Shown here: piece after piece, positions 1 through 64,000 of the stretch
Position numbering within the stretch: the stretch's first letter is position 1
Layout: every line of letters starts with the position of its first letter
Translations under genes and position numbers: made by a program
NCBI RefSeq assembly: GCF_018729255.1
Contig: NZ_CP076061.1
Location: 434,001 to 498,000 of the forward strand
From: Cupriavidus sp. EM10
GTDB taxonomy: Bacteria; Pseudomonadota; Gammaproteobacteria; Burkholderiales; Burkholderiaceae
Direction: 5' to 3'
DNA length: 64,000 bases
The notes under the pieces: generated by a model
Told to the model about the DNA's origin: nothing
What the model saw: the letters and a program-made list of their open reading frames with translations, nothing else
Databases searched by the model: none

Positions 1-193
1 GCTGTACGACGTCATCAGCCACGGCAGCGGCCCGATGGCGGCCTACGCAGCGCAACTGCCACCACCGGACCGCTGGGCCGTAGTCGCCTACCTGCGCGCC
101 CTGCAACTAAGCCAGCATGCGCCCGTCGCCCGTTTGACCGCCGATGACCTGCGGCACCTCGACGGCCCCACGCCAGCCGGAGATCGTCGATGA
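1..193 (+). CDS. actE: C-terminal end of a mono-haem cytochrome c, probably ActE of alternative complex III (partial)
   Basis: Only the last 63 codons are present; the frame begins at base 2 and ends at TGA 191-193. The residues [16 protein letters not shown] and [14 protein letters not shown] are typical of the C-terminal half of a class I cytochrome c, where a Met ligand and a final helix pack on the haem. The CxxCH haem site would lie to the left of the window. The stop overlaps the next start (ATGA), as in a tightly coupled operon. The next gene is ActF, and in alternative complex III operons ActE, a periplasmic mono-haem cytochrome that hands electrons to the oxidase, sits directly before it. 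The name is an inference from position plus fold; another cytochrome c is possible. Confidence 0.6.
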
Positions 194-1098
194 GCGCGCA
201 CGCCGTCGCCACGCTGCTGGCCCTGTACCTGACCGCCTGGTGGTGCTGCATCGGCGTGGTGATGGGCGGCCTGGTCATCGTCTGGATCCACAACCTCACC
301 GGCGGCGCGTGGGGCGAACCGCTGCGCGCGCCGCTGCTTGGCATGGCCCGCTACACGTGGCTGCTGGCGCTGCTGTTCCTGCCGATCCTGGCGGGCGTCG
401 GCGCGCTGTATCCGTGGGCCGCCGATGCCGCGCGCGGCGCGCAGCGCTGGGTGCCCGAGATTCCCGCCCACAGCGCGGCGTTCAAGTCGTTCTGGCTGAG
501 CCGTCCCGGTTTTGTCGTGCGCGGCGTGGCCGTGCTGGCGATCTGGGCCGTGCTGGCCGCGCTGAGCCCGTCGGCCCGCCGCGCGCGCTCTCCGCGCTTT
601 GCGGCGGCAGCGCTGATCGTCTATGGGCTGACGGTCAGCATCGCGGCGGTGGACTGGATCATGTCGCTGATGCCGCTCTGGTATTCCAGCGTGTTCGGTC
701 TGCTGCTGGCCACGGGACAGGCGGGCGCCGCCCTGGCGCTTGGCACGTGGCTGGCGGCGCGGCGCGGCACTCCGCCCGACGTCCTGATCGACCTGGGCAA
801 CCTGTTGATGACCGCCGTCATCACGTGGGCCTACCTGGCCTTCACCCAGTACCTGATCATCTGGGCCGAAGACCTGCCGCATGAAATCGGCTGGTATCTG
901 GCGCGCCGCGTTGGCGTCTGGCCCATACTGGCCTGGGTGCTGGCGCTGGGGCATTTCGCGCTGCCGATGCTGGCGCTGCTGTCGCGCCGCGTGAAACGCT
1001 CGCCGCCGATGCTGGCGACGGTGGCCGGCACCGTGCTGGTCATGCATGCGGTGGAAGCGTGCTGGCTGGTGCTGCCCTCCACGGGAGGCCACCCATGA
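190..1098 (+). CDS. actF: ActF, quinol:cytochrome c oxidoreductase membrane subunit (alternative complex III)
   Basis: A 302-residue polytopic inner membrane protein with about eight hydrophobic segments (near residues 8-30, 53-73, 110-128, 142-160, 170-190, 208-232, 248-268, 278-298). The stretch [18 protein letters not shown] is a family hallmark of the NrfD-like ActC/ActF subunits. Alternative complex III oxidises quinol and passes electrons through its cytochromes to a terminal oxidase; ActF is one of its two large quinone-side membrane subunits. The gene overlaps the cytochrome before it and the small gene after it by ATGA-type junctions, so all are translated together. The rest of the complex (ActA-D) would lie to the left of the window. 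Confidence 0.82.
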
Positions 1099-1409
1099 CC
1101 CACGCCCGACAGGCCCGCCAGATCAGCCTGCGCGCCGTGGCGCTCGGGGCCGCAGCCCTTGTTATCGTCATCGCGCTGGCGGCAACCGTGGGCTGGCTCT
1201 ACGGGCGACGGCTGGACGCCGCCCCGGCACCGCTTGCCTTGCCGCTATCCGAAAGCGCGCCCCAGCCGGACCGCGCACGCCATGACGCCGAAAAGCTGGC
1301 GCTACGCGATGGCTGGGCGTGGATCGACAAACGCGCCGGCATCGCCCGCATCCCCGTGGGACGTGCCATGGCGCTGATGGCCGACGACCGCAAGGAGCCT
1401 GCGCCATGA
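1095..1409 (+). CDS. Small single-span membrane protein of the ACIII/caa3 oxidase cluster
   Basis: A 104-residue protein with one N-terminal membrane segment (about residues 13-34, AVALGAAALVIVIALAATV) and a soluble tail on the periplasmic side. The tail contains GWAWIDKRAGIARIPVGRAM, which resembles a GWVDR..GVVRIPIDRAM motif I recall from small proteins beside SCO1 in alternative complex III operons. No cofactor motif is present. It overlaps ActF upstream and the SCO1-like gene downstream by four bases each, so it belongs to the operon. A structural or assembly role for the oxidase supercomplex is an inference from position only. The start at 1095 was chosen because it overlaps the ActF stop; an upstream in-frame ATG at 1059 lies inside actF. 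Confidence 0.75.
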   Translation: MTHARQARQISLRAVALGAAALVIVIALAATVGWLYGRRLDAAPAPLALPLSESAPQPDRARHDAEKLALRDGWAWIDKRAGIARIPVGRAMALMADDRKEPAP

Positions 1410-2212
1410 ACGCGCGTACGGCCGTGCTGGCCTTGCTCGCCTCGCTCGCCTCGCTTCCCCTCTCCGCGCAGGCATCCCCGCTGGCGCTGCCGGCGCCGCC
1501 CGACATGGCGTTTGCGCCGATCCCCGGCAAGCAGCTGCCGGCGGATCTGGTATTTCGCGACGACGACGGCCGGGCGGTGCGCCTGCAGGATCTGTCGCTT
1601 GGCAAGCCGCTGGTGCTGGTGCCCGGCTACTACCGCTGCCCCAACCTGTGCAGCACGGTGATGGATGGCGTACTGGAATCGCTGGCCCAGGCGCGCCTGC
1701 CGCACGGCACCTGGCACGCCGCCGCCGTCAGCATCGACAGCCGCGAGACGGTGGCGGTGGCCGCCGCCAAGAAGCCGCTCTACGGCGCGCTGGTGGCCGC
1801 CACGGGGGGCGACCTGCACATGCTCACCGGCGATGCCGCCGCCGTCGGCGCGCTGACGAGTGCCATTGGCATGCGGGTGTCGCCCTCGTCCGACTCATCC
1901 AATCCCGACCAGATTGCCCACCCGGCCGGCCTCGTCGTGCTGACGCCCGATGGCCGCATCGCACGGGCCTTCAGCGGCGTCCGTTTCGACGCGGCCGCCC
2001 TGCGTGCGGCCATCGAACAGGCGTCGGCGGGGCAAGTCGGCTCGCCGGCGCAACAGTTGCTCATGCGCTGCGTCCATTTCGATCCGCAGACCGGCCGCTA
2101 CACGATGACGATCCTCGACGGCATCCGGATCGTCTTCCTGGCCGCGTTCGCCGCGCTGGCCATCGGCTGGCTGTGGCATGTCAGGCAACGGCAGCGGAGG
2201 CACCCGACATGA
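1406..2212 (+). CDS. SCO1/SenC-type copper chaperone for CuA assembly
   Basis: A 268-residue protein with an N-terminal signal sequence or anchor (residues 1-22), a thioredoxin-like SCO domain, and a second hydrophobic helix near the C terminus (about residues 236-256), which suggests it is anchored at both ends. The copper-binding CxxxC is present as RCPNLC (Cys78, Cys82), and the distal histidine ligand is His172 in IAHPAGLVVL. SCO proteins deliver copper to the CuA site of cytochrome oxidase subunit II, and that subunit is encoded directly downstream with a four-base overlap. The C-terminal anchor is found in SCO proteins of alternative complex III clusters. Confidence 0.88.
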   Translation: MNARTAVLALLASLASLPLSAQASPLALPAPPDMAFAPIPGKQLPADLVFRDDDGRAVRLQDLSLGKPLVLVPGYYRCPNLCSTVMDGVLESLAQARLPHGTWHAAAVSIDSRETVAVAAAKKPLYGALVAATGGDLHMLTGDAAAVGALTSAIGMRVSPSSDSSNPDQIAHPAGLVVLTPDGRIARAFSGVRFDAAALRAAIEQASAGQVGSPAQQLLMRCVHFDPQTGRYTMTILDGIRIVFLAAFAALAIGWLWHVRQRQRRHPT

Positions 2213-3150
2213 ACGGCACCTTCCAGCTGCTGCCTGACAGTGCCTCGGTTGCCGCCAGCCGCTACGACACGCTGATGCTGTCGCTGACAGCGCTGCTGTG
2301 CGTGGTGGCGCTGGCCGTGCTGTGCGTGATGGCCGGGCTCGTAATCCGCTACCGCGAGCAGCGGCAGGTCGACCGGCGCCAGCCCCCGCTGTCCAGCGCG
2401 CCGCTGGAGATTGCCTGGGCCGTCATCCCGCTGCTGGTCTTCCTCGGCATCTTTGCCTGGGCCGCGCGCGACTACACGCTGCTGGCGCGCGAAACCGCCA
2501 ACGCGGTGCCCGTGACCGTGGTGGCGCGGCAGTGGATGTGGAAGCTTGAACACGCCAACGGCAAGCGCGAGATCAACGAGCTGCACGTGCCGCTGGGCCA
2601 GGCCGTGGCACTGACGATGACCTCGCAGGACGTGATCCACAGCTTCTACGTGCCGGCCTTTCGCATCAAGCAGGACGTGGTGCCCGGCCGCTACACGACG
2701 CTGCGCTTCACGGCCACCCGCGCCGGTGAATTCAGGCTGTTCTGCGCGGAGTACTGCGGCACCGACCACGCCGCCATGCAGGGGCGCATCGTCGTGATGC
2801 CCCGGCCGCGTTCGCGCAATGGCTGGACGCCGGCGTTGGCCCCGAAACCACCGCCGCACGCGGCCGGGCGCTGTTCCAGCGGCTGGGCTGTGCCGCCTGC
2901 CACGATGCGGGTGCCACGGTGCAGGCGCCGCGCCTGGACGGGCTGATCGGCCGTACCGTCACGCTGCAGGACGGCCGCACCGTGACCGCCGACGCCGCCT
3001 ACGTGCGCGATGCCATGCTGGACCCGCGCAAGGACATCGTGGCGGGCTACGCACCCATCATGCCGACGTACCAGGGCCAGGTGAGCGAGGAAGACATCCT
3101 CGCGATCATCGCCTACCTGCGCGCCACCGGCACCACCCCGGAAGCCTCCC

Positions 3151-3170
<20 letters not shown>
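2209..3170 (+). pseudogene. ctaC: Cytochrome c oxidase subunit II with C-terminal cytochrome c (caa3 type); frameshifted here
   Basis: Residues 1-200 form a normal subunit II: two N-terminal membrane helices, then a cupredoxin domain whose CuA ligands are visible in CAEYCGTDHAAM (Cys179, Glu181, Cys183, His187, Met190). The matching C-terminal cytochrome c domain (haem motif CAACH at 2889-2903, then APIMPTYQG and a final helix) follows in another frame. Adding one C to the CCCC run at 2800-2803 joins the two into a 320-residue caa3-type subunit II. Without the repair the protein stops at 2946 after a meaningless tail. The stop at 3168-3170 overlaps ctaD by 20 bases. The gene is probably intact in the organism. 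Confidence 0.85.
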
Positions 3171-4802
<1,632 letters not shown>

Positions 4803-4806
<4 letters not shown>

Positions 4807-5432
4807 GCGCTCCCACCTTCCAGTTCGACAGTGGTCCCCAGCATCGGCTGGCCGCGCGCCTGGGCATCTGGATCTTCCTGGGCACCGAGCTGATGTTCTT
4901 CGGGCCGCTGTTCGCCGGGTACTACTACGTGCGCTTCACCGACCTGGCCGGGCTCACGTTGGCCGCACGGCACACTGACCTGCTGCTGGGCACCGCCAAC
5001 ACCGCCGTACTGATGACCAGCAGCCTGTGCATGGCGCTGGCGGTCGCGGCGGCGGAAGCCGGCAACCGGCGCGGCGCCGTGCGAATGCTGTGGGCCGTGG
5101 CGGCGCTGGGGGCGACCTTCCTCGTCATCAAGGCGGCCGAATACGCGAAAGACATCGCCTCGGGCTTTGTGCCCGGCAACGCTGACGGCGCCGGCGGCCA
5201 CGCGGGGCAGCTGTTCCGGCTGCTCTACTACGCGATGACCGGCCTGCACGCCGTGCATCTGTGCGTCGGGCTCGCGCTTGTCGTCGGCTTCGCCATGGCG
5301 ATTCGCGCGGGGCGCGAGACGTCGGTCAACCTGGCGCGCCTGGAGATCGTCGGCCTGTACTGGCACTTTGTCGACGTGATCTGGCTGTTCCTGTTCCCCA
5401 TCCTCTACCTGCCGGGCCGGAGCGTGACATGA
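4803..5432 (+). CDS. ctaE: Cytochrome c oxidase subunit III
   Basis: A 209-residue membrane protein with five to six helices, typical of the shortened bacterial subunit III. The family signatures [20 protein letters not shown] near the N terminus and [18 protein letters not shown] at the C terminus are intact; the latter carries the conserved HFVDVVW-type motif. Subunit III stabilises proton uptake by subunit I and carries no metal. It overlaps ctaD upstream and the subunit IV gene downstream (ATGA), so the oxidase subunits are translationally coupled. Confidence 0.92.
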
Positions 5433-5740
5433 AAACCGAAACGCGGCGCCTGCTGGGCATCTGGCTGCTGCTGGTGCTGTTGCTGGCCGTCACCGTCGGC
5501 ACCGCCTTTATTGACCTGGGCGTCTGGAACGCGCCGCTCAACCTGGCGATTGCCGCCCTCAAGGCCCTGCTGATCGCTGCCAGCTTCATGCACCTGGCGC
5601 GCGATGCCACCGTGCTGCGGCTCGCGGCGGTGGTGCCTGTCGCTATCCTGGCAATCCTGTTCGTCCTGACGCATGGCGACTACGCCAGCCGGCCCAGGCT
5701 GCCTGCCGCATGGCAGCCGCCGGCGGCCACGGCCCGCTAG
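5429..5740 (+). CDS. Cytochrome c oxidase subunit IV-like small membrane protein
   Basis: A 103-residue protein with three hydrophobic helices (about residues 8-28, 35-56 and 62-84). The segment LNLAIAALKALLIAASFMHL is the hallmark of the bacterial COX4/CyoD family, in which KA and FMHL are conserved. It is the last gene of the oxidase operon and overlaps subunit III by four bases. A stop at 5738-5740 is followed by about 130 bases with no strong hairpin. Its role is presumed structural, as for other subunit IV proteins. Confidence 0.85.
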   Translation: MKTETRRLLGIWLLLVLLLAVTVGTAFIDLGVWNAPLNLAIAALKALLIAASFMHLARDATVLRLAAVVPVAILAILFVLTHGDYASRPRLPAAWQPPAATAR

Positions 5741-5872
5741 CCACGCGGGTGTGCAAACCTTACCGGAGCCGGCACTTTCTACGCGGCCGGCCCCAGGCAC
5801 GCAGTCGCCCGCGCCATCCGCGTGCTATCGGCACGAGTGATGCATGGCGATCTGCAAACGATGGAGCTGGCC

Positions 5873-7687
5873 ATGTCGATGACTGTTGCGGATTTTGTAC
5901 TCAAGCGCCTGCGTGAATGGGGCGTCCAGCGCGTGTTCGGCTACCCCGGGGACGGCATAAACGGGCTGATGGGCGCCTTCGGACGCGCCGACAACGCGCC
6001 CGAGTTCATTCAGGCGCGCCACGAGGAACTGGCGGCGTTCATGGCCTGCGCCCACGCCAAGTTCACCGGCGAGCCCGGCGTATGCCTGGCCACGTCGGGG
6101 CCGGGCGCCATCCACCTGCTCAACGGGCTCTACGATGCCCGCATGGACCACCAGCCGGTGGTGGCCATCGTCGGCCAGCAGAAGCGGTCGGCGCTGGGCG
6201 GCGACTACCAGCAGGAAGTCGACCTGACCACGCTGATGAAGGACGTGGCGCGCGATTTCGTGGCCATGGCCGTCGATCCCGCGCAGGTGCGGCATCTGGT
6301 GGATCGCGCCGTGCGCATCGCCGTGGAACGCCGCACCGTGACCTGCATCATCATCCCCAACGACGTGCAGAACCTGCCCGCCGTGCCTGAGCCGCCGCGC
6401 GAGCACGGCACCGTCCACACCGGCATCGGCTACACGGCGCGAGCGCTGGCGCCGCAGGAGCCCGACCTGCGCCGCGCGGCCGAAGTGCTGAACGCGGGCA
6501 GCAAGGTGGCGATGCTGGTGGGCGCCGGCGCGTTGAACGCGACCGACGAAGTGATCGAGGTGGCGCGCCGGCTGGGCGCCGGCGTGGCCAAGGCGCTGCT
6601 GGGCAAAGCCGCCGTACCGGACGACCTGCCCTTTGTCACCGGCTCCATCGGCCTGCTCGGCACCAAGCCAAGCTGGGAGCTGATGAACGGCTGCGACACG
6701 CTGCTGATGGTCGGCTCCGCGTTTCCGTATTCGGAATTCCTGCCCAAGGAGGGCAAGGCGCGCGGGGTGCAGATCGATATCGATGGCCGCATGCTGAACC
6801 TGCGCTATCCGATGGAAATCTGCCTGGAAGGCGACAGTGCGGCCACGCTGCGCGCCCTGCTGCCGATGCTGGAGCAGAAGACGCTCGACTGGCAGCAGGA
6901 AGTGGAACGCAACGTGGCCGAGTGGTGGCAGGTGCTGGAACAGCGCGCCGCCGCCGAGGCCAATCCGATCAATCCGCAGCGGGTGTTCATGGAGTTGTCG
7001 CGGCGGCTACCCGACAACTGCATCCTGACCTGCGATTCGGGATCGGCCGCCAACTGGTATGCGCGCGACATCAGGATCCGGCGCGGCATGATGGCGTCGC
7101 TGAGCGGCGGGCTGGCCACGATGGGCCCGGCCGTGCCGTATGCCATCGCGGCGCGCTACGCGCACCCGGAACGTGCCGTGATTGCCATGGTGGGCGACGG
7201 CGCGATGCAGATGAACGGCATCAGCGCCCTGATCACGATTTCGCGCGACTGGAAGCGCTGGACGGGCGGCTCGCTGACCATCATCGTGCTGAACAACGGC
7301 GACCTGAACCAGGTGACGTGGGAGCAGCGTGTGATGGAAGGCGACCCGAAGTTTGCCGTGTCGCAGGACCTGCCGGCGTTCGGCTATGCGGCCTTCGCGC
7401 AGATGCTGGGCCTGCAGGGCATTCGCGTGGACCGGCCCGAAGGCATCGGCCCGGCGCTGGACCAGGCGCTGGCCGCCAACGTGCCGACCGTGCTCGAAAT
7501 GGTCACCGACCCCGACGTGCCGCCGCTGCCGCCGCATATTTCGGTGAAGCAGGCGCGGGCCTATATCTCGGCCATGCTGCACGGCGATACCGATGCCGGC
7601 GGCACGCTGCGCGCCACGTTCCGGCAGGTCTGGGAATCGCTCACCGCGCCGTCGAAGCGCCGCACCGACAAGGATGGCACGCCGTGA
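5873..7687 (+). CDS. Thiamine pyrophosphate-dependent enzyme (pyruvate oxidase / acetolactate synthase family)
   Basis: About 604 residues in the three-domain TPP layout: an N-terminal pyrimidine-binding domain with GYPGDGING and the cofactor-activating glutamate in RHEE (Glu51), a central domain (about 195-330), and a C-terminal pyrophosphate-binding domain with the GDG...NN metal motif (MVGDGAMQMNG ... VLNNGDLN). The start at 5873 is preferred over upstream ATGs because GGAG lies eight bases before it. Close relatives are annotated only as thiamine pyrophosphate-requiring enzymes; pyruvate oxidase or dehydrogenase activity is possible. There is no small regulatory subunit next to it, which argues against a classical acetolactate synthase. 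It stands alone between the oxidase operon and the convergent efflux gene. Confidence 0.8.
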   Translation: MSMTVADFVLKRLREWGVQRVFGYPGDGINGLMGAFGRADNAPEFIQARHEELAAFMACAHAKFTGEPGVCLATSGPGAIHLLNGLYDARMDHQPVVAIVGQQKRSALGGDYQQEVDLTTLMKDVARDFVAMAVDPAQVRHLVDRAVRIAVERRTVTCIIIPNDVQNLPAVPEPPREHGTVHTGIGYTARALAPQEPDLRRAAEVLNAGSKVAMLVGAGALNATDEVIEVARRLGAGVAKALLGKAAVPDDLPFVTGSIGLLGTKPSWELMNGCDTLLMVGSAFPYSEFLPKEGKARGVQIDIDGRMLNLRYPMEICLEGDSAATLRALLPMLEQKTLDWQQEVERNVAEWWQVLEQRAAAEANPINPQRVFMELSRRLPDNCILTCDSGSAANWYARDIRIRRGMMASLSGGLATMGPAVPYAIAARYAHPERAVIAMVGDGAMQMNGISALITISRDWKRWTGGSLTIIVLNNGDLNQVTWEQRVMEGDPKFAVSQDLPAFGYAAFAQMLGLQGIRVDRPEGIGPALDQALAANVPTVLEMVTDPDVPPLPPHISVKQARAYISAMLHGDTDAGGTLRATFRQVWESLTAPSKRRTDKDGTP

Positions 7688-7696
7688 TGGCCTGGA

Positions 7697-9160
7697 TCAG
7701 GACCATCCGCCGCCCAGCGCACGGAACGCCGACACGGCCGCGCGGGCGTTGTCGGCCCGCACCTTGGCCTGCTGGTCGCGTGCGGCCAGCAATTGGCGAT
7801 CTTCGTCCAGCACCTCGAACAGGCTGACGGCGCCGCCCTTGTAGGCATCCTCGGAAGCATTGCGGGCGCGCTCGTGGGCGCCGACCTCCTTGTCCAGTTC
7901 CAGTCGCTGGGCGTCGAGTTGCGTCAGCGATACCAGCGCATTCTCGACGTCGGCCGTGGCCTGCAGCATGGCCTGGCGATAGTTCGCCAGCGCCTCGGCG
8001 TAGGCGCCTTTCGCGCCGGCCACCTCGGCATCGACACGTCCGAAATCGAACAGGCGCCAGCGCAGGCCCGCCGTGGCGGCCGGCTGGAAGGCCTGCGCCG
8101 TGAACAGCTTGCTGGCCGACAGGCTCTCGAAGCCGAGCAGCGCCGACAGTGACACCTTCGGGTAGTACTCGGCGGTGGCCACGCCGATACGCGCGTTCGA
8201 TGCGGCCAGTCGGCGCTCGGCCGCGATGACGTCGGGCCGGCGCTGCAGCAGGTTGGCCGGCCCTTGCGCCAGGGCCACCTGCGGCACCGTCAGCGCGCTC
8301 TGCGAATTGCGCAGTTCGGCCGCATAGGTGCCAGGCTGCGCGCCCATCAGCACGTCCAGCCGGTTCAGCTGCGTTTCCAGTTCGATGCGAAGCGGCGGAA
8401 TCGTGACGCGGGTCTGGGCCAGCTGGGCCTCGGCCTGTGCCTCTTCGCGCTCCGCGCCGATGCCATCGGCCAGGCGCAGCCGCACCAGATCCAGCAATTT
8501 CTGGTTCGTGGCCACCTGCTGCTCGGCAATGGCGATGCGGCTCTGCGCGGCGCGCACGCGGAAATAGGCGTCGGCGGCCTCGGCGGCGACCAGGATGCGA
8601 ACGCCCAGATGGTTGGCTTCGGCTGCCTGCAATTCGGCGTCGGCGGCTTCGGCGCCGCGCCGCAGGCCGCCGGCCACATCGATTTCCCACGTGGCCGCCG
8701 CGCCGACCGAGTACAGCGTCTGGCCGCGCGTGTACCCCGGAAACTTGCTGCCGATCTTGCCCAGCGGGCTTTCCAGCGACTGGCGCTGCTTGCTCACGTC
8801 GCCATAGGCACTGCCCTGCGGCAGCAGTTCAGCGCCGGCAAAGTTGGCGGCCGCGCGGGCCTGTTCGACGCGCGCCACCGATGCCGCCATGTCCAGGTTC
8901 TGATCGAGCACGCGCTGGACAATCGTGGTCAGCACCGGATCGTTGAAGCCATCCCACCACGTGTCCAGCGACACCGTCTGGCGCGCATCGTTGACGGGCG
9001 CTAGCTCCGCTGCATGCTGGAACGTCGCCGGCGTATCGACCGTCGGCGCGTGGTAGTCCGGCCCCACGGCCGCGCAGGCCGCCAGTCCGAAGATTGCCGC
9101 CACCGACGCCGCCAATGTTGCCGCCTGCCGCAGCCGTCCGTCTTGTGCCTGTTTCGTCAT
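7697..9160 (-). CDS. Outer membrane factor (NodT/OprM-type TolC channel), lipoprotein
   Basis: About 487 residues. The start ATG is at 9160, with AAAGGAA six bases upstream. The N terminus is a lipoprotein signal ending in a lipobox (FGLAAC), followed by PDYHAP, typical of the NodT family. Two homologous halves follow, each with a long coiled-coil helix pair; LLQRRPDVIAAERRLAASNA is a conserved signature between them. The protein forms the outer membrane duct of a tripartite pump. It is divergent from, and shares a promoter region with, the HxlR regulator and the EmrA/EmrB-like pump genes, so the four genes make one efflux locus. Confidence 0.9.
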   Translation of the reverse strand: MTKQAQDGRLRQAATLAASVAAIFGLAACAAVGPDYHAPTVDTPATFQHAAELAPVNDARQTVSLDTWWDGFNDPVLTTIVQRVLDQNLDMAASVARVEQARAAANFAGAELLPQGSAYGDVSKQRQSLESPLGKIGSKFPGYTRGQTLYSVGAAATWEIDVAGGLRRGAEAADAELQAAEANHLGVRILVAAEAADAYFRVRAAQSRIAIAEQQVATNQKLLDLVRLRLADGIGAEREEAQAEAQLAQTRVTIPPLRIELETQLNRLDVLMGAQPGTYAAELRNSQSALTVPQVALAQGPANLLQRRPDVIAAERRLAASNARIGVATAEYYPKVSLSALLGFESLSASKLFTAQAFQPAATAGLRWRLFDFGRVDAEVAGAKGAYAEALANYRQAMLQATADVENALVSLTQLDAQRLELDKEVGAHERARNASEDAYKGGAVSLFEVLDEDRQLLAARDQQAKVRADNARAAVSAFRALGGGWS

Positions 9161-9204
9161 TTCGAATTCCTTTCCGTTGCCCGCCACGAAAATGTCGCTT
9201 GCAG

Positions 9205-9237
9205 GATGATAGTTACTAGCCTAGACTAACTTTCATC
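9205..9237. promoter_or_regulatory. Probable HxlR operator in the divergent efflux promoter
   Basis: An imperfect palindrome with 11-base arms, GATGATAGTTA (9205-9215) and TAACTTTCATC (9227-9237), one mismatch and an 11-base centre CTAGCCTAGAC. It lies between the outer membrane factor and the HxlR gene. The TAGTTACTA/TAACT core is like sites bound by HxlR-family repressors. Binding is an inference. Confidence 0.5.
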
Positions 9238-9272
9238 TTGATAGCAACATGTTTTTTCGGGAGGTGACTGCG

Positions 9273-9862
9273 ATGCAGAGAAAGTCACACAAGGAATCGG
9301 CCTGCCCCACGGCCCGCGCCGTGGAGCGGGTTGGCGACACGTGGTCGGTACTGATCCTGCGCGAGGCGTTCTACGGCGCCACCCGTTTCGACGATTTCCA
9401 GAAGCGGCTCGGCATCGCGCCCAACATGCTGACGCGCCGGCTGACCAAGCTGGTCGACGAAGGCCTGCTGGCGCGCCGGCCCTACAGCGCCCATCCGCCG
9501 CGTGACGACTACGTGCTGACGCCGCGTGGCCGCGACTTCCGGCCCGTGCTGCTGATGCTGATGGACTGGGGCACGCGCCACTTCGCGGACCAGGCCGACA
9601 CCGTCCAGCTGGTGGAACGCCAGACCGGCCGCGCCGTGCGCATCGCGCTGATCGACGCCGACACAGGCCAACGCATCACCGATACCGATCACTACATCGC
9701 CCCCGGCCCGGCCGCCAGCCCGGCGCTGCGGGCGCGCCTGGAACGCTCGGCCGAGGCACAGGCCGCACAGGCCGAGGCCGGAGCGGACCTTCCGGCAACC
9801 CCCATCGAATCCCCCTTCAAGCGCCTGACACGGGCGTTCTCTCAGTACGGAGCCTTTCATGA
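9273..9862 (+). CDS. HxlR-family transcriptional regulator (apparently fused to the next gene by frameshifts)
   Basis: A winged-helix HxlR protein: the conserved cysteine is in SACPTARA and is followed by VGDTWSVLILREAFYG, RFDDFQKRLGIAPNMLTRRL and LTPRGRDF. The start at 9273 has GGGAGG eight bases before it; the ATG at 9249 has none. As sequenced, the frame runs on without a stop into the pump gene. One extra C in either CCCCC run (9799-9803 or 9811-9815) would end the protein at TGA 9860-9862, which overlaps the next ATG in the usual ATGA form, giving about 196 residues. HxlR proteins sense electrophiles or oxidants through the cysteine and repress nearby genes, here the efflux operon and probably the divergent channel gene. 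Confidence 0.8.
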
Positions 9863-11036
9863 CCAGCAGCACCCCAACCGCCGATCGCGTGCCGGCCGAT
9901 ACGACCCCACCAAGGCCGGCCCCGGCAAGAAGGCGCTGCTGATCCGCACCGGCGGCGCGCTGATCGCGCTGGTCGCCGCCGGCTACGGCTATCACTGGTG
10001 GACCGACGCCCGCTTCGTGCAGGACACCGACGACGCCTACGTGGGCGGCGACGTCACGCTGATCGCGGCCAAGGTGCCCGGCTACCTGACCGAGGTGCTG
10101 GTGACCGACAACCAGGCCGTCCGCGCGGGCGACCTGCTGGCGCGCATCGATAACCGCGACTACCGCGCCGCCGTGGCCAAGGCCGAAGGCGCCGTGGCCT
10201 CCGAGCAGGCGCTGATCGGCAATCTCGACGCCCGCGCCAGGCTGCAGGACGCCGTGATCGCCGAGGCCCGCGCCAACGTGGCGGCCACCGATGCCGAGAC
10301 CGTTCGCGCGCGCGACGACCAGGCGCGCTACGCAAGCCTGGTGGCCAAGTCCGCCGTGTCGATCCAGAGTTCGCAGAAGGCCGATGCCGATTTCAAGCAG
10401 TCGCTGGCCAACGGCCAGAAGGCCAAGGCCAGCGTGGAAGCCGCGCGTCGCCAACTGGACGTCATCGCCACGCAACGGCAGCAGGCCGAGGCCGCGCTGG
10501 CGCAGGCGATTGCCGAGCGCGACCTGGCGCGCCTGAACCTGGGCTACACCGAACTGCGCGCGCCCGTGGACGGCACGGTGGGCAACCGCCGCGCACGCGT
10601 GGGCGCCTATGCGCCAAGCGGTGGCCAGTTGCTGTCGATCGTTCCCGCGCGCGGCCTGTGGGTCGATGCCAATTTCAAGGAAGGCCAACTGGCCCACATG
10701 AAGCCTGGCATGCGCGCCACCATCGTGGCCGACGTGATGCCCGGCAAGGTGTTCCATGGCCGGCTGGAAAGCCTGGCCCCGGCCACCGGCGCGCAGTTCA
10801 GCGTGCTGCCGCCCGAGAACGCCACCGGCAACTTCACCAAGATCGTGCAGCGCGTGCCGGTACGCATCGTGCTGGACGATGCCGATGCGCGGCTGGGCCT
10901 GCTGCGCCCCGGCCTGTCTGTCGTCGCGGAAATCGACACCCACGCCGAGCCGGCAACGGCGCGGCCGCAGGCCCAGGCCGGCGAACCCGAGCCGCAGCCG
11001 CAGCAGAAGCCGGCAGAGGCAGCGAGCCAGTCATGA
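9859..11036 (+). CDS. Membrane fusion protein of an EmrA/HlyD-type efflux pump (N-terminal frameshift)
   Basis: From the ATG at 9859 (GGAG seven bases upstream) the frame reads MTSSTPTADRVPADTTP and is then lost; one extra C in the CCCC run at 9905-9908 joins it to TKAGPGKKALLIRTGG and the rest, giving about 392 residues. The main body is intact: a membrane anchor (LIALVAAGYGYHWW), the biotinyl-lipoyl halves starting at DTDDAYVGGDVTLIAAKVPG, a long coiled coil, and LGYTELRAPVDGTVGNRR, an EmrA signature. It links the inner membrane transporter to the outer membrane channel. It overlaps the regulator and the transporter gene by four bases each. Without repairs the sequence encodes an unlikely regulator-pump fusion. 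Confidence 0.82.
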
Positions 11037-12652
11037 ATACCGCCGTCTCCTCCAGCCCGCCCGTCGCGCCCGGGCCAGCGGCATCGCCGCTGATATCGCC
11101 GGCCGACATGCCGATGTCAGCCCGCGTGCTGGCTTTCGCCACGATGTGCGTGGGCATGTTCATCGCGCTGCTCGATATCCAGATCGTGTCGGCATCGCTG
11201 CGCGATATCGGCGGCGGCCTGTCCGCCGGCACCGACGAAACGGTCTGGGTGCAGACCGCCTACCTGATCGCCGAGATCATCGTCATCCCGCTGTCGGGAT
11301 GGCTGTCGCGGGTGATGTCGACGCGCTGGCTGTTCGCCGCCTCGGCCGCGGGCTTTACCGTCACCAGCCTGCTGTGCGGCATCGCCTGGAACATCCAGAG
11401 CATGATCGTCTTCCGGGCCGCGCAGGGCTTCCTGGGCGGATCGATGATCCCGATGGTCTTCACCACCGCGTTCGCGTTCTTCCAGGGGCGCCAGCGCGTG
11501 GCCGCCGCCGCCATCATCGGCGGGCTGGCCTCGCTGGCGCCCACGCTGGGTCCCACGGTGGGCGGCTGGATCACCGACAACTACTCGTGGCACTGGCTGT
11601 TCTTCATCAACCTGGTGCCGGGCATCTTCGTCACGGTGGTGGTGCCGATCCTGGTCAAGATCGACCAGCCCGACTGGTCGCTGCTCAAGGGCGCCGACTA
11701 TCCGGGCATCGTCATGCTGGCGCTGTTCCTGGGCTGCCTGGAATACACGCTGGAGGAAGGGCCGCGCTGGGACTGGTTTGGCGACCAGACCATCCTGACC
11801 ACGGCGTGGATCTCGGGCATCGCCGGCATCGGTTTCCTGTGGCGGTCGCTGACGTTCGCCAACCCCGTGGTGGATCTGCGCGCGCTGAAAGACCGCAACT
11901 TCGCGCTGGGCTGCTTCTTCTCCTTCGTCACCGGCATCGGCATCTTTGCCACGATCTACCTGACGCCGCTGTTCCTGGGCCAGGTGCGCGGCTACAGCGC
12001 GCTGCAGACCGGCCTGGCCATCTTCTCGACCGGGGTGTTCCAGGTGATGTCGATCCCGCTCTATGCGTTCCTGGCGAACCGCGTGGACCTGCGCTGGCTG
12101 CTGATGTTCGGCCTGGCGCTGTTCGCGCTGTCGATGTGGAGCTTCGCGCCGATCACCCATGACTGGGGCAGTGCCGAGCTGATGCTGCCGCAGGCCATGC
12201 GCGGCATGGGCCAGCAGTTCGCCGTGGCGCCCACGGTCACGCTGACGCTGGGCGCGCTGCCGCCCGCCCGGCTCAAGCTGGCGTCGGGGCTGTTCAACCT
12301 GATGCGAAACCTTGGGGGCGCCATCGGCATCGCCGCCTGCGCGACGATCCTGAACGACCGCACCAACCTGCACTTCCTGCGGCTGGCCGAGCATCTCAAT
12401 ATCCGCAACGAAGCCATGGCCGAGTTCGTGAACCAGTCCAGCGCCCGCCTGGCGACGCTGAGCAACGAGGTCAACGACGGCAACGCGGCAGCCATCCGCC
12501 AGTTGTGGGCGCTGACGATGCGCGAGGCCCATACGCTGACCTATTCCGACGCGTTCATGGTGATCCTGGCCTGCTTCGTGGTGGCGATTCCGCTGGTGCC
12601 GCTGATGCGCAAGGTGATGCCGCCCAAGGCGCCGTCGGCCGACGCGCACTGA
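11033..12652 (+). CDS. EmrB/QacA-type drug:H+ antiporter (MFS, DHA2, 14 helices)
   Basis: 539 residues with 14 predicted helices. Hallmarks are FIALLDIQIVSASLRDIGG (DHA2 motif D1 with the ALLD(I/V)xIV core), the helix 2-3 loop WLSRVMSTRW, and motif C at GGLASLAPTLGPTVGGWI. It exports hydrophobic drugs or phenolics in exchange for protons. The start overlaps the membrane fusion gene (ATGA) and the product should work with that protein and the outer membrane factor on the other strand. No frameshift is present. Confidence 0.9.
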   Translation: MNTAVSSSPPVAPGPAASPLISPADMPMSARVLAFATMCVGMFIALLDIQIVSASLRDIGGGLSAGTDETVWVQTAYLIAEIIVIPLSGWLSRVMSTRWLFAASAAGFTVTSLLCGIAWNIQSMIVFRAAQGFLGGSMIPMVFTTAFAFFQGRQRVAAAAIIGGLASLAPTLGPTVGGWITDNYSWHWLFFINLVPGIFVTVVVPILVKIDQPDWSLLKGADYPGIVMLALFLGCLEYTLEEGPRWDWFGDQTILTTAWISGIAGIGFLWRSLTFANPVVDLRALKDRNFALGCFFSFVTGIGIFATIYLTPLFLGQVRGYSALQTGLAIFSTGVFQVMSIPLYAFLANRVDLRWLLMFGLALFALSMWSFAPITHDWGSAELMLPQAMRGMGQQFAVAPTVTLTLGALPPARLKLASGLFNLMRNLGGAIGIAACATILNDRTNLHFLRLAEHLNIRNEAMAEFVNQSSARLATLSNEVNDGNAAAIRQLWALTMREAHTLTYSDAFMVILACFVVAIPLVPLMRKVMPPKAPSADAH

Positions 12653-12734
12653 GCCGGGGTATCGACGAGCTGCCGGCGGGTCCAACACCATGGCGCGACA
12701 ACGACTACACTGACCCACCACCAAAGGAGACAGC

Positions 12735-13484
12735 ATGACAACGACAAGCGCTGCACAGACCCACCCGAAGGTTGCCCTGGTCATTGGCGCGGGCGATGCC
12801 ACCGGCGGCGCCATTGCCCGGCGCTTTGCCCGGGAAGGCTATATCGCCTGCGTCACCCGCCGCACGGCCGACAAGCTGCAGCCGCTGGTCGACGCCATTC
12901 GTGCCGAAGGCGGCCAGGCGTTCGGCTACAGCAGCGACGCGCGCAAGGAGGAGGACGTGGCGCAGCTGTTCGAGCAGATCGAATCGGAGCACGGCCCGAT
13001 CGAGGTGCTGGTGTTCAATATCGGCGCCAACGTGCCGAGCAGCATCCTGGAAGAGACGCCGCGCAAGTACTTCAAGATCTGGGAGATGGCCTGCTTCAGC
13101 GGCTTCCTGAACGGGCAGGCCGCCGCGCGCCGGATGGTGACACGCGGACGAGGCACCATCCTGTTCACCGGCGCCACGGCGGCGCTGCGCGGGGCCGCCA
13201 ATTTCGCGGCCTTTGCCGGCGCCAAGCATGCGCTGCGCGCGCTGGCGCAGAGCATGGCGCGCGAACTGGGGCCGCGCAACATCCACGTGGCCCATGTGGT
13301 GGTCGATGGCGCCATCGACACCGCCTTTATCCGCGATACGTTTCCGGAGCGCTACGCACTGAAGGACCAGGACGGCATCCTGGACCCGGACCATATCGCC
13401 GAGAACTACTGGTACCTGCACGCCCAGCCACGAGACGCGTGGACGTTCGAGCTGGACCTGCGGCCGTATATGGAACGCTGGTAG
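12735..13484 (+). CDS. Short-chain dehydrogenase-like protein with Phe replacing the catalytic Tyr
   Basis: 249 residues in the classical SDR size range, preceded by an AGGAGA ribosome site. The nucleotide-binding glycine motif is altered (VIGAGDATGGAIARRF) and the NNAG position reads NIGAN. The active-site YxxxK reads FAGAK: the lysine is kept but the tyrosine is phenylalanine, and the usual catalytic serine position lies in FTGATAALRG. The SDR_c10-type subgroup is known for exactly this Phe replacement. It may be a binding protein or catalyse something other than normal alcohol oxidation. It is transcribed alone, convergent to the PanE-like gene. Confidence 0.8.
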   Translation: MTTTSAAQTHPKVALVIGAGDATGGAIARRFAREGYIACVTRRTADKLQPLVDAIRAEGGQAFGYSSDARKEEDVAQLFEQIESEHGPIEVLVFNIGANVPSSILEETPRKYFKIWEMACFSGFLNGQAAARRMVTRGRGTILFTGATAALRGAANFAAFAGAKHALRALAQSMARELGPRNIHVAHVVVDGAIDTAFIRDTFPERYALKDQDGILDPDHIAENYWYLHAQPRDAWTFELDLRPYMERW

Positions 13485-13503
13485 GCGCCGGCGGACCGGC
13501 GCC
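13484..13503. terminator. GC hairpin between convergent genes
   Basis: A perfect 8-base-pair stem, GGCGCCGG and CCGGCGCC, with loop CGGA, begins at the stop codon of the SDR and precedes the stop of the PanE-like gene. There is no T-tract, so termination is only plausible. Confidence 0.4.
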
Positions 13504-13509
13504 CGCCGG

Positions 13510-14433
13510 CTAGGCCGCCTGCCGGCCCTGGTAGACCTGCAGGTGGCAGAAGGCGATGCGGCTCAGCGGCAGGTCAATGCCGGCCTGGGCGGCGCGCGCG
13601 ATCAGGTCGCCAACGATGGCGTCGGCCTCGATGCGCGGGGCGCCCTGGGCAATGTCGCGCATCATCGACGCGGCCCATGTCGATGTCTCGTCCAGCAGCC
13701 GGCTGCGCACGTCGGCCAGCACGCCTTCTGACAGGGCATGGCCGCCCAGTTCGGCCACGCTGCGGCATTCGTCGATGGCCTGCTCCATCAGCGCCCGGCC
13801 GTCCCGCGTCCTGACGATATCGCCGACCGTGCCGCGCATCAGGCAGGTCATCAATGCGCCGGCGGCGATCATGGCCCACTTGTTCCAGAGCTCCTGGTCG
13901 ATATCCGTTGACAGCGCTCGCACGCCGGGTGTGCGGGCCATCAATGCGTGGAAACCGGCCGCCAGGGCCTGGGTGTCCTCGCTGCGGGCGCCGACCACGA
14001 GCTTGTCGCCGCGTCCGGCATGGGTGATCGCGCCATCGGGCGCCAGCGTGGTGGCGATATACGACACGCCGCCCAGCACGTGGCTGTGGCCAAAGCGCCG
14101 GTCGAGCGCGTCGTAGGCCGACAGCCCGTTCAGCAACGGCAGCACCGCCGCGCCACCAGCCATGGCCGGCGCGATGGCGTCCATGGCCGCATCGAGGTCG
14201 TAGGTCTTGCAGGCCAGCAGCACGACATCATGGCCGGCGCTGACATCATCGGCCGTCACCGTGCGCACCGCGCCCTCGAAATTGCCCAGTTCGCTGCGCA
14301 CGCGCAGCCCGTGCCGCGCCAGCGACTCGGCCCGTTGGGGCCGCACCAGGAAGGTGACATCGGCCCCGGCCTCGATCAGTCGCGCGCCGTAGTAGCCGCC
14401 CATGCCACCGGCACCCAATACCAGAATCTTCAT
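13510..14433 (-). CDS. Ketopantoate reductase-family (PanE/ApbA) protein
   Basis: 307 residues with an N-terminal Rossmann domain ([18 protein letters not shown]) and a C-terminal helical domain containing [18 protein letters not shown], matching the ketopantoate reductase family with its conserved lysine (ELWNKW). True PanE reduces 2-dehydropantoate with NADPH in pantothenate synthesis. Here the gene is the last in an operon with a thiolase (nine bases upstream) and a RidA-like protein, so a reduction of another 2-oxo acid or acyl intermediate in a degradation route is at least as likely. Confidence 0.8.
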
Positions 14434-14442
14434 GGCCGGTCC

Positions 14443-15639
14443 TCAGGAAAGGGTTTCCAGCGCGAGCGCGATGCCCTGCCCGCCGCCAATGCACAGCGTG
14501 ACGATGCCGCGCCGGATGCCATCCGCCTGCATCGAATGCAGCAGGCGCGTGGTCAGTACCGCGCCGGTGGCGCCGATCGGATGGCCATGTGCGATGGCGC
14601 CGCCGTCGACATTGATGATGTCGTGCGGCAGCCCGAGTTCTGCCGCCACGGCCAGCGGCACTGCCGCAAAGGCCTCGTTGATCTCGAAGCGCTCGACGTC
14701 GCCGAGCGACCATCCCGCCCGTTGCAGCGCCTGGCGCACCGCCGGTACCGGACCCAGGCCAAACATGCCGGGCTCGACGGCGCCCACGCCGTAGGCCACA
14801 AGCCGCGCCATCGGCGCCAGGCCGCGCCGGTCGGCGTAGGCCCGGTCGGCCACCAGGACAGCGGCGGCACCGCTGTTGATACCCGGGGCATTGCCGGCCG
14901 TGATCGTGCCATCGGGACGGAAGGCCGGCTTCAGGCGCGACAGGCCCTCCAGCGTGGTGTCGTGCCGGGGCGCCTCGTCGACGTTGAACGCCACGGTGCC
15001 CTGCCGGGTCTTGAGCGGCACATCGACAATCTGCGTGGCGAAGCGCCCTTGCTTCTGGGCGTGCGCAAAGCGGGACTGGGAGCGCTCCGCCCAGCGGTCC
15101 TGCGCGTCGCGGCTCAGTTCATAGCGGGCCGCAAGGTCTTCGGTATGCCAGCCGGAATGCTGGCCGGAAAAGGCGTCCTGCAGACCGTCGAGCAGCATGC
15201 TGTCGTGCAGCGAGGCATCGCCCATGCGATTGCCCCAGCGCCCCGTCGGCATCAGGTAGGGCGCGCGGTCCATGTTCTCCATGCCGCCCGCCACCGCCAG
15301 GTCCATGTAGCCGAGGCGCACCTCGTCGGCCGCCGTGGCGATGGCCTGGGCGCCGGAGCCGCATACCCGGTTGACCGTCATGGCCGGCACCGATACGGGC
15401 AAGCCGCCGCCCATCGCCGCCTGGCGGGCCGGATTCATGCGGTTGCCGGCCTGCACCACGTTGCCGAACACCACACCACCCACGCCACCCTCCCCGGCCG
15501 CCTCGATGCCGGCGCGGTGCAGCGCCTCGCGAATCACAACCGCGCCAAGCTCCGTGGCCGGGGTGGCCTTGAGCGATCCATTGAACGCCCCGATTGCGGT
15601 CCGCACCGGGTGACACAGCACTACGTCTCTTGCACTCAT
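14443..15639 (-). CDS. Thiolase (acetyl-CoA C-acyltransferase)
   Basis: 398 residues. The start at 15639 is chosen because GGAG lies six bases before it. Both catalytic cysteines and the histidine are present: the acyl-accepting Cys in NRVCGSGAQA, GHPIGATGA with the His, and CIGGGQG with the second Cys. NEAFA is also conserved. Thiolases cleave 3-oxoacyl-CoA or condense two acyl-CoA units. The gene sits between RidA-like and PanE-like genes on the same strand (70 and 9 base gaps). That context suggests a small catabolic operon, but no acyl-CoA ligase or dehydrogenase is nearby to identify the substrate. Confidence 0.88.
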   Translation of the reverse strand: MSARDVVLCHPVRTAIGAFNGSLKATPATELGAVVIREALHRAGIEAAGEGGVGGVVFGNVVQAGNRMNPARQAAMGGGLPVSVPAMTVNRVCGSGAQAIATAADEVRLGYMDLAVAGGMENMDRAPYLMPTGRWGNRMGDASLHDSMLLDGLQDAFSGQHSGWHTEDLAARYELSRDAQDRWAERSQSRFAHAQKQGRFATQIVDVPLKTRQGTVAFNVDEAPRHDTTLEGLSRLKPAFRPDGTITAGNAPGINSGAAAVLVADRAYADRRGLAPMARLVAYGVGAVEPGMFGLGPVPAVRQALQRAGWSLGDVERFEINEAFAAVPLAVAAELGLPHDIINVDGGAIAHGHPIGATGAVLTTRLLHSMQADGIRRGIVTLCIGGGQGIALALETLS

Positions 15640-15709
15640 CGCCATCTCCATGCAGTTACTTGCATAACGATAGCTTCGACTCTACCTCAGTTTTCATGAT
15701 GGGTGCAAT

Positions 15710-16201
15710 CTATCTGACGCCTCCCGGGCGCGGATCGTCCCCGGCCCGGATCTGCGCGATGACCACCAGGATCACCGCCGCATTGGCCGGCTGCTGGGTC
15801 TGCGCATGGACGGCGCGGGCGTGGCCGGCCTTGTCACCGAGCACTGCGGCGAACAGGTCCGAGGCGCCATCCACCACGGCGGGCTGGTCGAGCATGCCCG
15901 GCGCGCTGGCCACGTATCCCTCGACCCGCACGATATGGTCAAGGCGCGCGAAGCCGCCCAGGTGCGCGTGGATCTGTGCCAGCACGTTCAGCGCCGCCAG
16001 CTGCGCGGCCTGCTTGCCTTCGGCCACCGTCAAATCGCGGCCGACCTGGCCCTGCCAGACCACCTTGCCATCCTGCAGCGGCAACTGGCCCGAGATAAAC
16101 AGCAGGTCGCCGGCGCGGCTGACGGCGGTATAGCTGCCAAGCGGCTGGGGCGGCGGCGGCAACGTAAGGCCGAGTTCGGCCAGTCTTGCTTCGACGGACA
16201 T
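15710..16201 (-). CDS. RidA (YjgF/YER057c/UK114)-family protein
   Basis: 163 residues with the RidA core: SYTAVSRAGDLLFISGQLPLQ, a QVGRDLTVAEGKQAAQLAALN helix and a C-terminal strand PANAAVILVVIAQI. Proteins of this longer subgroup (N terminus AELGLTLPPPP) differ from canonical RidA imine deaminases and often lie in catabolic operons, as here upstream of a thiolase. GAGGAG precedes the start. The canonical arginine near the C terminus is not in its usual context, so deaminase activity cannot be assumed. Confidence 0.85.
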   Translation of the reverse strand: MSVEARLAELGLTLPPPPQPLGSYTAVSRAGDLLFISGQLPLQDGKVVWQGQVGRDLTVAEGKQAAQLAALNVLAQIHAHLGGFARLDHIVRVEGYVASAPGMLDQPAVVDGASDLFAAVLGDKAGHARAVHAQTQQPANAAVILVVIAQIRAGDDPRPGGVR

Positions 16202-16374
16202 GGTGGCTCCTCTTTCGTGGGTTCAGGCGTGTTTGCTGCACCGGCGCGGCGCGCCGTTCGCGTGGAACCCACTATAGAAGCCACCCGGTTGCCGATAAAC
16301 GGGCCCGGCAGAACATGAATTGATCCATCGAGGAACAAGTGCGCCGTCCGCCATGGGGCGGCGCGGGGGCCGGG

Positions 16375-17069
16375 TCAGAGTTCAGCCCAGCGGCGAAGCA
16401 GGTTGTGGTAGTGGTTCACCAGCGCCAGCACGGCGTCCTGGTCGTCGCCCAGGCGCTGGCGGATGTCGATGATGGCCAGGTCCAGTTCGTGGAGCATGCC
16501 GCGCTGGCCGTCGTCCTTGACCATCGACTGTGCCCAGAAAACGAGGCCCAGCGCGCCCCGCGCGTCACCGGCGTGACCGAATGCAGCGACGACGCCGGAT
16601 AGACCACCATATGCCCGGCCGGCAGCTTGACCGTGTGCGACCCGTACAGGTCCTGGATGACCAGTTCGCCGCCGTCGTACTCGTCGGGATCGGACAGGAA
16701 CAGCGTGCTCGACACATCGGCACGGATGCGCATGCCGCCGGTGCCCGGTACAGTTCGGATGGCGTTGTCGACATGCGTGCCAAACGTCATCGCGCTCTCG
16801 TAGCGGTTGAACATCGGCGGCAGTACGCGCAGGGGCAGTGCCGCCGAGTGATAGGTGGGGCTGCGGCCCAGGGCGTTGAGGATCAGTTCGCCCAGTTCCC
16901 GAGCCTCGGCGCTGTCCACCGGCACCTGCAGGTTGTGCTTCGACCGGGCGGCGAGGTCGCCGGCCGTGACGCGGCCATCGACCCAGGCGGAGCGCTCCAG
17001 GCGCTCGCGGCAATGGCGGATCTCTTCGGGCGTCAGGACATCGGGAATCTGGACAAGCATGGGAGGCAA
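16375..17069 (-). pseudogene. piuC: PiuC/PKHD-type Fe(II)/2-oxoglutarate dioxygenase; frameshifted here
   Basis: The first 177 residues match the PKHD-type hydroxylase family: [17 protein letters not shown], the metal ligands His and Asp in FGTHVDNA, the second His in [11 protein letters not shown], and a jelly-roll core. The conserved end ([20 protein letters not shown], then [15 protein letters not shown]) is in another frame. One more A in the plus-strand AAAA run at 16538-16541 reads ASFFW and restores a 231-residue protein. PiuC genes lie beside TonB siderophore receptors and are thought to help iron release or uptake; the receptor here is the upstream gene on the same strand, 114 bases away. 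The gene is probably intact in the organism. Confidence 0.8.
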
Positions 17070-17100
17070 TCAGGTCAGCGGAGTTGGCGGCTCGACCCGG

Positions 17101-17126
17101 CAGCTCAACCGGACAGCTCAACCGGG
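17101..17126. repeat. Two-copy 13-base tandem repeat between receptor and piuC
   Basis: CAGCTCAACCGG(A/G) occurs twice end to end in the spacer between the siderophore receptor and piuC. It has no reading frame. It could be replication slippage or a minor mRNA element. Confidence 0.6.
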
Positions 17127-17183
17127 GCAGATCGGCCACGAAACCGCCATGGTAGCGGCTTCGCGGCCCCTGCAACCGCCGGA

Positions 17184-19438
17184 TCAGAAGGTCATGCCGA
17201 CATTGAGCAGGAGCGTGCGGCGCGACGTAGGCACCGCGCGCACCGCGCCGAACGACGACTGGTAGTTCAGGTGGTTGGTCAGGTTATAGCCGTTCAGCGA
17301 AATCCGGTACTTGCCCTGTTTGTACGCGATCATCGCGTCCAGTGCGAAGTTGTCCGGCATCCTGGTGGTATTCGCCGAATCGGCATAGTAGCCCGTGGCG
17401 TACTGCAGGCCACCGCCGATGGTCAGCTGGCCCGGCACCGGCAGCAGCGAGTGCGGAATATCGTAGGCCGTCCACAGCGTGACGTTGTGGCGCGACACGC
17501 CCGGCGCCGTGTTGCCCACCGTGGATGCCGTGGTCGCCGACGTGACCTCGCCGTTCAGGTAGGCGTAGGCCACATTGGCCGTCCAGCCGCCCACGATGCG
17601 GCCGCTCAGCCCCAGTTCCAGGCCGCGGATGCGGCGGCCTTCGCCCGAATCGGAGAAGCCGTTGGTGATGTCGCCCGTGGTCGGGTCCACCGTGTAGGCG
17701 TTGTACTTCTTCGTCTGGAACAACGCGCCGGTCAGGCCCAGGCGCTTGTCGAGGAAATCGAGCTTGGCGCCCACTTCCACCGTATCGGCACGCTCGGGCT
17801 CGTTGCTGACGCCGTTCTGCGGCACCTCGGTTGCCACGCCGCCAACGGCCACGGCGATATCGGTGCCCACCGGCCGGTAGGTGCGCGAGAACGACGTGTA
17901 GAACATGTAGTCCTTGGTCGGCTCCCAGATCGCGCTGATGGCCGGGCTCAGCTTCTTCGCGTCGGCGCTGCCGCCCAGCGACGACGCGCTGGTCGAATAC
18001 TCGCTGCGGAAGTAGTCCCAGCGCAGGCTGCCCAGCAGCGAGAACTGGTCGTTCAGGTACACGCGGTCGCTCATGAACACGCCGATGTCGGTGGCGTTGG
18101 CGTCGCGCGTCGAACTGTAGGCCACCGTGGCATTCGGGCTGTTGTAGAACGCCGGATTGACCACGGTCTGGTTGTTCATGCGGCCCGTCCAGGTGCCCTG
18201 GTCGCGGTGGTCGCGCTGGTAGATCGTGTCCAGGCCCACCATCGCCTTGTGACGAATGCTGCCGGTGTGGAACTCGCCCTTGGCGCTCAGCACGTTCTGC
18301 ACGCCCCAGCCGCGCTGCAGGTAGGTCACGCCGCCGCCCGCCGCGTACGGCAGCGCCAGGTTGCGGCCCGACAGCAGCGTCTGCAGGTTGGCGTAGGTCA
18401 GCGCGGCGGGGTTCGTCGACGAGAAATCGCGCTCGTAGAAGCTGAACCGGGTGTCGTTGCTGATGGTGATGCCGTTGTCGAGCTTCGTCATGAAGTTCGA
18501 CGAGACGATGTGCGCGTCGGTGGTATCGCGGTCGGTATTGCGGATGTACGACGTGGACGACGACACGCCCGGCACGCCGTACTGGGTCAGCGGCCGGTAG
18601 TAGCCGTCGGCGCCCTGTGCCACGGACACGCCGTAGTCGGGCGCGCCGCTGCGGTGCAGGTACGAATAGTTCAGGTGCCACTCGGTGCTGGTGCCAAGGC
18701 CGGTGCCGAAGTCGATGGCCACGCCGCGACGGTCGTCGTCCACGTGGTCGCGGTCGGCCACGCGGCCGTTCTGGAACATGCCGTTGATGCGCAGCGCCGT
18801 GGTGTCATTGAGCTTGAAGTTGCTGTCCAGCGTGGTGCGGTACGTGGCATCCGACGCCATGCCCTGGTCGATGCTCGTGCTGGTATGCCGGTTCGCCTTC
18901 TTGGTGGTCTGGTTGATCAGGCCGCCCACGTTGCCGACGCCGAAGCTCTCGCCCGACGGGCCCTTGATGACCTCCACGCTCTCGGTATTGAACGCATCGC
19001 GCTTGTAGGCGCCGAAGTCGCGCAGGCCATCGACGTAGATATCGCCCTTGGCCGACAAACCCCGGATGCGGAACTGGTCTCCGTTCTGGCCGCCATTGCC
19101 CTCGCCCGTGGAAATCGTGATGCCGGGCACGTTCTTGAGGATTTGCTCCAGCGACGTGGCGTGCTGCTGCTCGATCACCTCCTGCGGCACCACGTTGATG
19201 GTCTTCGGCGTTTCCTTGACCGTCTCGGGCAGGCGCGAGATGCCGGTCGGCGCCTCGTTGGCGTTGCCGATGCCCTGGCCGGTGACCGTCACCTGCGGCA
19301 GCACGTTGCCGCCGGCGGTGGCGGCAGTGGTGGCAGTGGCGGCCGCCTGCGCGTGGACGGCGAGCGGGACCATGACCAGCCCCGCGGAAGCGCCTGAGAC
19401 CAGCAGGCGGATGGCTTTCGAGATGTTTTTTGCTGCAC
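17184..19438 (-). CDS. TonB-dependent siderophore receptor (Fiu/PiuA-like)
   Basis: About 750 residues: signal peptide ([24 protein letters not shown]), plug domain starting at [20 protein letters not shown] with QFRIRGLS and [11 protein letters not shown], and a 22-strand barrel ending in the outer membrane signature [10 protein letters not shown]. It takes up ferric siderophores, probably catecholates, as Fiu/PiuA do. As sequenced the frame is open to a GTG at 19532, but the first residues then look unlike a signal peptide. One more base in the six-base T run at 19426-19431 gives GTG at 19438 with GGAG six bases before it and the start [13 protein letters not shown], which is convincing. 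piuC follows it; a possible Fur box is upstream. Confidence 0.88.
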
Positions 19439-19564
19439 GGCGTACTCCAGCACGATTTGAGTTTCGGACCCGACGTGCTGCCGTGTTTCGGCTGAACCTC
19501 CAACACTCCCCGTCAAAGTGGTGGCACAACACCCCTGCCGGGCGGCAGGCATGGCAATCACGTC

Positions 19565-19586
19565 AAACGAGAATGATTGCTATTTG
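19565..19586 (-). promoter_or_regulatory. Possible Fur box upstream of the siderophore receptor
   Basis: The sequence GAGAATGATTGCTATTTG (19569-19586) resembles the GATAAT-repeat Fur consensus in its first hexamer and overall AT-rich context, about 130 bases before the receptor start. The match is partial. Iron control of this gene pair is usual in the family. Confidence 0.35.
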
Positions 19587-19657
19587 ATGTTGTGCAGGTT
19601 TGCTCGATTGTGGCGAATTGTGGCAGCCGCCACCTTCCGCAATCTTTGGCGCGCCGG

Positions 19658-21058
19658 TTAGTTGGGCAGATCGATCAATGCCCGCAGGCCGCCTTCCGGC
19701 CGGTTTTGCAGCGAGATTTCGCCGCCATGCGCGCGGATGCACGACCGGGCGATGGCCAGCCCCAGGCCCACGCCGCCGCTATCCATGCTCCGCGCCGAAT
19801 CCAGGCGCGTGAACGGTTCGAAGACGCGTTCAAGCTGGCCGGGCTCGATGCCGGGCCCGTCGTCCTCGATCTCGATGCGCAGCGAACGGCCGACGGTATC
19901 GGTCAGGATCCGCACGCAGACATTGCCGTGGCGCACCGCGTTGTCGATGACGTTGCCCAGCGCCCGCTTCAGATGCACGGGCCGGCAGCGGTAGAACATG
20001 CCTGCATCCACCTGGCTGGTCCAGCTCACGCTGCGGCCCTGGATGGTCTGGTTGTCCACGACCTCTCGCACCAGGTGGCAGATCTGCACGTCCTGGGTGG
20101 GCTCCTGCAGCGCCTCGTCCCGCGCGAAGCGCAGCGTCTCTTCCACCATGACGCCCATGTCGTCGATGGTCTGCACCATCGCGTCGCGCAGCTCGGCGTC
20201 GTCGATCAGCTCGGCGCGGATGCGCAGCGACGTCAGCGGCGTGCGCAGGTCATGCCCGATGGCGGCAATCATCTGCGTGCGTCCGTTCACAAAGCGCACC
20301 AGGCTTTGCTGCATGTCGTTGAACGCCTTCGTGATCTCGCGCACGCCGCTGAGCCCGTCGGCGGCCGGCAGGATGACCTGCTCGCCACGGCTGACCCGCT
20401 TCGACGCCTCGGTCAGCCGCCTTAGCGGTGCCATGATGCGCCGCCCGAACAGCAGCGCGATCAGCACCGTCGGCAGCATGCCCACCACCAGCGAGAAACT
20501 CAGCACCCGCGACCAGTGCGCCGGCAGCATGGTCGGCCAGTGCCGGCTATGCAGCCATTGCCCCTGCGGCAGCCGCACGTCGACATCGAGCGCGGTGGCC
20601 TGGGTGCCGCGAAACGCCTTTTCGAGCCAGTTGCCGCGATCCTCGGCGGCTGTTCTTGTGGCGCCGGGCACGGGCTCGGTCTGTCGCAGCCGCACGTACA
20701 CGGGCGCGCCTTCGGGCACATCGAGCAGGCGGCGCAGGCGCAGCGCCAGTGCCTGTTCCTGCCCGGTCATGGCCGTGGCGGCGCCGTCTTCGCCCGCGTC
20801 CGGTTCGACCGCCAGCGCGAACGTCGAATCGGGCAGGCTGATTTCGTCGAGCCATTCGCCAGGCTCGTCGGCCCGCCCGGCCACGCGGTAGGCGGAAAGA
20901 ATCCGGGTTTCGATGGTACGGACCGACAGCGGGTGGATGGTGACGTTGTCCGCCCGCCACCAGGACAGCACGAGCACGGCGATCAGATGCGCCGCCAGCA
21001 TGGCCACCAGCCACAGGGCCACCAGCTGGCCCGACAGGTTTCGCGGAAACAGCTTCAT
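19658..21058 (-). CDS. Sensor histidine kinase (EnvZ-like class)
   Basis: 466 residues: one membrane helix at about 9-32, a periplasmic sensing region of about 140 residues, a second helix (SFSLVVGMLPTVLIALLFG), HAMP, a dimerisation domain with the phospho-accepting His in AIGHDLRTPLTSLRIRAEL, and an ATPase domain with the N box (NVIDNAVRHGN), DDGPGIEPGQL and GGVGLGLAIA. It overlaps the response regulator by four bases. The signal is unknown; the operon lies directly upstream of the siderophore receptor and beside a Fur-family regulator, so an envelope or metal signal is a guess from context. Confidence 0.9.
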   Translation of the reverse strand: MKLFPRNLSGQLVALWLVAMLAAHLIAVLVLSWWRADNVTIHPLSVRTIETRILSAYRVAGRADEPGEWLDEISLPDSTFALAVEPDAGEDGAATAMTGQEQALALRLRRLLDVPEGAPVYVRLRQTEPVPGATRTAAEDRGNWLEKAFRGTQATALDVDVRLPQGQWLHSRHWPTMLPAHWSRVLSFSLVVGMLPTVLIALLFGRRIMAPLRRLTEASKRVSRGEQVILPAADGLSGVREITKAFNDMQQSLVRFVNGRTQMIAAIGHDLRTPLTSLRIRAELIDDAELRDAMVQTIDDMGVMVEETLRFARDEALQEPTQDVQICHLVREVVDNQTIQGRSVSWTSQVDAGMFYRCRPVHLKRALGNVIDNAVRHGNVCVRILTDTVGRSLRIEIEDDGPGIEPGQLERVFEPFTRLDSARSMDSGGVGLGLAIARSCIRAHGGEISLQNRPEGGLRALIDLPN

Positions 21059-21792
21059 CGGTGTTCGAGCGTGACGCGCGTGGCCAGCAGGTATCCGTCG
21101 CCACGTACGGTCTTGAGCATGCCGGGGCGCCGGGGGTCCGGCTCCAGCTTCTTGCGCAGGCGGCTCACCTGGCTGTCGACGCTGCGGTCGAACGCCACGG
21201 TTTCCGAGCGCTGGGTCAGGTCCAGCAGCTGGCTGCGGCTCAGCACGCGGTTGGCGTTTTCCACGAACGCCCGCAGCAGATGGAATTCGGCGGTGCTCAG
21301 CGGCACGACCTCGTCGGCCGGATTGCGCAGTTCCCGCGTGGCGGTATCGAACGTCCATCCGCTGAAGATAAAGCGGACGTCGGGCTGGGCCAGCGGCTCC
21401 GGCGCCACGGCCGGCAAGGCGGCACGATTGCGCCGCAGCACGCTGCGCACGCGCGCCACCAGCTCGCGGGGATCGAAAGGCTTGACCACGTAGTCGTCGG
21501 CGCCGATCTCCAGCCCGGCGATGCGGTCCGCCTGGTCGGTGACTGCCGTCAGCAGGATCACCGGCGTGCCCACGTGTTCCGACACATAGCGGCACAGCGA
21601 CAGGCCGTTCTCCCCGGGCAGCATGATGTCGAGCACGATCAGGTTGAAGGTTCGCTCGTCCAGCCGCTGGCGCATGGCCTTGCCGTCCCCCACCGCCTCG
21701 ACGTCGAAATCGAAACGACGCATATAGGTGGCCAACGGATCACGAATGTTCTTGTGGTCGTCGACGACCAGTATCCGGGGGCGTATGTCCAT
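21055..21792 (-). CDS. OmpR/PhoB-family response regulator
   Basis: 245 residues. The receiver domain has the acidic pocket (VVDDHKN), the phosphorylated Asp in LIVLDIMLPGENG, the Thr in ILLTA and the Lys in VVKPFDP. A winged-helix DNA-binding domain follows, with LSTAEFHLLRAFVENANRVLSR, DRSVDSQVSRLRKKLE and TVRGDGYLL. It is the first gene of a two-gene operon with the kinase and is divergent from the Fur-family gene across about 240 bases. Target genes are not evident from the sequence. Confidence 0.92.
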   Translation of the reverse strand: MDIRPRILVVDDHKNIRDPLATYMRRFDFDVEAVGDGKAMRQRLDERTFNLIVLDIMLPGENGLSLCRYVSEHVGTPVILLTAVTDQADRIAGLEIGADDYVVKPFDPRELVARVRSVLRRNRAALPAVAPEPLAQPDVRFIFSGWTFDTATRELRNPADEVVPLSTAEFHLLRAFVENANRVLSRSQLLDLTQRSETVAFDRSVDSQVSRLRKKLEPDPRRPGMLKTVRGDGYLLATRVTLEHR

Positions 21793-22033
21793 GCCTAGCT
21801 CAGTTTTCTTTAAAAGGTCGCGAATTAATGTCCGGCTAACGAACGTCGGCTAGCCTGCGCGACGTTTCCACTGCGGTCCGAAGCCCGTCCCGCCGGCCGA
21901 TTTCCATCGGACAGACGTCCGGTGCCCCGGGACGCATGTCCCGGGTCGGCCCGTCCGCCGTTGTCATGCGATGGCGGCAGCCGCTAGCCTGCGGGGCCGT
22001 GCGACGGAAACCGAGCGCCCTGACATTCCGGAA

Positions 22034-22564
22034 ATGCCTCGCGAAAAGCATCCCTTGTCCATCCAGCTGCTGGAGACGCACCGCCTCGCGGCCAATGCCC
22101 CGCGCGTTGCGCTCATGGAAATCCTGCTGGCGTCGCCCGCGCGGCATCTGACTGCCGAGCAGCTTTGCGCGGCCATGCTCAAGCGCAACGACGGCCAGTC
22201 GATCTCCTCGTTCAAGAAGGCGATCTACGACCTTGCCGACCAGGGTCCGCTGGCGCGCGTGGTGGTACCCGACCGGAAGAACCGGTCGATCGCGTTCTAC
22301 GAACTGGCCGACCAGCTGGTGCATCGCCACCTGTACTGCACCCACTGCGGCAGCCTGACCGAAGTCTTCGACGCCGCCCTGGAGCAGCACGTCCGCCAGA
22401 ACTTCCTGGCACACGGACTGGTGCCCGCCAAGGTCGATCTCGCCCTGCCAGGGCTTTGCGCGACCTGCCAGGCGGCGCTGGCAACCCCTGTGCGCCCAAC
22501 GGACCGGCCGGGCCGGCTGGACCATCGACCCGTCCCCGCCCCGTCAACCCCACTCAACGGCTGA
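22034..22564 (+). CDS. Fur-family metal-responsive regulator (divergent member)
   Basis: About 176 residues from the ATG at 22034; an in-frame ATG at 21971 would add 21 low-complexity residues, and neither start has a clear ribosome site. It has the Fur layout: winged helix (RVALMEILLASPARHLTAEQLCAAML ... SFKKAIYDLADQG, quoted with a gap), a hinge, and a dimerisation domain with HRHLYCTHCG and LCATCQAAL, which hold two CxxC structural zinc motifs. The recognition helix is unusual (no SxxTVYR), so it is not the housekeeping Fur; Zur- or Nur-like specificity is possible. Its position opposite the two-component operon and near a siderophore receptor supports a role in metal homeostasis. Confidence 0.75.
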   Translation: MPREKHPLSIQLLETHRLAANAPRVALMEILLASPARHLTAEQLCAAMLKRNDGQSISSFKKAIYDLADQGPLARVVVPDRKNRSIAFYELADQLVHRHLYCTHCGSLTEVFDAALEQHVRQNFLAHGLVPAKVDLALPGLCATCQAALATPVRPTDRPGRLDHRPVPAPSTPLNG

Positions 22565-23054
22565 CCGGCGGCACCAGCAGGTCTTCGAAGAAATAGGCCG
22601 CCAGCTGGTGCCGGCCATCGAGCTTGGCCTTGGCGTAGACGTTGGCGGCATGCTGGCGCACGGTCTTGGCCCCGCTCTCGCGCACGCCGGCTATCTCCTC
22701 CAGCGACAGGCCCTTTACCAACAGCAGCGCCACGTCCTTTTCCGCAGGGGTCAGCCTCCAGGCCTCGAACTGCATCTGCATCGACTTCAGGAAATCCCGC
22801 GTGGACTGTTGCGACGCGACGTCGCGTTCGGCGTGCGCGCGGGCGGCCGCGTCAGCCGAGGCCTTCAGCGTCGCAAATTCACGCGCGGCGCGCCGGCGTT
22901 CGCGAATCACCAGATACAGGATTACCAGGAAGGCCGCCGTGGCGGCGAGCTCGGTCAGCAGGTGATAGGACGGGCCGCTATGGAACAGTTGATACAGGTC
23001 CCAGGCCTGATAAGCCGGGAACACCATCAGCAGGAAAGGAAGTTTGTAGGGCAT
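22554..23054 (-). CDS. Membrane-bound LuxR-type helix-turn-helix protein
   Basis: 166 residues: two N-terminal hydrophobic helices (about 2-20 and 31-50), a basic coiled-coil linker, and a C-terminal LuxR-type helix-turn-helix with LTPAEKDVALLLVKGLSLEEIAGVRESGAKTV (given here as residues near 102-133) and a QLAAYFFEDLL tail. There is no receiver or ligand domain, so it is a small membrane-tethered regulator of the kind common in proteobacteria with unknown signals. It converges on and overlaps the end of the Fur-family gene by about 11 bases. Confidence 0.78.
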   Translation of the reverse strand: MPYKLPFLLMVFPAYQAWDLYQLFHSGPSYHLLTELAATAAFLVILYLVIRERRRAAREFATLKASADAAARAHAERDVASQQSTRDFLKSMQMQFEAWRLTPAEKDVALLLVKGLSLEEIAGVRESGAKTVRQHAANVYAKAKLDGRHQLAAYFFEDLLVPPVSR

Positions 23055-23237
23055 CGACGCGCGTCAGAATAGACACCTGCGGGCAGACCGTAACAGCCCC
23101 GACACAGGCGCCCGTAAATGTAACTGATTCTCACTTATATCGAAAGTCCTTCCGCCGGCCCGGGTGTGCCCCCGCAGGCTTGTGGCATCGCATACACTTC
23201 CGGCAATGGCGTGCAGCCACTATCGCGCAGCGACTCC

Positions 23238-24148
23238 ATGAAGCGCCAATTCGACGATCTACAACTGGGCAGCATCGAGCTGTTCTGCCTGGCGGCCGAA
23301 CTCAGCAGCTTCACGGCGGCGGCCGTGGCGGCCGGTGTGACGCCGGCAGCGGTCAGCCGCAGCGTGTCGCGGCTGGAAGAACGGCTCGGGGTCAGGCTTT
23401 TCGTGCGCACCACGCGCCAGATCCGGCTGACCGACGAGGGCCGCATCTATTTCGACGAGACCCGCCAGGCGCTGGCCCAACTGGTGGACGCCGAACGCCA
23501 GATCAGCGGTCAGCACGCCACGCCGGCCGGCCGCCTGCGCATCAGCCTGCCCACGCCTTACGCGCACTACCGCGTGCTGCCGGTGCTGCCGGAATTTCGC
23601 GAGCGATATCCCGACGTGGAGATCGACGTGCATATCAGCAACCGCAACGTGGACTTTGCCGACGATACGTACGACCTGTCCGTGCGTGGCCGGGCGCCCG
23701 ACGACTCCACGCTGATCGCGCGCAAGCTGGAAGATGCGGAAATGGTGGTGGTGGCCACGCCGGCCTACCTGAAGCGCCGTGGCACGCCGAAGTCGCTGGA
23801 CGACCTGCTGGCGCATGAGTGCATCCAGTTCGAACGCCCCAGCAGCGGCCGGCGCATTCCGTGGACGTTCCGCCAGGACGGCGAGGATATCGACGTCATG
23901 ACCACCGGCTCGATTGCCACGTCCGAAGACGCACTCGGCGGTGCCACGCTGGCCCGGGCCGGCGCGGGCCTGTTCCAGACCTACCGGTTCGTGGTCGAGC
24001 AGGACCTGCGCGAAGGCACGCTGGTGCAGGTACTGCAGGAATTTGGCGGCAGCACGCGGCCGTTCGTCCTGCTCTACCCCATGCGCGGCATGTCTCCCGA
24101 CGGGTGCGCACGTTCGTCGATTTCCTGGTCGACAAGTTCTCCGCGTAA
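23238..24148 (+). pseudogene. LysR-family regulator; frameshifted near its end
   Basis: An N-terminal LysR helix-turn-helix (SIELFCLAAELSSFTAAAVAAGVTPAAVSRSVSRLEERLG, residues about 12-50) and a normal substrate-binding domain. The last 20 or so residues are out of frame: one extra C at the CCC of 24096-24098 reads SPRRVRTFVDFLVDKFSA and ends at TAA 24146-24148, a standard LysR ending and a total of 303 residues. Without the repair the frame runs on far into the next gene. It precedes an SDR gene on the same strand and may regulate it. A TGATTCTCACTTATA stretch at 23125-23139 upstream weakly resembles a Fur half-site. Confidence 0.85.
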
Positions 24149-24341
24149 GCGCCCCTTCCTTTCTTTCGTGCCCCGAGCACTGCCGCACCATGCCGCGCCA
24201 GCACACTTGTTACCGCCGCGCATAAGTGTTTGTGCGCCGGTGCCGTTCCATAGCTGGCTTGCCTCACCTACATTTCCAGCCATCGACCACGTCGGTTCGA
24301 TTGGCAAGAAGCCAAGGTCAACCAGATCCAAGAGGCAAATC

Positions 24342-25068
24342 ATGAGCAACACGCAAACCACCCCGCAACGCAAAAGGTCGCCATCATCACCGGCGCTTCA
24401 CAAGGCATCGGCGCAGAACTGGTCAAGGCCTATCGCCAGCGCGGCTACCGCGTCGTGGGCACGGCGCGCAGCATCCAGCAACCCGACGACGCCAATATCC
24501 TCGCCGTGCCGGGCGACATCGCCGACCCCGACACCGCCCGCCGGGTGGTTTCGCAGGCCATCGAGAAGTTCGGCCGCGTCGACGCCCTGGTCAATAACGC
24601 CGGCATCTTCATCGCCAAGCCGTTCACCAGCTACACGGCGGAGGACTACGTCACCAAGACCGGCGTGAACCTGGCCGGCTTTTTCTACATCACGCAACTG
24701 GCCATCGCCCAGATGGAAAGCAGGGCAGCGGCCACGTGGTGAGCATCACCACCAGCCTGGTCGACCATGCGATCCAGGGCGTGCCGTCGGTGCTGGCGTC
24801 GCTGACCAAGGGTGGCATCAACTCGGCCACCAAGTCGCTGGCGGTCGAATATGCCAGGCGCGGCATCCGCGTGAACGCCGTGGCACCTGGCATCATCAAG
24901 TCGCCGATGCATGCCCCCGAAACCCATGAAGCGCTGGGTGCGCTTCACCCGATGGGCCATATGGGCGAAATGAGCGATATCGTCGAAGCCGTGCTGTTCC
25001 TGGAGTCGGCACCGTTCGTCACCGGCGAGATCCTGCACGTCGACGGCGGCCAGAGCGCGGGCCACTAA
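24342..25068 (+). pseudogene. SDR-family oxidoreductase; two frameshifts in this sequence
   Basis: Three reading-frame pieces together make a standard 242-residue SDR: MSNTQTTPQR, then KVAIITGASQGIGAELVKAY and NNAGIF, then GHVVSITTSLVD to GEILHVDGG. The breaks are at the AAAA run 24372-24375 and the GGG at 24723-24725; one added base at each restores the frame. The catalytic tyrosine of YxxxK is not present: the equivalent residues are ASLTK, a replacement seen in one SDR subgroup. AGAGG precedes the start. The gene follows a LysR regulator. Substrate unknown. Confidence 0.8.
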
Positions 25069-25073
25069 GTCGA

Positions 25074-25119
25074 CCCGCTCCCTTCACCCCGCTCCCTCCC
25101 TTCACCCCGCTCCCTTCGC
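25074..25119. repeat. Three imperfect copies of CCCGCTCCCTTC(A/G)C
   Basis: Copies begin at 25074, 25088 (with an inserted CCCT) and 25106 in the spacer after the SDR gene. The stretch is pyrimidine-only on the plus strand apart from G and A at fixed places. It is most likely slippage-derived and has no coding potential. Confidence 0.6.
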
Positions 25120-25154
25120 GCCGCACCCGGCCGTTTTCCGGGAATCGGCAACAC

Positions 25155-25190
25155 GGCCCGCCCCTTTCGGCGGGCCATCTTGCATTTTTA
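25155..25190 (+). terminator. Rho-independent terminator after the SDR gene
   Basis: A perfect 8-base-pair stem GGCCCGCC / GGCGGGCC (25155-25162 and 25169-25176) with loop CCTTTC, followed after ATCTTGCA by a run of T. It lies about 90 bases after the SDR stop. Confidence 0.75.
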
Positions 25191-25242
25191 TAAGGGTAAA
25201 CCCTGATCACGGCATCACATAAGTGCCTGCGTGCTCTCCTAG

Positions 25243-27102
<1,860 letters not shown>

Positions 27103-27122
27103 GGGTGTCGTGCAGGGCAACG

Positions 27123-27159
27123 CCTGCTTCCGCGCGACATTGGGATGTGCGGAAGCAGG
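27123..27159. terminator. Bidirectional hairpin between convergent genes
   Basis: A perfect 11-base-pair stem CCTGCTTCCGC / GCGGAAGCAGG with a 15-base loop lies between the E3 gene and the convergent unknown gene. No T-tract follows on either strand. Confidence 0.5.
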
Positions 27160-27177
27160 ACGCCTCGAACCCTCGCG

Positions 27178-27888
27178 TTAGTCGGATTCTTCCGAGCGCG
27201 AGCGGACCATTTCTTCGAACACCTCCCGCCCCTCGCCGACATGGCGCCAGAAACAGGCTTGCCAGGCAGTATTGGCATTCGCCAGAAACGCCTCCTGCTT
27301 GTCCTTGTCGAGCGATTCCCAGTAAGGCGCCCAGTACACGAGCCACCAGTACTCCATATTGCCTTGCATCATCCCGAAAGCAGATTCGGCCAATTCTGGA
27401 AAGGCGACCCACGGCGCCGGCGGCGCAAGGTCCATCGCAATCACGCGTTGGCACACTTCCACGTCGTTGGTGGAAATTTCCGCACATATGCCGTTGAATT
27501 CTTCATAGGTATGAAAGATCAAGCGGTTTCCCGCGTCCGTGCGCCCTGCATATGTGTTTTTCCCAACCAGGGCATAGCCAGAAGTCACGACTTCACCCAA
27601 TGCCTGTAATTTGTCCGGCAGCAGATGCATCCCGGTGCTGACAGCTTCCATAGACCTGTCCCGCAAATCCAGAAACCGAGGGTAGGCGCCCAGCGACTGG
27701 AAAGCCTCTTCGTCTAGCGGACGGCCAAACATGGCCTGTACGTCTTCAAGGGAAATGCCGCATATCGCGCGATAGGCACGCTGCAGAGACCGCTCCCTTT
27801 CGCGACGAGCCCGTTTCTCGGGATGCATGGGCCTGAGATCGCCGAGCGTTTCGAAAATCTTCTCCAGTATCGTTCTTGCGCTACGCAT
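27178..27888 (-). CDS. Unknown protein, distal copy of a tandem paralogue pair
   Basis: 236 residues, not recognised. It has no signal peptide or membrane helix. Visible blocks, shared with the gene upstream, are LRPMHPEKRARR, VQAMFGRPLDEEAFQSLGAYP, FLDLRDRSMEAVSTGMHLLP, GKNTYAGR, RLIFHTYEEFNGIC, EISTNDVEVCQRVIA, PWVAFPELAESAFGMMQGN and a Trp/Tyr-rich YWWLVYWAPYWESL. By eye the two proteins are about 60% identical, so this is a duplication. Base composition is less GC-rich than in the flanking genes. Tandem divergent copies downstream of a small membrane protein recall immunity gene arrays, but no toxin is evident. It could equally be a host-specific accessory gene. Confidence 0.72.
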   Translation of the reverse strand: MRSARTILEKIFETLGDLRPMHPEKRARRERERSLQRAYRAICGISLEDVQAMFGRPLDEEAFQSLGAYPRFLDLRDRSMEAVSTGMHLLPDKLQALGEVVTSGYALVGKNTYAGRTDAGNRLIFHTYEEFNGICAEISTNDVEVCQRVIAMDLAPPAPWVAFPELAESAFGMMQGNMEYWWLVYWAPYWESLDKDKQEAFLANANTAWQACFWRHVGEGREVFEEMVRSRSEESD

Positions 27889-27932
27889 TCAAAAACTCTT
27901 GGCAAAGTAAGGGGCCATTGTCGTCAGCCGCA

Positions 27933-28649
27933 TCAGATTTTTGACTTGTCACCGTTTTCCCGCTTTCGGTAAAGCTCTCGCATGGATTCGTCGGCCTCGA
28001 TGCGACTTCGCCACGGTTTGTTTGCACGAGAAAGATATGCCTCCCGGCCCTCCGGACTGAGCGATTCCCAGAAAGGGTCCCAATACTCGTTCCACCAGTA
28101 TTCGATATTGCCCATCAGCATTCCAAAAGCGGTCTCCGCCAACTCTGGAAAAGCCACCCACGGCTCCAACGGCTCCAGGTCCAGCGCGATCACGCGCCGG
28201 CAGACCTCCACATCGTTGGTGGAAATGCCGACGCAAACGCCGTTGAATTGCTCATAAGTGTGGAAGATCAGGCGGTTCCGGGGATTGTCACGCGCTGCGT
28301 ACGTGTTCTTGCCGATAAGGTCATAGCCGCGCGTCACGACATCGCGCACTGCCGATATCCTCGCGGGCAGCAAATGCAGCCCCGTACTGACCGCTTCCAT
28401 GCGCCGGTCTCGTAAATCCAGAAACTCGGGATAGCCTTGCAGCGACTGGAATGCGCCGTCGTCCAGTGGACGGCTGAACATGGCCTGCACTTCCTCCATA
28501 GACATGTCGCACACCGAGCGATAGGCGCGCTGCAAGGTTCGCTCCACATCGCGCCGGAGCCGCCGCTGCGCCCGCTTCTCGGGATCCATGGGTCTGAGTT
28601 CGCCGAGAACTTCAAGGATCCTCTTCAATGCTTTGCGAGCGCGGCTCAT
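27933..28649 (-). CDS. Unknown protein, proximal copy of a tandem paralogue pair
   Basis: 238 residues, not recognised, and about 60% identical by eye to the gene 44 bases downstream. The same blocks are present: LRPMDPEKRAQRR, VQAMFSRPLDDGAFQSLQGYP, FLDLRDRRMEAVSTGLHLLP, GKNTYAAR, RLIFHTYEQFNGVC, GISTNDVEVCRRVIALD, PWVAFPELAETAFGMLMGN and YWWNEYWDPFWESL. The N and C termini differ most. Its ATG overlaps the stop of the 58-residue membrane protein gene (ATGA), so the two are translationally coupled. No known catalytic motif was found; the fold looks mixed helical and cytoplasmic. Function unknown. Confidence 0.74.
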   Translation of the reverse strand: MSRARKALKRILEVLGELRPMDPEKRAQRRLRRDVERTLQRAYRSVCDMSMEEVQAMFSRPLDDGAFQSLQGYPEFLDLRDRRMEAVSTGLHLLPARISAVRDVVTRGYDLIGKNTYAARDNPRNRLIFHTYEQFNGVCVGISTNDVEVCRRVIALDLEPLEPWVAFPELAETAFGMLMGNIEYWWNEYWDPFWESLSPEGREAYLSRANKPWRSRIEADESMRELYRKRENGDKSKI

Positions 28650-28822
28650 TCGAACACCCTTTCAGCCCAGTAATCCGCACCGTAATAGCCCATCGCTCCA
28701 AAAATCACTCCCCCGATCAGCCCCGTGACAATCAGGCCCGGCCCGGTCACCACCCCATACGTCGCCGTTACGGAATCACCTAGCTTCGCGCCGTTCCTCA
28801 GCGCATATCTGATGTCTGCCAT
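28646..28822 (-). CDS. 58-residue glycine-rich membrane protein
   Basis: A short gene encoding MADIRYALRNGAKLGDS, then a hydrophobic glycine-rich span (VVTGPGLIVTGLIGGVIFGAM, about residues 24-44) and the tail GYYGADYWAERVFE. One membrane helix with glycine-zipper spacing is likely. It overlaps the next gene by four bases, which supports that it is real. A possible ribosome site (GAGGGG) lies before the ATG. I do not recognise the family. Its place ahead of two paralogues suggests that it works with them. Confidence 0.65.
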   Translation of the reverse strand: MADIRYALRNGAKLGDSVTATYGVVTGPGLIVTGLIGGVIFGAMGYYGADYWAERVFE

Positions 28823-28831
28823 TCTGGCCCC

Positions 28832-28945
28832 TCAGTAAAGTGAGGAGCCATTCTGGTCAGCGCCTGGTATCCAGGTAAATCGCAATCCCCTTGAATCGCG
28901 TGCATCGAGGTCAAGGAAGCCGGCATTGGCAGAAACGCCAATCAC
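28832..28945 (-). other. 37-codon reading frame, possible truncated gene end
   Basis: From a GTG at 28945 that overlaps the AraC stop (GTGA), the frame reads IGVSANAGFLDLDARDSRG to GADQNGSSLY and stops at 28832, nine bases before the 58-residue gene. It is either a real coupled micro-gene or the C-terminal remnant of a gene cut where the block joins the AraC gene. The composition looks protein-like, but no homologue is recognised. Confidence 0.3.
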
Positions 28946-29928
28946 TCCACCGCCGACACAAATCGCTTGCGATACTCCGCGGGCGTAACGCCCACCACGC
29001 GCAGGAATGCCCGGCGCAGCGTATCGACGCTGGAGAATCCGCACTCGGCGGCGGCCTGCTTGGGCGCGATATTGCCCTCTTCCAGCAGTTGCCGGGCGGC
29101 GGTCACGCGTGCGGCTTCGACCCAGTTGGCCGGCGTCACGCCCACTTCGTCCTGGAACAGGCGCGACAGGTGCCGCGCGCTGACGCCGATTCGTGCGGCC
29201 AGGCTGGGTACGTCGTGCGCGGCGGCGGGATGAGCCGCCACCCAGCGTTGCAGTTCCTGCAAGGCGGAGCGGTTTGCTGCGGCGGGGGCCTGGCGGCGGC
29301 TGAACTGGGCCTGTCCGCCTGGTCGTTTAAAGAACATCACCAACTGGCTGGCCACTTTCAGGGCGATGTCGCGGCCCAGGTCTTCCTCGATCAGCGCCAG
29401 CGCCAGATCCATGCCCGCTGTCACCCCGGCCGCCGTGCGGACCTTGCCGTCGCGCACGTGGATGGCATCGGCGTCCACGGTCACCTTGGGGAAGCGCGCC
29501 GCCAGCGCATCGGCGGCGGCCCAGTGGGTGGTGGCGCGGCGGCCGTCGAGCAGCCCGGCTCCCGCCAGCAGGAAGGCGCCGCTGCAGACCGATCCGTAAC
29601 GCCGCGCTGCGGGCGCCGTCCGGCGGATCCATTCGAGCACGAGCGGCTCGGCGGGCGCGTCCCCTGCATGAGGCGCGCCGGCTACCAGCAGCGTGTGAAA
29701 GCGCGACGGCGACGCGGCCGACACATCGTCCTCGATCACGATATCGGGCAGCAGCCGGGCGCCTGACGATGCCGTAAGTGGCCCGCGCCGCACCGCCACC
29801 ACCCTCATCTGGTACGCCGTGACGCCTGCCTGGACGTTGGCTTCGGCAAACACGTCCAGCGGGCCGGATACGTCCAGCAACTGGACGCCTTCGATGGCCA
29901 ACAGGCCGATGGTACGGGTAGCGGGCAT
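28942..29928 (-). CDS. GlxA-type AraC-family regulator (DJ-1/PfpI domain + HTH)
   Basis: 328 residues. The N-terminal DJ-1/PfpI-like domain (RTIGLLAIEGVQLLDVSGPLDVF to about residue 190) has the nucleophile-elbow-type cysteine in GSVCSGAFLLAGAGLLDGRRATTHW, described in two parts: VCSGAF and ATTHW. The C-terminal part is a double AraC helix-turn-helix (SLAARIGVSARHLSRLFQDE and AAAECGFSSVDTLRRAF). Such regulators sense small nitrogenous or aldehyde metabolites and activate neighbours. It is divergent from the HD-domain gene, with a palindrome in between. Downstream on the same strand lie the unknown genes of the 27-29 kb block. Confidence 0.88.
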   Translation of the reverse strand: MPATRTIGLLAIEGVQLLDVSGPLDVFAEANVQAGVTAYQMRVVAVRRGPLTASSGARLLPDIVIEDDVSAASPSRFHTLLVAGAPHAGDAPAEPLVLEWIRRTAPAARRYGSVCSGAFLLAGAGLLDGRRATTHWAAADALAARFPKVTVDADAIHVRDGKVRTAAGVTAGMDLALALIEEDLGRDIALKVASQLVMFFKRPGGQAQFSRRQAPAAANRSALQELQRWVAAHPAAAHDVPSLAARIGVSARHLSRLFQDEVGVTPANWVEAARVTAARQLLEEGNIAPKQAAAECGFSSVDTLRRAFLRVVGVTPAEYRKRFVSAVE

Positions 29929-29994
29929 GGCGCAATGGGGTCAGTGAAGCCGCGATCGGCCCAGTGTGTCCGAATCGCCGTGGTATGTCCATAT

Positions 29995-30011
29995 TCGTCG
30001 TGTTACGACGA
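29995..30011. promoter_or_regulatory. Perfect 7-3-7 palindrome in the AraC/HD divergent region
   Basis: TCGTCGT, GTT, ACGACGA. It sits just upstream of a plausible promoter for the HD gene and is the likely operator of the adjacent AraC-type regulator; binding is inferred. Confidence 0.45.
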
Positions 30012-30041
30012 TTGAAGACATGCTACGCCCGCTCCTAGACT
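30012..30041 (+). promoter_or_regulatory. Possible sigma-70 promoter of the HD-domain gene
   Basis: TTGAAG and TAGACT with an 18-base spacer, about 30 bases before the ATG at 30072. The same TCCTAGACT stretch occurs at 25233-25241 before the E3 gene. Confidence 0.35.
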
Positions 30042-30071
30042 CGAAGCAACCCCCACCGAACAGGAGCCACC

Positions 30072-30712
30072 ATGCGTTTCACCACCGGCGACATTGCCAT
30101 TCCCGACAGCCAGTTGGCCCGCGAAATCACCGAACTCGTACGCGACACCGAATCGCCGCTGCTGTTTCACCATTCCAGCCGCGTCTACTACTGGCGGCCC
30201 TGGCCGGCCTGCAACGGGGCCTCCAGTACGATCCCGAACTGCTCTACGCAGGCGCGATGTTCCACGACATGGGCCTGACGCATGCGCACAGCAGCCCCGA
30301 CAAGCGCTTCGAAGTCGATGGCGCCAACGCGGCCGCCGATTTCCTGCGCAGCCGAGGCATTGGTGAACGGGAAGTGGAAAAGGTCTGGACCGCCATCGCG
30401 CTGCACACGACGCCCGGCATCCCGGAATTCATGGCGCCCGAGATCGCACTGGTGACGGCAGGCGTCGAAATGGACGTGCTGGGCATCCGCTACGAGACGT
30501 TCGCCGAGCCCGACCGCGAGACCGTGGTGCATGCCCACCCGCGCACGCCTCATTTCAAGGAAGACATCATCCAGGCGTTCTACGACGGCATCCAGCACAA
30601 GCCCGATACCACGTTCGGCAACGTCAAGGCCGACGTGCTGGCCGACAAGAACCCGCACTTCCATCGCGGCAACTTCTGCAGCGTCATTCGTGGGTCGGCC
30701 TGGAAAGGCTGA
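30072..30712 (+). pseudogene. HD-domain phosphohydrolase-like protein; frameshifted here
   Basis: The first 42 codons (MRFTTGDIAIPDSQLAREIT to FHHSSRVYYW) and the remainder (AALAGLQRGLQYDPELLYAG to the stop at 30712) are in different frames; one more G at the GG of 30193-30194 joins them as YYWAALAG into a 213-residue protein. Metal-site residues of the HD fold are visible: HHSSRV, MFHDMGL, the following histidines in LHTTPG and HAHPR. Family members are annotated as HD-domain or cyanamide hydratase-like proteins. The gene is divergent from the GlxA-type regulator, which probably controls it, and this fits a small nitrogen compound as substrate, though that is a guess. Confidence 0.8.
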
Positions 30713-30735
30713 CGCTTCACGCCGACCGATGAGCG

Positions 30736-31158
30736 TCAGGCAGGGGGGCAGCCGACATAGCGGCCCACCACGTACGTCAGCATCTCGCGGCTGACCGGCT
30801 TCGTCAGCACCAGGTCCATGCCGGCGGCAAGGCACTCGCGACGCGTCTTGCTGTCGGCCGTGGCTGTCACCGCAACGATGGTCACGCGATGGCCGCCACC
30901 GCGCTGCTCGGCATGGCGAATCGCTCGCGCCAGACCCACGCCGCCCATCCCCGGCAGGCTGACATCGGTCAGCAGCAAGGCCGCGCCGCGCTGCAAGGCC
31001 GCCCAGGCACTATGGCCGTCTTCGCAGGCCACGACCTCGAAGCCGCCAATGGCCCGTAATTGCTCGACGAGCACCAGCAGGCATACGGGATTGTCTTCGG
31101 CGACGACGATGCGCGGCATCGTCGTCAGGGCAGACGCGGAGGCAGTGGTATTGGACAC
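30736..31158 (-). CDS. Single-domain response regulator (CheY-like receiver)
   Basis: 140 residues, receiver only: acidic pocket VVAEDNPVC, phosphorylated Asp in [13 protein letters not shown], Thr in VAVTA, Lys in LTKPVSRE. The receiver resembles those of hybrid kinases such as BvgS/EvgS types ([13 protein letters not shown]). The start is a GTG at 31158; an internal ATG at 31119 (MPRIVVAED) is also possible. No kinase is adjacent. It may be an orphan regulator or the separated receiver of a phosphorelay. Confidence 0.8.
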
Positions 31159-31260
31159 GGGTCACGGCGGTCGAAACGGGCGATGACCTATTGTCGACGG
31201 GATGCCGCCGCGCAGGCTGCTGAAATTTCCGCAATTGCATGCGGAAACGTCTGAAATCGA

Positions 31261-32265
31261 TCAGTCCACCCGGTTTCTGAGGGTGTCGCCCGCTGACCAG
31301 CGCCGCAGATTGTCCAGGAAGATGTCGACCACGCGGGCGGCGTTGCCGTCCGAGAAGCCCGCGCTGTGCGGCGTGGCGATGACGTTCGGCAGCGACCAGA
31401 GCGGCGACGTCGCCGCCAGCGGCTCGTGCGCGAACACGTCGAGATACGCGCCGCCGAGTTGCCCCGCGCGCAGGGCATCGATCAGCGCCGCCTCGTCGAC
31501 CACCTCGCCCCGCGCCACGTTCACCAGCCGTGCGCCGGCAGGCAACCGCTGCAAGGCGGCGCGGTCGACCAGCCCGCGCGTACGATCGGTCAGCGGGCAC
31601 GCCAGGATCAGCCAGTCGGTGCGCGGCAGGACCGCATCGAACTGGTCGAACGTGACCGCGTCGAAGCCGGGTTCCATCGGCGCCACGCGCTGCCTGACCA
31701 CCGTCACCGCCAGCCCCAGCACCCGCAGCACCGCGCCGATCTGCTGTCCGATCGGGCCCCACCCCACGATGGTGGCGCGCTGGCCCTGCAGGTCACGCGG
31801 CAGCCCGCTGCCAATCAGCGGCGCCCAGCGCGCCTCCCGTTGCGCCTCGATCAGCTGCGGCAGATGACGGGCCAGCGCCAGCAGACCGGCCAGGGCCGTC
31901 TGGGCCACTACCCCGGCGTTGGCGCCCGACGATGTGGTCACCGTCACGCCACGCTGGCGCAACTGGCCGAAGATGGCCCGGTCGGCGCCGGCCGAGTGGG
32001 TATGCGTCCAGCGCAGCGACGGCGCCTCCAGCATCGCCGTATAGAAGCGTTGCGTGGCGGGCAGGATCTCGTGCTTGGTCGACAGGCCGGTCACGTCGCG
32101 CGACACGAAGGCCACGTCGGCGTCCACCGCACGCGGGTCATCCACCCTGGGCACTGCCACCGGCTGCCAGCTGGCACCGGTGGCGGCCATGGCGGCGTCG
32201 ATGGCCGCGCCTTGCGATTGCAGTGCGGTGTCGGACAGCAGGATGCGCAGGACTTCGGCGGACAT
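31261..32265 (-). CDS. D-2-hydroxyacid dehydrogenase family protein
   Basis: 334 residues. The NAD-binding motif is IVGWGPIGQQIG; the catalytic Arg is in VNVARGEVVDEAAL, the Glu in AHEPL context and the His in TPHSAGFS. The family reduces 2-oxo acids or oxidises D-2-hydroxy acids. It follows a Bug receptor by eight bases and ends the long minus-strand catabolic cluster. GAGG precedes the ATG. The substrate is probably a hydroxy acid imported or formed by the cluster. Confidence 0.87.
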   Translation of the reverse strand: MSAEVLRILLSDTALQSQGAAIDAAMAATGASWQPVAVPRVDDPRAVDADVAFVSRDVTGLSTKHEILPATQRFYTAMLEAPSLRWTHTHSAGADRAIFGQLRQRGVTVTTSSGANAGVVAQTALAGLLALARHLPQLIEAQREARWAPLIGSGLPRDLQGQRATIVGWGPIGQQIGAVLRVLGLAVTVVRQRVAPMEPGFDAVTFDQFDAVLPRTDWLILACPLTDRTRGLVDRAALQRLPAGARLVNVARGEVVDEAALIDALRAGQLGGAYLDVFAHEPLAATSPLWSLPNVIATPHSAGFSDGNAARVVDIFLDNLRRWSAGDTLRNRVD

Positions 32266-32273
32266 GGCGTGCC

Positions 32274-33281
32274 TCAATCCACCGTGGCGCCGGAGGCTTT
32301 CACCACGGCCTTCCACTTCACGTATTCCTTGCGCGTGAAGTCGCCAAACTGCTTCGGCGATCCGCCCACCGGATCGGCCCCTTCGCGGATCATCTGTGCC
32401 TGCAGCGACGGCAGTGCCTCGTTGACGGCCTGGTTGATCTTGGTGATCACGTCCTGCGGGGTGCCCTTCGGCGCGAAGAAGCCGAACCACGAGCCGGCCT
32501 CGAAGCCCGGGAAGCCCTTTTCCGCAACCGTCGGCAGGTCAGGCAGCGAGCGCGAGCGCTTGGCGCTGGATACGGCCAGCGCGCGCAGCTTGCCGGCCTG
32601 GATATGCGGCATCACCGACGGGATGGTTGCGAACATGAACTGCACGCGCCCGGACAGCAGGTCGTTCAGCGCATCGGCGCCCTTGTACGGAATATGCGTG
32701 GCCTGCGTGCCGATGCGCTCGGTCAGCATGAAGCCCGACAGGTGCGACGACGTGCCCACGCCCGTCGAGCTGTAGTTTAGCTTGCCGGGGTTGGCCTTGG
32801 CATAGGCCACGAACTCGTCGAACGACTTCACCGGCAGCGACGGATGCACCACCAGCACATTGGGCACATCGGCAATCTGCACCACCGGCACCAGATCGGT
32901 CAGCGGGTCGTAGTTCAGCTTCTTGTAGAGCGTCTGGTTGATCGAGATCGGGCCCACGGAGTTGACCAGCATCGTGTAGCCATCGGCAGGGGATCGCACC
33001 ACGAACTCGGTACCGATATTGCCGCCCGCGCCGGGCCGGTTGTCCACCACGAACGACTGCTTGAAGCGTTGGGCCAGTTGCTGGCTGACGCTGCGGGCCA
33101 GCATGTCGGTGGTGCCGCCGGCCGTGAAGGCCACCACCACGCGCACCGGCTTGGTCGGATAGTCGTCGGCGGCGCGGGCCGGCGATACCACGGTCACGCC
33201 GGCCGTCAACGCGCAGGCCAGTAGCCACGTCGTGGCGATCTTCCGGGGTGCCGTCGACGCTATATGGGTGATGGGGGTCAT
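32274..33281 (-). CDS. Bug-family periplasmic solute receptor (TTT type), copy 1
   Basis: 335 residues with a signal peptide ending near ARAADDYP. Family hallmarks are YPTKPVRVVVAFTAGGTTD, VVDNRPGAGGNIG, ADGYTMLV, and PDLPTVAEKGFPGFEAGSWFG, given in parts. Bug proteins bind carboxylates or small organics in the periplasm for the tripartite tricarboxylate transporter, but no TctA/TctB membrane genes are in the window. CGGAGA precedes the start. It lies between a hydroxyacid dehydrogenase and an amidohydrolase, so it probably senses or delivers their substrate. Confidence 0.9.
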   Translation of the reverse strand: MTPITHIASTAPRKIATTWLLACALTAGVTVVSPARAADDYPTKPVRVVVAFTAGGTTDMLARSVSQQLAQRFKQSFVVDNRPGAGGNIGTEFVVRSPADGYTMLVNSVGPISINQTLYKKLNYDPLTDLVPVVQIADVPNVLVVHPSLPVKSFDEFVAYAKANPGKLNYSSTGVGTSSHLSGFMLTERIGTQATHIPYKGADALNDLLSGRVQFMFATIPSVMPHIQAGKLRALAVSSAKRSRSLPDLPTVAEKGFPGFEAGSWFGFFAPKGTPQDVITKINQAVNEALPSLQAQMIREGADPVGGSPKQFGDFTRKEYVKWKAVVKASGATVD

Positions 33282-33332
33282 GCTTGTCTCCGTTCCAGTC
33301 GTTGTCGTTATGTCGTGCTTCGCTTCGGGGGC

Positions 33333-34223
33333 TCAACCGAAGTCGTACAGCCGGGCCGGGTTGGCCACCAGCACGCGGTGGCGGTCGGCCTCGTCGGGTA
33401 TCCAGCGCGCCAGCAGGTTGAACAGCTCGCCGTCGTCGGGCATCTGCGCAGGATCGAAATAGTTGATATGGGGCCAGTCGGAGCCCCAGACGATGTGGTC
33501 GCGATTGGCCGCCAGCAGCGCGGCCACGAACGGGTCCACCTCGCGGTACGGCGACCCGGCCGGCTGCAGGCGGTCGGCGCCCGATATCTTGGTCCACGCC
33601 ACGCCCTCGGCCAGCAGCGCGCACAGCGCCTGGAACCCCGCATCGCCCACGCCGCGCGACGTGGCCATGCGGCCCATGTGGTCGATCACCAGCGGCAGCC
33701 CCAGCGCTTTCAGGCGCGGGCCCAGTTCCACCAGGTCGGGCGCATGGATCCAGATCTGGGCGTGCCAGCCGCGCGCCTTCAGGCGTGAGGCCAGCGCCTC
33801 CAGCGCGTCGATGCCCACGCCGTTGCGATACACCGCATGGCCACCGATCTGGTACAGGTTGAAGCGCATGCCGCGCACACCGGCGTCGTGCCAGGCGTCG
33901 AGCTGGGCGTCGCTGACATCCGCCGCCGCCACGGCGATGGCGCGCAGCCGGGTCGGGTACTGGCGCAGCGCGTCGATGACCACGCTGTTGTCGGTGCCGC
34001 TGGCGCTGGCGGTGACCAGCACGCCGCGCGTCAGGCCCAGTTCGTCGAGATGGGCGATGAACGCCTCGGCCGGATGCTCGGCCGGCGTGTAGCTGCGGTC
34101 ATCGGCCAGCGGAAAGCGGGCATAGGGCCCGAATACGTGGGCGTGGCTGTCGCACGCGCCGGCCGGCGCGCGAAACGCCGGCGGCGTGATGGTTGCCAGG
34201 GGCGGCAGGCAGGGACGGGTCAT
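33333..34223 (-). CDS. Amidohydrolase, 2-pyrone-4,6-dicarboxylate lactonase-like
   Basis: 296 residues in the cog3618-type amidohydrolase subfamily. Visible are the first motif CDSHAHVFG (lacking the second HxH partner in the usual context, as LigI-type enzymes tolerate), VIDHMGR and the terminal GSDWPH. LigI hydrolyses 2-pyrone-4,6-dicarboxylate in protocatechuate 4,5-cleavage; other relatives open sugar lactones. It lies 18 bases after a second Bug receptor and 51 bases before the first. The presence of galB and galC elsewhere in the window is compatible with a PDC-type substrate. Confidence 0.82.
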   Translation of the reverse strand: MTRPCLPPLATITPPAFRAPAGACDSHAHVFGPYARFPLADDRSYTPAEHPAEAFIAHLDELGLTRGVLVTASASGTDNSVVIDALRQYPTRLRAIAVAAADVSDAQLDAWHDAGVRGMRFNLYQIGGHAVYRNGVGIDALEALASRLKARGWHAQIWIHAPDLVELGPRLKALGLPLVIDHMGRMATSRGVGDAGFQALCALLAEGVAWTKISGADRLQPAGSPYREVDPFVAALLAANRDHIVWGSDWPHINYFDPAQMPDDGELFNLLARWIPDEADRHRVLVANPARLYDFG

Positions 34224-34241
34224 GGGTTCTTCCTGATCCTG

Positions 34242-35216
34242 TTACTCGGCGGCCTTGAGGCGGCCGGCGGACGCCAGCGACTGCGCGCGGGCATCTTCCT
34301 TCTGCAGCGACGCCAGCAGTTCCTGCGGCGACGATGCCTGCGCCACGCTGCCCACGTGCTGCAGCCGGCTCTTGACGCTGCCTTCGGCCAGCGCCTTGCG
34401 CAGCGCGGCGTTGATGGTGTCGATCACGGCTGGCGGGGTGCCCGCAGGCGCCAGCAGGCCGGTGGCCGTGGTGGCCTCGAAGTTGGCCAGGCCGGCTTCG
34501 CGCAGCGTCGGCACCTTCGGCAGCGTTGCATCGCGGTCACGCGACATCACGGCCAGCGCCCGCAGCGCGCCCGACTGGATATGCGGCGCCGAGCTGGTCA
34601 GTTGATCCACCACCATGTCGATCTGGCCGCCCATGAGGTCGATCAGTGCCGGCGCCGAACCCTTGTACGGCACCTGGTTGAGCCGGATCTTCGCCGCATC
34701 CTCCAACTGGAGCAGCGCCATGTGATTGGTCGTGCCGGGGCCGGCGTGCCCCGCGGCCAGCTTGCCGGAGTTTGCGCGGGCGTACGCCAGCAGCGCCTCG
34801 ACGTCCCTGAATCGCGTATCGCCGCTCTTGACCACCACGACCAGCGCGGTGGTCGACACCAGGCCCACCGGGCTGAAACTGGCCAACTTGAAGTTGGTGC
34901 GGGTCATCTTGGGCAGCACCACCACCGCATTGGGCGTGGTGACCAGCAGCGTGGAGCCGTCGGGTTCGGCACGGGCCACCGCCGAGGCACCGATCACGCC
35001 GCCCGCGCCGGGACGGTTGTCGACAATCACATTGCGGCCCAGGTTCTGTTCCAGCGCGGGGGCAATGGCGCGTGCCACGACGTCCAGGTTGCCGCCGGGG
35101 GCGAACGGCACGATCAGCGTCACGGGCTTGCTGGACAGCGGTTGCGCGCGGGCGCTGAGTACATAAGGGGCGGCGCCCAGCGCAAGAATCTGCGCCAGCA
35201 TGGTTCTGCGATTCAT
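34242..35216 (-). CDS. Bug-family periplasmic solute receptor, copy 2
   Basis: 324 residues from the ATG at 35216 (GGAG eight bases upstream). Signal peptide MNRRTMLAQILALGAAPY... ending near SARAQP, with a leading RR pair that could suit Tat export. Hallmarks: [48 protein letters not shown]. It precedes the lactonase-like gene on the same strand. No transporter subunits are nearby. Confidence 0.88.
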   Translation of the reverse strand: MNRRTMLAQILALGAAPYVLSARAQPLSSKPVTLIVPFAPGGNLDVVARAIAPALEQNLGRNVIVDNRPGAGGVIGASAVARAEPDGSTLLVTTPNAVVVLPKMTRTNFKLASFSPVGLVSTTALVVVVKSGDTRFRDVEALLAYARANSGKLAAGHAGPGTTNHMALLQLEDAAKIRLNQVPYKGSAPALIDLMGGQIDMVVDQLTSSAPHIQSGALRALAVMSRDRDATLPKVPTLREAGLANFEATTATGLLAPAGTPPAVIDTINAALRKALAEGSVKSRLQHVGSVAQASSPQELLASLQKEDARAQSLASAGRLKAAE

Positions 35217-35278
35217 TTGTCTACTCCAACCTGCCAATGCGAGGGCTTTCTTCGGTATGGTTTTTTGTCTGGCCTGCT

Positions 35279-35397
35279 CCCTCTCCCACTTGTGGGAGGG
35301 TTGGGGAGAGGGCGTCGAGGTTCTGCTCGCCGGCTGACGGTGTTTGAACCGCTTTGCCCTCTCCCCGGCCCCTCTCCCGCTTTGCGGGAGAGGGGAG
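35279..35397. repeat. Pair of inverted REP-like palindromes (CCCTCTCCC...GGGAGAGGG family)
   Basis: Two palindromic units, about 35279-35313 and 35354-35397, flank a 40-base centre. The right unit is CCCCTCTCCCGC, TTT, GCGGGAGAGGGG. The same motif, again paired, occurs at 62441-62568. This mosaic arrangement is that of REP/BIME elements. It occupies most of the gap between the aldolase stop and the Bug receptor start, and could end or trim the transcript there. Confidence 0.75.
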
Positions 35398-35418
35398 AAA
35401 AACAGCGGGATAGCTGGC

Positions 35419-36207
35419 TCAGTCGCGATAGCTCGGATCCAGCCGGTCCAGCTTGCGCAGCAGTGCGGGCCATTCCATCAGGCCGTACGGACGGCGCGTG
35501 CCGGGCTGATAGTTGTTCCAGGTTTCCTCCAGCACGTCGGCCGGCACTTCCTGCAGGGGCGTGTTGCACGACATGGCCGCCACCTGCGAGCGGCAGGCCA
35601 GTTCCAGCCGGTGCATCCAGTTGAAGGCCTCGCCCACCGAATTGCCCACGGTCAGCGCGCCGTGGTTGCGCAGGATCAGCGCCTCGCCCTTGCCCAGGTC
35701 GGCGATCAGCGACTCCTGCTCGGCGGTGTCCAGCACCACACCCTGGTAGTCGTGATAGCCGATCTTCAGGAAGCGCATGGCGGTCTGGGTGATCGGCAGC
35801 AGGCCGCAGGCCAGCGACGACACGGCCATCGACGCCCAGCTGTGCGTGTGGATCACGCAAGCCACCTCGGGACGCGCGTGGTGCACGGCGCTGTGGATCA
35901 CGTAGCCGGCTTTGTTGACGCCGTAGTTCAGCGGACCGAAGTCGGGCGTCGACAGGATCTTGCCCGCGTGGTCCACCTTGATCAGGCACGACGCGGTGAT
36001 TTCCTCGTACATCATGCCGTACGGGTTGATCAGGAACGCGTCGTCCTCGTCGGGCACGCGCACCGAGATATGGTTGGCCATCATGTCGGCCATGCCATAG
36101 AGCTCGACCAGCCGGTAGCAGGCGGCCAGGTCCACGCGCGCCTGCCATTCCGCCTCGCTGCACTGGCCGCGCATCGACGGGATGTTCAGCACACCGGGTT
36201 TCGTCAT
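35419..36207 (-). CDS. Class II aldolase/adducin-family protein
   Basis: 262 residues with AAGGAGA six bases before the ATG. The zinc site is visible as VIHTHSWA (two His) and ILRNHGALTVG (third His), and MMANHISVRVP and FLINPYGMMYEEITAS are typical of the adducin/aldolase fold. Members cleave or decarboxylate phosphorylated or free aldol substrates. It is 47 bases downstream of tcuB on the same strand and may act on a product of TcuA/TcuB or on a hydroxy acid. Its exact substrate cannot be told from sequence. Confidence 0.85.
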   Translation of the reverse strand: MTKPGVLNIPSMRGQCSEAEWQARVDLAACYRLVELYGMADMMANHISVRVPDEDDAFLINPYGMMYEEITASCLIKVDHAGKILSTPDFGPLNYGVNKAGYVIHSAVHHARPEVACVIHTHSWASMAVSSLACGLLPITQTAMRFLKIGYHDYQGVVLDTAEQESLIADLGKGEALILRNHGALTVGNSVGEAFNWMHRLELACRSQVAAMSCNTPLQEVPADVLEETWNNYQPGTRRPYGLMEWPALLRKLDRLDPSYRD

Positions 36208-36254
36208 GATGTGTCTCCTTGGTGGATTCCGTATCCGGATTCTGTGGATGCTGT

Positions 36255-37427
36255 TCAGTCCGAGCCCAGCGCGAGATCGCTGGGCCGGCGTTTTTCGATG
36301 TGGAACTTGAGCAGGGCCGCGCTGCGGAAGATGCCATGCGCAAACTTGCCGTAGGGCAGCGTCAGGAACAGCGCCATCACGATGCCCAGGTGAACCGCCA
36401 GCAGCGCGGCCATCGCACCGGTATCGCGCAAAGCCAGCAGCGCCAGCCCGCTTGCGCTGGTCAGGAACAGCAGCGCGATAAAGCCACGGTCCATCGGCTT
36501 CTGCCTGGTGTCCATCGTGCGTTCGTCGCGCTTCAGGTTCAGCCACAGCAGCCCGGCCGGACCGATCAGCAGGCCGATGCCGCCCGCGATGCCCAGCAGC
36601 ACCGGCAGGCTGGTGACCGGATACGGCGCGTGCAGGTCAAGCAGGTAGTGGTAGAGCGTGGCCACGGCAGTGGCCGCGAAGCACAGCATGAAGCCGTAGA
36701 ACGTGAAATGGTGGAAGCGGCGGCGCAGCAGCGTGAACGCGTCGTCAGCGTTGTTGCAGCCCTGCCCGTGCCCACCGTCCAGGTACTTCAGCTTCAGCGC
36801 ATCGTGCACTGCCCCGCCGGTGGCGGCGCCGCGTTCGTCGCCGTTGCGCGTGCCCGGCGTCACCTTGCGCCAGAAGCGCGTCACGCCGATGCCGAGCGCG
36901 CCGCAGGCAAACAGGAACACCACGCCGAACATCGCCGCCAGCAGGTTGTGCGGGAAGATCGCGTAGAAGTTGCCGGCCAGCGGCTCGTGCAACAGCGTGC
37001 CGCGCACGGCCAGCACCATCAGCAGGAACAGCGCCAGGCCGCCGGCCAGCGCCAGTGCCATCGTCATGCCGGCCCGGCGGTACAGGCCGCCCAGCGCGGC
37101 CGGGAACGCATAGTCGCCGTAGGTCTGCACCCGCACCTTGGCCATGGCCTGCGGGATGTTGACCGCAAATTCGTGCGGCGGCGCGTACTGGCAGGCGTGG
37201 TAGCAGGCGCCGCAGTTGTGGCACAGGTTGGCCAGGTAGTGGATATCGGCCTTGGGGAATTCCAGCCGGCGCGTCATGGCCGGAAACACCGCGCAGAAGC
37301 CCTCGCAGTAGCGGCAGGCATTGCAGATCTGCAGCGTGCGGGCGACTTCGGCCTCGTCGGTGGTCAGGGGCAGCGCACCGTTGGCCAGCGCCGCCGCTTC
37401 GCGCGTCAGCGCTTCAAGATGTTGCAT
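36255..37427 (-). CDS. tcuB: TcuB, tricarballylate utilisation iron-sulfur membrane protein
   Basis: 390 residues. Two ferredoxin-like cysteine clusters near the N terminus ([11 protein letters not shown] and [11 protein letters not shown]) should hold two 4Fe-4S centres; six hydrophobic helices follow between about residues 110 and 360. In the known system TcuA oxidises tricarballylate to cis-aconitate and TcuB reoxidises its flavin and passes electrons to quinone. The gene overlaps tcuA by 14 bases. Members of the family also serve citrate-like substrates. Confidence 0.9.
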
Positions 37428-38853
37428 GTTCCTCTTCCCGTGATGCCTGAGTTGCCGGGCCAGCGTGCGTGCCCGCCTTGGCGGCCCGCGCCGCCTGGGT
37501 GCCCGCGATGCGGCCGAATGCCGTGCCGATGGCCATGCCCACGCCGGCCGTATAGCCCTTGCCCAGCACGTTGCCGGCCATCATCTCGCCCGCCACGAAC
37601 AGGTTCCGGCTGGGCTTGCCGTCGAAATGCACAGCCGATTCCTCGTTCACCTTCAGGCCCAGGTAGGTGAAGGTGATGCCGGGACGCAGCGCGTAGCCGA
37701 AGAACGGCGCGGTGTCGACGGGGCGGGCCCAGTGCGTCTTGGCCGGCGTCACGCCCTCGGTGTGGCAGTCGTCCAGCGTGGTATGGTCGAACTTGCCCAC
37801 GCGGCAGGCGGCGTTGTAGTCGTTGATGGTGCGCAGGAAGGTGGCCTCGTCCAGGCCCAGCTTGCGCGCCAGTTCAGGCAGCGTGTCGGCCTTCACGCCC
37901 GGGAACACCGGCGGCATGAAGCGGCCCACGGCCTTGGCGTCGATGATCGAATAGCCGATCTGCTGCGGCTGCTGGGCCACCAGGCGGCCCCAGATCGCAT
38001 AGCGCTTGGGCCAGAAATCCTCGCCCTCGTCGTAGAAGCGCTCGGCGTTGGCGTTGAGCACCACGCCCAGCGATACGCAGTCGATACGCGTGCAGATGCC
38101 GCCGTCGTACAGCGGCGCGCGGGCGTCGATGGCCACGCAGTGCGATTGCGACGGGTCGCCGATGGCGTCGGCGCCCTGGGCGATCATGTGCTTGAGCAGC
38201 ACGCCCATGTTGAAGCGCGTGCCACGGATCAGGAAGTTGTCGGCCGGCCATTCGCCGCGCTCGTTCTGGCCCCAGGCCTCGCGCAGCCATTCGCGGTTCG
38301 ATTCGAAACCACCCGCCGCCAGCACGCAGGCGCGGGCCTCGATGCGCTCGCTGCCGATACGTGCCGCCACAAAGCGGCTGCCATCCAGCTCGATGGCATC
38401 GACCGGGGCGTTGTAGCGGATCTGCACGCCCAGGCGCTCGGCGCTGCGGAAGTACGCATTGACCAGCGCCTTGCCGCCGCCCATGAAGAACGCGTTGGTA
38501 CGCGCCACATGCAGCGCGCCAGACAGCGGCGGCTGGAAATGCACGCCGTGGCTGCGCATCCAGTCGCGGCAGGTCGACGACGCGCGGATGGCCAGCCGGG
38601 CCAGCCTCTCGTCGGTCAGGCCGCCGGTGACCTTGAGCAGGTCCTGCCAGTATTCCTCTTCGGGATAGGCGTCCACCAGCACGTCCTGCGGCGCGTCATG
38701 CATGCAGCGCAGGTTGCGGGTGTGGGACGAATTGCCGCCGCGCCATTCGCGGGGTGCGGCTTCCAGCAGCATCACGCTGGCGCCGGCCTCGCGGGCCATC
38801 AATGCGGCACAGAGGGCAGCGTTGCCGCCGCCGATTACCAGGACGTCGATCAT
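37414..38853 (-). CDS. tcuA: TcuA, FAD-dependent tricarballylate dehydrogenase
   Basis: 479 residues in the fumarate reductase/succinate dehydrogenase flavoprotein family: FAD motif [46 protein letters not shown], and [20 protein letters not shown] for the FAD C-terminal site. It is followed by tcuB with an overlap. No tcuC transporter or tcuR regulator is adjacent; Bug receptors on both sides may replace transport. A 15-base palindrome lies about 126 bases upstream of its start. Confidence 0.9.
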
Positions 38854-38978
38854 GCGCGGACGCCCTGCCTGCAGGGATTGTGAGTGGGGATGGACACGAC
38901 TTTCTATGCCTTCGTGAGTCTGTCCGTGACTCTATCCGCCGGGCGGAACGCTGCTAAGCCCTTGTCCGGCATGGGGGT

Positions 38979-38993
38979 ATCACGATTCGTGAT
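38979..38993. promoter_or_regulatory. Perfect palindrome ATCACGA-T-TCGTGAT upstream of tcuA
   Basis: A 7-1-7 inverted repeat in the 178-base gap between the gamma-glutamyltransferase stop and tcuA. It has the ATC-N9-GAT form of some LysR-regulator sites. No LysR gene is adjacent, so any binding protein is encoded elsewhere. Confidence 0.5.
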
Positions 38994-39031
38994 GGCTACC
39001 CGTCACCCCCTTCTGTCCATCCCCGGGACGG

Positions 39032-40620
39032 TCAGAACCCCACGGCCTGCCCGTCGCGCCGCGAGTCCGATGCGGCGATATAGCCATGTTCGGCCTTGTA
39101 GATCAGCTGGGCGGAGCCGAATTCCAGGCTGTCGCGCGGCGCCACCTCCACCCGGTGACCGCGCTCGCGTAGCGCCGCCACCACGTCGGCCGGCAAATGG
39201 TGCTCGACGTTGACCACCGGCCCGTGCTCCACCCGGAAGCGCGGCGCGTCGCTCATCGCCTGGGGTTCTGCCCGAAGGCGGCCAGGCGGGCCATCATCTG
39301 GACATGCCCTTGCGCCTGCATCGACCCGCCCATCACGCCGAACGACATCACCGGGGCGCCGTTGCGCGTGACAAAGCCCGGGATGATCGTGTGCATCGGC
39401 TGCTTGCCCGGGGCCACGCAATTGGCATGGCCCGGCTTCAGGTTGAAGCCCTCGCCCCGGTTGTGCAGCGAGATGCCCGTGCCCGGCACCACCACGCCCG
39501 AGCCAAAGCCGCGATAGTTCGACTGGATGAACGACACCATCGAGCCCGCCGCGTCGGCCGCTGTCAGGTACACGGTGCCGCCGATCTTCGGCATGCCGGC
39601 CGACGGGGTGCCCGCGCGCTTCGGGTCGATCAGCGCGGCGCGCTCGGCCAGGTAGGACGGGTCCAGGAACGATGCTGGCGCGTGCTGCATCGTCGCCGGG
39701 TCAGATACGTGCCGGTGCAGGTCGGCAAAAGCCAGCTTCATGGCCTCGATGCCGACGTGATAGAAGTCGGCGCTATCCACGCCCATGCCTTCCAGATCGA
39801 ACCGGTCCAGGATGCCCAGGCCGATCAGCGCCGCGATGCCCTGCCCGTTCGGCGGGATTTCATGCAACGTGTAGCCGCGAAAGTCCTGCTTCATCGGCTC
39901 GACCCAGTTCGGCTGGTGCGCCGCCAGATCGGCGGCACGCAGCGCGCCGCCCGTTTCCTGGGCGAACGCGACGATGCGCTCGGCCAGTTCACCCCGGTAG
40001 AAGCTCTCGCCATCGGTCTCGGCAATCTTGCGCAGCGTGGCGGCCTGCTCGGGAAAGCGCCAGCGCTCGCCCGCCTGCGGGGCACGCCCTTCGGGCATGA
40101 AGGCCTTGGCGAAGCCGGGCTGCTCGCGCAGCACGGGCACCTGGGCCGCCCACTGGCGCGCGATCTGCGGCGACACCATGAAGCCCTGCTCCGCATATTC
40201 GATGGCCGGCGCAAACAGCTGCGCAAAAGGCAGCTTGCCGAAGCGCGCCGACAGCGCCTTCCAGCCGGCCACCTGACCCGGCACCGTCACGGTGTCCCAG
40301 CCCACCGACGGCATGCGGTCGCGCCCGGCGAAGTACTCGGGCGTCCAGGCCGCCGGCGCGCGGCCGCTGGAATTCAGGCCGTAGAGCTGCCCTTCGTGCC
40401 AGACCAGCGTGAACATGTCGCCGCCGATGCCGTTCATGACGGGCTCCACCACCGTCAGCGCGATGGCCGTGGCAATGGCGCTGTCGATGGCGTTGCCGCC
40501 TTCGTAAAGCATGCGCAGGCCGGCCTGCGCGGCCAGCGGCTGGCTGGTGCTGACGGCGTTGGCGGCCAGCAGCGGCATCTTCTGGGACGGATACGGGAAG
40601 GACCAATCGAAAGGCAACAT
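39032..40620 (-). pseudogene. Gamma-glutamyltransferase-family protein, copy 1; frameshifted near its end
   Basis: 456 residues in frame, then broken. The last 70 or so residues (SDAPRFRVEHGPVVNVEHHL to DSRRDGQAVGF) are in another frame; one more base in the plus-strand GGGG run at 39262-39265 reads FGQNPQAMSDAPRF and gives 529 residues. There is no signal peptide, so the enzyme is cytoplasmic. The autoprocessing nucleophile threonine is in KIGGTVYLTAAD, and GGNAIDSAIA and GGDMFTLVW are conserved. The family hydrolyses or transfers gamma-glutamyl or related acyl groups. It lies 72 bases after a Bug receptor gene. Confidence 0.85.
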
Positions 40621-40692
40621 GGGCGGAACAGGTAAGAAGGTAAGGACATGGCGCCCCGTGCAGGCGGCGCCACGAAAGTTTGCTGCGGCGTG

Positions 40693-41670
40693 TTACTGCA
40701 GGGCGACGCCCGACTGCTTGACGAGCTTCTCGGTGCGCGGGATCTCCGCGTTGATCATCGCCGTGAAATCCTTGACGCTGCCGCCGCGCGGCTCGGCGCC
40801 AGTCACGGCCAGCTTCTCGCGGAAGTCCGGCGCGGCCAGCAGCTTGTTGATCGACGTGTTGAGCTTGACCACCACGTCGGCCGGCGTGCCCTTGGGTGCC
40901 ACGATGCCATACCACGGGGCGATATCGAATCCGGCAAAGCCCTGCTCGGCGATGGTGGGGATCTCGGGGGCCTGCGGCGAACGCTTGGCCGTGGACATGC
41001 CCAGTGCGCGCAGCTTGCCCGCCTTCACGTACGGCAGGCCGGTCATGATGGTGTCGAAGTACATCGACACCTGGCCCGACAGCAGCGCCGGAATGGCCTC
41101 GCCAGCGCCCTTGTACGGCACGTGGACGATGTCGATGCCGGCCACCGCCTTCAGCATTTCACCGGCGATATGCGACGTAGTGCCCGTGCCGAACGATGCG
41201 TACGACAGCTTGCCCGGATTGGCCTTGGCATAGGCCACCATCTCGGGCAGCGTCTTGAACGGCAGCGACGGATTGGACAGCAGGATGTTCGGCGTGATAG
41301 CCACCACGGCAACCTTCTCGAACGCGTCCGGATCGTAGCTCAGCTTCTTGTACAGGAAGCGGTTGGTCACCATCGACGCCGGCCCGGACATCAGCAGCGT
41401 ATAGCCGTCGCCCGACGCACGCGCGGCGACCTCGCTGCCGATCATCGCGGCCGCGCCGGGGCGGTTTTCCACCACGAAGCTCTGGCCATATTCCTTGGCC
41501 AGCCCGGCACCGAGCTGCCGCGTGATCAGGTCGGTCGCCGAGCCGGCCTGGAATGGCACCACGATGCGCACCGGCTGCGTGGGCCAGTCGCGCGCGCCCT
41601 GCGCCAGCGCCAGCGACGACGCGGCGAACAGGCCGATGGAAAGTAGTGATCGGAAAGAAGAGAAACGCAT
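40693..41670 (-). CDS. Bug-family periplasmic solute receptor, copy 3
   Basis: 325 residues. Signal peptide MRFSSFRSLLSIGLFAASSL ending at ALAQG. Hallmarks: QPVRIVVPFQAGSATDLITR, VVENRPGAAAMIG, GDGYTLLMSGP, PYKGAGEAIPALLSGQV, APEIPTIAEQGFAGFD. GAGGGT precedes the ATG. It precedes the first gamma-glutamyltransferase; another Bug receptor precedes the second one in this window, so the pairing is probably functional. Confidence 0.9.
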   Translation of the reverse strand: MRFSSFRSLLSIGLFAASSLALAQGARDWPTQPVRIVVPFQAGSATDLITRQLGAGLAKEYGQSFVVENRPGAAAMIGSEVAARASGDGYTLLMSGPASMVTNRFLYKKLSYDPDAFEKVAVVAITPNILLSNPSLPFKTLPEMVAYAKANPGKLSYASFGTGTTSHIAGEMLKAVAGIDIVHVPYKGAGEAIPALLSGQVSMYFDTIMTGLPYVKAGKLRALGMSTAKRSPQAPEIPTIAEQGFAGFDIAPWYGIVAPKGTPADVVVKLNTSINKLLAAPDFREKLAVTGAEPRGGSVKDFTAMINAEIPRTEKLVKQSGVALQ

Positions 41671-41819
41671 GTCTGTACCCTCATTGATTCGAACGATGGT
41701 CATCCGCGAGAACGTGTCGGATGCCGCCATTCCGTCCGCAATTTGCGTGCCACTGGCAACGCTGCGTCGTTGACACGAGCCCCGTCCGCCCCCTTCAGTT
41801 CGATGAAGTTTGCGGGTGT

Positions 41820-41853
41820 GGCGCACCGGTTTGGTTAGCGTTTCCGGTGCGCC
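41820..41853. terminator. Hairpin downstream of gabT
   Basis: A perfect 10-base-pair stem GGCGCACCGG / CCGGTGCGCC with a 14-base loop lies 87 bases past the gabT stop, in a 269-base gap with no other gene. No T-tract. The rest of the gap should hold the promoter of the Bug receptor gene. Confidence 0.45.
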
Positions 41854-41939
41854 CGCAGGCTGGTGTTGTCTCCTGGTGCCAAGGCACTATTGGTGTGCCC
41901 GGCGCTCTCTTTGGGTTGGCTTGCTGCGGCCCTGCGCTC

Positions 41940-43205
41940 TCAGTCGATCAGCGCCTTTGCCAGCACGGCCAGCGCTGCATCGAACTGCGCCTGCGGAATC
42001 GTCAGCGGATACAGGAAGCGGATGACGTTGCCGTGGGTGCCGCACGTCAGCAGGATCAGGCCCGCCTCCATCGCGCGCGTCTGCACGCGCCTGGCATGCT
42101 CGGCGCTGGGGGCGCCCGTTGCCGGGTCGACGAACTCGGCGGCGATCATCGAACCGAGACCGCGCACTTCGGCCATCGCCGGACACTGCGCACGCAGGCC
42201 TTCCAGATGAACCTGCAACTGCGCGCCCAGCTGCGCGGCGCGCTCGCACAGGCGCTCTTCCTCGATGGTGTCGATCACGGCATGGGCAGCGGCCACGGCC
42301 AGCGGATTGCCTGCGTACGTGCCGCCGAGCCCGCCGGGCAGCGGCGCATCCATGATCTCGGCGCGGCCGCACACGGCCGACAGCGGCATGCCGCCCGCCA
42401 GGCTCTTGGCCATCGTGATCAGGTCGGGCTGCACGTCATGGTGTGCCATGGCAAACAGCTTGCCGGTGCGGCCGAAGCCGGTCTGCACTTCGTCAGCGAT
42501 CATCACGATGCCGTGGCGGTCGCATACCGCGCGCAGGCCGCGCATGAAGTCGGCGGGTGCCGGCTGGAAGCCGCCTTCGCCCTGCACCGGCTCCACGATG
42601 ATGGCGGCCACGCGCTGCGGATCGATATCGGTCTTGAACAGCATTTCCAGCGCCTGCAGCGCTTGCGCGGTGGTCACGCCGTTCAGCGCACCGGGGAACG
42701 GCGCATGGAAAATGTCCGACGGGAACGGCCCGAATCCAACCTTGTACGGCACCACCTTGCCGGTCAGTGCCATGCCCAGCAGCGTGCGGCCGTGGAAGCC
42801 GCCGGCAAACGCGATCACGCCGGGCCGGCCCGTGTGGGCACGTGCGATCTTGATGGCGTTCTCCACCGCCTCGGCGCCGGTCGTGAACAGCGCGGTCTTG
42901 TTGAGTCCCGTGATTGGCACCATCGCGTTGATGCGTTCGGCCAGCGACACGTAGCTCTGATACGGCACCACCTGGTAGGCGGTGTGGGTAAAGCGTTCCA
43001 GCTGGGCCGCCACGGCCTGCATCACGCGCGGATGCCGGTGCCCGGTGTTCAGCACGGCAATGCCGGCCGCGAAGTCGGTGTAGACGCGGCCCTCGACGTC
43101 CCACAGTGTCGCGTTCTCGGCGCGGTCGGCGTAGAAGTCGCACATCACGCCCACCCCACGCGGGGTGGCAAGGCTGCGGCGTTGGTTCAGTTCGATGTTT
43201 TTCAT
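41940..43205 (-). CDS. gabT: 4-aminobutyrate aminotransferase
   Basis: 421 residues in class III aminotransferases. The PLP lysine is in ITMAKSLAGG, the preceding aspartate in VMIADEVQTGFGRTG, and GAEAVENAIKIAR, FHGRTLLGMALTGK and GTYAGNPLAVAAA are typical of GabT. It converts 4-aminobutyrate and 2-oxoglutarate to succinate semialdehyde and glutamate. No gabD is adjacent. The divergent gene is a MocR-family regulator of the GabR type, which supports the assignment. The start MKNIELNQRR is the standard GabT N terminus. Confidence 0.9.
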   Translation of the reverse strand: MKNIELNQRRSLATPRGVGVMCDFYADRAENATLWDVEGRVYTDFAAGIAVLNTGHRHPRVMQAVAAQLERFTHTAYQVVPYQSYVSLAERINAMVPITGLNKTALFTTGAEAVENAIKIARAHTGRPGVIAFAGGFHGRTLLGMALTGKVVPYKVGFGPFPSDIFHAPFPGALNGVTTAQALQALEMLFKTDIDPQRVAAIIVEPVQGEGGFQPAPADFMRGLRAVCDRHGIVMIADEVQTGFGRTGKLFAMAHHDVQPDLITMAKSLAGGMPLSAVCGRAEIMDAPLPGGLGGTYAGNPLAVAAAHAVIDTIEEERLCERAAQLGAQLQVHLEGLRAQCPAMAEVRGLGSMIAAEFVDPATGAPSAEHARRVQTRAMEAGLILLTCGTHGNVIRFLYPLTIPQAQFDAALAVLAKALID

Positions 43206-43305
43206 GGTCGATGGCGAAGGTGGCAGGTCGGCGCCGGCAGCGGCGGTTCCGGGCATCTGTCCGGCACTGCGCAGCGATTCCGCACATTTCAATCACATTT
43301 GGCCC

Positions 43306-43342
43306 TACAATCCAGCGCCACTTTCATAAATCCAATGGTGCC
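43306..43342. promoter_or_regulatory. Direct repeats and -10 element in the gabT/GabR-like divergent region
   Basis: AATCCAGCGCCA (43309-43320) and AATCCAATGGTGCCA (43329-43342 region) are direct repeats two helical turns apart; the first overlaps a TACAAT -10-like hexamer (43306-43311). MocR/GabR regulators bind direct repeats, so these are candidate sites. Confidence 0.4.
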
Positions 43343-43344
43343 AA

Positions 43345-44846
43345 TTGAAGTCGATCTGCGGTGACCTGCTGCTCCAGCGCCTGGGGCCCGATGGGCTGGC
43401 GGCCTTTGGCAAGCCCCTGAACCGTGGCCTGTACGCGTGCATTCGCGGGGCGATTCTCGACGGCAGCCTGGCGCCGGCCACCCGCCTGCCGCCGCAGCGC
43501 GACCTGGCGGCGGAGCTTGGCCTGTCGCGCAATACGGTGATGTTCGCGTACGAGCAACTGCTGGCCGAAGGCTACCTGCGCGCCCGCACCGGCAGCGGCA
43601 CGTTTGTGGCCGATACGGCGCCTGAAAGCTACCTGAACGCCACGGCCGCCACGGTGGCCGAGGCTGGCCCGCGCGAGATGCCCGGTCTGTCGGCCCGTGG
43701 CCAGCGGCTGATCGAAAATGCGTCGGCGTCGCCCACCCAGTGGGGCGCCTTCATGCCCGGCGTGCCGGACCTGCGCCGGTTCCCGCACCGGCGCTATGCT
43801 CAGATTTCGGCGCGGCTGTGGCGCAATCCCCAGCCGGAATGGCTCAGCTACAGCCACGGCGGCGGCCTGCCGGCGCTGCGCGAGGCCGTGGCCAACCACC
43901 TGCGCGTGGCGCGTTCGGTGCGATGTGATGCGGGACAGGTGTTGATCACCGAAGGCATTCACCAGGCCATCGATCTCGTCGTACGGCTGCTGGGGTCCCC
44001 GGCGACCAGGCGTGGGTGGAAGAGCCCGGCTACTGGGGCATTCGCAGCGTGCTGCAGGTGTGCGATATCGGCATGGTGCCAATGCCGGTGGACGACGACG
44101 GCCTGACGCTCCCCGATACGGTGGCCGAAGCCCCGGCGCCGCGCTTTGTCTTCGTGACACCGTCGCATCAATATCCGATGGGGGCGATCATGAGCCTGAA
44201 GCGGCGTCGCGCGCTGCTGGAATTCGCGCGCCAGCACGGCAGCTGGATCGTCGAGGACGACTACGACAGCGAGTTCCGCTTCTCGGGGCAGCCCATCCCG
44301 TCGCTGCAGGGCATGGAGCCCGATGCCCCGGTGATCTACATCGGCACCTTCAGCAAGACGCTGTATCCGGGGCTGCGCATGGGCTACCTGGTCCTGCCGC
44401 GTGCGCTGGCCGCATCGTTCCAGACCGCGCATGCCGACCTGTACCGCGCAGGCCACCTGATGACTCAGGCCACGGTGGCCGAGTTCATGCAGGCCGGCGA
44501 CTACGCCGCGCACATCCGGCGCATGCGGCCACTCTACGCCCGGCGCCGCGCCATGCTGGCCGACCTGATCGAACGCTACCTGGGGCCCGGCGCGCTGAAC
44601 CGCCAGGGCAGCAACGCGGGCCTGCACCTTGTGCTGCGGCTGCCCGACGACGCCGACGACGTGGCCATTGCCGCCACGGCGCGCGACCGGGGCATCATCG
44701 TGCGCCCGCTGTCACGCTACTACCTGGGTCAGAACGTCCAGAAGGGGCTGCTGCTCGGCTATGCCTGCGTGCCGGAAGAACATATCGGCCCGGCGTTCGA
44801 CGTGCTGCTGGGCTGCCTGCCGGGCCGATTGCCTACAATCCAGTAG
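43345..44846 (+). pseudogene. MocR/PdxR-family regulator (GabR-like); frameshifted here
   Basis: An N-terminal GntR winged helix (GRLPPQRDLAAELGLSRNTV-like: ATRLPPQRDLAAELGLSRNT) followed by a class I aminotransferase-like domain. The frame breaks after IDLVVRLLG; one more G in the GGGG run at 43992-43995 reads VVRLLGVPGDQAWVEEPGYWG and gives 500 residues. The PLP lysine is in YIGTFSKTLYPGLRMGY. Such regulators bind PLP plus an amino acid effector; beside gabT the likely effector is 4-aminobutyrate and the likely target gabT. The start TTG at 43345 is uncertain. Confidence 0.85.
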
Positions 44847-44870
44847 CAATCGATGGCCGGGAGCACGGCG

Positions 44871-45899
44871 ATGGGTCTTTTCGGATGGATGCGCGAGCAC
44901 ACGACGCACGCGGACAACCCGGGCAAGCAAGAGCTGGCCGAAATCGCCGAACTTGCGGAGCGCGTTACGCGGCTCAATCCGCGCCTGCGGCTGGTCTCGC
45001 ACCATGAGCGGAAGCTGCGGCCAGCGCTGGCCCAGGCGCTCACGCACGTGCGCACGCTGGTGCGTGACCTTCCTGCCCCGCGCGAGGCCAGCGATCATGC
45101 GTGGGGCATCGACCCCTGTATCCACGCTTTCTTCGGCACCCCCCACGATGTGGCGCTGACCTTCAGCCGATCTCCCGACCTGCGCGACTACTTTGGCGCA
45201 TCGCCCGCCAGGCAGACGGCCACGGCCGTGCTGGGCATGACCATGACCGAGCGGCGCACGCTGGGGGTGGCGCTGGAAGGCGATGTCATGCGCTCGGAGG
45301 TGCCGCAGACCCATATCAGCTTTGGCGAGCACCGGGTCACGATCATCGCCGATACGGATGCGGCCTTGCGCGACGAGATCGTGCGCCGGATGTTCGATCA
45401 GCTGGCGCTGGAGTCCCTGGCCCGATTCACCGCGGGACAGTCGCATCGCGACGCGCTCGACCGCGAGCATGGGTTCCTGGTGGCGCGCCTTCGGCTGTTC
45501 GAGCGCCAGGGCACGGGGATGCGATCGGTGGTGTGCGGCGATGGGCCGGTCAGCGCCACCGAGGCCGCGTCGCTGCGCGAGCAGATCGCCGCCAACGAGC
45601 AGGCACTGGCCCAGTTGCCCGCGGCGCCCGGCACCCTGGAGCGCCAGCTCGAATGCCTGGCCGAAACGCTGGCGGACGCCCCCGCCAGGTTCTCCATCTC
45701 GCGTCGCCCGCTGCGGCTGAGCGCGACGAACGTGCTGCTGGCATCGGACGACACGGCGCCGGCCAGCGACATCGAACTGCTGACGGCCCACGTTCCGGGC
45801 GATCCGCCGCTGGTGCGGGCTTTCGCGCTGGTCACCTTCGCGCGCGGCGACATGGTGTCGCCGCGCGCCCTGCTCGACGAGGCGGAACGCCACCTTTGA
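44871..45899 (+). CDS. Conserved unknown protein
   Basis: 342 residues from the ATG at 44871, chosen because GGGAG lies before it; an ATG at 44853 is also in frame. Not recognised. It is cytoplasmic by appearance, with a short N-terminal helix (GLFGWMREHTTHADNPGKQE), a middle alpha/beta region (LGMTMTERRTLGVALEGDVM) and a charged helix between about 210 and 260 with EAASLREQIAANEQALAQLP. The end (ALVTFARGDMVSPRALLDEA) is well formed. Codon use matches the neighbours, so it is probably a resident core or genus gene. It follows the GabR-like gene by 24 bases. Confidence 0.7.
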   Translation: MGLFGWMREHTTHADNPGKQELAEIAELAERVTRLNPRLRLVSHHERKLRPALAQALTHVRTLVRDLPAPREASDHAWGIDPCIHAFFGTPHDVALTFSRSPDLRDYFGASPARQTATAVLGMTMTERRTLGVALEGDVMRSEVPQTHISFGEHRVTIIADTDAALRDEIVRRMFDQLALESLARFTAGQSHRDALDREHGFLVARLRLFERQGTGMRSVVCGDGPVSATEAASLREQIAANEQALAQLPAAPGTLERQLECLAETLADAPARFSISRRPLRLSATNVLLASDDTAPASDIELLTAHVPGDPPLVRAFALVTFARGDMVSPRALLDEAERHL

Positions 45900-45911
45900 G
45901 CACCCCGCTTT

Positions 45912-47645
45912 TTACAGCGGCATCGGGCTGGGGCTGGCGCCATGGGCGCTCTCTGGCACGAAGCGTCCCAGCACATGGCCGGACATGCCCTTGGCCAGTT
46001 CCTCCTCGCCATAGAACACGGTGCCGAAGCCTTCCTTGCGCAGCAGCTTCGACTCGTCCTCGCTGTGGGTGCGCAGCACCACCTCGACATGCGGATTCAG
46101 CGTGCGGGCCGTCTCCACCATCTGCCGCACGTACAGCGGCTCGGGCACGGCCACCACCAGCATGGCCGCATGGGCGATATGCGCCTGGATCAGCACGGCC
46201 GGGTCGGCCGCATTGCCCGACACGGCCGCGAAACCGGCCTTGCGCAGGCTTTCCACCAGTTCCCGGTTCTCGTCGGCAATCACAAAGGGGATGCCGCGTT
46301 CCTGCATGGCGCTGGCGATGCGGCGGCCGACGCGGCCATAGCCCACCAGCACCACCTGGCCCTCCAGGAACTTGCGCTCGGTGGTCATCGGCAGCTCGGC
46401 ATACGGATCGCCGCGCTGCTCCAGGTTGCGGGCCATCTGCGAACGGGCCAGCACCCAGCGCCGCACCGGCTCGATGGCTGCGAACAGCAGCGGATTAAGG
46501 GCGATGGAGATCAGCGCGCCGGCCAGGATCAGGCTCATGCCCTCTTCCGGCAGCAGGCCCAGCGTCACGCCCAGGCCGGCCAGGATGAACGAGAATTCGC
46601 CGATCTGCGCCAGGCTGGCGGACACCGTCAGCGCCGTGTTGAGCGGATAGCGGAACGCCAGCACCAGCACGAAGGCGGCCAGCGACTTGCCGAGGATGAT
46701 GACCGCCACCACCGCCAGCACATGCAGCGGCTGCTCCACAAGGATCTCGGGCTTGAACAGCATGCCGACCGACACGAAGAACAGCACCGAGAACGCATCG
46801 CGCAGCGGCAGCGATTCTTCCGCCGCCCGGTGGCTGAACTCCGATTCGCGCATCACCATGCCCGCGAAGAAGGCGCCCAGCGCGAACGACACGCTGAAGA
46901 TTTCCGCCGCGCCATAGGCAATGCCGATCGCCACGGCCACCACGGCCAGCGTGAACAGTTCACGCGAGCCGGTCTTGGCCACCTGCCACAGCAGCCACGG
47001 CAGCACCCGACGCCCCGCCACCAGCATCAGCGCGATAAAGGCCACCACCTGCAGCAACGTCTGGAAGATCGTCATGCCCAGCGACTGCGACGCCTGCGCG
47101 TCCGCATTCACCGTCCCGCCCAGCAGCCCGGCCAGCGGCGGCAGCAGCACCAGCACCAGCACGGTTGCCAGGTCTTCCACCACCAGCCAGCCCACGGCAA
47201 TCCGGCCGTTCATCGATTCGAGCACGTTGCGCGTCTCCAGCGCCTTGAGCAGCACCACCGTGCTGGCGCACGACAGCGACAAGCCGAAGATCAGCCCGGT
47301 GCCCCAATCCCAGCCCCACGCCCAGCCGATGCCCATGCCAAGCAGCGTGGCCAGGCCCATCTGCACCACGGCGCCCGGTATGGCGATGCGCTTGACGGCC
47401 AGCAGGTCGCTCATCGAGAAATGCAGGCCCACGCCAAACATCAGCAGCATGATGCCGATCTCGGACAACTGGGACGCCAGGTGCACGTCGGCGACAAAGC
47501 CGGGCGTGCCGGGGCCGATGATGATGCCGGACACGAGATAGCCGACCAGCGCCGGGATCTTCATGCGCTCGGCCAGGAAGCCGAGCACGAGGGCGATGCC
47601 GAAACCGGCGGCAAGCGTGGTGATAAGGGACAGGTTGTGATCCAT
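45912..47645 (-). CDS. ybaL: YbaL/KefB-type cation:proton antiporter with TrkA-N domain
   Basis: 577 residues. The first 385 or so form a 12-13 helix CPA2 exchanger (IPALVGYLVSGIIIGPGTPG; LSCASTVVLLKALE; WLVVEDLATVLVLVLLP with the ion-binding Asp). A Rossmann TrkA-N domain follows (VVLVGYGRVGRRIASAM to about residue 530), for nucleotide or glutathione control. The layout and the tail match YbaL. It should exchange K+ or Na+ for H+. It is convergent with the preceding unknown gene, 12 bases apart. Confidence 0.88.
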   Translation of the reverse strand: MDHNLSLITTLAAGFGIALVLGFLAERMKIPALVGYLVSGIIIGPGTPGFVADVHLASQLSEIGIMLLMFGVGLHFSMSDLLAVKRIAIPGAVVQMGLATLLGMGIGWAWGWDWGTGLIFGLSLSCASTVVLLKALETRNVLESMNGRIAVGWLVVEDLATVLVLVLLPPLAGLLGGTVNADAQASQSLGMTIFQTLLQVVAFIALMLVAGRRVLPWLLWQVAKTGSRELFTLAVVAVAIGIAYGAAEIFSVSFALGAFFAGMVMRESEFSHRAAEESLPLRDAFSVLFFVSVGMLFKPEILVEQPLHVLAVVAVIILGKSLAAFVLVLAFRYPLNTALTVSASLAQIGEFSFILAGLGVTLGLLPEEGMSLILAGALISIALNPLLFAAIEPVRRWVLARSQMARNLEQRGDPYAELPMTTERKFLEGQVVLVGYGRVGRRIASAMQERGIPFVIADENRELVESLRKAGFAAVSGNAADPAVLIQAHIAHAAMLVVAVPEPLYVRQMVETARTLNPHVEVVLRTHSEDESKLLRKEGFGTVFYGEEELAKGMSGHVLGRFVPESAHGASPSPMPL

Positions 47646-47869
47646 GGGTCTGCGGGGTCGGGAGCGCGGGTCGGAGGGCGGAGGGGCAAAGAGCGTTCCC
47701 GAATTGTAACTGCGACGCCGGCATCACATTGCAAACCCGCAGCGGGAATATTCGACAGACAGTGGATGCGCACGCGCCGTTCCCTCGCCGGGAACCAAAC
47801 GGGTAGAGGAATCGGGACAGACGTGGACCCGGCCAGCGGGCATCCGGGCCGGCCTGCCGGCCGGAGTGG

Positions 47870-48679
47870 TCAGGGCTTGCCGTCGCCAGGCTCGATGATC
47901 GGCCGCAGGAGCGTGAAGTCGTTGGGATAGAACGGCGGCACCTCAGATGGGCTTTTCTTGCGCGCCACCTCGACAAAACGGCGGTCGTCCTCGATGGCCA
48001 GCATCAGGTCGAAGCGCTTCACGCCGGCCGCCTTGGCCCGTTCCACATCGCGCTCGCTCTTGGCCCGGTAGGCAATGGTGCGCATCAGCAGGTCGTAGAG
48101 CAGCCGGGGGCGGCGCTCCACGGCCGCTTCGGCGTCCTGCCGCCGCCGTGCCAGCACGGCCTGCCACAGCGTGGCATCTTCCAGCCCAAGGGTATGCTCG
48201 GCGATGGCCACCAGCTGCGCCTTGGTGGCGCGCGGCGAATACTGGATGCCCTGCGCATCCAGGAAGGCCCGGATATCGCCCGTACGCTGGCCCAGCAGTT
48301 CCTCGGTGCGCGACTTGGCCTTCTGGGGCTGGTCGATGTCGGTCCAGTGCGACGGGAAGGCGCCCATTTCGCGGAAGGTCGCCGCCCAGTCGTCATACTC
48401 GGTCCACGTCCAGTCGCGCCCCCGGAAATACCCGGCATACACCGGCTCGAAGTAGCCCGCCATATTGAGGCCGTCGGAGCCGCTGCGCTGGACGATCGCC
48501 AGGATCTCGGCCGCCTCGGCCTCGGTAACGCCCACCACGGCCGCCATCACACGATGAAAGACGCGTGCGTAGGAGCTGGTTGTATCCTGAACATACGGCG
48601 CACGCGGCGCGGGCGTCGGCGCCGGCGTGGCTTCGGCCGGGCCGCGTCGGGCCTTGCGAAAGAATCTGAATACGGCCAC
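47870..48679 (-). CDS. Unknown protein with a SAP/HeH-like segment
   Basis: 269 residues from a GTG at 48679; an Ala/Pro linker (residues 12-30) separates a basic N terminus from the body. Not recognised as a whole. The segment DIRAFLDAQGIQYSPRATKA to about residue 150 looks like a SAP/HeH helix-extension-helix, a small nucleic-acid-binding fold, embedded in a helical protein. Other blocks are GSDGLNMAGYFEPVYAGYFR and KRFDLMLAIEDDRRFVEVA. It is divergent from the secreted ClpP-like/LprI gene across 80 bases. Role unknown; a DNA-binding role would fit the SAP-like element but is not shown. Confidence 0.65.
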   Translation of the reverse strand: MAVFRFFRKARRGPAEATPAPTPAPRAPYVQDTTSSYARVFHRVMAAVVGVTEAEAAEILAIVQRSGSDGLNMAGYFEPVYAGYFRGRDWTWTEYDDWAATFREMGAFPSHWTDIDQPQKAKSRTEELLGQRTGDIRAFLDAQGIQYSPRATKAQLVAIAEHTLGLEDATLWQAVLARRRQDAEAAVERRPRLLYDLLMRTIAYRAKSERDVERAKAAGVKRFDLMLAIEDDRRFVEVARKKSPSEVPPFYPNDFTLLRPIIEPGDGKP

Positions 48680-48759
48680 TTTTCTTTATGTGTGCCACTG
48701 GCAACACTATATCGGTTGATCCGTGACATTTTGCATATCTACAAGGAAAGCGAGGCGCG

Positions 48760-49671
48760 ATGCGATCTGCCGATTGCCATGCCGGGCACGCCGGGCTTTT
48801 CCTGTTGCAGCGCGTGCTGCCAGCGTTGCTGCTGGCCCTTGGAGGCCTCTTTCCCGGCAGCGCGCCGGCCATGGAATTCCGCATCTACCACCAGCCCGAA
48901 CTGAATCGCCGGATGGTCATTGGCGAGGGCCGCATCGAAGATGGCGACGCCGGCAAGTTCCAGGCCGTTGCCCGGATCGCCGACCGCGATGACGAAGGCC
49001 TGGTCGCACTGATCCTGAACAGCCCCGGCGGCAACGTCGAGGCCGCATTCCGGCTCGTCGACGCCATGGACAAGGTGCGTGTGTACACGATCGTGCCGGA
49101 CAGCGCCCGGTGCGCCTCGGCGTGCGCGTCGGTGGTCTTTGCTTCCGGAGAGCGCCGCAGCGTCCTTGGCTCCGGGCTGCTGGGCTTCCACAGCTGCTAC
49201 AAGCGCCAGGGCGCCGCCCTGCTGTCAGATTCCCTGTGCAACGAGATCGTCGCGGCAAACGCGATGCAACGGGGCGTCACACATGCCGCCATCAACCGCT
49301 TCGTGACGGACTATGACGCGCACGACATGGCCTGGGTCGGCCGCAACGTCGTGTGCCGGTCGCTGCAAGGGCTGTGCAAGCCCGGGCGCATGGAGAATCG
49401 CAACGACTCCCACGCGGCACTGAGGCGCAGTCTCGACTGCAGCAGGCTGGCGTCGATGGCATCGCAACTGGTATGCGGTGACACCGAACTCGCGAGAACC
49501 GACAAGGAACTCGCCGACCTGTACGGCCGCAAGTTCGCGTCGGCTGCCAACAGGACGCGTATCCGCGACGACCAGCGGGCCTGGCTACGCGACGAGCGCA
49601 ACCGGTGCAGCGACAAGGCCTGCCTGCTGCGCGCCTACCGCAGCCGGATCGACGCATTGAAACGAACCTGA
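48760..49671 (+). CDS. Secreted ClpP-like serine protease domain fused to an LprI-like domain
   Basis: 303 residues. An N-terminal signal sequence (LFLLQRVLPALLLALGGLFPG) directs export. Residues about 45-190 form a ClpP/crotonase-like fold: LILNSPGGNVEAAFRLVDAM, then the nucleophile serine in ARCASACASVVFASG (flanked by two cysteines likely to pair in the periplasm), then a histidine in LLGFHSCY. Residues about 220-303 match the LprI/DUF1311 cysteine-rich domain (LDCSRLASMASQLVCGDTEL, LYGRKF, DDQRAWLRDERNRC, CLLRAYRSRIDAL), known from lysozyme-inhibitor-like proteins. The combination suggests a periplasmic protease with a binding module; substrate unknown. It is divergent from an unknown SAP-like gene. 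Confidence 0.75.
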   Translation: MRSADCHAGHAGLFLLQRVLPALLLALGGLFPGSAPAMEFRIYHQPELNRRMVIGEGRIEDGDAGKFQAVARIADRDDEGLVALILNSPGGNVEAAFRLVDAMDKVRVYTIVPDSARCASACASVVFASGERRSVLGSGLLGFHSCYKRQGAALLSDSLCNEIVAANAMQRGVTHAAINRFVTDYDAHDMAWVGRNVVCRSLQGLCKPGRMENRNDSHAALRRSLDCSRLASMASQLVCGDTELARTDKELADLYGRKFASAANRTRIRDDQRAWLRDERNRCSDKACLLRAYRSRIDALKRT

Positions 49672-49719
49672 GACGCCGCCAGGCGCGTCCCGGATCCGGT
49701 CGTGTCCTCAGCAGGTGCG

Positions 49720-50658
49720 CTATCCGCCTATCTGCCCGGCCTCGCTGCGCAGCAGGGAAACGAAATCGAGCAACATCTCGTCGGCGCCGCCGCGCCGCCA
49801 CACCACACCCACGGGGCCGAACGATCCGACATCGGCCAGCGGCAGGATCGAGACCAGCGCGCGGCTCTGCAGATGGGCCGCCATGGCCGCCGAACAGACC
49901 CCGACATAGGAACTCCCGCGCAACACCGACTCCAGCACCACGATCGATCCGGTCTCGATCTTCGGCTTGATGCCGGCGCCCCCGCGCTCCAGCAAGGTAT
50001 TTTCCAGCCGCACCCGCATCAGCGTATCGCGCGGCGGCATCAGCCACGGAAAGCCGAACACATCTACCCAGCTCACACTCTTTGCCGTGGCGAGCGGGTG
50101 GCCGGGGCCGACCACGATGGCAATGTCGTCGGCAAACAGCACCTCGTGCTCCAGATGCTGGCCGTAGGCGCGGACATCGATCGATCCCACCACCAGGTCG
50201 TACTCGCGCTCCTCCAGGCCGCTCAGCAGCGCGTTGAACACGCCCTCCGTGACCTGGAACGACACATCGGCGTGCCGCGCCTGAAAGGCCAGCACGGCCC
50301 GGGGAATCAGATGGGCGATGCCGGCCGTGACACTGCCGATATGCACCCGCGCCACGTCGCCCTTGGCCAGCGACAGCAGTTCGGCATTGGTCCGCCCCAC
50401 CTCGCCCAGCACCCGCAGCGCCAGCTTGCGCACCGCCTCGCCGGCCGCCGTCAGCTTCATCTGCTTGCCGCGCAGTACCAGTTTCGTGCCGACCAGATCC
50501 TCCATCTCGCCCAGCCAGTGCGACATGGCCGACTGCGTCATGTGCAGCCGCTGGGCGGCCAGCGTCAGGGTGCCGGCCTCATGCAGGACCAGGAACGATT
50601 CCAGGTGGCGCATCCGCAACCGGCGCGCCCACGCCACGGTGTCCGGGGACTGCAACAT
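49720..50658 (-). CDS. LysR-family regulator of the Bug/gamma-glutamyltransferase locus
   Basis: 312 residues. Helix-turn-helix at about residues 17-60 (HLESFLVLHEAGTLTLAAQR, HMTQSAMSHWLGEMEDLVG) and a substrate-binding domain with DLVVGSIDVRAYG and PWLMPPRDTLMR. It is divergent from a Bug receptor gene with a 121-base region that contains an inverted repeat, the classical LysR arrangement, so it probably controls the receptor-transferase pair in response to the transported compound. The start at 50658 gives a standard LysR N terminus with a ten-residue lead. Confidence 0.87.
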   Translation of the reverse strand: MLQSPDTVAWARRLRMRHLESFLVLHEAGTLTLAAQRLHMTQSAMSHWLGEMEDLVGTKLVLRGKQMKLTAAGEAVRKLALRVLGEVGRTNAELLSLAKGDVARVHIGSVTAGIAHLIPRAVLAFQARHADVSFQVTEGVFNALLSGLEEREYDLVVGSIDVRAYGQHLEHEVLFADDIAIVVGPGHPLATAKSVSWVDVFGFPWLMPPRDTLMRVRLENTLLERGGAGIKPKIETGSIVVLESVLRGSSYVGVCSAAMAAHLQSRALVSILPLADVGSFGPVGVVWRRGGADEMLLDFVSLLRSEAGQIGG

Positions 50659-50690
50659 GAACAAACACTCATACAAGGTTCGGAACATTT

Positions 50691-50721
50691 CATTGGCCGT
50701 CCCGCGCATCCGGCGCCAATA
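50691..50721. promoter_or_regulatory. Inverted repeat in the LysR/Bug divergent region
   Basis: CATTGGC (50691-50697) and GCCAATA (50715-50721) face each other with a 17-base spacer between the divergent LysR and Bug genes. A candidate regulator site; weak evidence. Confidence 0.3.
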
Positions 50722-50779
50722 TTGACGCTTCTGCGGCCGCGGAACAACCCATGGAACCACTGATCAAGAAGGACACGAC

Positions 50780-51763
50780 ATGAGAAAAATCTCCATCATG
50801 GGGAAACTGCTGGCCGCGATGCTCGCAGCGGGTGCATCGGCAACGGGCTGGGCGTGCGGGGAAGCGGGCAACACGCGGCCGATCAAGCTGGTGGTGTCGC
50901 AGCAGGCCGGCGGCAGCACCGACACGCTGGCGCGCATGTGGGCGGAGACCGCCTCGAAGGAACTGGGCACCACCGTGCTCGTCGAGAACAAGGCCGGCGC
51001 CGGCGGCGTGATCGCGGCCAAGTACGTGCTGTCCCAACCTGCCGACGGGTGCACGCTGTTCCTGGCCGGCGTCTCGCAAATGGTGCTGAACAAGTTCGCC
51101 TATGCACCCCTCCCGTACAAGCCCGAGACCGACTTCACCCCGGTGTCGGTGCTGACCACGGTGCCGTTCGTGCTGGTGGCCAATCCGCAGACCGGCTTCC
51201 GCTCGCTGGCCGATCTGGTGGCGGCTGCGAGGGCCAAGCCGGGCAAGATCAACTTCGCGTCGTCGGGCAACGGCAATTCCACCCACCTGGTGGTGGAGCT
51301 GTTCCAGAAGAACCAGAACATCCAGATGACCCACGTGCCATACAAGGGCGAGCCCGATGGCGTGGTGGCCACCGTCGGCGGCCAGACCCAGGTCATGGCG
51401 CCGGTGCTGAGCACGGCCATGCCGCAGATTCGCGCCGGCAAGCTGGTGCCGCTGGTGCTGTTCGCGCCAAAGCGGCTGCCAGACCTGCCGGAGGTGCCGA
51501 CGGCCTCCGAACTGGGCCTGTCAGGCCTGGATGACCTGGGCTGGATGGGCGTGGCCGCCCGGGCTGGTACATCCCCGGAGGTGGTCAAGCGCCTGCACGC
51601 CGCGTCGCAGGTGTTCCTGGCCGACAAGGGCACGCTCGACAAGCTGAAGACCATGCAGGTAGTGCCGATGCCAGGCCCGTCCGGCATGCTGATGCAGATG
51701 ACCGTGCGCGACACCGCCAAGGTGCAGGAAGCGCTGGGCTCCGTCGACTTCCAGTCCAGGTAA
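50780..51763 (+). CDS. Bug-family periplasmic solute receptor, copy 4
   Basis: 327 residues. Signal peptide to about ATGWACGEA; hallmarks RPIKLVVSQQAGGSTDTLAR, VLVENKAGAGGVIAAKYVL, SQPADGCTLFLAG and VPYKGEPDGVVATVGGQTQV. The first two cysteines (in WACGEA and ADGCTL) are unusual for the family and could form a disulfide. The gamma-glutamyltransferase gene starts ten bases after its stop, so they form one transcript. AGAAGGA precedes the ATG. Confidence 0.9.
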   Translation: MRKISIMGKLLAAMLAAGASATGWACGEAGNTRPIKLVVSQQAGGSTDTLARMWAETASKELGTTVLVENKAGAGGVIAAKYVLSQPADGCTLFLAGVSQMVLNKFAYAPLPYKPETDFTPVSVLTTVPFVLVANPQTGFRSLADLVAAARAKPGKINFASSGNGNSTHLVVELFQKNQNIQMTHVPYKGEPDGVVATVGGQTQVMAPVLSTAMPQIRAGKLVPLVLFAPKRLPDLPEVPTASELGLSGLDDLGWMGVAARAGTSPEVVKRLHAASQVFLADKGTLDKLKTMQVVPMPGPSGMLMQMTVRDTAKVQEALGSVDFQSR

Positions 51764-51773
51764 GGACCACGCC

Positions 51774-53399
51774 ATGACGAATCCTGGAATGGTGGTCTGC
51801 CCGCAGCCGGAAGCGGCCGAGTCGGGCGTCGAGATCCTGAAGACCGGCGGCAACGCCGTGGATGCCGCCGTGGCCTGCGCGCTGGCGCAGACCGTGGTCG
51901 ATCCGCTGATGTGCGGCATCGCAGGCTTCGGCACCGGCGCGGTCTACATGCGCGACGCCAGGGCCCACGAATACTTCGACTTCCACGCCACGGCCCCGGC
52001 CAGCGCACGGCCAGACATGTGGGCCGACCTGCTCGAAGGCGAGGCCCGCGACGGCTTCGGCTTCTTCATCAAGGACCGGCTGAACGACATCGGCTACCAG
52101 TCGATTGCCACGCCCGGCACGCTGCGCGGCCTGGAGGCGATGCACTCGGCCTACGGCCGCCTGCCGTGGCGCGAGGTGGTGGCACCGGCCATCGCCTGGG
52201 CGCGCGACGGCTATTTGGTGCGGCCCGGCATGCATGCGTTCTGGATGGACGAGGCCACGCTGGGCCGCGCCAGCAATCGCGAGCGGCTGGCCTACAGCGA
52301 ATTGGGGCGGCGCATCTACTGCCGCGAGGACGGCTGGCCGCGGCCCATCGGAGCGCCCATCGTCAACACCGACATGGCCGACGTGCTGGACGTGATCGCC
52401 CGCGAAGGCGCCGACGCGTTCTACCAGGGATCGATTGCCGACGCCATCGTCGCCGACATGCAGGCCAACGGCGGCCTGCTGGGCCGGCAGGACCTGTCGG
52501 ACTACCGCGTGATCCGCCAGAAGCCGCTGTTCGGCCGCTATCGCGACCGCGTCATCGCCACCAACCAGCCGCCGGGCGGCGGTGCGATGCTGCTGGAGAT
52601 GCTGCACGCGCTGGAGCAGTTCGACCTGGCCGCGATGCCGCACAACTCGCCCGAGTACATGCGCATCGTCTGCGAGGTCATGAAGCAGGCCACCGTCGAC
52701 AAGGACATCCACCTGGGCGACCCCGCCTTTGTCGATATCCCGCTCGACCGCCTGCTGTCGGCCGAGCGCGCCGCGCAGACCGCCGCCGCCGTGCGTGCCC
52801 ATGAGAAGGTGTCGGTCACGCGCGTCAACCCCGGGCACGCGGTGCCGCGCGATACCACGCACCTGTCGGTGGTCGATGGCGACGGCAACTGCGTGTCGCT
52901 GACCCATTCGCTGGCCATGCCGTCGGGCGTCATCACGTCCGGCCTCGGGTTCCTGTACAACGGCTGCATGGGCGTGTTCGATCCCCGGCCGGGCCGCGCC
53001 GGCAGCATCGCGCCGGGCAAGCGCCGCTTTACGTCGTCGTGCCCGACCATCGTGTTCCGCAACGACCAGCCGGAAATCGTGCTGGGCGCGCCCGGCGGCA
53101 CGCAGATCGCGATGGGCGTGCTGCAGGTGATCCTGAATGCCGTGGACCATGGCATGCCGATCCAGGAAGCCGTATCGGCCCCGCGCTTCTCGTCGACCAG
53201 CAATGCCATCGACGTGTGCAACCGCATTCCGCGCGCGGTGTGCCGGCAGCTGGAACAGCAGGGCTACGAGGTGATCCGCAACCCGTACAACTACACAATT
53301 GGATGGGTGCACGCGGTACATGTCGACGGCACCACGCTGCGCGGTGGCGCCGACCCGGGGCGGGATGGCGTGGCGTACTCGACCGACTCGCTGATGTAA
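51774..53399 (+). CDS. Gamma-glutamyltransferase-family protein, copy 2
   Basis: 541 residues, no signal peptide, so cytoplasmic. The nucleophile threonine is in PRDTTHLSVVDGDGNCVSLT, the canonical cleavage-site motif; GGNAVDAAVACALAQTVVDP, QPPGGGAMLLEML and GAPGGTQIAMGVLQVILNAV are also typical. It belongs to a different subgroup from copy 1. The cleavage should make a large and a small subunit at about residue 363. With a Bug receptor in the same transcript and a divergent LysR, it probably hydrolyses an imported amide or gamma-glutamyl compound. Confidence 0.9.
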   Translation: MTNPGMVVCPQPEAAESGVEILKTGGNAVDAAVACALAQTVVDPLMCGIAGFGTGAVYMRDARAHEYFDFHATAPASARPDMWADLLEGEARDGFGFFIKDRLNDIGYQSIATPGTLRGLEAMHSAYGRLPWREVVAPAIAWARDGYLVRPGMHAFWMDEATLGRASNRERLAYSELGRRIYCREDGWPRPIGAPIVNTDMADVLDVIAREGADAFYQGSIADAIVADMQANGGLLGRQDLSDYRVIRQKPLFGRYRDRVIATNQPPGGGAMLLEMLHALEQFDLAAMPHNSPEYMRIVCEVMKQATVDKDIHLGDPAFVDIPLDRLLSAERAAQTAAAVRAHEKVSVTRVNPGHAVPRDTTHLSVVDGDGNCVSLTHSLAMPSGVITSGLGFLYNGCMGVFDPRPGRAGSIAPGKRRFTSSCPTIVFRNDQPEIVLGAPGGTQIAMGVLQVILNAVDHGMPIQEAVSAPRFSSTSNAIDVCNRIPRAVCRQLEQQGYEVIRNPYNYTIGWVHAVHVDGTTLRGGADPGRDGVAYSTDSLM

Positions 53400-53427
53400 T
53401 GCGGCCCGGGTGTGCGATACCAGACCG

Positions 53428-55206
53428 TCAGCCGCCGCGCCTTGCCAGCACCTCGTCTCGCGGTCCGGCATCGACCACCCGGCCGGTCTCGACCACGACG
53501 ATGGTGTCGAACCGCGCCAGCAGGCTGGGTCGATGTACCGACGCGACGATGCACGCCGACGGGAAGGCCGCGAACATGCGGTCGAACACGCGGGCTTCGG
53601 CCTGGGGATCGAGCGCGCTGGTCGGTTCGTCGAGCAGCAGCAGCGAACTGCCCTGCGCGGCCAGGGCGCCCCGCGCCAGGGCCAGCCGCTGCCGCTGGCC
53701 GCCGGAGAGGTTGGCGCCGCGCTCGCTGAGCGGGCTGGCCAGGCCATCGGGCATGCGCTGCAGCACCTCGTCGAACACGCCCGTATGCACGGCGGCGTGC
53801 AGCGCCGCTGCATCGGCCGGCTCGCCGAAGGTCAGGTTTTCTTCCACGCTGGCCTCGAACACCTCCGCTTCCTGCGGAATCAGCGTGGCCAGCGCGCGCA
53901 GTTCGATCCAGTCCTCCGCCATGCCGTCGCGGCGCAGTTCGCCGTGCTGCGGACGGTAGAGGCCCGCCAGCGCCCGCAGCAGCGTGCTCTTGCCGCCGCC
54001 GCTGGGGCCGATCAGCGCAACGCGCGCGCCGCGCCGCAGTTGCAGGTCGATGCCGTGCAAGCCGCCGCGGGCATCGTCGGCGTAGCGCCAGGTGGCGCCG
54101 CGCAGCTCCAGCGTCTGCCAGGGCGCGTCGGGAATCACGGCCGGCACCGCCGCGTCGGGATCGCCGGGTGTCGCCCAGATCGGCTCGGCGCTGCCGTAAT
54201 CGGTATGCATGCGCGCGAAGCTCTGGAAGTTGGACGCCATCGCGCCCACCACCGTCGCGGCCTGCTGCGCATACTGGTAGATCATGAACACCGTGCCCAG
54301 CAGCACGGCCTGGCCCGGCTGGCGCTCCTGCAGCACGTACACCACCACCAGGATCCACGTCAGGCCCATGCCCAGCAGGTCGACGGCAAACCATTTGCCT
54401 TCGTTGACCACCACCGCGCGGCGCAGCGGCGCCATCACGGCCGCCATGCGATGGTCCAGCAGCTTGCGCGACGCGGCCTGCAGCCGCAGGCCGATCACCG
54501 TGCCGGCGTTGCCGACGAAGTCCAGCAGCGCGGCGGCATAGCGACGCTCCGCGTCATTCTCGGCGCGGGCCAGCTGCATCAGGGTGCGGTCGAACCGCAG
54601 GATAATCAGCGCGACGACCACGTAGCCGGTGACCGCGATCACGCCACTGGTAGGCGACAGCAGGGCCAGCGCGACGATCGGCCCCACGAAGTTGAACGCG
54701 CTCTGCAGATAGCCGAACTGGTTCTGCGCGAAGTCGGACAGCGCCCGGCTGGACTGCACCACGCGGTGCTGCAGCTCGCCCGAGTGCCGGCCATCGCGCC
54801 ACGCCAGCGGCGCCGATGCAATGCGCGCGTAAAGCAGATCGGACAGCCGCTCGCGCACCCGCACGCCCACGTTGCGCTCCAGCACCCGGCCCGGGCCATG
54901 CAGCAGCCACGACAGCAGGTAGATGCCGATCAGGTAGACGATCCAGCGGCCGGCCACTTCCATCTGGCCCTGCTGCAGCGCGTTGATGGCCTGCGCGGCC
55001 AGCCATGGCATGGTCAGCCGCAGCAACTGGGCCGCCGACAACAGGCCGGCCGCGCCCAGCATCTGGCTGCGCACGCCGTGCGCGTGGCGCCAGAGCGCGC
55101 GATAGAGGTCGCGGGCCGCGCTGCCAAGGCCGATGGCGGGCGCACGGGCGGGGGTGTGGGTCGAACCGGAGGACTCGGACGAATCGGACATTTCGGGCGC
55201 GGTCAT
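53428..55206 (-). CDS. ABC transporter, fused permease and ATP-binding domains
   Basis: 592 residues: six membrane helices of the exporter type between about residues 45 and 330, then an ATPase domain with Walker A (GPSGGGKST), signature (NLSGGQRQRLALARG), Walker B (LLLLDEPTSALD) and the switch histidine (ASVHRPSLL). One half-transporter gene stands alone, so it should function as a homodimer. The substrate is not evident. A long acidic Ser/Thr-rich N terminus (MTAPEMSDSSESSGST) precedes the first helix. AAAGGAGA lies nine to ten bases before the start. Confidence 0.9.
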   Translation of the reverse strand: MTAPEMSDSSESSGSTHTPARAPAIGLGSAARDLYRALWRHAHGVRSQMLGAAGLLSAAQLLRLTMPWLAAQAINALQQGQMEVAGRWIVYLIGIYLLSWLLHGPGRVLERNVGVRVRERLSDLLYARIASAPLAWRDGRHSGELQHRVVQSSRALSDFAQNQFGYLQSAFNFVGPIVALALLSPTSGVIAVTGYVVVALIILRFDRTLMQLARAENDAERRYAAALLDFVGNAGTVIGLRLQAASRKLLDHRMAAVMAPLRRAVVVNEGKWFAVDLLGMGLTWILVVVYVLQERQPGQAVLLGTVFMIYQYAQQAATVVGAMASNFQSFARMHTDYGSAEPIWATPGDPDAAVPAVIPDAPWQTLELRGATWRYADDARGGLHGIDLQLRRGARVALIGPSGGGKSTLLRALAGLYRPQHGELRRDGMAEDWIELRALATLIPQEAEVFEASVEENLTFGEPADAAALHAAVHTGVFDEVLQRMPDGLASPLSERGANLSGGQRQRLALARGALAAQGSSLLLLDEPTSALDPQAEARVFDRMFAAFPSACIVASVHRPSLLARFDTIVVVETGRVVDAGPRDEVLARRGG

Positions 55207-55370
55207 GCGGTCGGGTCTCCTTTGGCCGGGGCGCGAAGCCTGCTATTGTGCCAAGCCCGCCGGCTGGTGTCTGGCGTCATCGGCAACATGGCGACCGCGC
55301 CCGCATGGCACGCATCCTGCACACCCTGTCCCCTGTCGGCCCTCCGGGCCCGGATTCGAGGAGGACACCC

Positions 55371-55508
55371 ATGCATCAAGGCGACGTGCAGGACCGCGAA
55401 GAAAAAATGCAGAAACTGCGTGGAAACCGGCGCTATACGTGGACCCATCCGGTCATTCTGATCGCAATTGCACTGATCATGGTCGGCTACGCGGCCACGT
55501 TCTGGTAG
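55371..55508 (+). CDS. 45-residue single-span membrane protein
   Basis: The ATG at 55371 follows AGGAGG by seven bases, a strong ribosome site. The product is MHQGDVQDREEKMQKLRGNR, then RYTWTHP and one helix (VILIAIALIMVGYAATFW) that ends at the stop. The charged N terminus should stay in the cytoplasm. Not recognised. It precedes a bidirectional terminator and is divergent from the ABC transporter. Confidence 0.6.
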   Translation: MHQGDVQDREEKMQKLRGNRRYTWTHPVILIAIALIMVGYAATFW

Positions 55509-55587
55509 CCATTGCCGCCCCCGGCCGGGCCGCGACAGCCCTGGCTGGAATATGCAGGCGATGTAAGGATTACCGGCGGCACCGAAA

Positions 55588-55620
55588 CAGAACAGCCGGA
55601 GACTGGCTCCGGCTGTTCTG
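55588..55620. terminator. Bidirectional terminator hairpin
   Basis: A perfect 14-base-pair stem, CAGAACAGCCGGAG and CTCCGGCTGTTCTG, with loop ACTGG, between the 45-residue gene and the convergent chemoreceptor gene. Very stable; T-rich flanks are short. Confidence 0.7.
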
Positions 55621-55643
55621 CGTTCTGCTACCGCTGGACGGGA

Positions 55644-57269
55644 TCAGGCCAGCGCGGGCACGCCGCCACGGGCAAAGCCTTGGACGTCGCCAGCGCGCGA
55701 CTGGCCCCGGCGCTCCGCCAGCCGGAACACCGCCACCGACGACAGCAGGCTGCGGCTCTGCTCGTCAAGCGCCGTGGCCGCGGCCGCCGCCTCTTCCACC
55801 AGCGCGGCGTTCTGCTGCGTCACGGCGTCGATCTGCGTCACGGCCGCGTTCACCTGCTCGATGCCGCTGGTCTGTTCCGTGGAGGCCGCCGAGATATCGG
55901 CCACCAGTTGCGACACCTGCCGCACGGCCTCCACGATCTCGTGCATCGTCTGGCCGGCGCTGTCGACCAGCGACGAGCCTTCCCGCACCTTGCTGACCGA
56001 GCCTTCGATCAGCTCCTTGATCTCCTTGGCGGCCGACGCACTGCGCTGGGCCAGCGAACGCACTTCCCCGGCCACCACGGCAAAGCCACGCCCCTGCTCG
56101 CCCGCTCGGGCCGCTTCCACGGCAGCGTTCAGGGCCAGGATATTGGTCTGGAACGCGATGCCCTCGATCACGCTGATGATGTCGACGATGCGACCCGAAC
56201 TCTTCGAGATATCGCCCATGGTGTTGACCACGTTGCCCACCACCTGGCCGCCCTTCTCGGCCAGCGACGATGCGCTCTGCGCCAGCTTGTCGGCATGGCC
56301 GGCATTGTCGGCGTTCTGCCTGACGGTCACGGCCAGTTCCTCGATGCTGGCGGCGGTCTGCTCCAGCGCTGACGCCTGCTCCTCGGTGCGTTGCGACAGG
56401 TCCACGTTGCCCTGGGCAATCTGGCCCGAAGCAGCGGCCACCGCTTCGCTGGACGACTTGATGTGATGGACGATATCGGCCAGCGTCAGGCGCATGCGGT
56501 TCATCGCATGCAGCATGCTGGACGTATCGCCCGGCTTCAGTACGACTTCCAGCGCGAGGTTGCCGGCGGCCACCTCGCCGGCAACCCGCGCCGCGTAGGC
56601 CGGCTCGCCGCCCAGCTGGCGCACCAGGCCGCGCGCCAGCATCAGGGCCAGCACGACGACCAGCACTGCCATCGTCAGCAGCGCGCCGATCATCAGGTTG
56701 CGCGCCGAGGCAAAGACTTCCTCCACGTGCCTGCCGCTGGCTTCCGAGCCGGCCACGTTGAGCTTGACGGCCTTGTCGAGGCTGGCTTCCAGCTGGCTGC
56801 GCACCTGGAACGATTCGCCGCGCAGCATGGTGACCGCGCCCTGGCGGTCGCCGCCGCGCGACAGCGCCAGCAGCTTGTCATGCACGGCCAGGTACTGCGT
56901 CATCAGGGCCGTCATCTCGCGGTATGTGAGCCGCTCGGCTTCCGTGGCCAGCAGGCTGGCGAAGACCTTCTCGGCTTCGCGGAAGGCGTCGAGCTGAGTG
57001 CCCATCAGGGCCTCGTAGCGGCGGAATTCTTCTTCCGAGGCTGACAGCACGTGCTGCATCTCGGAAGTGCGATAGGCGTTCAGCTGGCTCTTCATCTCAA
57101 GGGAATGGCGCACCGACGGCATCCAGTTGTCCTTGATATCGCGCGCGGCATCGCCAACGCGTCCGAGTTCGAACAGTGCGAAGCCGCCCATGGCGCATGT
57201 CATCGCAAGCACGACCGCGAAGGCCGACATGATGCGTTGGAAGACGGTCATTCGTTGAAAACGTTGCAT
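55644..57269 (-). CDS. Methyl-accepting chemotaxis protein
   Basis: 541 residues. Membrane helix 1 at about 13-33, a periplasmic four-helix bundle sensing domain ([20 protein letters not shown]), helix 2 at about 190-212, HAMP, and a long cytoplasmic coiled coil whose hairpin tip is [20 protein letters not shown], the site that binds CheA/CheW. There is no C-terminal CheR/CheB pentapeptide. GGAGG lies eight bases before the ATG at 57269. The ligand is unknown. A possible sigma-28 promoter lies upstream. Confidence 0.92.
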
Positions 57270-57344
57270 TGGCGTTACCTCCGGGTTTCTGATTTATTGG
57301 CTGGGCATGATGGTGTTGTCCGCGAAATATCCCGTTCGGCCGTA

Positions 57345-57370
57345 TGCTCGGCCTCTCCAGTCATCGTCTA
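57345..57370 (-). promoter_or_regulatory. Possible sigma-28 promoter of the chemoreceptor
   Basis: On the minus strand TAGA, 14 bases, GCCGAGCA, compared with TAAA-N15-GCCGATAA. It lies about 75 bases before the chemoreceptor start. Partial match only. Confidence 0.3.
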
Positions 57371-57459
57371 ACGGAGCGTTGTCGTATCAACTGAACGGTG
57401 AAATGGCCAGATTCAGGCCCTTCCGAAGTGGGGAGAGCGGAGGGGTTCCGCCGGGCCGG

Positions 57460-58401
57460 CTAGCTATCCAGCAGCCGCGCCCCGCGCCACTCGCCCGAAC
57501 GCACCAGGCCGCGCGCCGTGTCGGCCAGCACCACGCGCAGGGCCAGCGCCGCCGGCGACAGTTCGTCGTCGGACAGGCTGCAGAGCAGGTTCTGCCGCCC
57601 CGCCTGCGGATCGTCGATCTGCGCCAGGTGAAAACGCGTTTCGGCGTCGGGATAGCGCCCCACCGCCGCCCACGGCTGCAGCGTGGCGCCGAAGCCCATG
57701 TCCACCGCTTCCATCAGCATGGCCAGGGAATCCACCTCCTGGACCACGCGCGGCGCGACCTTGGCGCGGGCGAATGCGGCGTCGAAGGTGCTGCGCAGAC
57801 CGTGCACGCCGGTTGGCATGATCAGCGGCACGTCGGCCAGATCGGCCATCGTGCGCTGCGCCGGGGGGTCGGCCTTGCCCTGGGGCAGCGTCTGGCGCGA
57901 CTGGATCAGGAACAGCGTTTCCTCCAGCAGCGGCAGCACCGTCCAGCGGCGGGCGGCGTGGGTGCCGAACAGCACGGCCAGGTCGAGCTGGCGCGCGTTG
58001 AGCATCGCGGTCAGGTGGCCCGACAGGCTTTCGACGATATGCAGCCGCACGTCGGGGTAGCGCTCGCGCATCGCGCGAATCAGCGGCACGCCGATCACCG
58101 ACGCCGTGGTCGGCGCCAGGCCCACGCTGACCGCGCCGGACAGGCGAGCCTGATGCGCGGCGCGACGCGCCTGCTCGGCGTGCCGCAGCGTCAGCTGGGC
58201 TTCGTGGAAAAAGGCCAGGCCGGCCTCGGTGGGGGTCACGCCCTGCGGCGTGCGGCGCAGCAGGCGGGTGGCAAGTTCGCTCTCCAGGCGGCTGATTTGC
58301 TGGCTGACCGCCGACTGCACCATGTCGAGTTCCAGCGCGGCACGGCTCATGCTGCCCAGCTCGACCACCCGCACGAAATACTGAAGCTGGCGCAATTCCA
58401 T
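57460..58401 (-). CDS. LysR-family regulator
   Basis: 313 residues with an excellent helix-turn-helix (MELRQLQYFVRVVELGSMSR, VQSAVSQQISRLESEL) and a substrate-binding domain (VSVGLAPTTASVIGVPLIRA; DLAVLFGTHAARRW; VVQEVDSLAMLMEAVDMGFG). The type is that of NAC/CynR-like regulators of nitrogen or aromatic metabolism. It has no obvious divergent target: the gene before it is a small lipoprotein on the same strand, 176 bases away. Confidence 0.85.
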   Translation of the reverse strand: MELRQLQYFVRVVELGSMSRAALELDMVQSAVSQQISRLESELATRLLRRTPQGVTPTEAGLAFFHEAQLTLRHAEQARRAAHQARLSGAVSVGLAPTTASVIGVPLIRAMRERYPDVRLHIVESLSGHLTAMLNARQLDLAVLFGTHAARRWTVLPLLEETLFLIQSRQTLPQGKADPPAQRTMADLADVPLIMPTGVHGLRSTFDAAFARAKVAPRVVQEVDSLAMLMEAVDMGFGATLQPWAAVGRYPDAETRFHLAQIDDPQAGRQNLLCSLSDDELSPAALALRVVLADTARGLVRSGEWRGARLLDS

Positions 58402-58577
58402 CTGGTCCCCCGGCTGGGCCGACTCGCCCGCGCCAGCGGAGATCGGCTTCGATGTTGTTGGGGTCTTATACCAGATTCTCCGGCGATGAACCCGCTCGCC
58501 GTCGCCTTTTCATCTCCATAAGAATCAAGCGCTTACATGGTCGGTCGCCCCCCCGCCGCTTCGGGCCGGCTCGCCAG

Positions 58578-58799
58578 CTACGGCGCGCGTGCGGCGGGCT
58601 GTTGCCGCCCCTGGCTGGGCGCGGGATAGACTTCGTCGGCGCGGGTAAACGACTCGCGCGGTGGGGGCGGCGTCGCGGTGGTGTCCCGTGGAACGCCCTC
58701 GCATCCGACCATCGCCGAGGCAAGCAGCACCACGGCCAGGCCGCTCGCGAGACTGCGAAACACCACGCGTTTCGTGGACATTCCCGGTGTATCGGACAT
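58578..58799 (-). CDS. Small lipoprotein
   Basis: 73 residues: a lipoprotein signal (FRSLASGLAVVLLASAMVGC) with the modified cysteine at about residue 33, then a Pro/Thr-rich tail (RDTTATPPPPRESFTRADEV). GGGAG lies five bases before the ATG at 58799. Not recognised; such short lipoproteins often act in envelope assembly or stress sensing. It has no partner on its strand. Confidence 0.55.
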   Translation of the reverse strand: MSDTPGMSTKRVVFRSLASGLAVVLLASAMVGCEGVPRDTTATPPPPRESFTRADEVYPAPSQGRQQPAARAP

Positions 58800-58849
58800 T
58801 TGCGCTCCCAGAACCGTTACCTGAAGCATAGCTGTCTTCGGCACGCTTG

Positions 58850-58888
58850 CCAGAAAGAAAAGCCGGACGGCAGTACCGCCCGGCTTTC
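58850..58888 (-). terminator. Rho-independent terminator of the galB-galC unit
   Basis: On the minus strand AAAGCCGGGCGG, TACTG, CCGTCCGGCTTT (one mismatch) followed by TCTTTC. It lies 57 bases after the galC stop. Confidence 0.7.
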
Positions 58889-58944
58889 CCGGTTCACCAT
58901 GAAGCAGGCTCACGCTCTTTCGCGCGGCCCGGCGCCGCGGCGCA

Positions 58945-59658
58945 TCACGCCTCGTCGGCGCCGCTGTACCAGTCCACGGTCTGGTCCAGGTAGACCAGGC
59001 CCTTGTCGGCCAGGCCGGGGCGCATGTTGTACATGTCCACGCCCAGCACGCCGGACGCCAGCTTGTCGCGCTTGGCTGTCTCCAGCGCCTCGCGTTCGGC
59101 GGCCTTGCGGGCGATGTCGGCCGCGTGCGGACGCGCCACCACGACCACCCCGTCGTCGTCCGCGACGATCACGTCGCCCGGACGCACCTGCGCGCCCGCA
59201 AACACCACCGGCACATTGACCGCACCCACGGTTTCCTTGACGGCGCCTTGCGCCGACACCGCGCGGGACCACACCGGGAAGCCCATCGCAACGAGCGTCG
59301 ACACGTCACGGCAGCCCGCGTCGAGAATCAGGCCACGCGCGCCGCGCGCCTTCAGCGACGTGGCCAGCAGGTCGCCGAACACGCCGTCCGTGCAATCGCT
59401 GGTCAGCGCCACCACCAGCACGTCGCCGGGCTGGATCATTTCCACGGCCACGTGGATCATCCAGTTGTCGCCCGGATGCATCAGGGCCGTCACGGCGCTG
59501 CCGGCGATGGCCATGCCCGACTGGATCGGGCGCAGATACGGCTTCATCAGGCCGGTGCGGCGCTGGGCCTCGTGCACCGTGGCCACGCCGGACTTGCCCA
59601 GCGATTCGATATCGCGCGCCTCGGCGCGCAGGATGTTGCGATAGGCAACGTTTCTCAT
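58945..59658 (-). CDS. galC: 4-carboxy-4-hydroxy-2-oxoadipate aldolase (RraA-like, GalC/LigK)
   Basis: 237 residues in the RraA-like aldolase fold. Family motifs are GVATVHEAQRRTGLM, GSAVTALMHPGDNWMIHVAV, ALTSDCTDGVFGDLLATS, and the metal-site RGLILDAGCRD. The enzyme cleaves 4-carboxy-4-hydroxy-2-oxoadipate to pyruvate and oxaloacetate and can decarboxylate oxaloacetate; it ends the gallate and protocatechuate 4,5-cleavage routes. It overlaps galB by four bases, and this pair matches the last two steps of the route. Confidence 0.85.
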   Translation of the reverse strand: MRNVAYRNILRAEARDIESLGKSGVATVHEAQRRTGLMKPYLRPIQSGMAIAGSAVTALMHPGDNWMIHVAVEMIQPGDVLVVALTSDCTDGVFGDLLATSLKARGARGLILDAGCRDVSTLVAMGFPVWSRAVSAQGAVKETVGAVNVPVVFAGAQVRPGDVIVADDDGVVVVARPHAADIARKAAEREALETAKRDKLASGVLGVDMYNMRPGLADKGLVYLDQTVDWYSGADEA

Positions 59659-60386
59659 GCCAGCACCTCCGTCACTTGCGGGAAGACGCGGGCATAGCCC
59701 TCGCCGTACTGAATCTTGCTGTCCGAATTGCGCGTCGCCTGCGCACCGCGCTGCAGGGCCACCCGCGTGTAGTACTCCCACAGGTGTTCCTGCGCGGCCA
59801 TGGTCGTGAACGCGCGCTGCTTCTTTTCCCAGACCGACGAGATATCCAGCAGCACGTCGGGCTTCCAGTTGCACTGCTCGGGCTGGTGCGGCTCGAACAG
59901 GAACACCGGCGGCGCGCCGATCACCGGTACCTCGGGCTTGTAGCCGTGCGCCTGGGCGATGACCCGCGCTTCCTGCGCCACGTGCGTGGCCAGCGGGTGG
60001 TCGAAGTTGTAGATGTCCTCGCGCGAATGGCTCAGCACCAGCTCCGGGCGAATCTCGCGGTAGATATCGGCCAGCCGCAGCAGCGCGGCGTCGGGCACGC
60101 GCAACGGGTAGTCGCCCAGGTCGAAGCATTCCAGCGTGCCGCCCAGGATGTCGGCGGCGCGCTGTGCTTCTTCCAGGCGCGCCGCCTTGACGCGCTCGAT
60201 GGTCATGCCCGGCTGGCGCCACATCTTGGCCGATTCGCCACGTTCGCCGAACGACAGGCAAACGATGCGCACGTGGTAGCCGCGTTCGGCGTAAAGGGCA
60301 ATCGCACCGCCCGCGCGCCAGACAAAGTCGGCCGCATGCGCGCTCACCACCAGGATCGACGGCTGCTTGGATCGGGGTTGGGACAT
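59655..60386 (-). CDS. galB: 4-oxalomesaconate hydratase, PIG-L family (GalB-like)
   Basis: 243 residues with the LmbE/PIG-L fold. The usual first metal motif HPDD reads HAADFVWRAGGAI, as in GalB, and the second is HSREDIYNFDHPLATHVA with two histidines. GalB hydrates 4-oxalomesaconate to 4-carboxy-4-hydroxy-2-oxoadipate, the substrate of the next gene, galC. It is 33 bases after a Bug receptor gene. Sequence alone could also fit a PIG-L deacetylase; the neighbour makes GalB more likely. Confidence 0.82.
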   Translation of the reverse strand: MSQPRSKQPSILVVSAHAADFVWRAGGAIALYAERGYHVRIVCLSFGERGESAKMWRQPGMTIERVKAARLEEAQRAADILGGTLECFDLGDYPLRVPDAALLRLADIYREIRPELVLSHSREDIYNFDHPLATHVAQEARVIAQAHGYKPEVPVIGAPPVFLFEPHQPEQCNWKPDVLLDISSVWEKKQRAFTTMAAQEHLWEYYTRVALQRGAQATRNSDSKIQYGEGYARVFPQVTEVLA

Positions 60387-60419
60387 CGTAACTTCCTTAA
60401 ATCTGTGGCTGTGAGAACG

Positions 60420-61436
60420 TCAGTCCGCGGTGATGCCGGCCTTGCGGATCACGTTGTTCCACGTCGCGGTCTCGGTCTTCACGAACTGGCCGAATTGCTC
60501 CGGGCTGCCCGATACGATCGTCACGCCAAGCTGGCCCAGCTGCTGCTCGACTTCAGGATCGGCCAGCGCGGTGTTGGCGGCGGCGTTCAGTTGCTTGATG
60601 ACGGGCGCGGGCGTCCTGGCCGGTGCCACAAGGCCCCACCATACCGACGCGGTGAAGTTCGGCAGCCCCTCTTCCTTCGAAGTCGGCACGTTCGGCAGTT
60701 GCGCCGAGTGCTGGGCGCTGGCCACCGCCAGCGGACGCAGCGTGCCGGCCTTGATATGCGAGATCACTTCCAGCGGATTGATCGGCATGAAGGTGATGCG
60801 CTCGCCGATCAGGTCGGTGATGGCCGGCGCGCCGCCCTTGTAGGGCACATGCAGCACGTCGATACCGGCCGTGTCCTTCAGCATTTCACCGGCCAGATGG
60901 CCCGAGCTGCCGTTACCGGCCGATGCATAGTTGAGCTTGCCGGGCTGCGCCTTGGCCTGGGCCACCAGGTCCTTCAGCGACTTGAACGGCGACTTGGCAG
61001 GCACCACTACCACCAGCGATGCCTCGCCAATGCGCGCCACGGGCGCGAAATCGGTGGCCGGGTTGAAGCTGAGCTTGTTGAACAGCGCCGCATTGGTGGC
61101 CAGGCTGTTCGACGCCATCATGATCGTGTAGCCGTCGGCCGGCGCCTTGGCGACGAAATCCATGCCGATATTGGTGCTGGCGCCGGGCCGGTTGTCGACA
61201 ATGATCGGCTGCTTGAGCAACTGGCTCATGCGCTGGCCCACCGAGCGCGCCACGATATCCACCGCGCCGCCAGCCGCGTACGGCACCACCAGGCGGATCG
61301 GCTTGTCGGGGTAGCTGTCGGCACGCGCCGCCGTCGCGCCCAGCGTCAGGGCACCCACCATCGCGGCCATCAGCGCTGCCAGTACCGGGCGGCTCCCGCC
61401 CTGCAGATTACGAATACGAGCGAACCCGCGCAGCAT
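60420..61436 (-). CDS. Bug-family periplasmic solute receptor, copy 5
   Basis: 338 residues from the ATG at 61436 (GGAGA before it). Signal peptide to ATAARADS; hallmarks [57 protein letters not shown]. It is the first gene of a unit with galB and galC and is divergent from a LysR regulator, so it probably binds an aromatic-pathway dicarboxylate or tricarboxylate. Confidence 0.9.
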
Positions 61437-61536
61437 GCATGTCTCCAGTTGTTGTGAGGATGTGCTCGCATTCTGGGCGGGGCCCGTGATACTGTCCAAT
61501 ACGTTTTCAGATGGCTTGTTATTCCGAATCACTATC

Positions 61537-62417
61537 ATGGACTTTCGCCAACTTCGTTACTTCGTGGCCGTGGCCGAGGCGTTGAGCTTCAGCGAGGCCG
61601 CCCGCCGGCTGCATGTGAGCCAGCCGCCCTTAGCGTGCAGATCAAGGCGCTGGAGGAAGAACTGGGCAGCGCGCTGCTGGAGCGCTCGCGCCATCACGTG
61701 GCCCTGACCCCGGCCGGCGAGCTGTTCCTGGACAAGGCACGCGCAGCGCTGGCCAACCTGGATCAGGCGCGCGAGGTGGTCAAGCAGGTGGCGTCAGGCG
61801 AGGCCGGCGAGATCCGCGTGGGATTCACAGCATCGGTACCGATGCAGGACATGTTTCCGCGCGCGGTGCACGCCTTCCGGGAGGGTCACCGCAATGCGAA
61901 GCTCGAGCTGGTCCATATGTCGACGGGGCAGCAATTGCAGCAGCTGGAGAACGGCGAGATCGATATCGCGTTCCTGCGGCCGTCGCCGCAGTTCCGGCCG
62001 CCCGCCAGCATCGCCGTGCGCGAGGTGCTGGCCGACCGTCTGGTGGCAGTGGTGCCGGTGGCGCATCCGCTGGCGGCAAGCGCGCAGGAGATCGATATCG
62101 GCGCGCTGTCGGGCGAACGCTTCCTGCTGTTCCCGCGCGGCCTGGGTTGCGGCCTGTTCGACCACGCGACCACGCTGTGCAATCGGGCAGGCTTCGCCCC
62201 AAACGTCGCGCAGGAAGCGCGCGAGGCCACCACGATCATCGGCCTGGTGGCCAGCGGCGCAGGGATTTCGGTATTGCCGCAGATCTATGCGCGCACGGGC
62301 ATCCCCGGCGTGGCCTACCTGCCCATCGCCGGCCTGGACGCGGCCAGCCGCATCCTGATGGCACATCGCGCAGAGGCGCTGTCGCCGATCATGAAGAAGT
62401 TCGTGGGGTATTTTTGA
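61537..62417 (+). pseudogene. LysR-family regulator of the Bug-galB-galC unit; frameshifted here
   Basis: The N-terminal helix-turn-helix ([32 protein letters not shown]) breaks at 61630-61633 and continues in another frame as [20 protein letters not shown]. One extra A (TTAAGC for TTAGC) reads [17 protein letters not shown], the standard LysR sequence, and yields 293 residues. The effector domain is normal (GEIRVGFTASVPMQDMFPRA, IDIAFLRPSPQ). It is divergent from the Bug gene and probably activates it in response to a pathway intermediate, as GalR does in pseudomonads. Confidence 0.86.
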
Positions 62418-62440
62418 GGAAGGAGATACTCGTGGTCTGA

Positions 62441-62568
62441 TTCCCCTCTCCCGCTCGCGGGAGAGGGGTTAGGGGTGAGGGTAATGCGGCTCTGCTTGCC
62501 GACATATCGCGATTTGCACCGCTGAGCCCTCACCCCGGCCCCTCTCCCGCCATGCGGGAGAGGGGAGC
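62441..62568. repeat. Pair of inverted REP-like palindromes, second locus
   Basis: Units at about 62441-62482 (CCCCTCTCCCGC, TC, GCGGGAGAGGGG) and 62525-62567 (GGCCCCTCTCCCGC, CAT, GCGGGAGAGGGG) flank a 40-base centre and match the pair at 35279-35397. The left unit is followed by TTAGGGGTGAGGG and the right preceded by CCCTCACCCC, so the outer parts are also inverted. It lies between the convergent LysR and alaC genes and may terminate both. Confidence 0.8.
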
Positions 62569-62583
62569 AAACCGAAAGCAGAT

Positions 62584-63800
62584 TTAAGCCACTGCCGGCT
62601 TGACCAGCCCGTCAGCGCGGAACATCGACTTGATGCCGCGTACGGCCTGGCGAATGCGCGATTCGTTTTCGATCAGGGCAAAGCGCACGTACTCGTCGCC
62701 GTAGTCGCCAAAGCCGATACCCGGCGATACCGATACCTTGGCCTTGGCCAGCAGCTGCTTCGAGAATTCCAGCGAACCCAGCGCGCGATAGGGCTCGGGG
62801 ATCCGCGTCCAGATATACATCGACGCCTTCGGGATGTCGACCTGCCAGCCGGCCTCGATCAGCCCGCGCGCCAGCACGTCGCGCCTTGCCTGGTACTGGG
62901 CGGCGATCTCCTTCACGCACTGCTGGTCGCCTTCCAGCGCGGCGATGGCGGCAACCTGCAGCGGCGTGAACGTGCCGTAGTCGTGATAGCTCTTGATGCG
63001 CGTCAGCGCGGCCACCAGGTCGGGGTTGCCCACCATGAAACCAATGCGCCAGCCCGCCATGTTGTAGCTCTTGGACAGCGTGAAGAACTCCACGGCGATG
63101 TCCTTGGCGCCGGGCACCTGCATGATCGACGGCGCCTTCCAGCCGTCGAACACGATGTCCGCATAGGCCAGGTCGTGCACCACGAAGATGTCGTGCTTGC
63201 GCGCCAGCGCGATCACGCGCTCGAAGAAATCCAGTTCCACGCAGGCCGCCGTCGGATTCGACGGAAAGCCCAGCACGATCATCTTGGGCTTCGGGTAGCT
63301 GCCGCGGATCGCGCGTTCCAGTTCGGCAAAGAAGTCGATGTCCGGCGTCAGCGGCACCGAGCGGATATCGGCGCCGGCGATGACCGCACCGTAGATATGG
63401 ATCGGGTAGCTCGGATCGGGCACCAGCACCGTGTCGCCCCGGTCCAGCGTGGCCAGCATCAGGTGCGCCAGCCCTTCCTTCGACCCGATGGTGACGATGG
63501 CTTCCTTGTCCGGATCGATATCCACGTCGTAGCGGTCACGGTACCAGTGCGAGATGGCGCGGCGCAGGCGCGGGATGCCTTTCGACGCCGAATAGCCATG
63601 CGTATCGGGCCGCTGTGCAGCCTCCACGAGCTTGGCCACGATATGCGGCGGCGTGGCCCCGTCGGGGTTGCCCATGCTCATGTCGATGATGTCCTCGCCA
63701 CGGCGGCGGGCGGCCATCTTGAGCTCGGCGGTGATGTTGAAAACGTAGGGGGAAGACGATCGATGCGCGCAAAGCGGCGCTTGCCGGATTCGGCAGTCAT
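62584..63800 (-). pseudogene. alaC: Alanine transaminase AlaC; frameshifted near its start
   Basis: The first 18 residues ([18 protein letters not shown]) and the rest ([20 protein letters not shown] onward) are in different frames. One more C in the five-base run at 63748-63752 (plus strand GGGGG) joins them into a 405-residue class I aminotransferase. The PLP lysine is in [27 protein letters not shown] and [11 protein letters not shown] are typical of AlaC. It makes alanine from pyruvate and glutamate. In many Burkholderiales it precedes hom and thrC, but here a repeat and a LysR gene follow. Confidence 0.88.
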
Positions 63801-63929
63801 GGAGGAGTCCTTTACGTAAGCGCCCGGAACCGTCCGAGCGACGTCGCAGCCGTTGTCTCGGCCACTGGGGACTGATATTAGCCAGCCGCGCCCGTTTGCA
63901 CAACGGGCCGGCCGCAAAAAATCAGGAAA

Positions 63930-64000
63930 TCAGAACATGCCGCCCGGCGGGCTGGTGGGCCGGTCGGCGGGCAGATTGCGCACGATGCAGTCCAGCGCGT
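63930..64000 (-). CDS. C-terminal end of an unidentified protein (partial)
   Basis: Reading in from the right edge, the last 22 codons are ALDCIVRNLPADRPTSPPGG, Met, Phe, stop (TGA 63932-63930). The composition is protein-like and the frame is open to the edge. It is upstream of alaC on the same strand, 130 bases away. Too short to name. Confidence 0.45.
   Translation of the reverse strand, partial: ALDCIVRNLPADRPTSPPGGMF

Follow-up and report, generated by a model that had tools for sequence, protein, structure and literature searches.

Extracts from the T6SS literature describe several settings in which immunity genes outlast their effectors. In Vibrio cholerae, T6SS clusters contain arrays of orphan immunity genes that were kept after loss of the effector (PMC5361080), and an orphan Rhs immunity protein of Serratia marcescens Db10 protects against the effector of another strain (PMC10539506). 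A further extract describes the opposite outcome, an effector and its immunity gene being lost in frame together, and also reports tsi4 without tse4 in eleven isolates (PMC12594252). ADP-ribosyltransferases are mentioned in a structural survey of T6SS pairs, and the word Cupriavidus is absent from the extract of it (PMC11148199); a Chromobacterium Rhs ADP-ribosyltransferase is also on record (PMC13324451). No paper on the toxin and immunity families described below is among the matches listed from the open-licence literature. Orphan T6SS immunity genes with effector remnants are already known; the toxin/immunity family and the deletion scar described here are new members of that kind.

We analyzed a 64,000-nt stretch of DNA from Cupriavidus sp. 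EM10 (the window), in which a minus-strand block of three ORFs of 58, 238, and 236 codons lies between an AraC gene and lpdA (Table 1). The block is very probably a disarmed T6SS PAAR–toxin–immunity module, in which the ends of the PAAR and toxin genes are fused and two immunity paralogues are left. It resembles the V. cholerae arrays in that immunity genes are kept, in arrays, after the effector; there, however, a new effector–immunity module displaces the old effector, whereas the Cupriavidus site shows an in-place internal deletion and no new effector (PMC5361080). With S. marcescens Db10 it shares an orphan T6SS immunity gene, protection by the Cupriavidus paralogues being putative, but the Serratia toxin is an NADase Rhs protein of the main T6SS cluster and the Cupriavidus toxin is a free, PAAR-linked protein at a lone site (PMC10539506). 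In Salmonella SAIDI-1, too, orphan immunity genes are grouped in an island that contains small remnants of effectors; it is an acquired interbacterial defense islet holding a mosaic of unrelated immunity genes, in contrast to the two paralogues of one family found here (PMC7400221).

Table 1. Features of the block and its flanks, in window coordinates
Feature	Position	Strand	Basis
58-aa scar ORF (PAAR start plus toxin end, glycine-zipper helix region)	28646..28822	-	ORF list; DNA alignment to L007 and L004
Immunity paralogue A, 238 aa	27933..28649	-	ATGA overlap with scar ORF; relatives directly behind full-length toxins
Immunity paralogue B, 236 aa	27178..27888	-	ORF list; similarity to paralogue A and relatives
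Deletion junction, 5-bp CGGCG, present at both parental breakpoints	28789..28793	-	Alignments by eye; 5-nt overlap of two BLAST pieces
Leader element copy 1, 5' of scar ORF; precedes PAAR gene in relatives	28838..28861	-	Element search
Leader element copy 2, between immunity genes A and B	27905..27928	-	21/25 identical to copy 1
AraC/DJ-1 (GlxA-type) regulator, flank, outside module	28942..29928	-	Pfam HTH_18 and DJ-1_PfpI; adjoins lpdA in empty sites
lpdA-like gene, convergent flank, outside module	25282..27102	+	Adjoins AraC in empty sites

The layout given by an earlier sequence-only reading of this DNA is borne out: the three ORFs are found on the minus strand, the 58-aa ORF overlaps the proximal paralogue as ATGA, and the two paralogues, estimated by eye at about 60% identity, agree at 145 of 235 positions (62%). 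A 44-nt gap separates paralogue A from paralogue B. The block had also been described as less GC-rich than its flanks, and its GC content is the lowest in the window, at 0.574, 0.566, and 0.591 in the 1-kb segments starting at 27001, 27501, and 28001, versus 0.632–0.725 in all others. Neither paralogue had been recognized, and none of the searches changed this: Pfam and NCBIfam gave no match above the curated cut-offs, and PADLOC and PHROG no significant match. Neither the immunity family nor the toxin family of the relatives is covered by a curated family.

The suggestion of a defense cassette found no backing in a link to anti-phage systems. For the three proteins of the block, PADLOC returned a single line, a type II methyltransferase at E 0.049, which places none of them in a known anti-phage system; the 58-aa protein, like the paralogues, matches no curated family above cut-off, and its one PHROG match is weak (E 0.0023) and of unknown function. 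A 37-codon frame that overlaps the AraC stop as GTGA does exist but is not conserved, and it is probably no gene: among five leaders it spans 37 codons in two (the window and G107) and 16 codons in strain D384, and the leaders of G202 and G306 have this frame without the GTG start.

Some peculiarities were noted in the lpdA flank. The lpdA gene contains an in-frame stop at 25906–25908 that divides it into 208 + 394 codons of one frame, its relatives being single frames of about 600 codons; the stop is either a nonsense mutation or a sequence error. The SDR gene beside it (24321–25068) matches its relatives in three pieces in different frames, with breaks that are either frameshifts or sequence errors. 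Between immunity gene B and lpdA, a perfect 11-bp inverted repeat spans 27123–27159; similar hairpins with changes on both sides are seen by eye in G107, G202, G178, and G306, and the repeat is possibly a shared terminator.

An armed form of the site is present in strains U2 (G202, locus L004) and 25mfcol4.1 (G107, locus L007), where AraC is followed by a PAAR gene (~198 aa), a gene for a 292-aa protein, and copies of 236–242 aa. In G089, a PAAR–toxin–immunity trio adjoins lpdA, with the AraC gene on another contig. The PAAR gene is directly upstream of the toxin gene in all three genomes, and the PAAR_motif family PF05488 scores above cut-off in both PAAR proteins scanned (L004, E 3.6e-10; L047). 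The C-terminus of the 292-aa toxin is glycine-rich and contains a glycine zipper, and the first immunity gene overlaps the toxin stop. The U2 module is divided between two contigs, one running from AraC to the second immunity copy and the other holding immunity copies and lpdA. The tandem immunity array of U2 (L082, L083) is broken by a contig end: C26 holds two immunity matches and C23 three, of which two are partial and lie at contig ends.

The toxin has no Pfam family. Residues R44, S101, and E168 are invariant in 52 of 52 relatives, in the order R-S-E and with a spacing like that of ADP-ribosyltransferases, whose motif we take this to be. The model of the toxin has low confidence (mean pLDDT 64.7); its best structural neighbors are ADP-ribosyltransferases, all with Z < 8, and Foldseek with the same low-confidence model gave no E value below 0.18. 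No ADP-ribosyltransferase chain was matched in a PDB sequence-profile search with the toxin, and one of the 52 family members has a weak match to DarT (E 0.091). The residue pattern and the structural neighbors suggest that the toxin is an ADP-ribosyltransferase.

Among the top neighbors of this weak model are the Rhs ADP-ribosyltransferases TreX and TreTu (with TriX and TriTu), where, going by the PDB titles, an antibacterial-type ADP-ribosyltransferase fold stands beside an immunity gene, as the toxin with its putative fold of this kind does. TreX and TreTu are Rhs C-terminal domains, whereas the Cupriavidus toxin stands alone, carries a C-terminal glycine zipper, and has no sequence match to them. 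A glycine zipper attached to a T6SS toxin is described in an extract on Tde1, where the zipper is N-terminal and the toxin has a nuclease (DNase) domain, in contrast to the C-terminal zipper of the Cupriavidus type (PMC10240207). Relatives of the toxin number at least 104 proteins at E ≤ 0.001. Three of them (P0110, P0111, and P0112) have an N-terminal LysM domain, and the toxin part therefore also occurs with another N-terminal domain.

Alignment of the window DNA to L007 yields two pieces, the first of which stops ~10 codons into the PAAR gene, while the second starts 48 codons ahead of the toxin stop. Between them, 1314 nt of L007 (1300 nt of L004) are missing, and the pieces overlap by 5 nt at CGGCG. 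On these alignments, the 58-aa protein reads as an in-frame fusion of the first 10–11 PAAR codons and the last 48 codons of the 292-aa toxin gene. Its last 48 residues are identical to the metagenomic toxin P0045 at 45 positions and to the U2 toxin P0039 at 37; the ORF occurs once in the genome and has the same stop–start overlap with the immunity gene as the toxin of the armed relatives. A truncated toxin had been guessed to lie at the AraC junction; such a toxin is indeed present, but it is the 58-residue protein itself. That the deletion is an artefact of assembly or sequencing is extremely improbable. The interruptions of lpdA and the nearby SDR gene, both whole in relatives, would fit assembly errors as well as decaying genes, but sequencing errors do not usually take the form of a 1.3-kb loss at a 5-bp repeat, none of the three remaining ORFs is interrupted, and separate deletions are present at this site in two other genomes.

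Because the leader and the ATGA overlap are retained, the role most likely left to the fused ORF is that of a translated leader, coupled to immunity gene A, rather than that of an active toxin. The 58-aa protein could instead be a working product, for example a small membrane-active peptide that the paralogues counteract, since the zipper is retained, with four GxxxG motifs and a best 19-mer hydropathy of 1.86, and since the N-terminal zipper region of Tde1 alone inhibits growth of E. coli, according to the extract (PMC10240207). We regard this as very doubtful, however: D384 keeps its immunity gene with only the last 10 toxin codons and the zipper gone, several toxin-less sites were seen without a zipper ORF, and the immunity family tracks the whole toxin.

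Fourteen of the 60 genomes searched in the genus carry the AraC gene (E ≤ 1e-120). AraC and lpdA stand side by side with no module between them in five (G196, G069, G336, G002, and G131), the site is occupied in five (the window's genome G000, G306, G107, G178, and G202), and no lpdA was found in the stretch examined beside AraC in four (G351, G249, G089, and G159). The sequence-only reading had named conservation in all close relatives as the pattern that would speak against it, and the five empty sites run counter to such conservation. With G089 included, six sites are occupied, of which three are armed (G107, G202, and G089) and three disarmed (G000, G178, and G306). In the window, the deletion extends in frame from about PAAR codon 10 to toxin codon 245. 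In strain D384 (G178), a member of Cupriavidus like U2 and 25mfcol4.1, 630 nt are lost in frame within the toxin (codons 73–282) and PAAR is whole. In G306, one deletion runs from a PAAR stump with a frameshift to toxin codon ~249, and a second loss has taken about two thirds of the immunity gene, counted from its start. The three disarmed sites, judged by the codons removed, represent different toxin-removing deletions; two in-frame cases among three lie within what would be expected by chance. With ~10 PAAR codons and 48 toxin codons left, the window is a remnant of PAAR effector–immunity modules and not a member.

A first protein search with the paralogue family returned 11 proteins, including those of the window, and genome searches placed the family in Cupriavidus and other Burkholderiaceae. 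For a family-wide count, toxin and immunity profiles were run against 398 genomes of the Burkholderiaceae. The toxin profile matches 21 genomes, nine with a full-length toxin, six with a broken or partial one (G000, G178, G306, G214, G205, and G330), and six with weak glycine-zipper look-alikes, which were left out of the toxin count. The immunity profile matches 21 genomes in 31 rows, counted as 24 sites: nine with a full-length toxin, six with a broken one, and nine with none seen, so that 15 of the 24 have no full-length toxin. The sites with none seen are G345, G362, G175, G315, G357:C7, and G089:C1, together with immunity fragments in G069, G164, and G205:C3. Across the 398 genomes, each of the nine full-length toxins has an immunity match no more than 77 nt away. 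Immunity genes occur without toxin in this sample, but no full-length toxin occurs without immunity, which fits the prediction for an effector–immunity pair. The proposal that the block is an immunity cassette whose toxin is missing is thus far well supported. In G000, whose genome is estimated to be 97.5% complete, only the scar matches the toxin, and we class the window paralogues as orphan immunity genes, their homologues adjoining the cognate toxin in nine of nine cases.

Several members of the family have unusual contexts. At G315 and G345 the immunity gene stands behind other small genes, which we presume by eye to resemble a lysozyme-type and a Tae4-type effector. At L048 (G205:C2), a toxin fragment is followed by what looks by eye like a transposase coding sequence and then by an open immunity ORF, apparently another route of toxin loss. 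The metagenomic protein P0002 looks chimeric, its first part being like immunity A and its last part like immunity B; it may be the partner of toxin P0045, because the longest contigs of both are 7627 long.

Neutral decay, in which the toxin was lost first and the immunity genes are unselected leftovers, is somewhat unlikely. It would make G306, with most of its immunity gene gone and its PAAR stump frameshifted, the next stage; immunity fragments in G069, G164, and G205:C3 are in line with it, and the two in-frame fusions could be luck. Against it, both window copies are open at full length, with dN/dS of 0.21–0.35 in pairs with relatives, values that are mostly older than the deletion and do not date the loss. 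Full-length immunity ORFs also persist at the toxin-less sites G178, G214, G205:C2, G315, G345, G362, and G357:C7, and open immunity ORFs do not date the deletion either. Loss of immunity can follow toxin loss, because the immunity gene was also lost in G306.

In relatives, this site holds the leader, a PAAR tip protein, the 292-aa toxin, and one or more immunity genes. In the window, a deletion of ~1.3 kb at the 5-bp repeat has removed all but the ends of PAAR and toxin, joined these in frame, and left both immunity paralogues intact. The toxin would have been an ADP-ribosyltransferase that rode on the PAAR tip when fired into rival bacteria, the glycine zipper aiding its passage across the inner membrane, and the immunity proteins would neutralize it, probably by binding. 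The retained immunity may now protect the cell from relatives still firing the toxin. A T6SS apparatus in the same genome is indicated by one match to the sheath gene TssB/VipA (PF05591, E 6.5e-55), and six further PAAR genes score above cut-off elsewhere in G000.

The similarity score of the two leader copies is reached in 0 of 500 shuffles, and at ≤3 mismatches the element occurs at exactly two places in the 6.66-Mb genome. In U2, D384, 25mfcol4.1, and G306 it is found once per locus at ≤4 mismatches, 5' of the PAAR gene, and the second immunity gene of G107 has none. The end of the 44-nt gap resembles the last codons of the toxin at shuffle level only, and no promoter-like site was found. 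Because the element precedes both immunity genes, two collapsed modules are suggested; gene B may be the final remnant of a second module or the owner of a duplicated regulatory element. As a tentative and rather unlikely extension, two tandem modules would once have existed, both toxins would have been lost by separate deletions, each immunity gene ending up with a copy of the original leader in front of it, and selection would have preserved the in-frame fusion, since translating it through to the ATGA overlap would promote expression of immunity gene A. What was once a toxin gene would then serve as a translated leader for its own antidote.

The analysis brings to light an unnamed, probably ADP-ribosylating T6SS toxin family together with its immunity family. 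At one chromosomal site in one genus, the empty, armed, and three separate disarmed states form a natural series. It is difficult to test whether orphan immunity genes are kept by selection as protection or are leftovers, and matched states at a single site in related strains permit a direct test.
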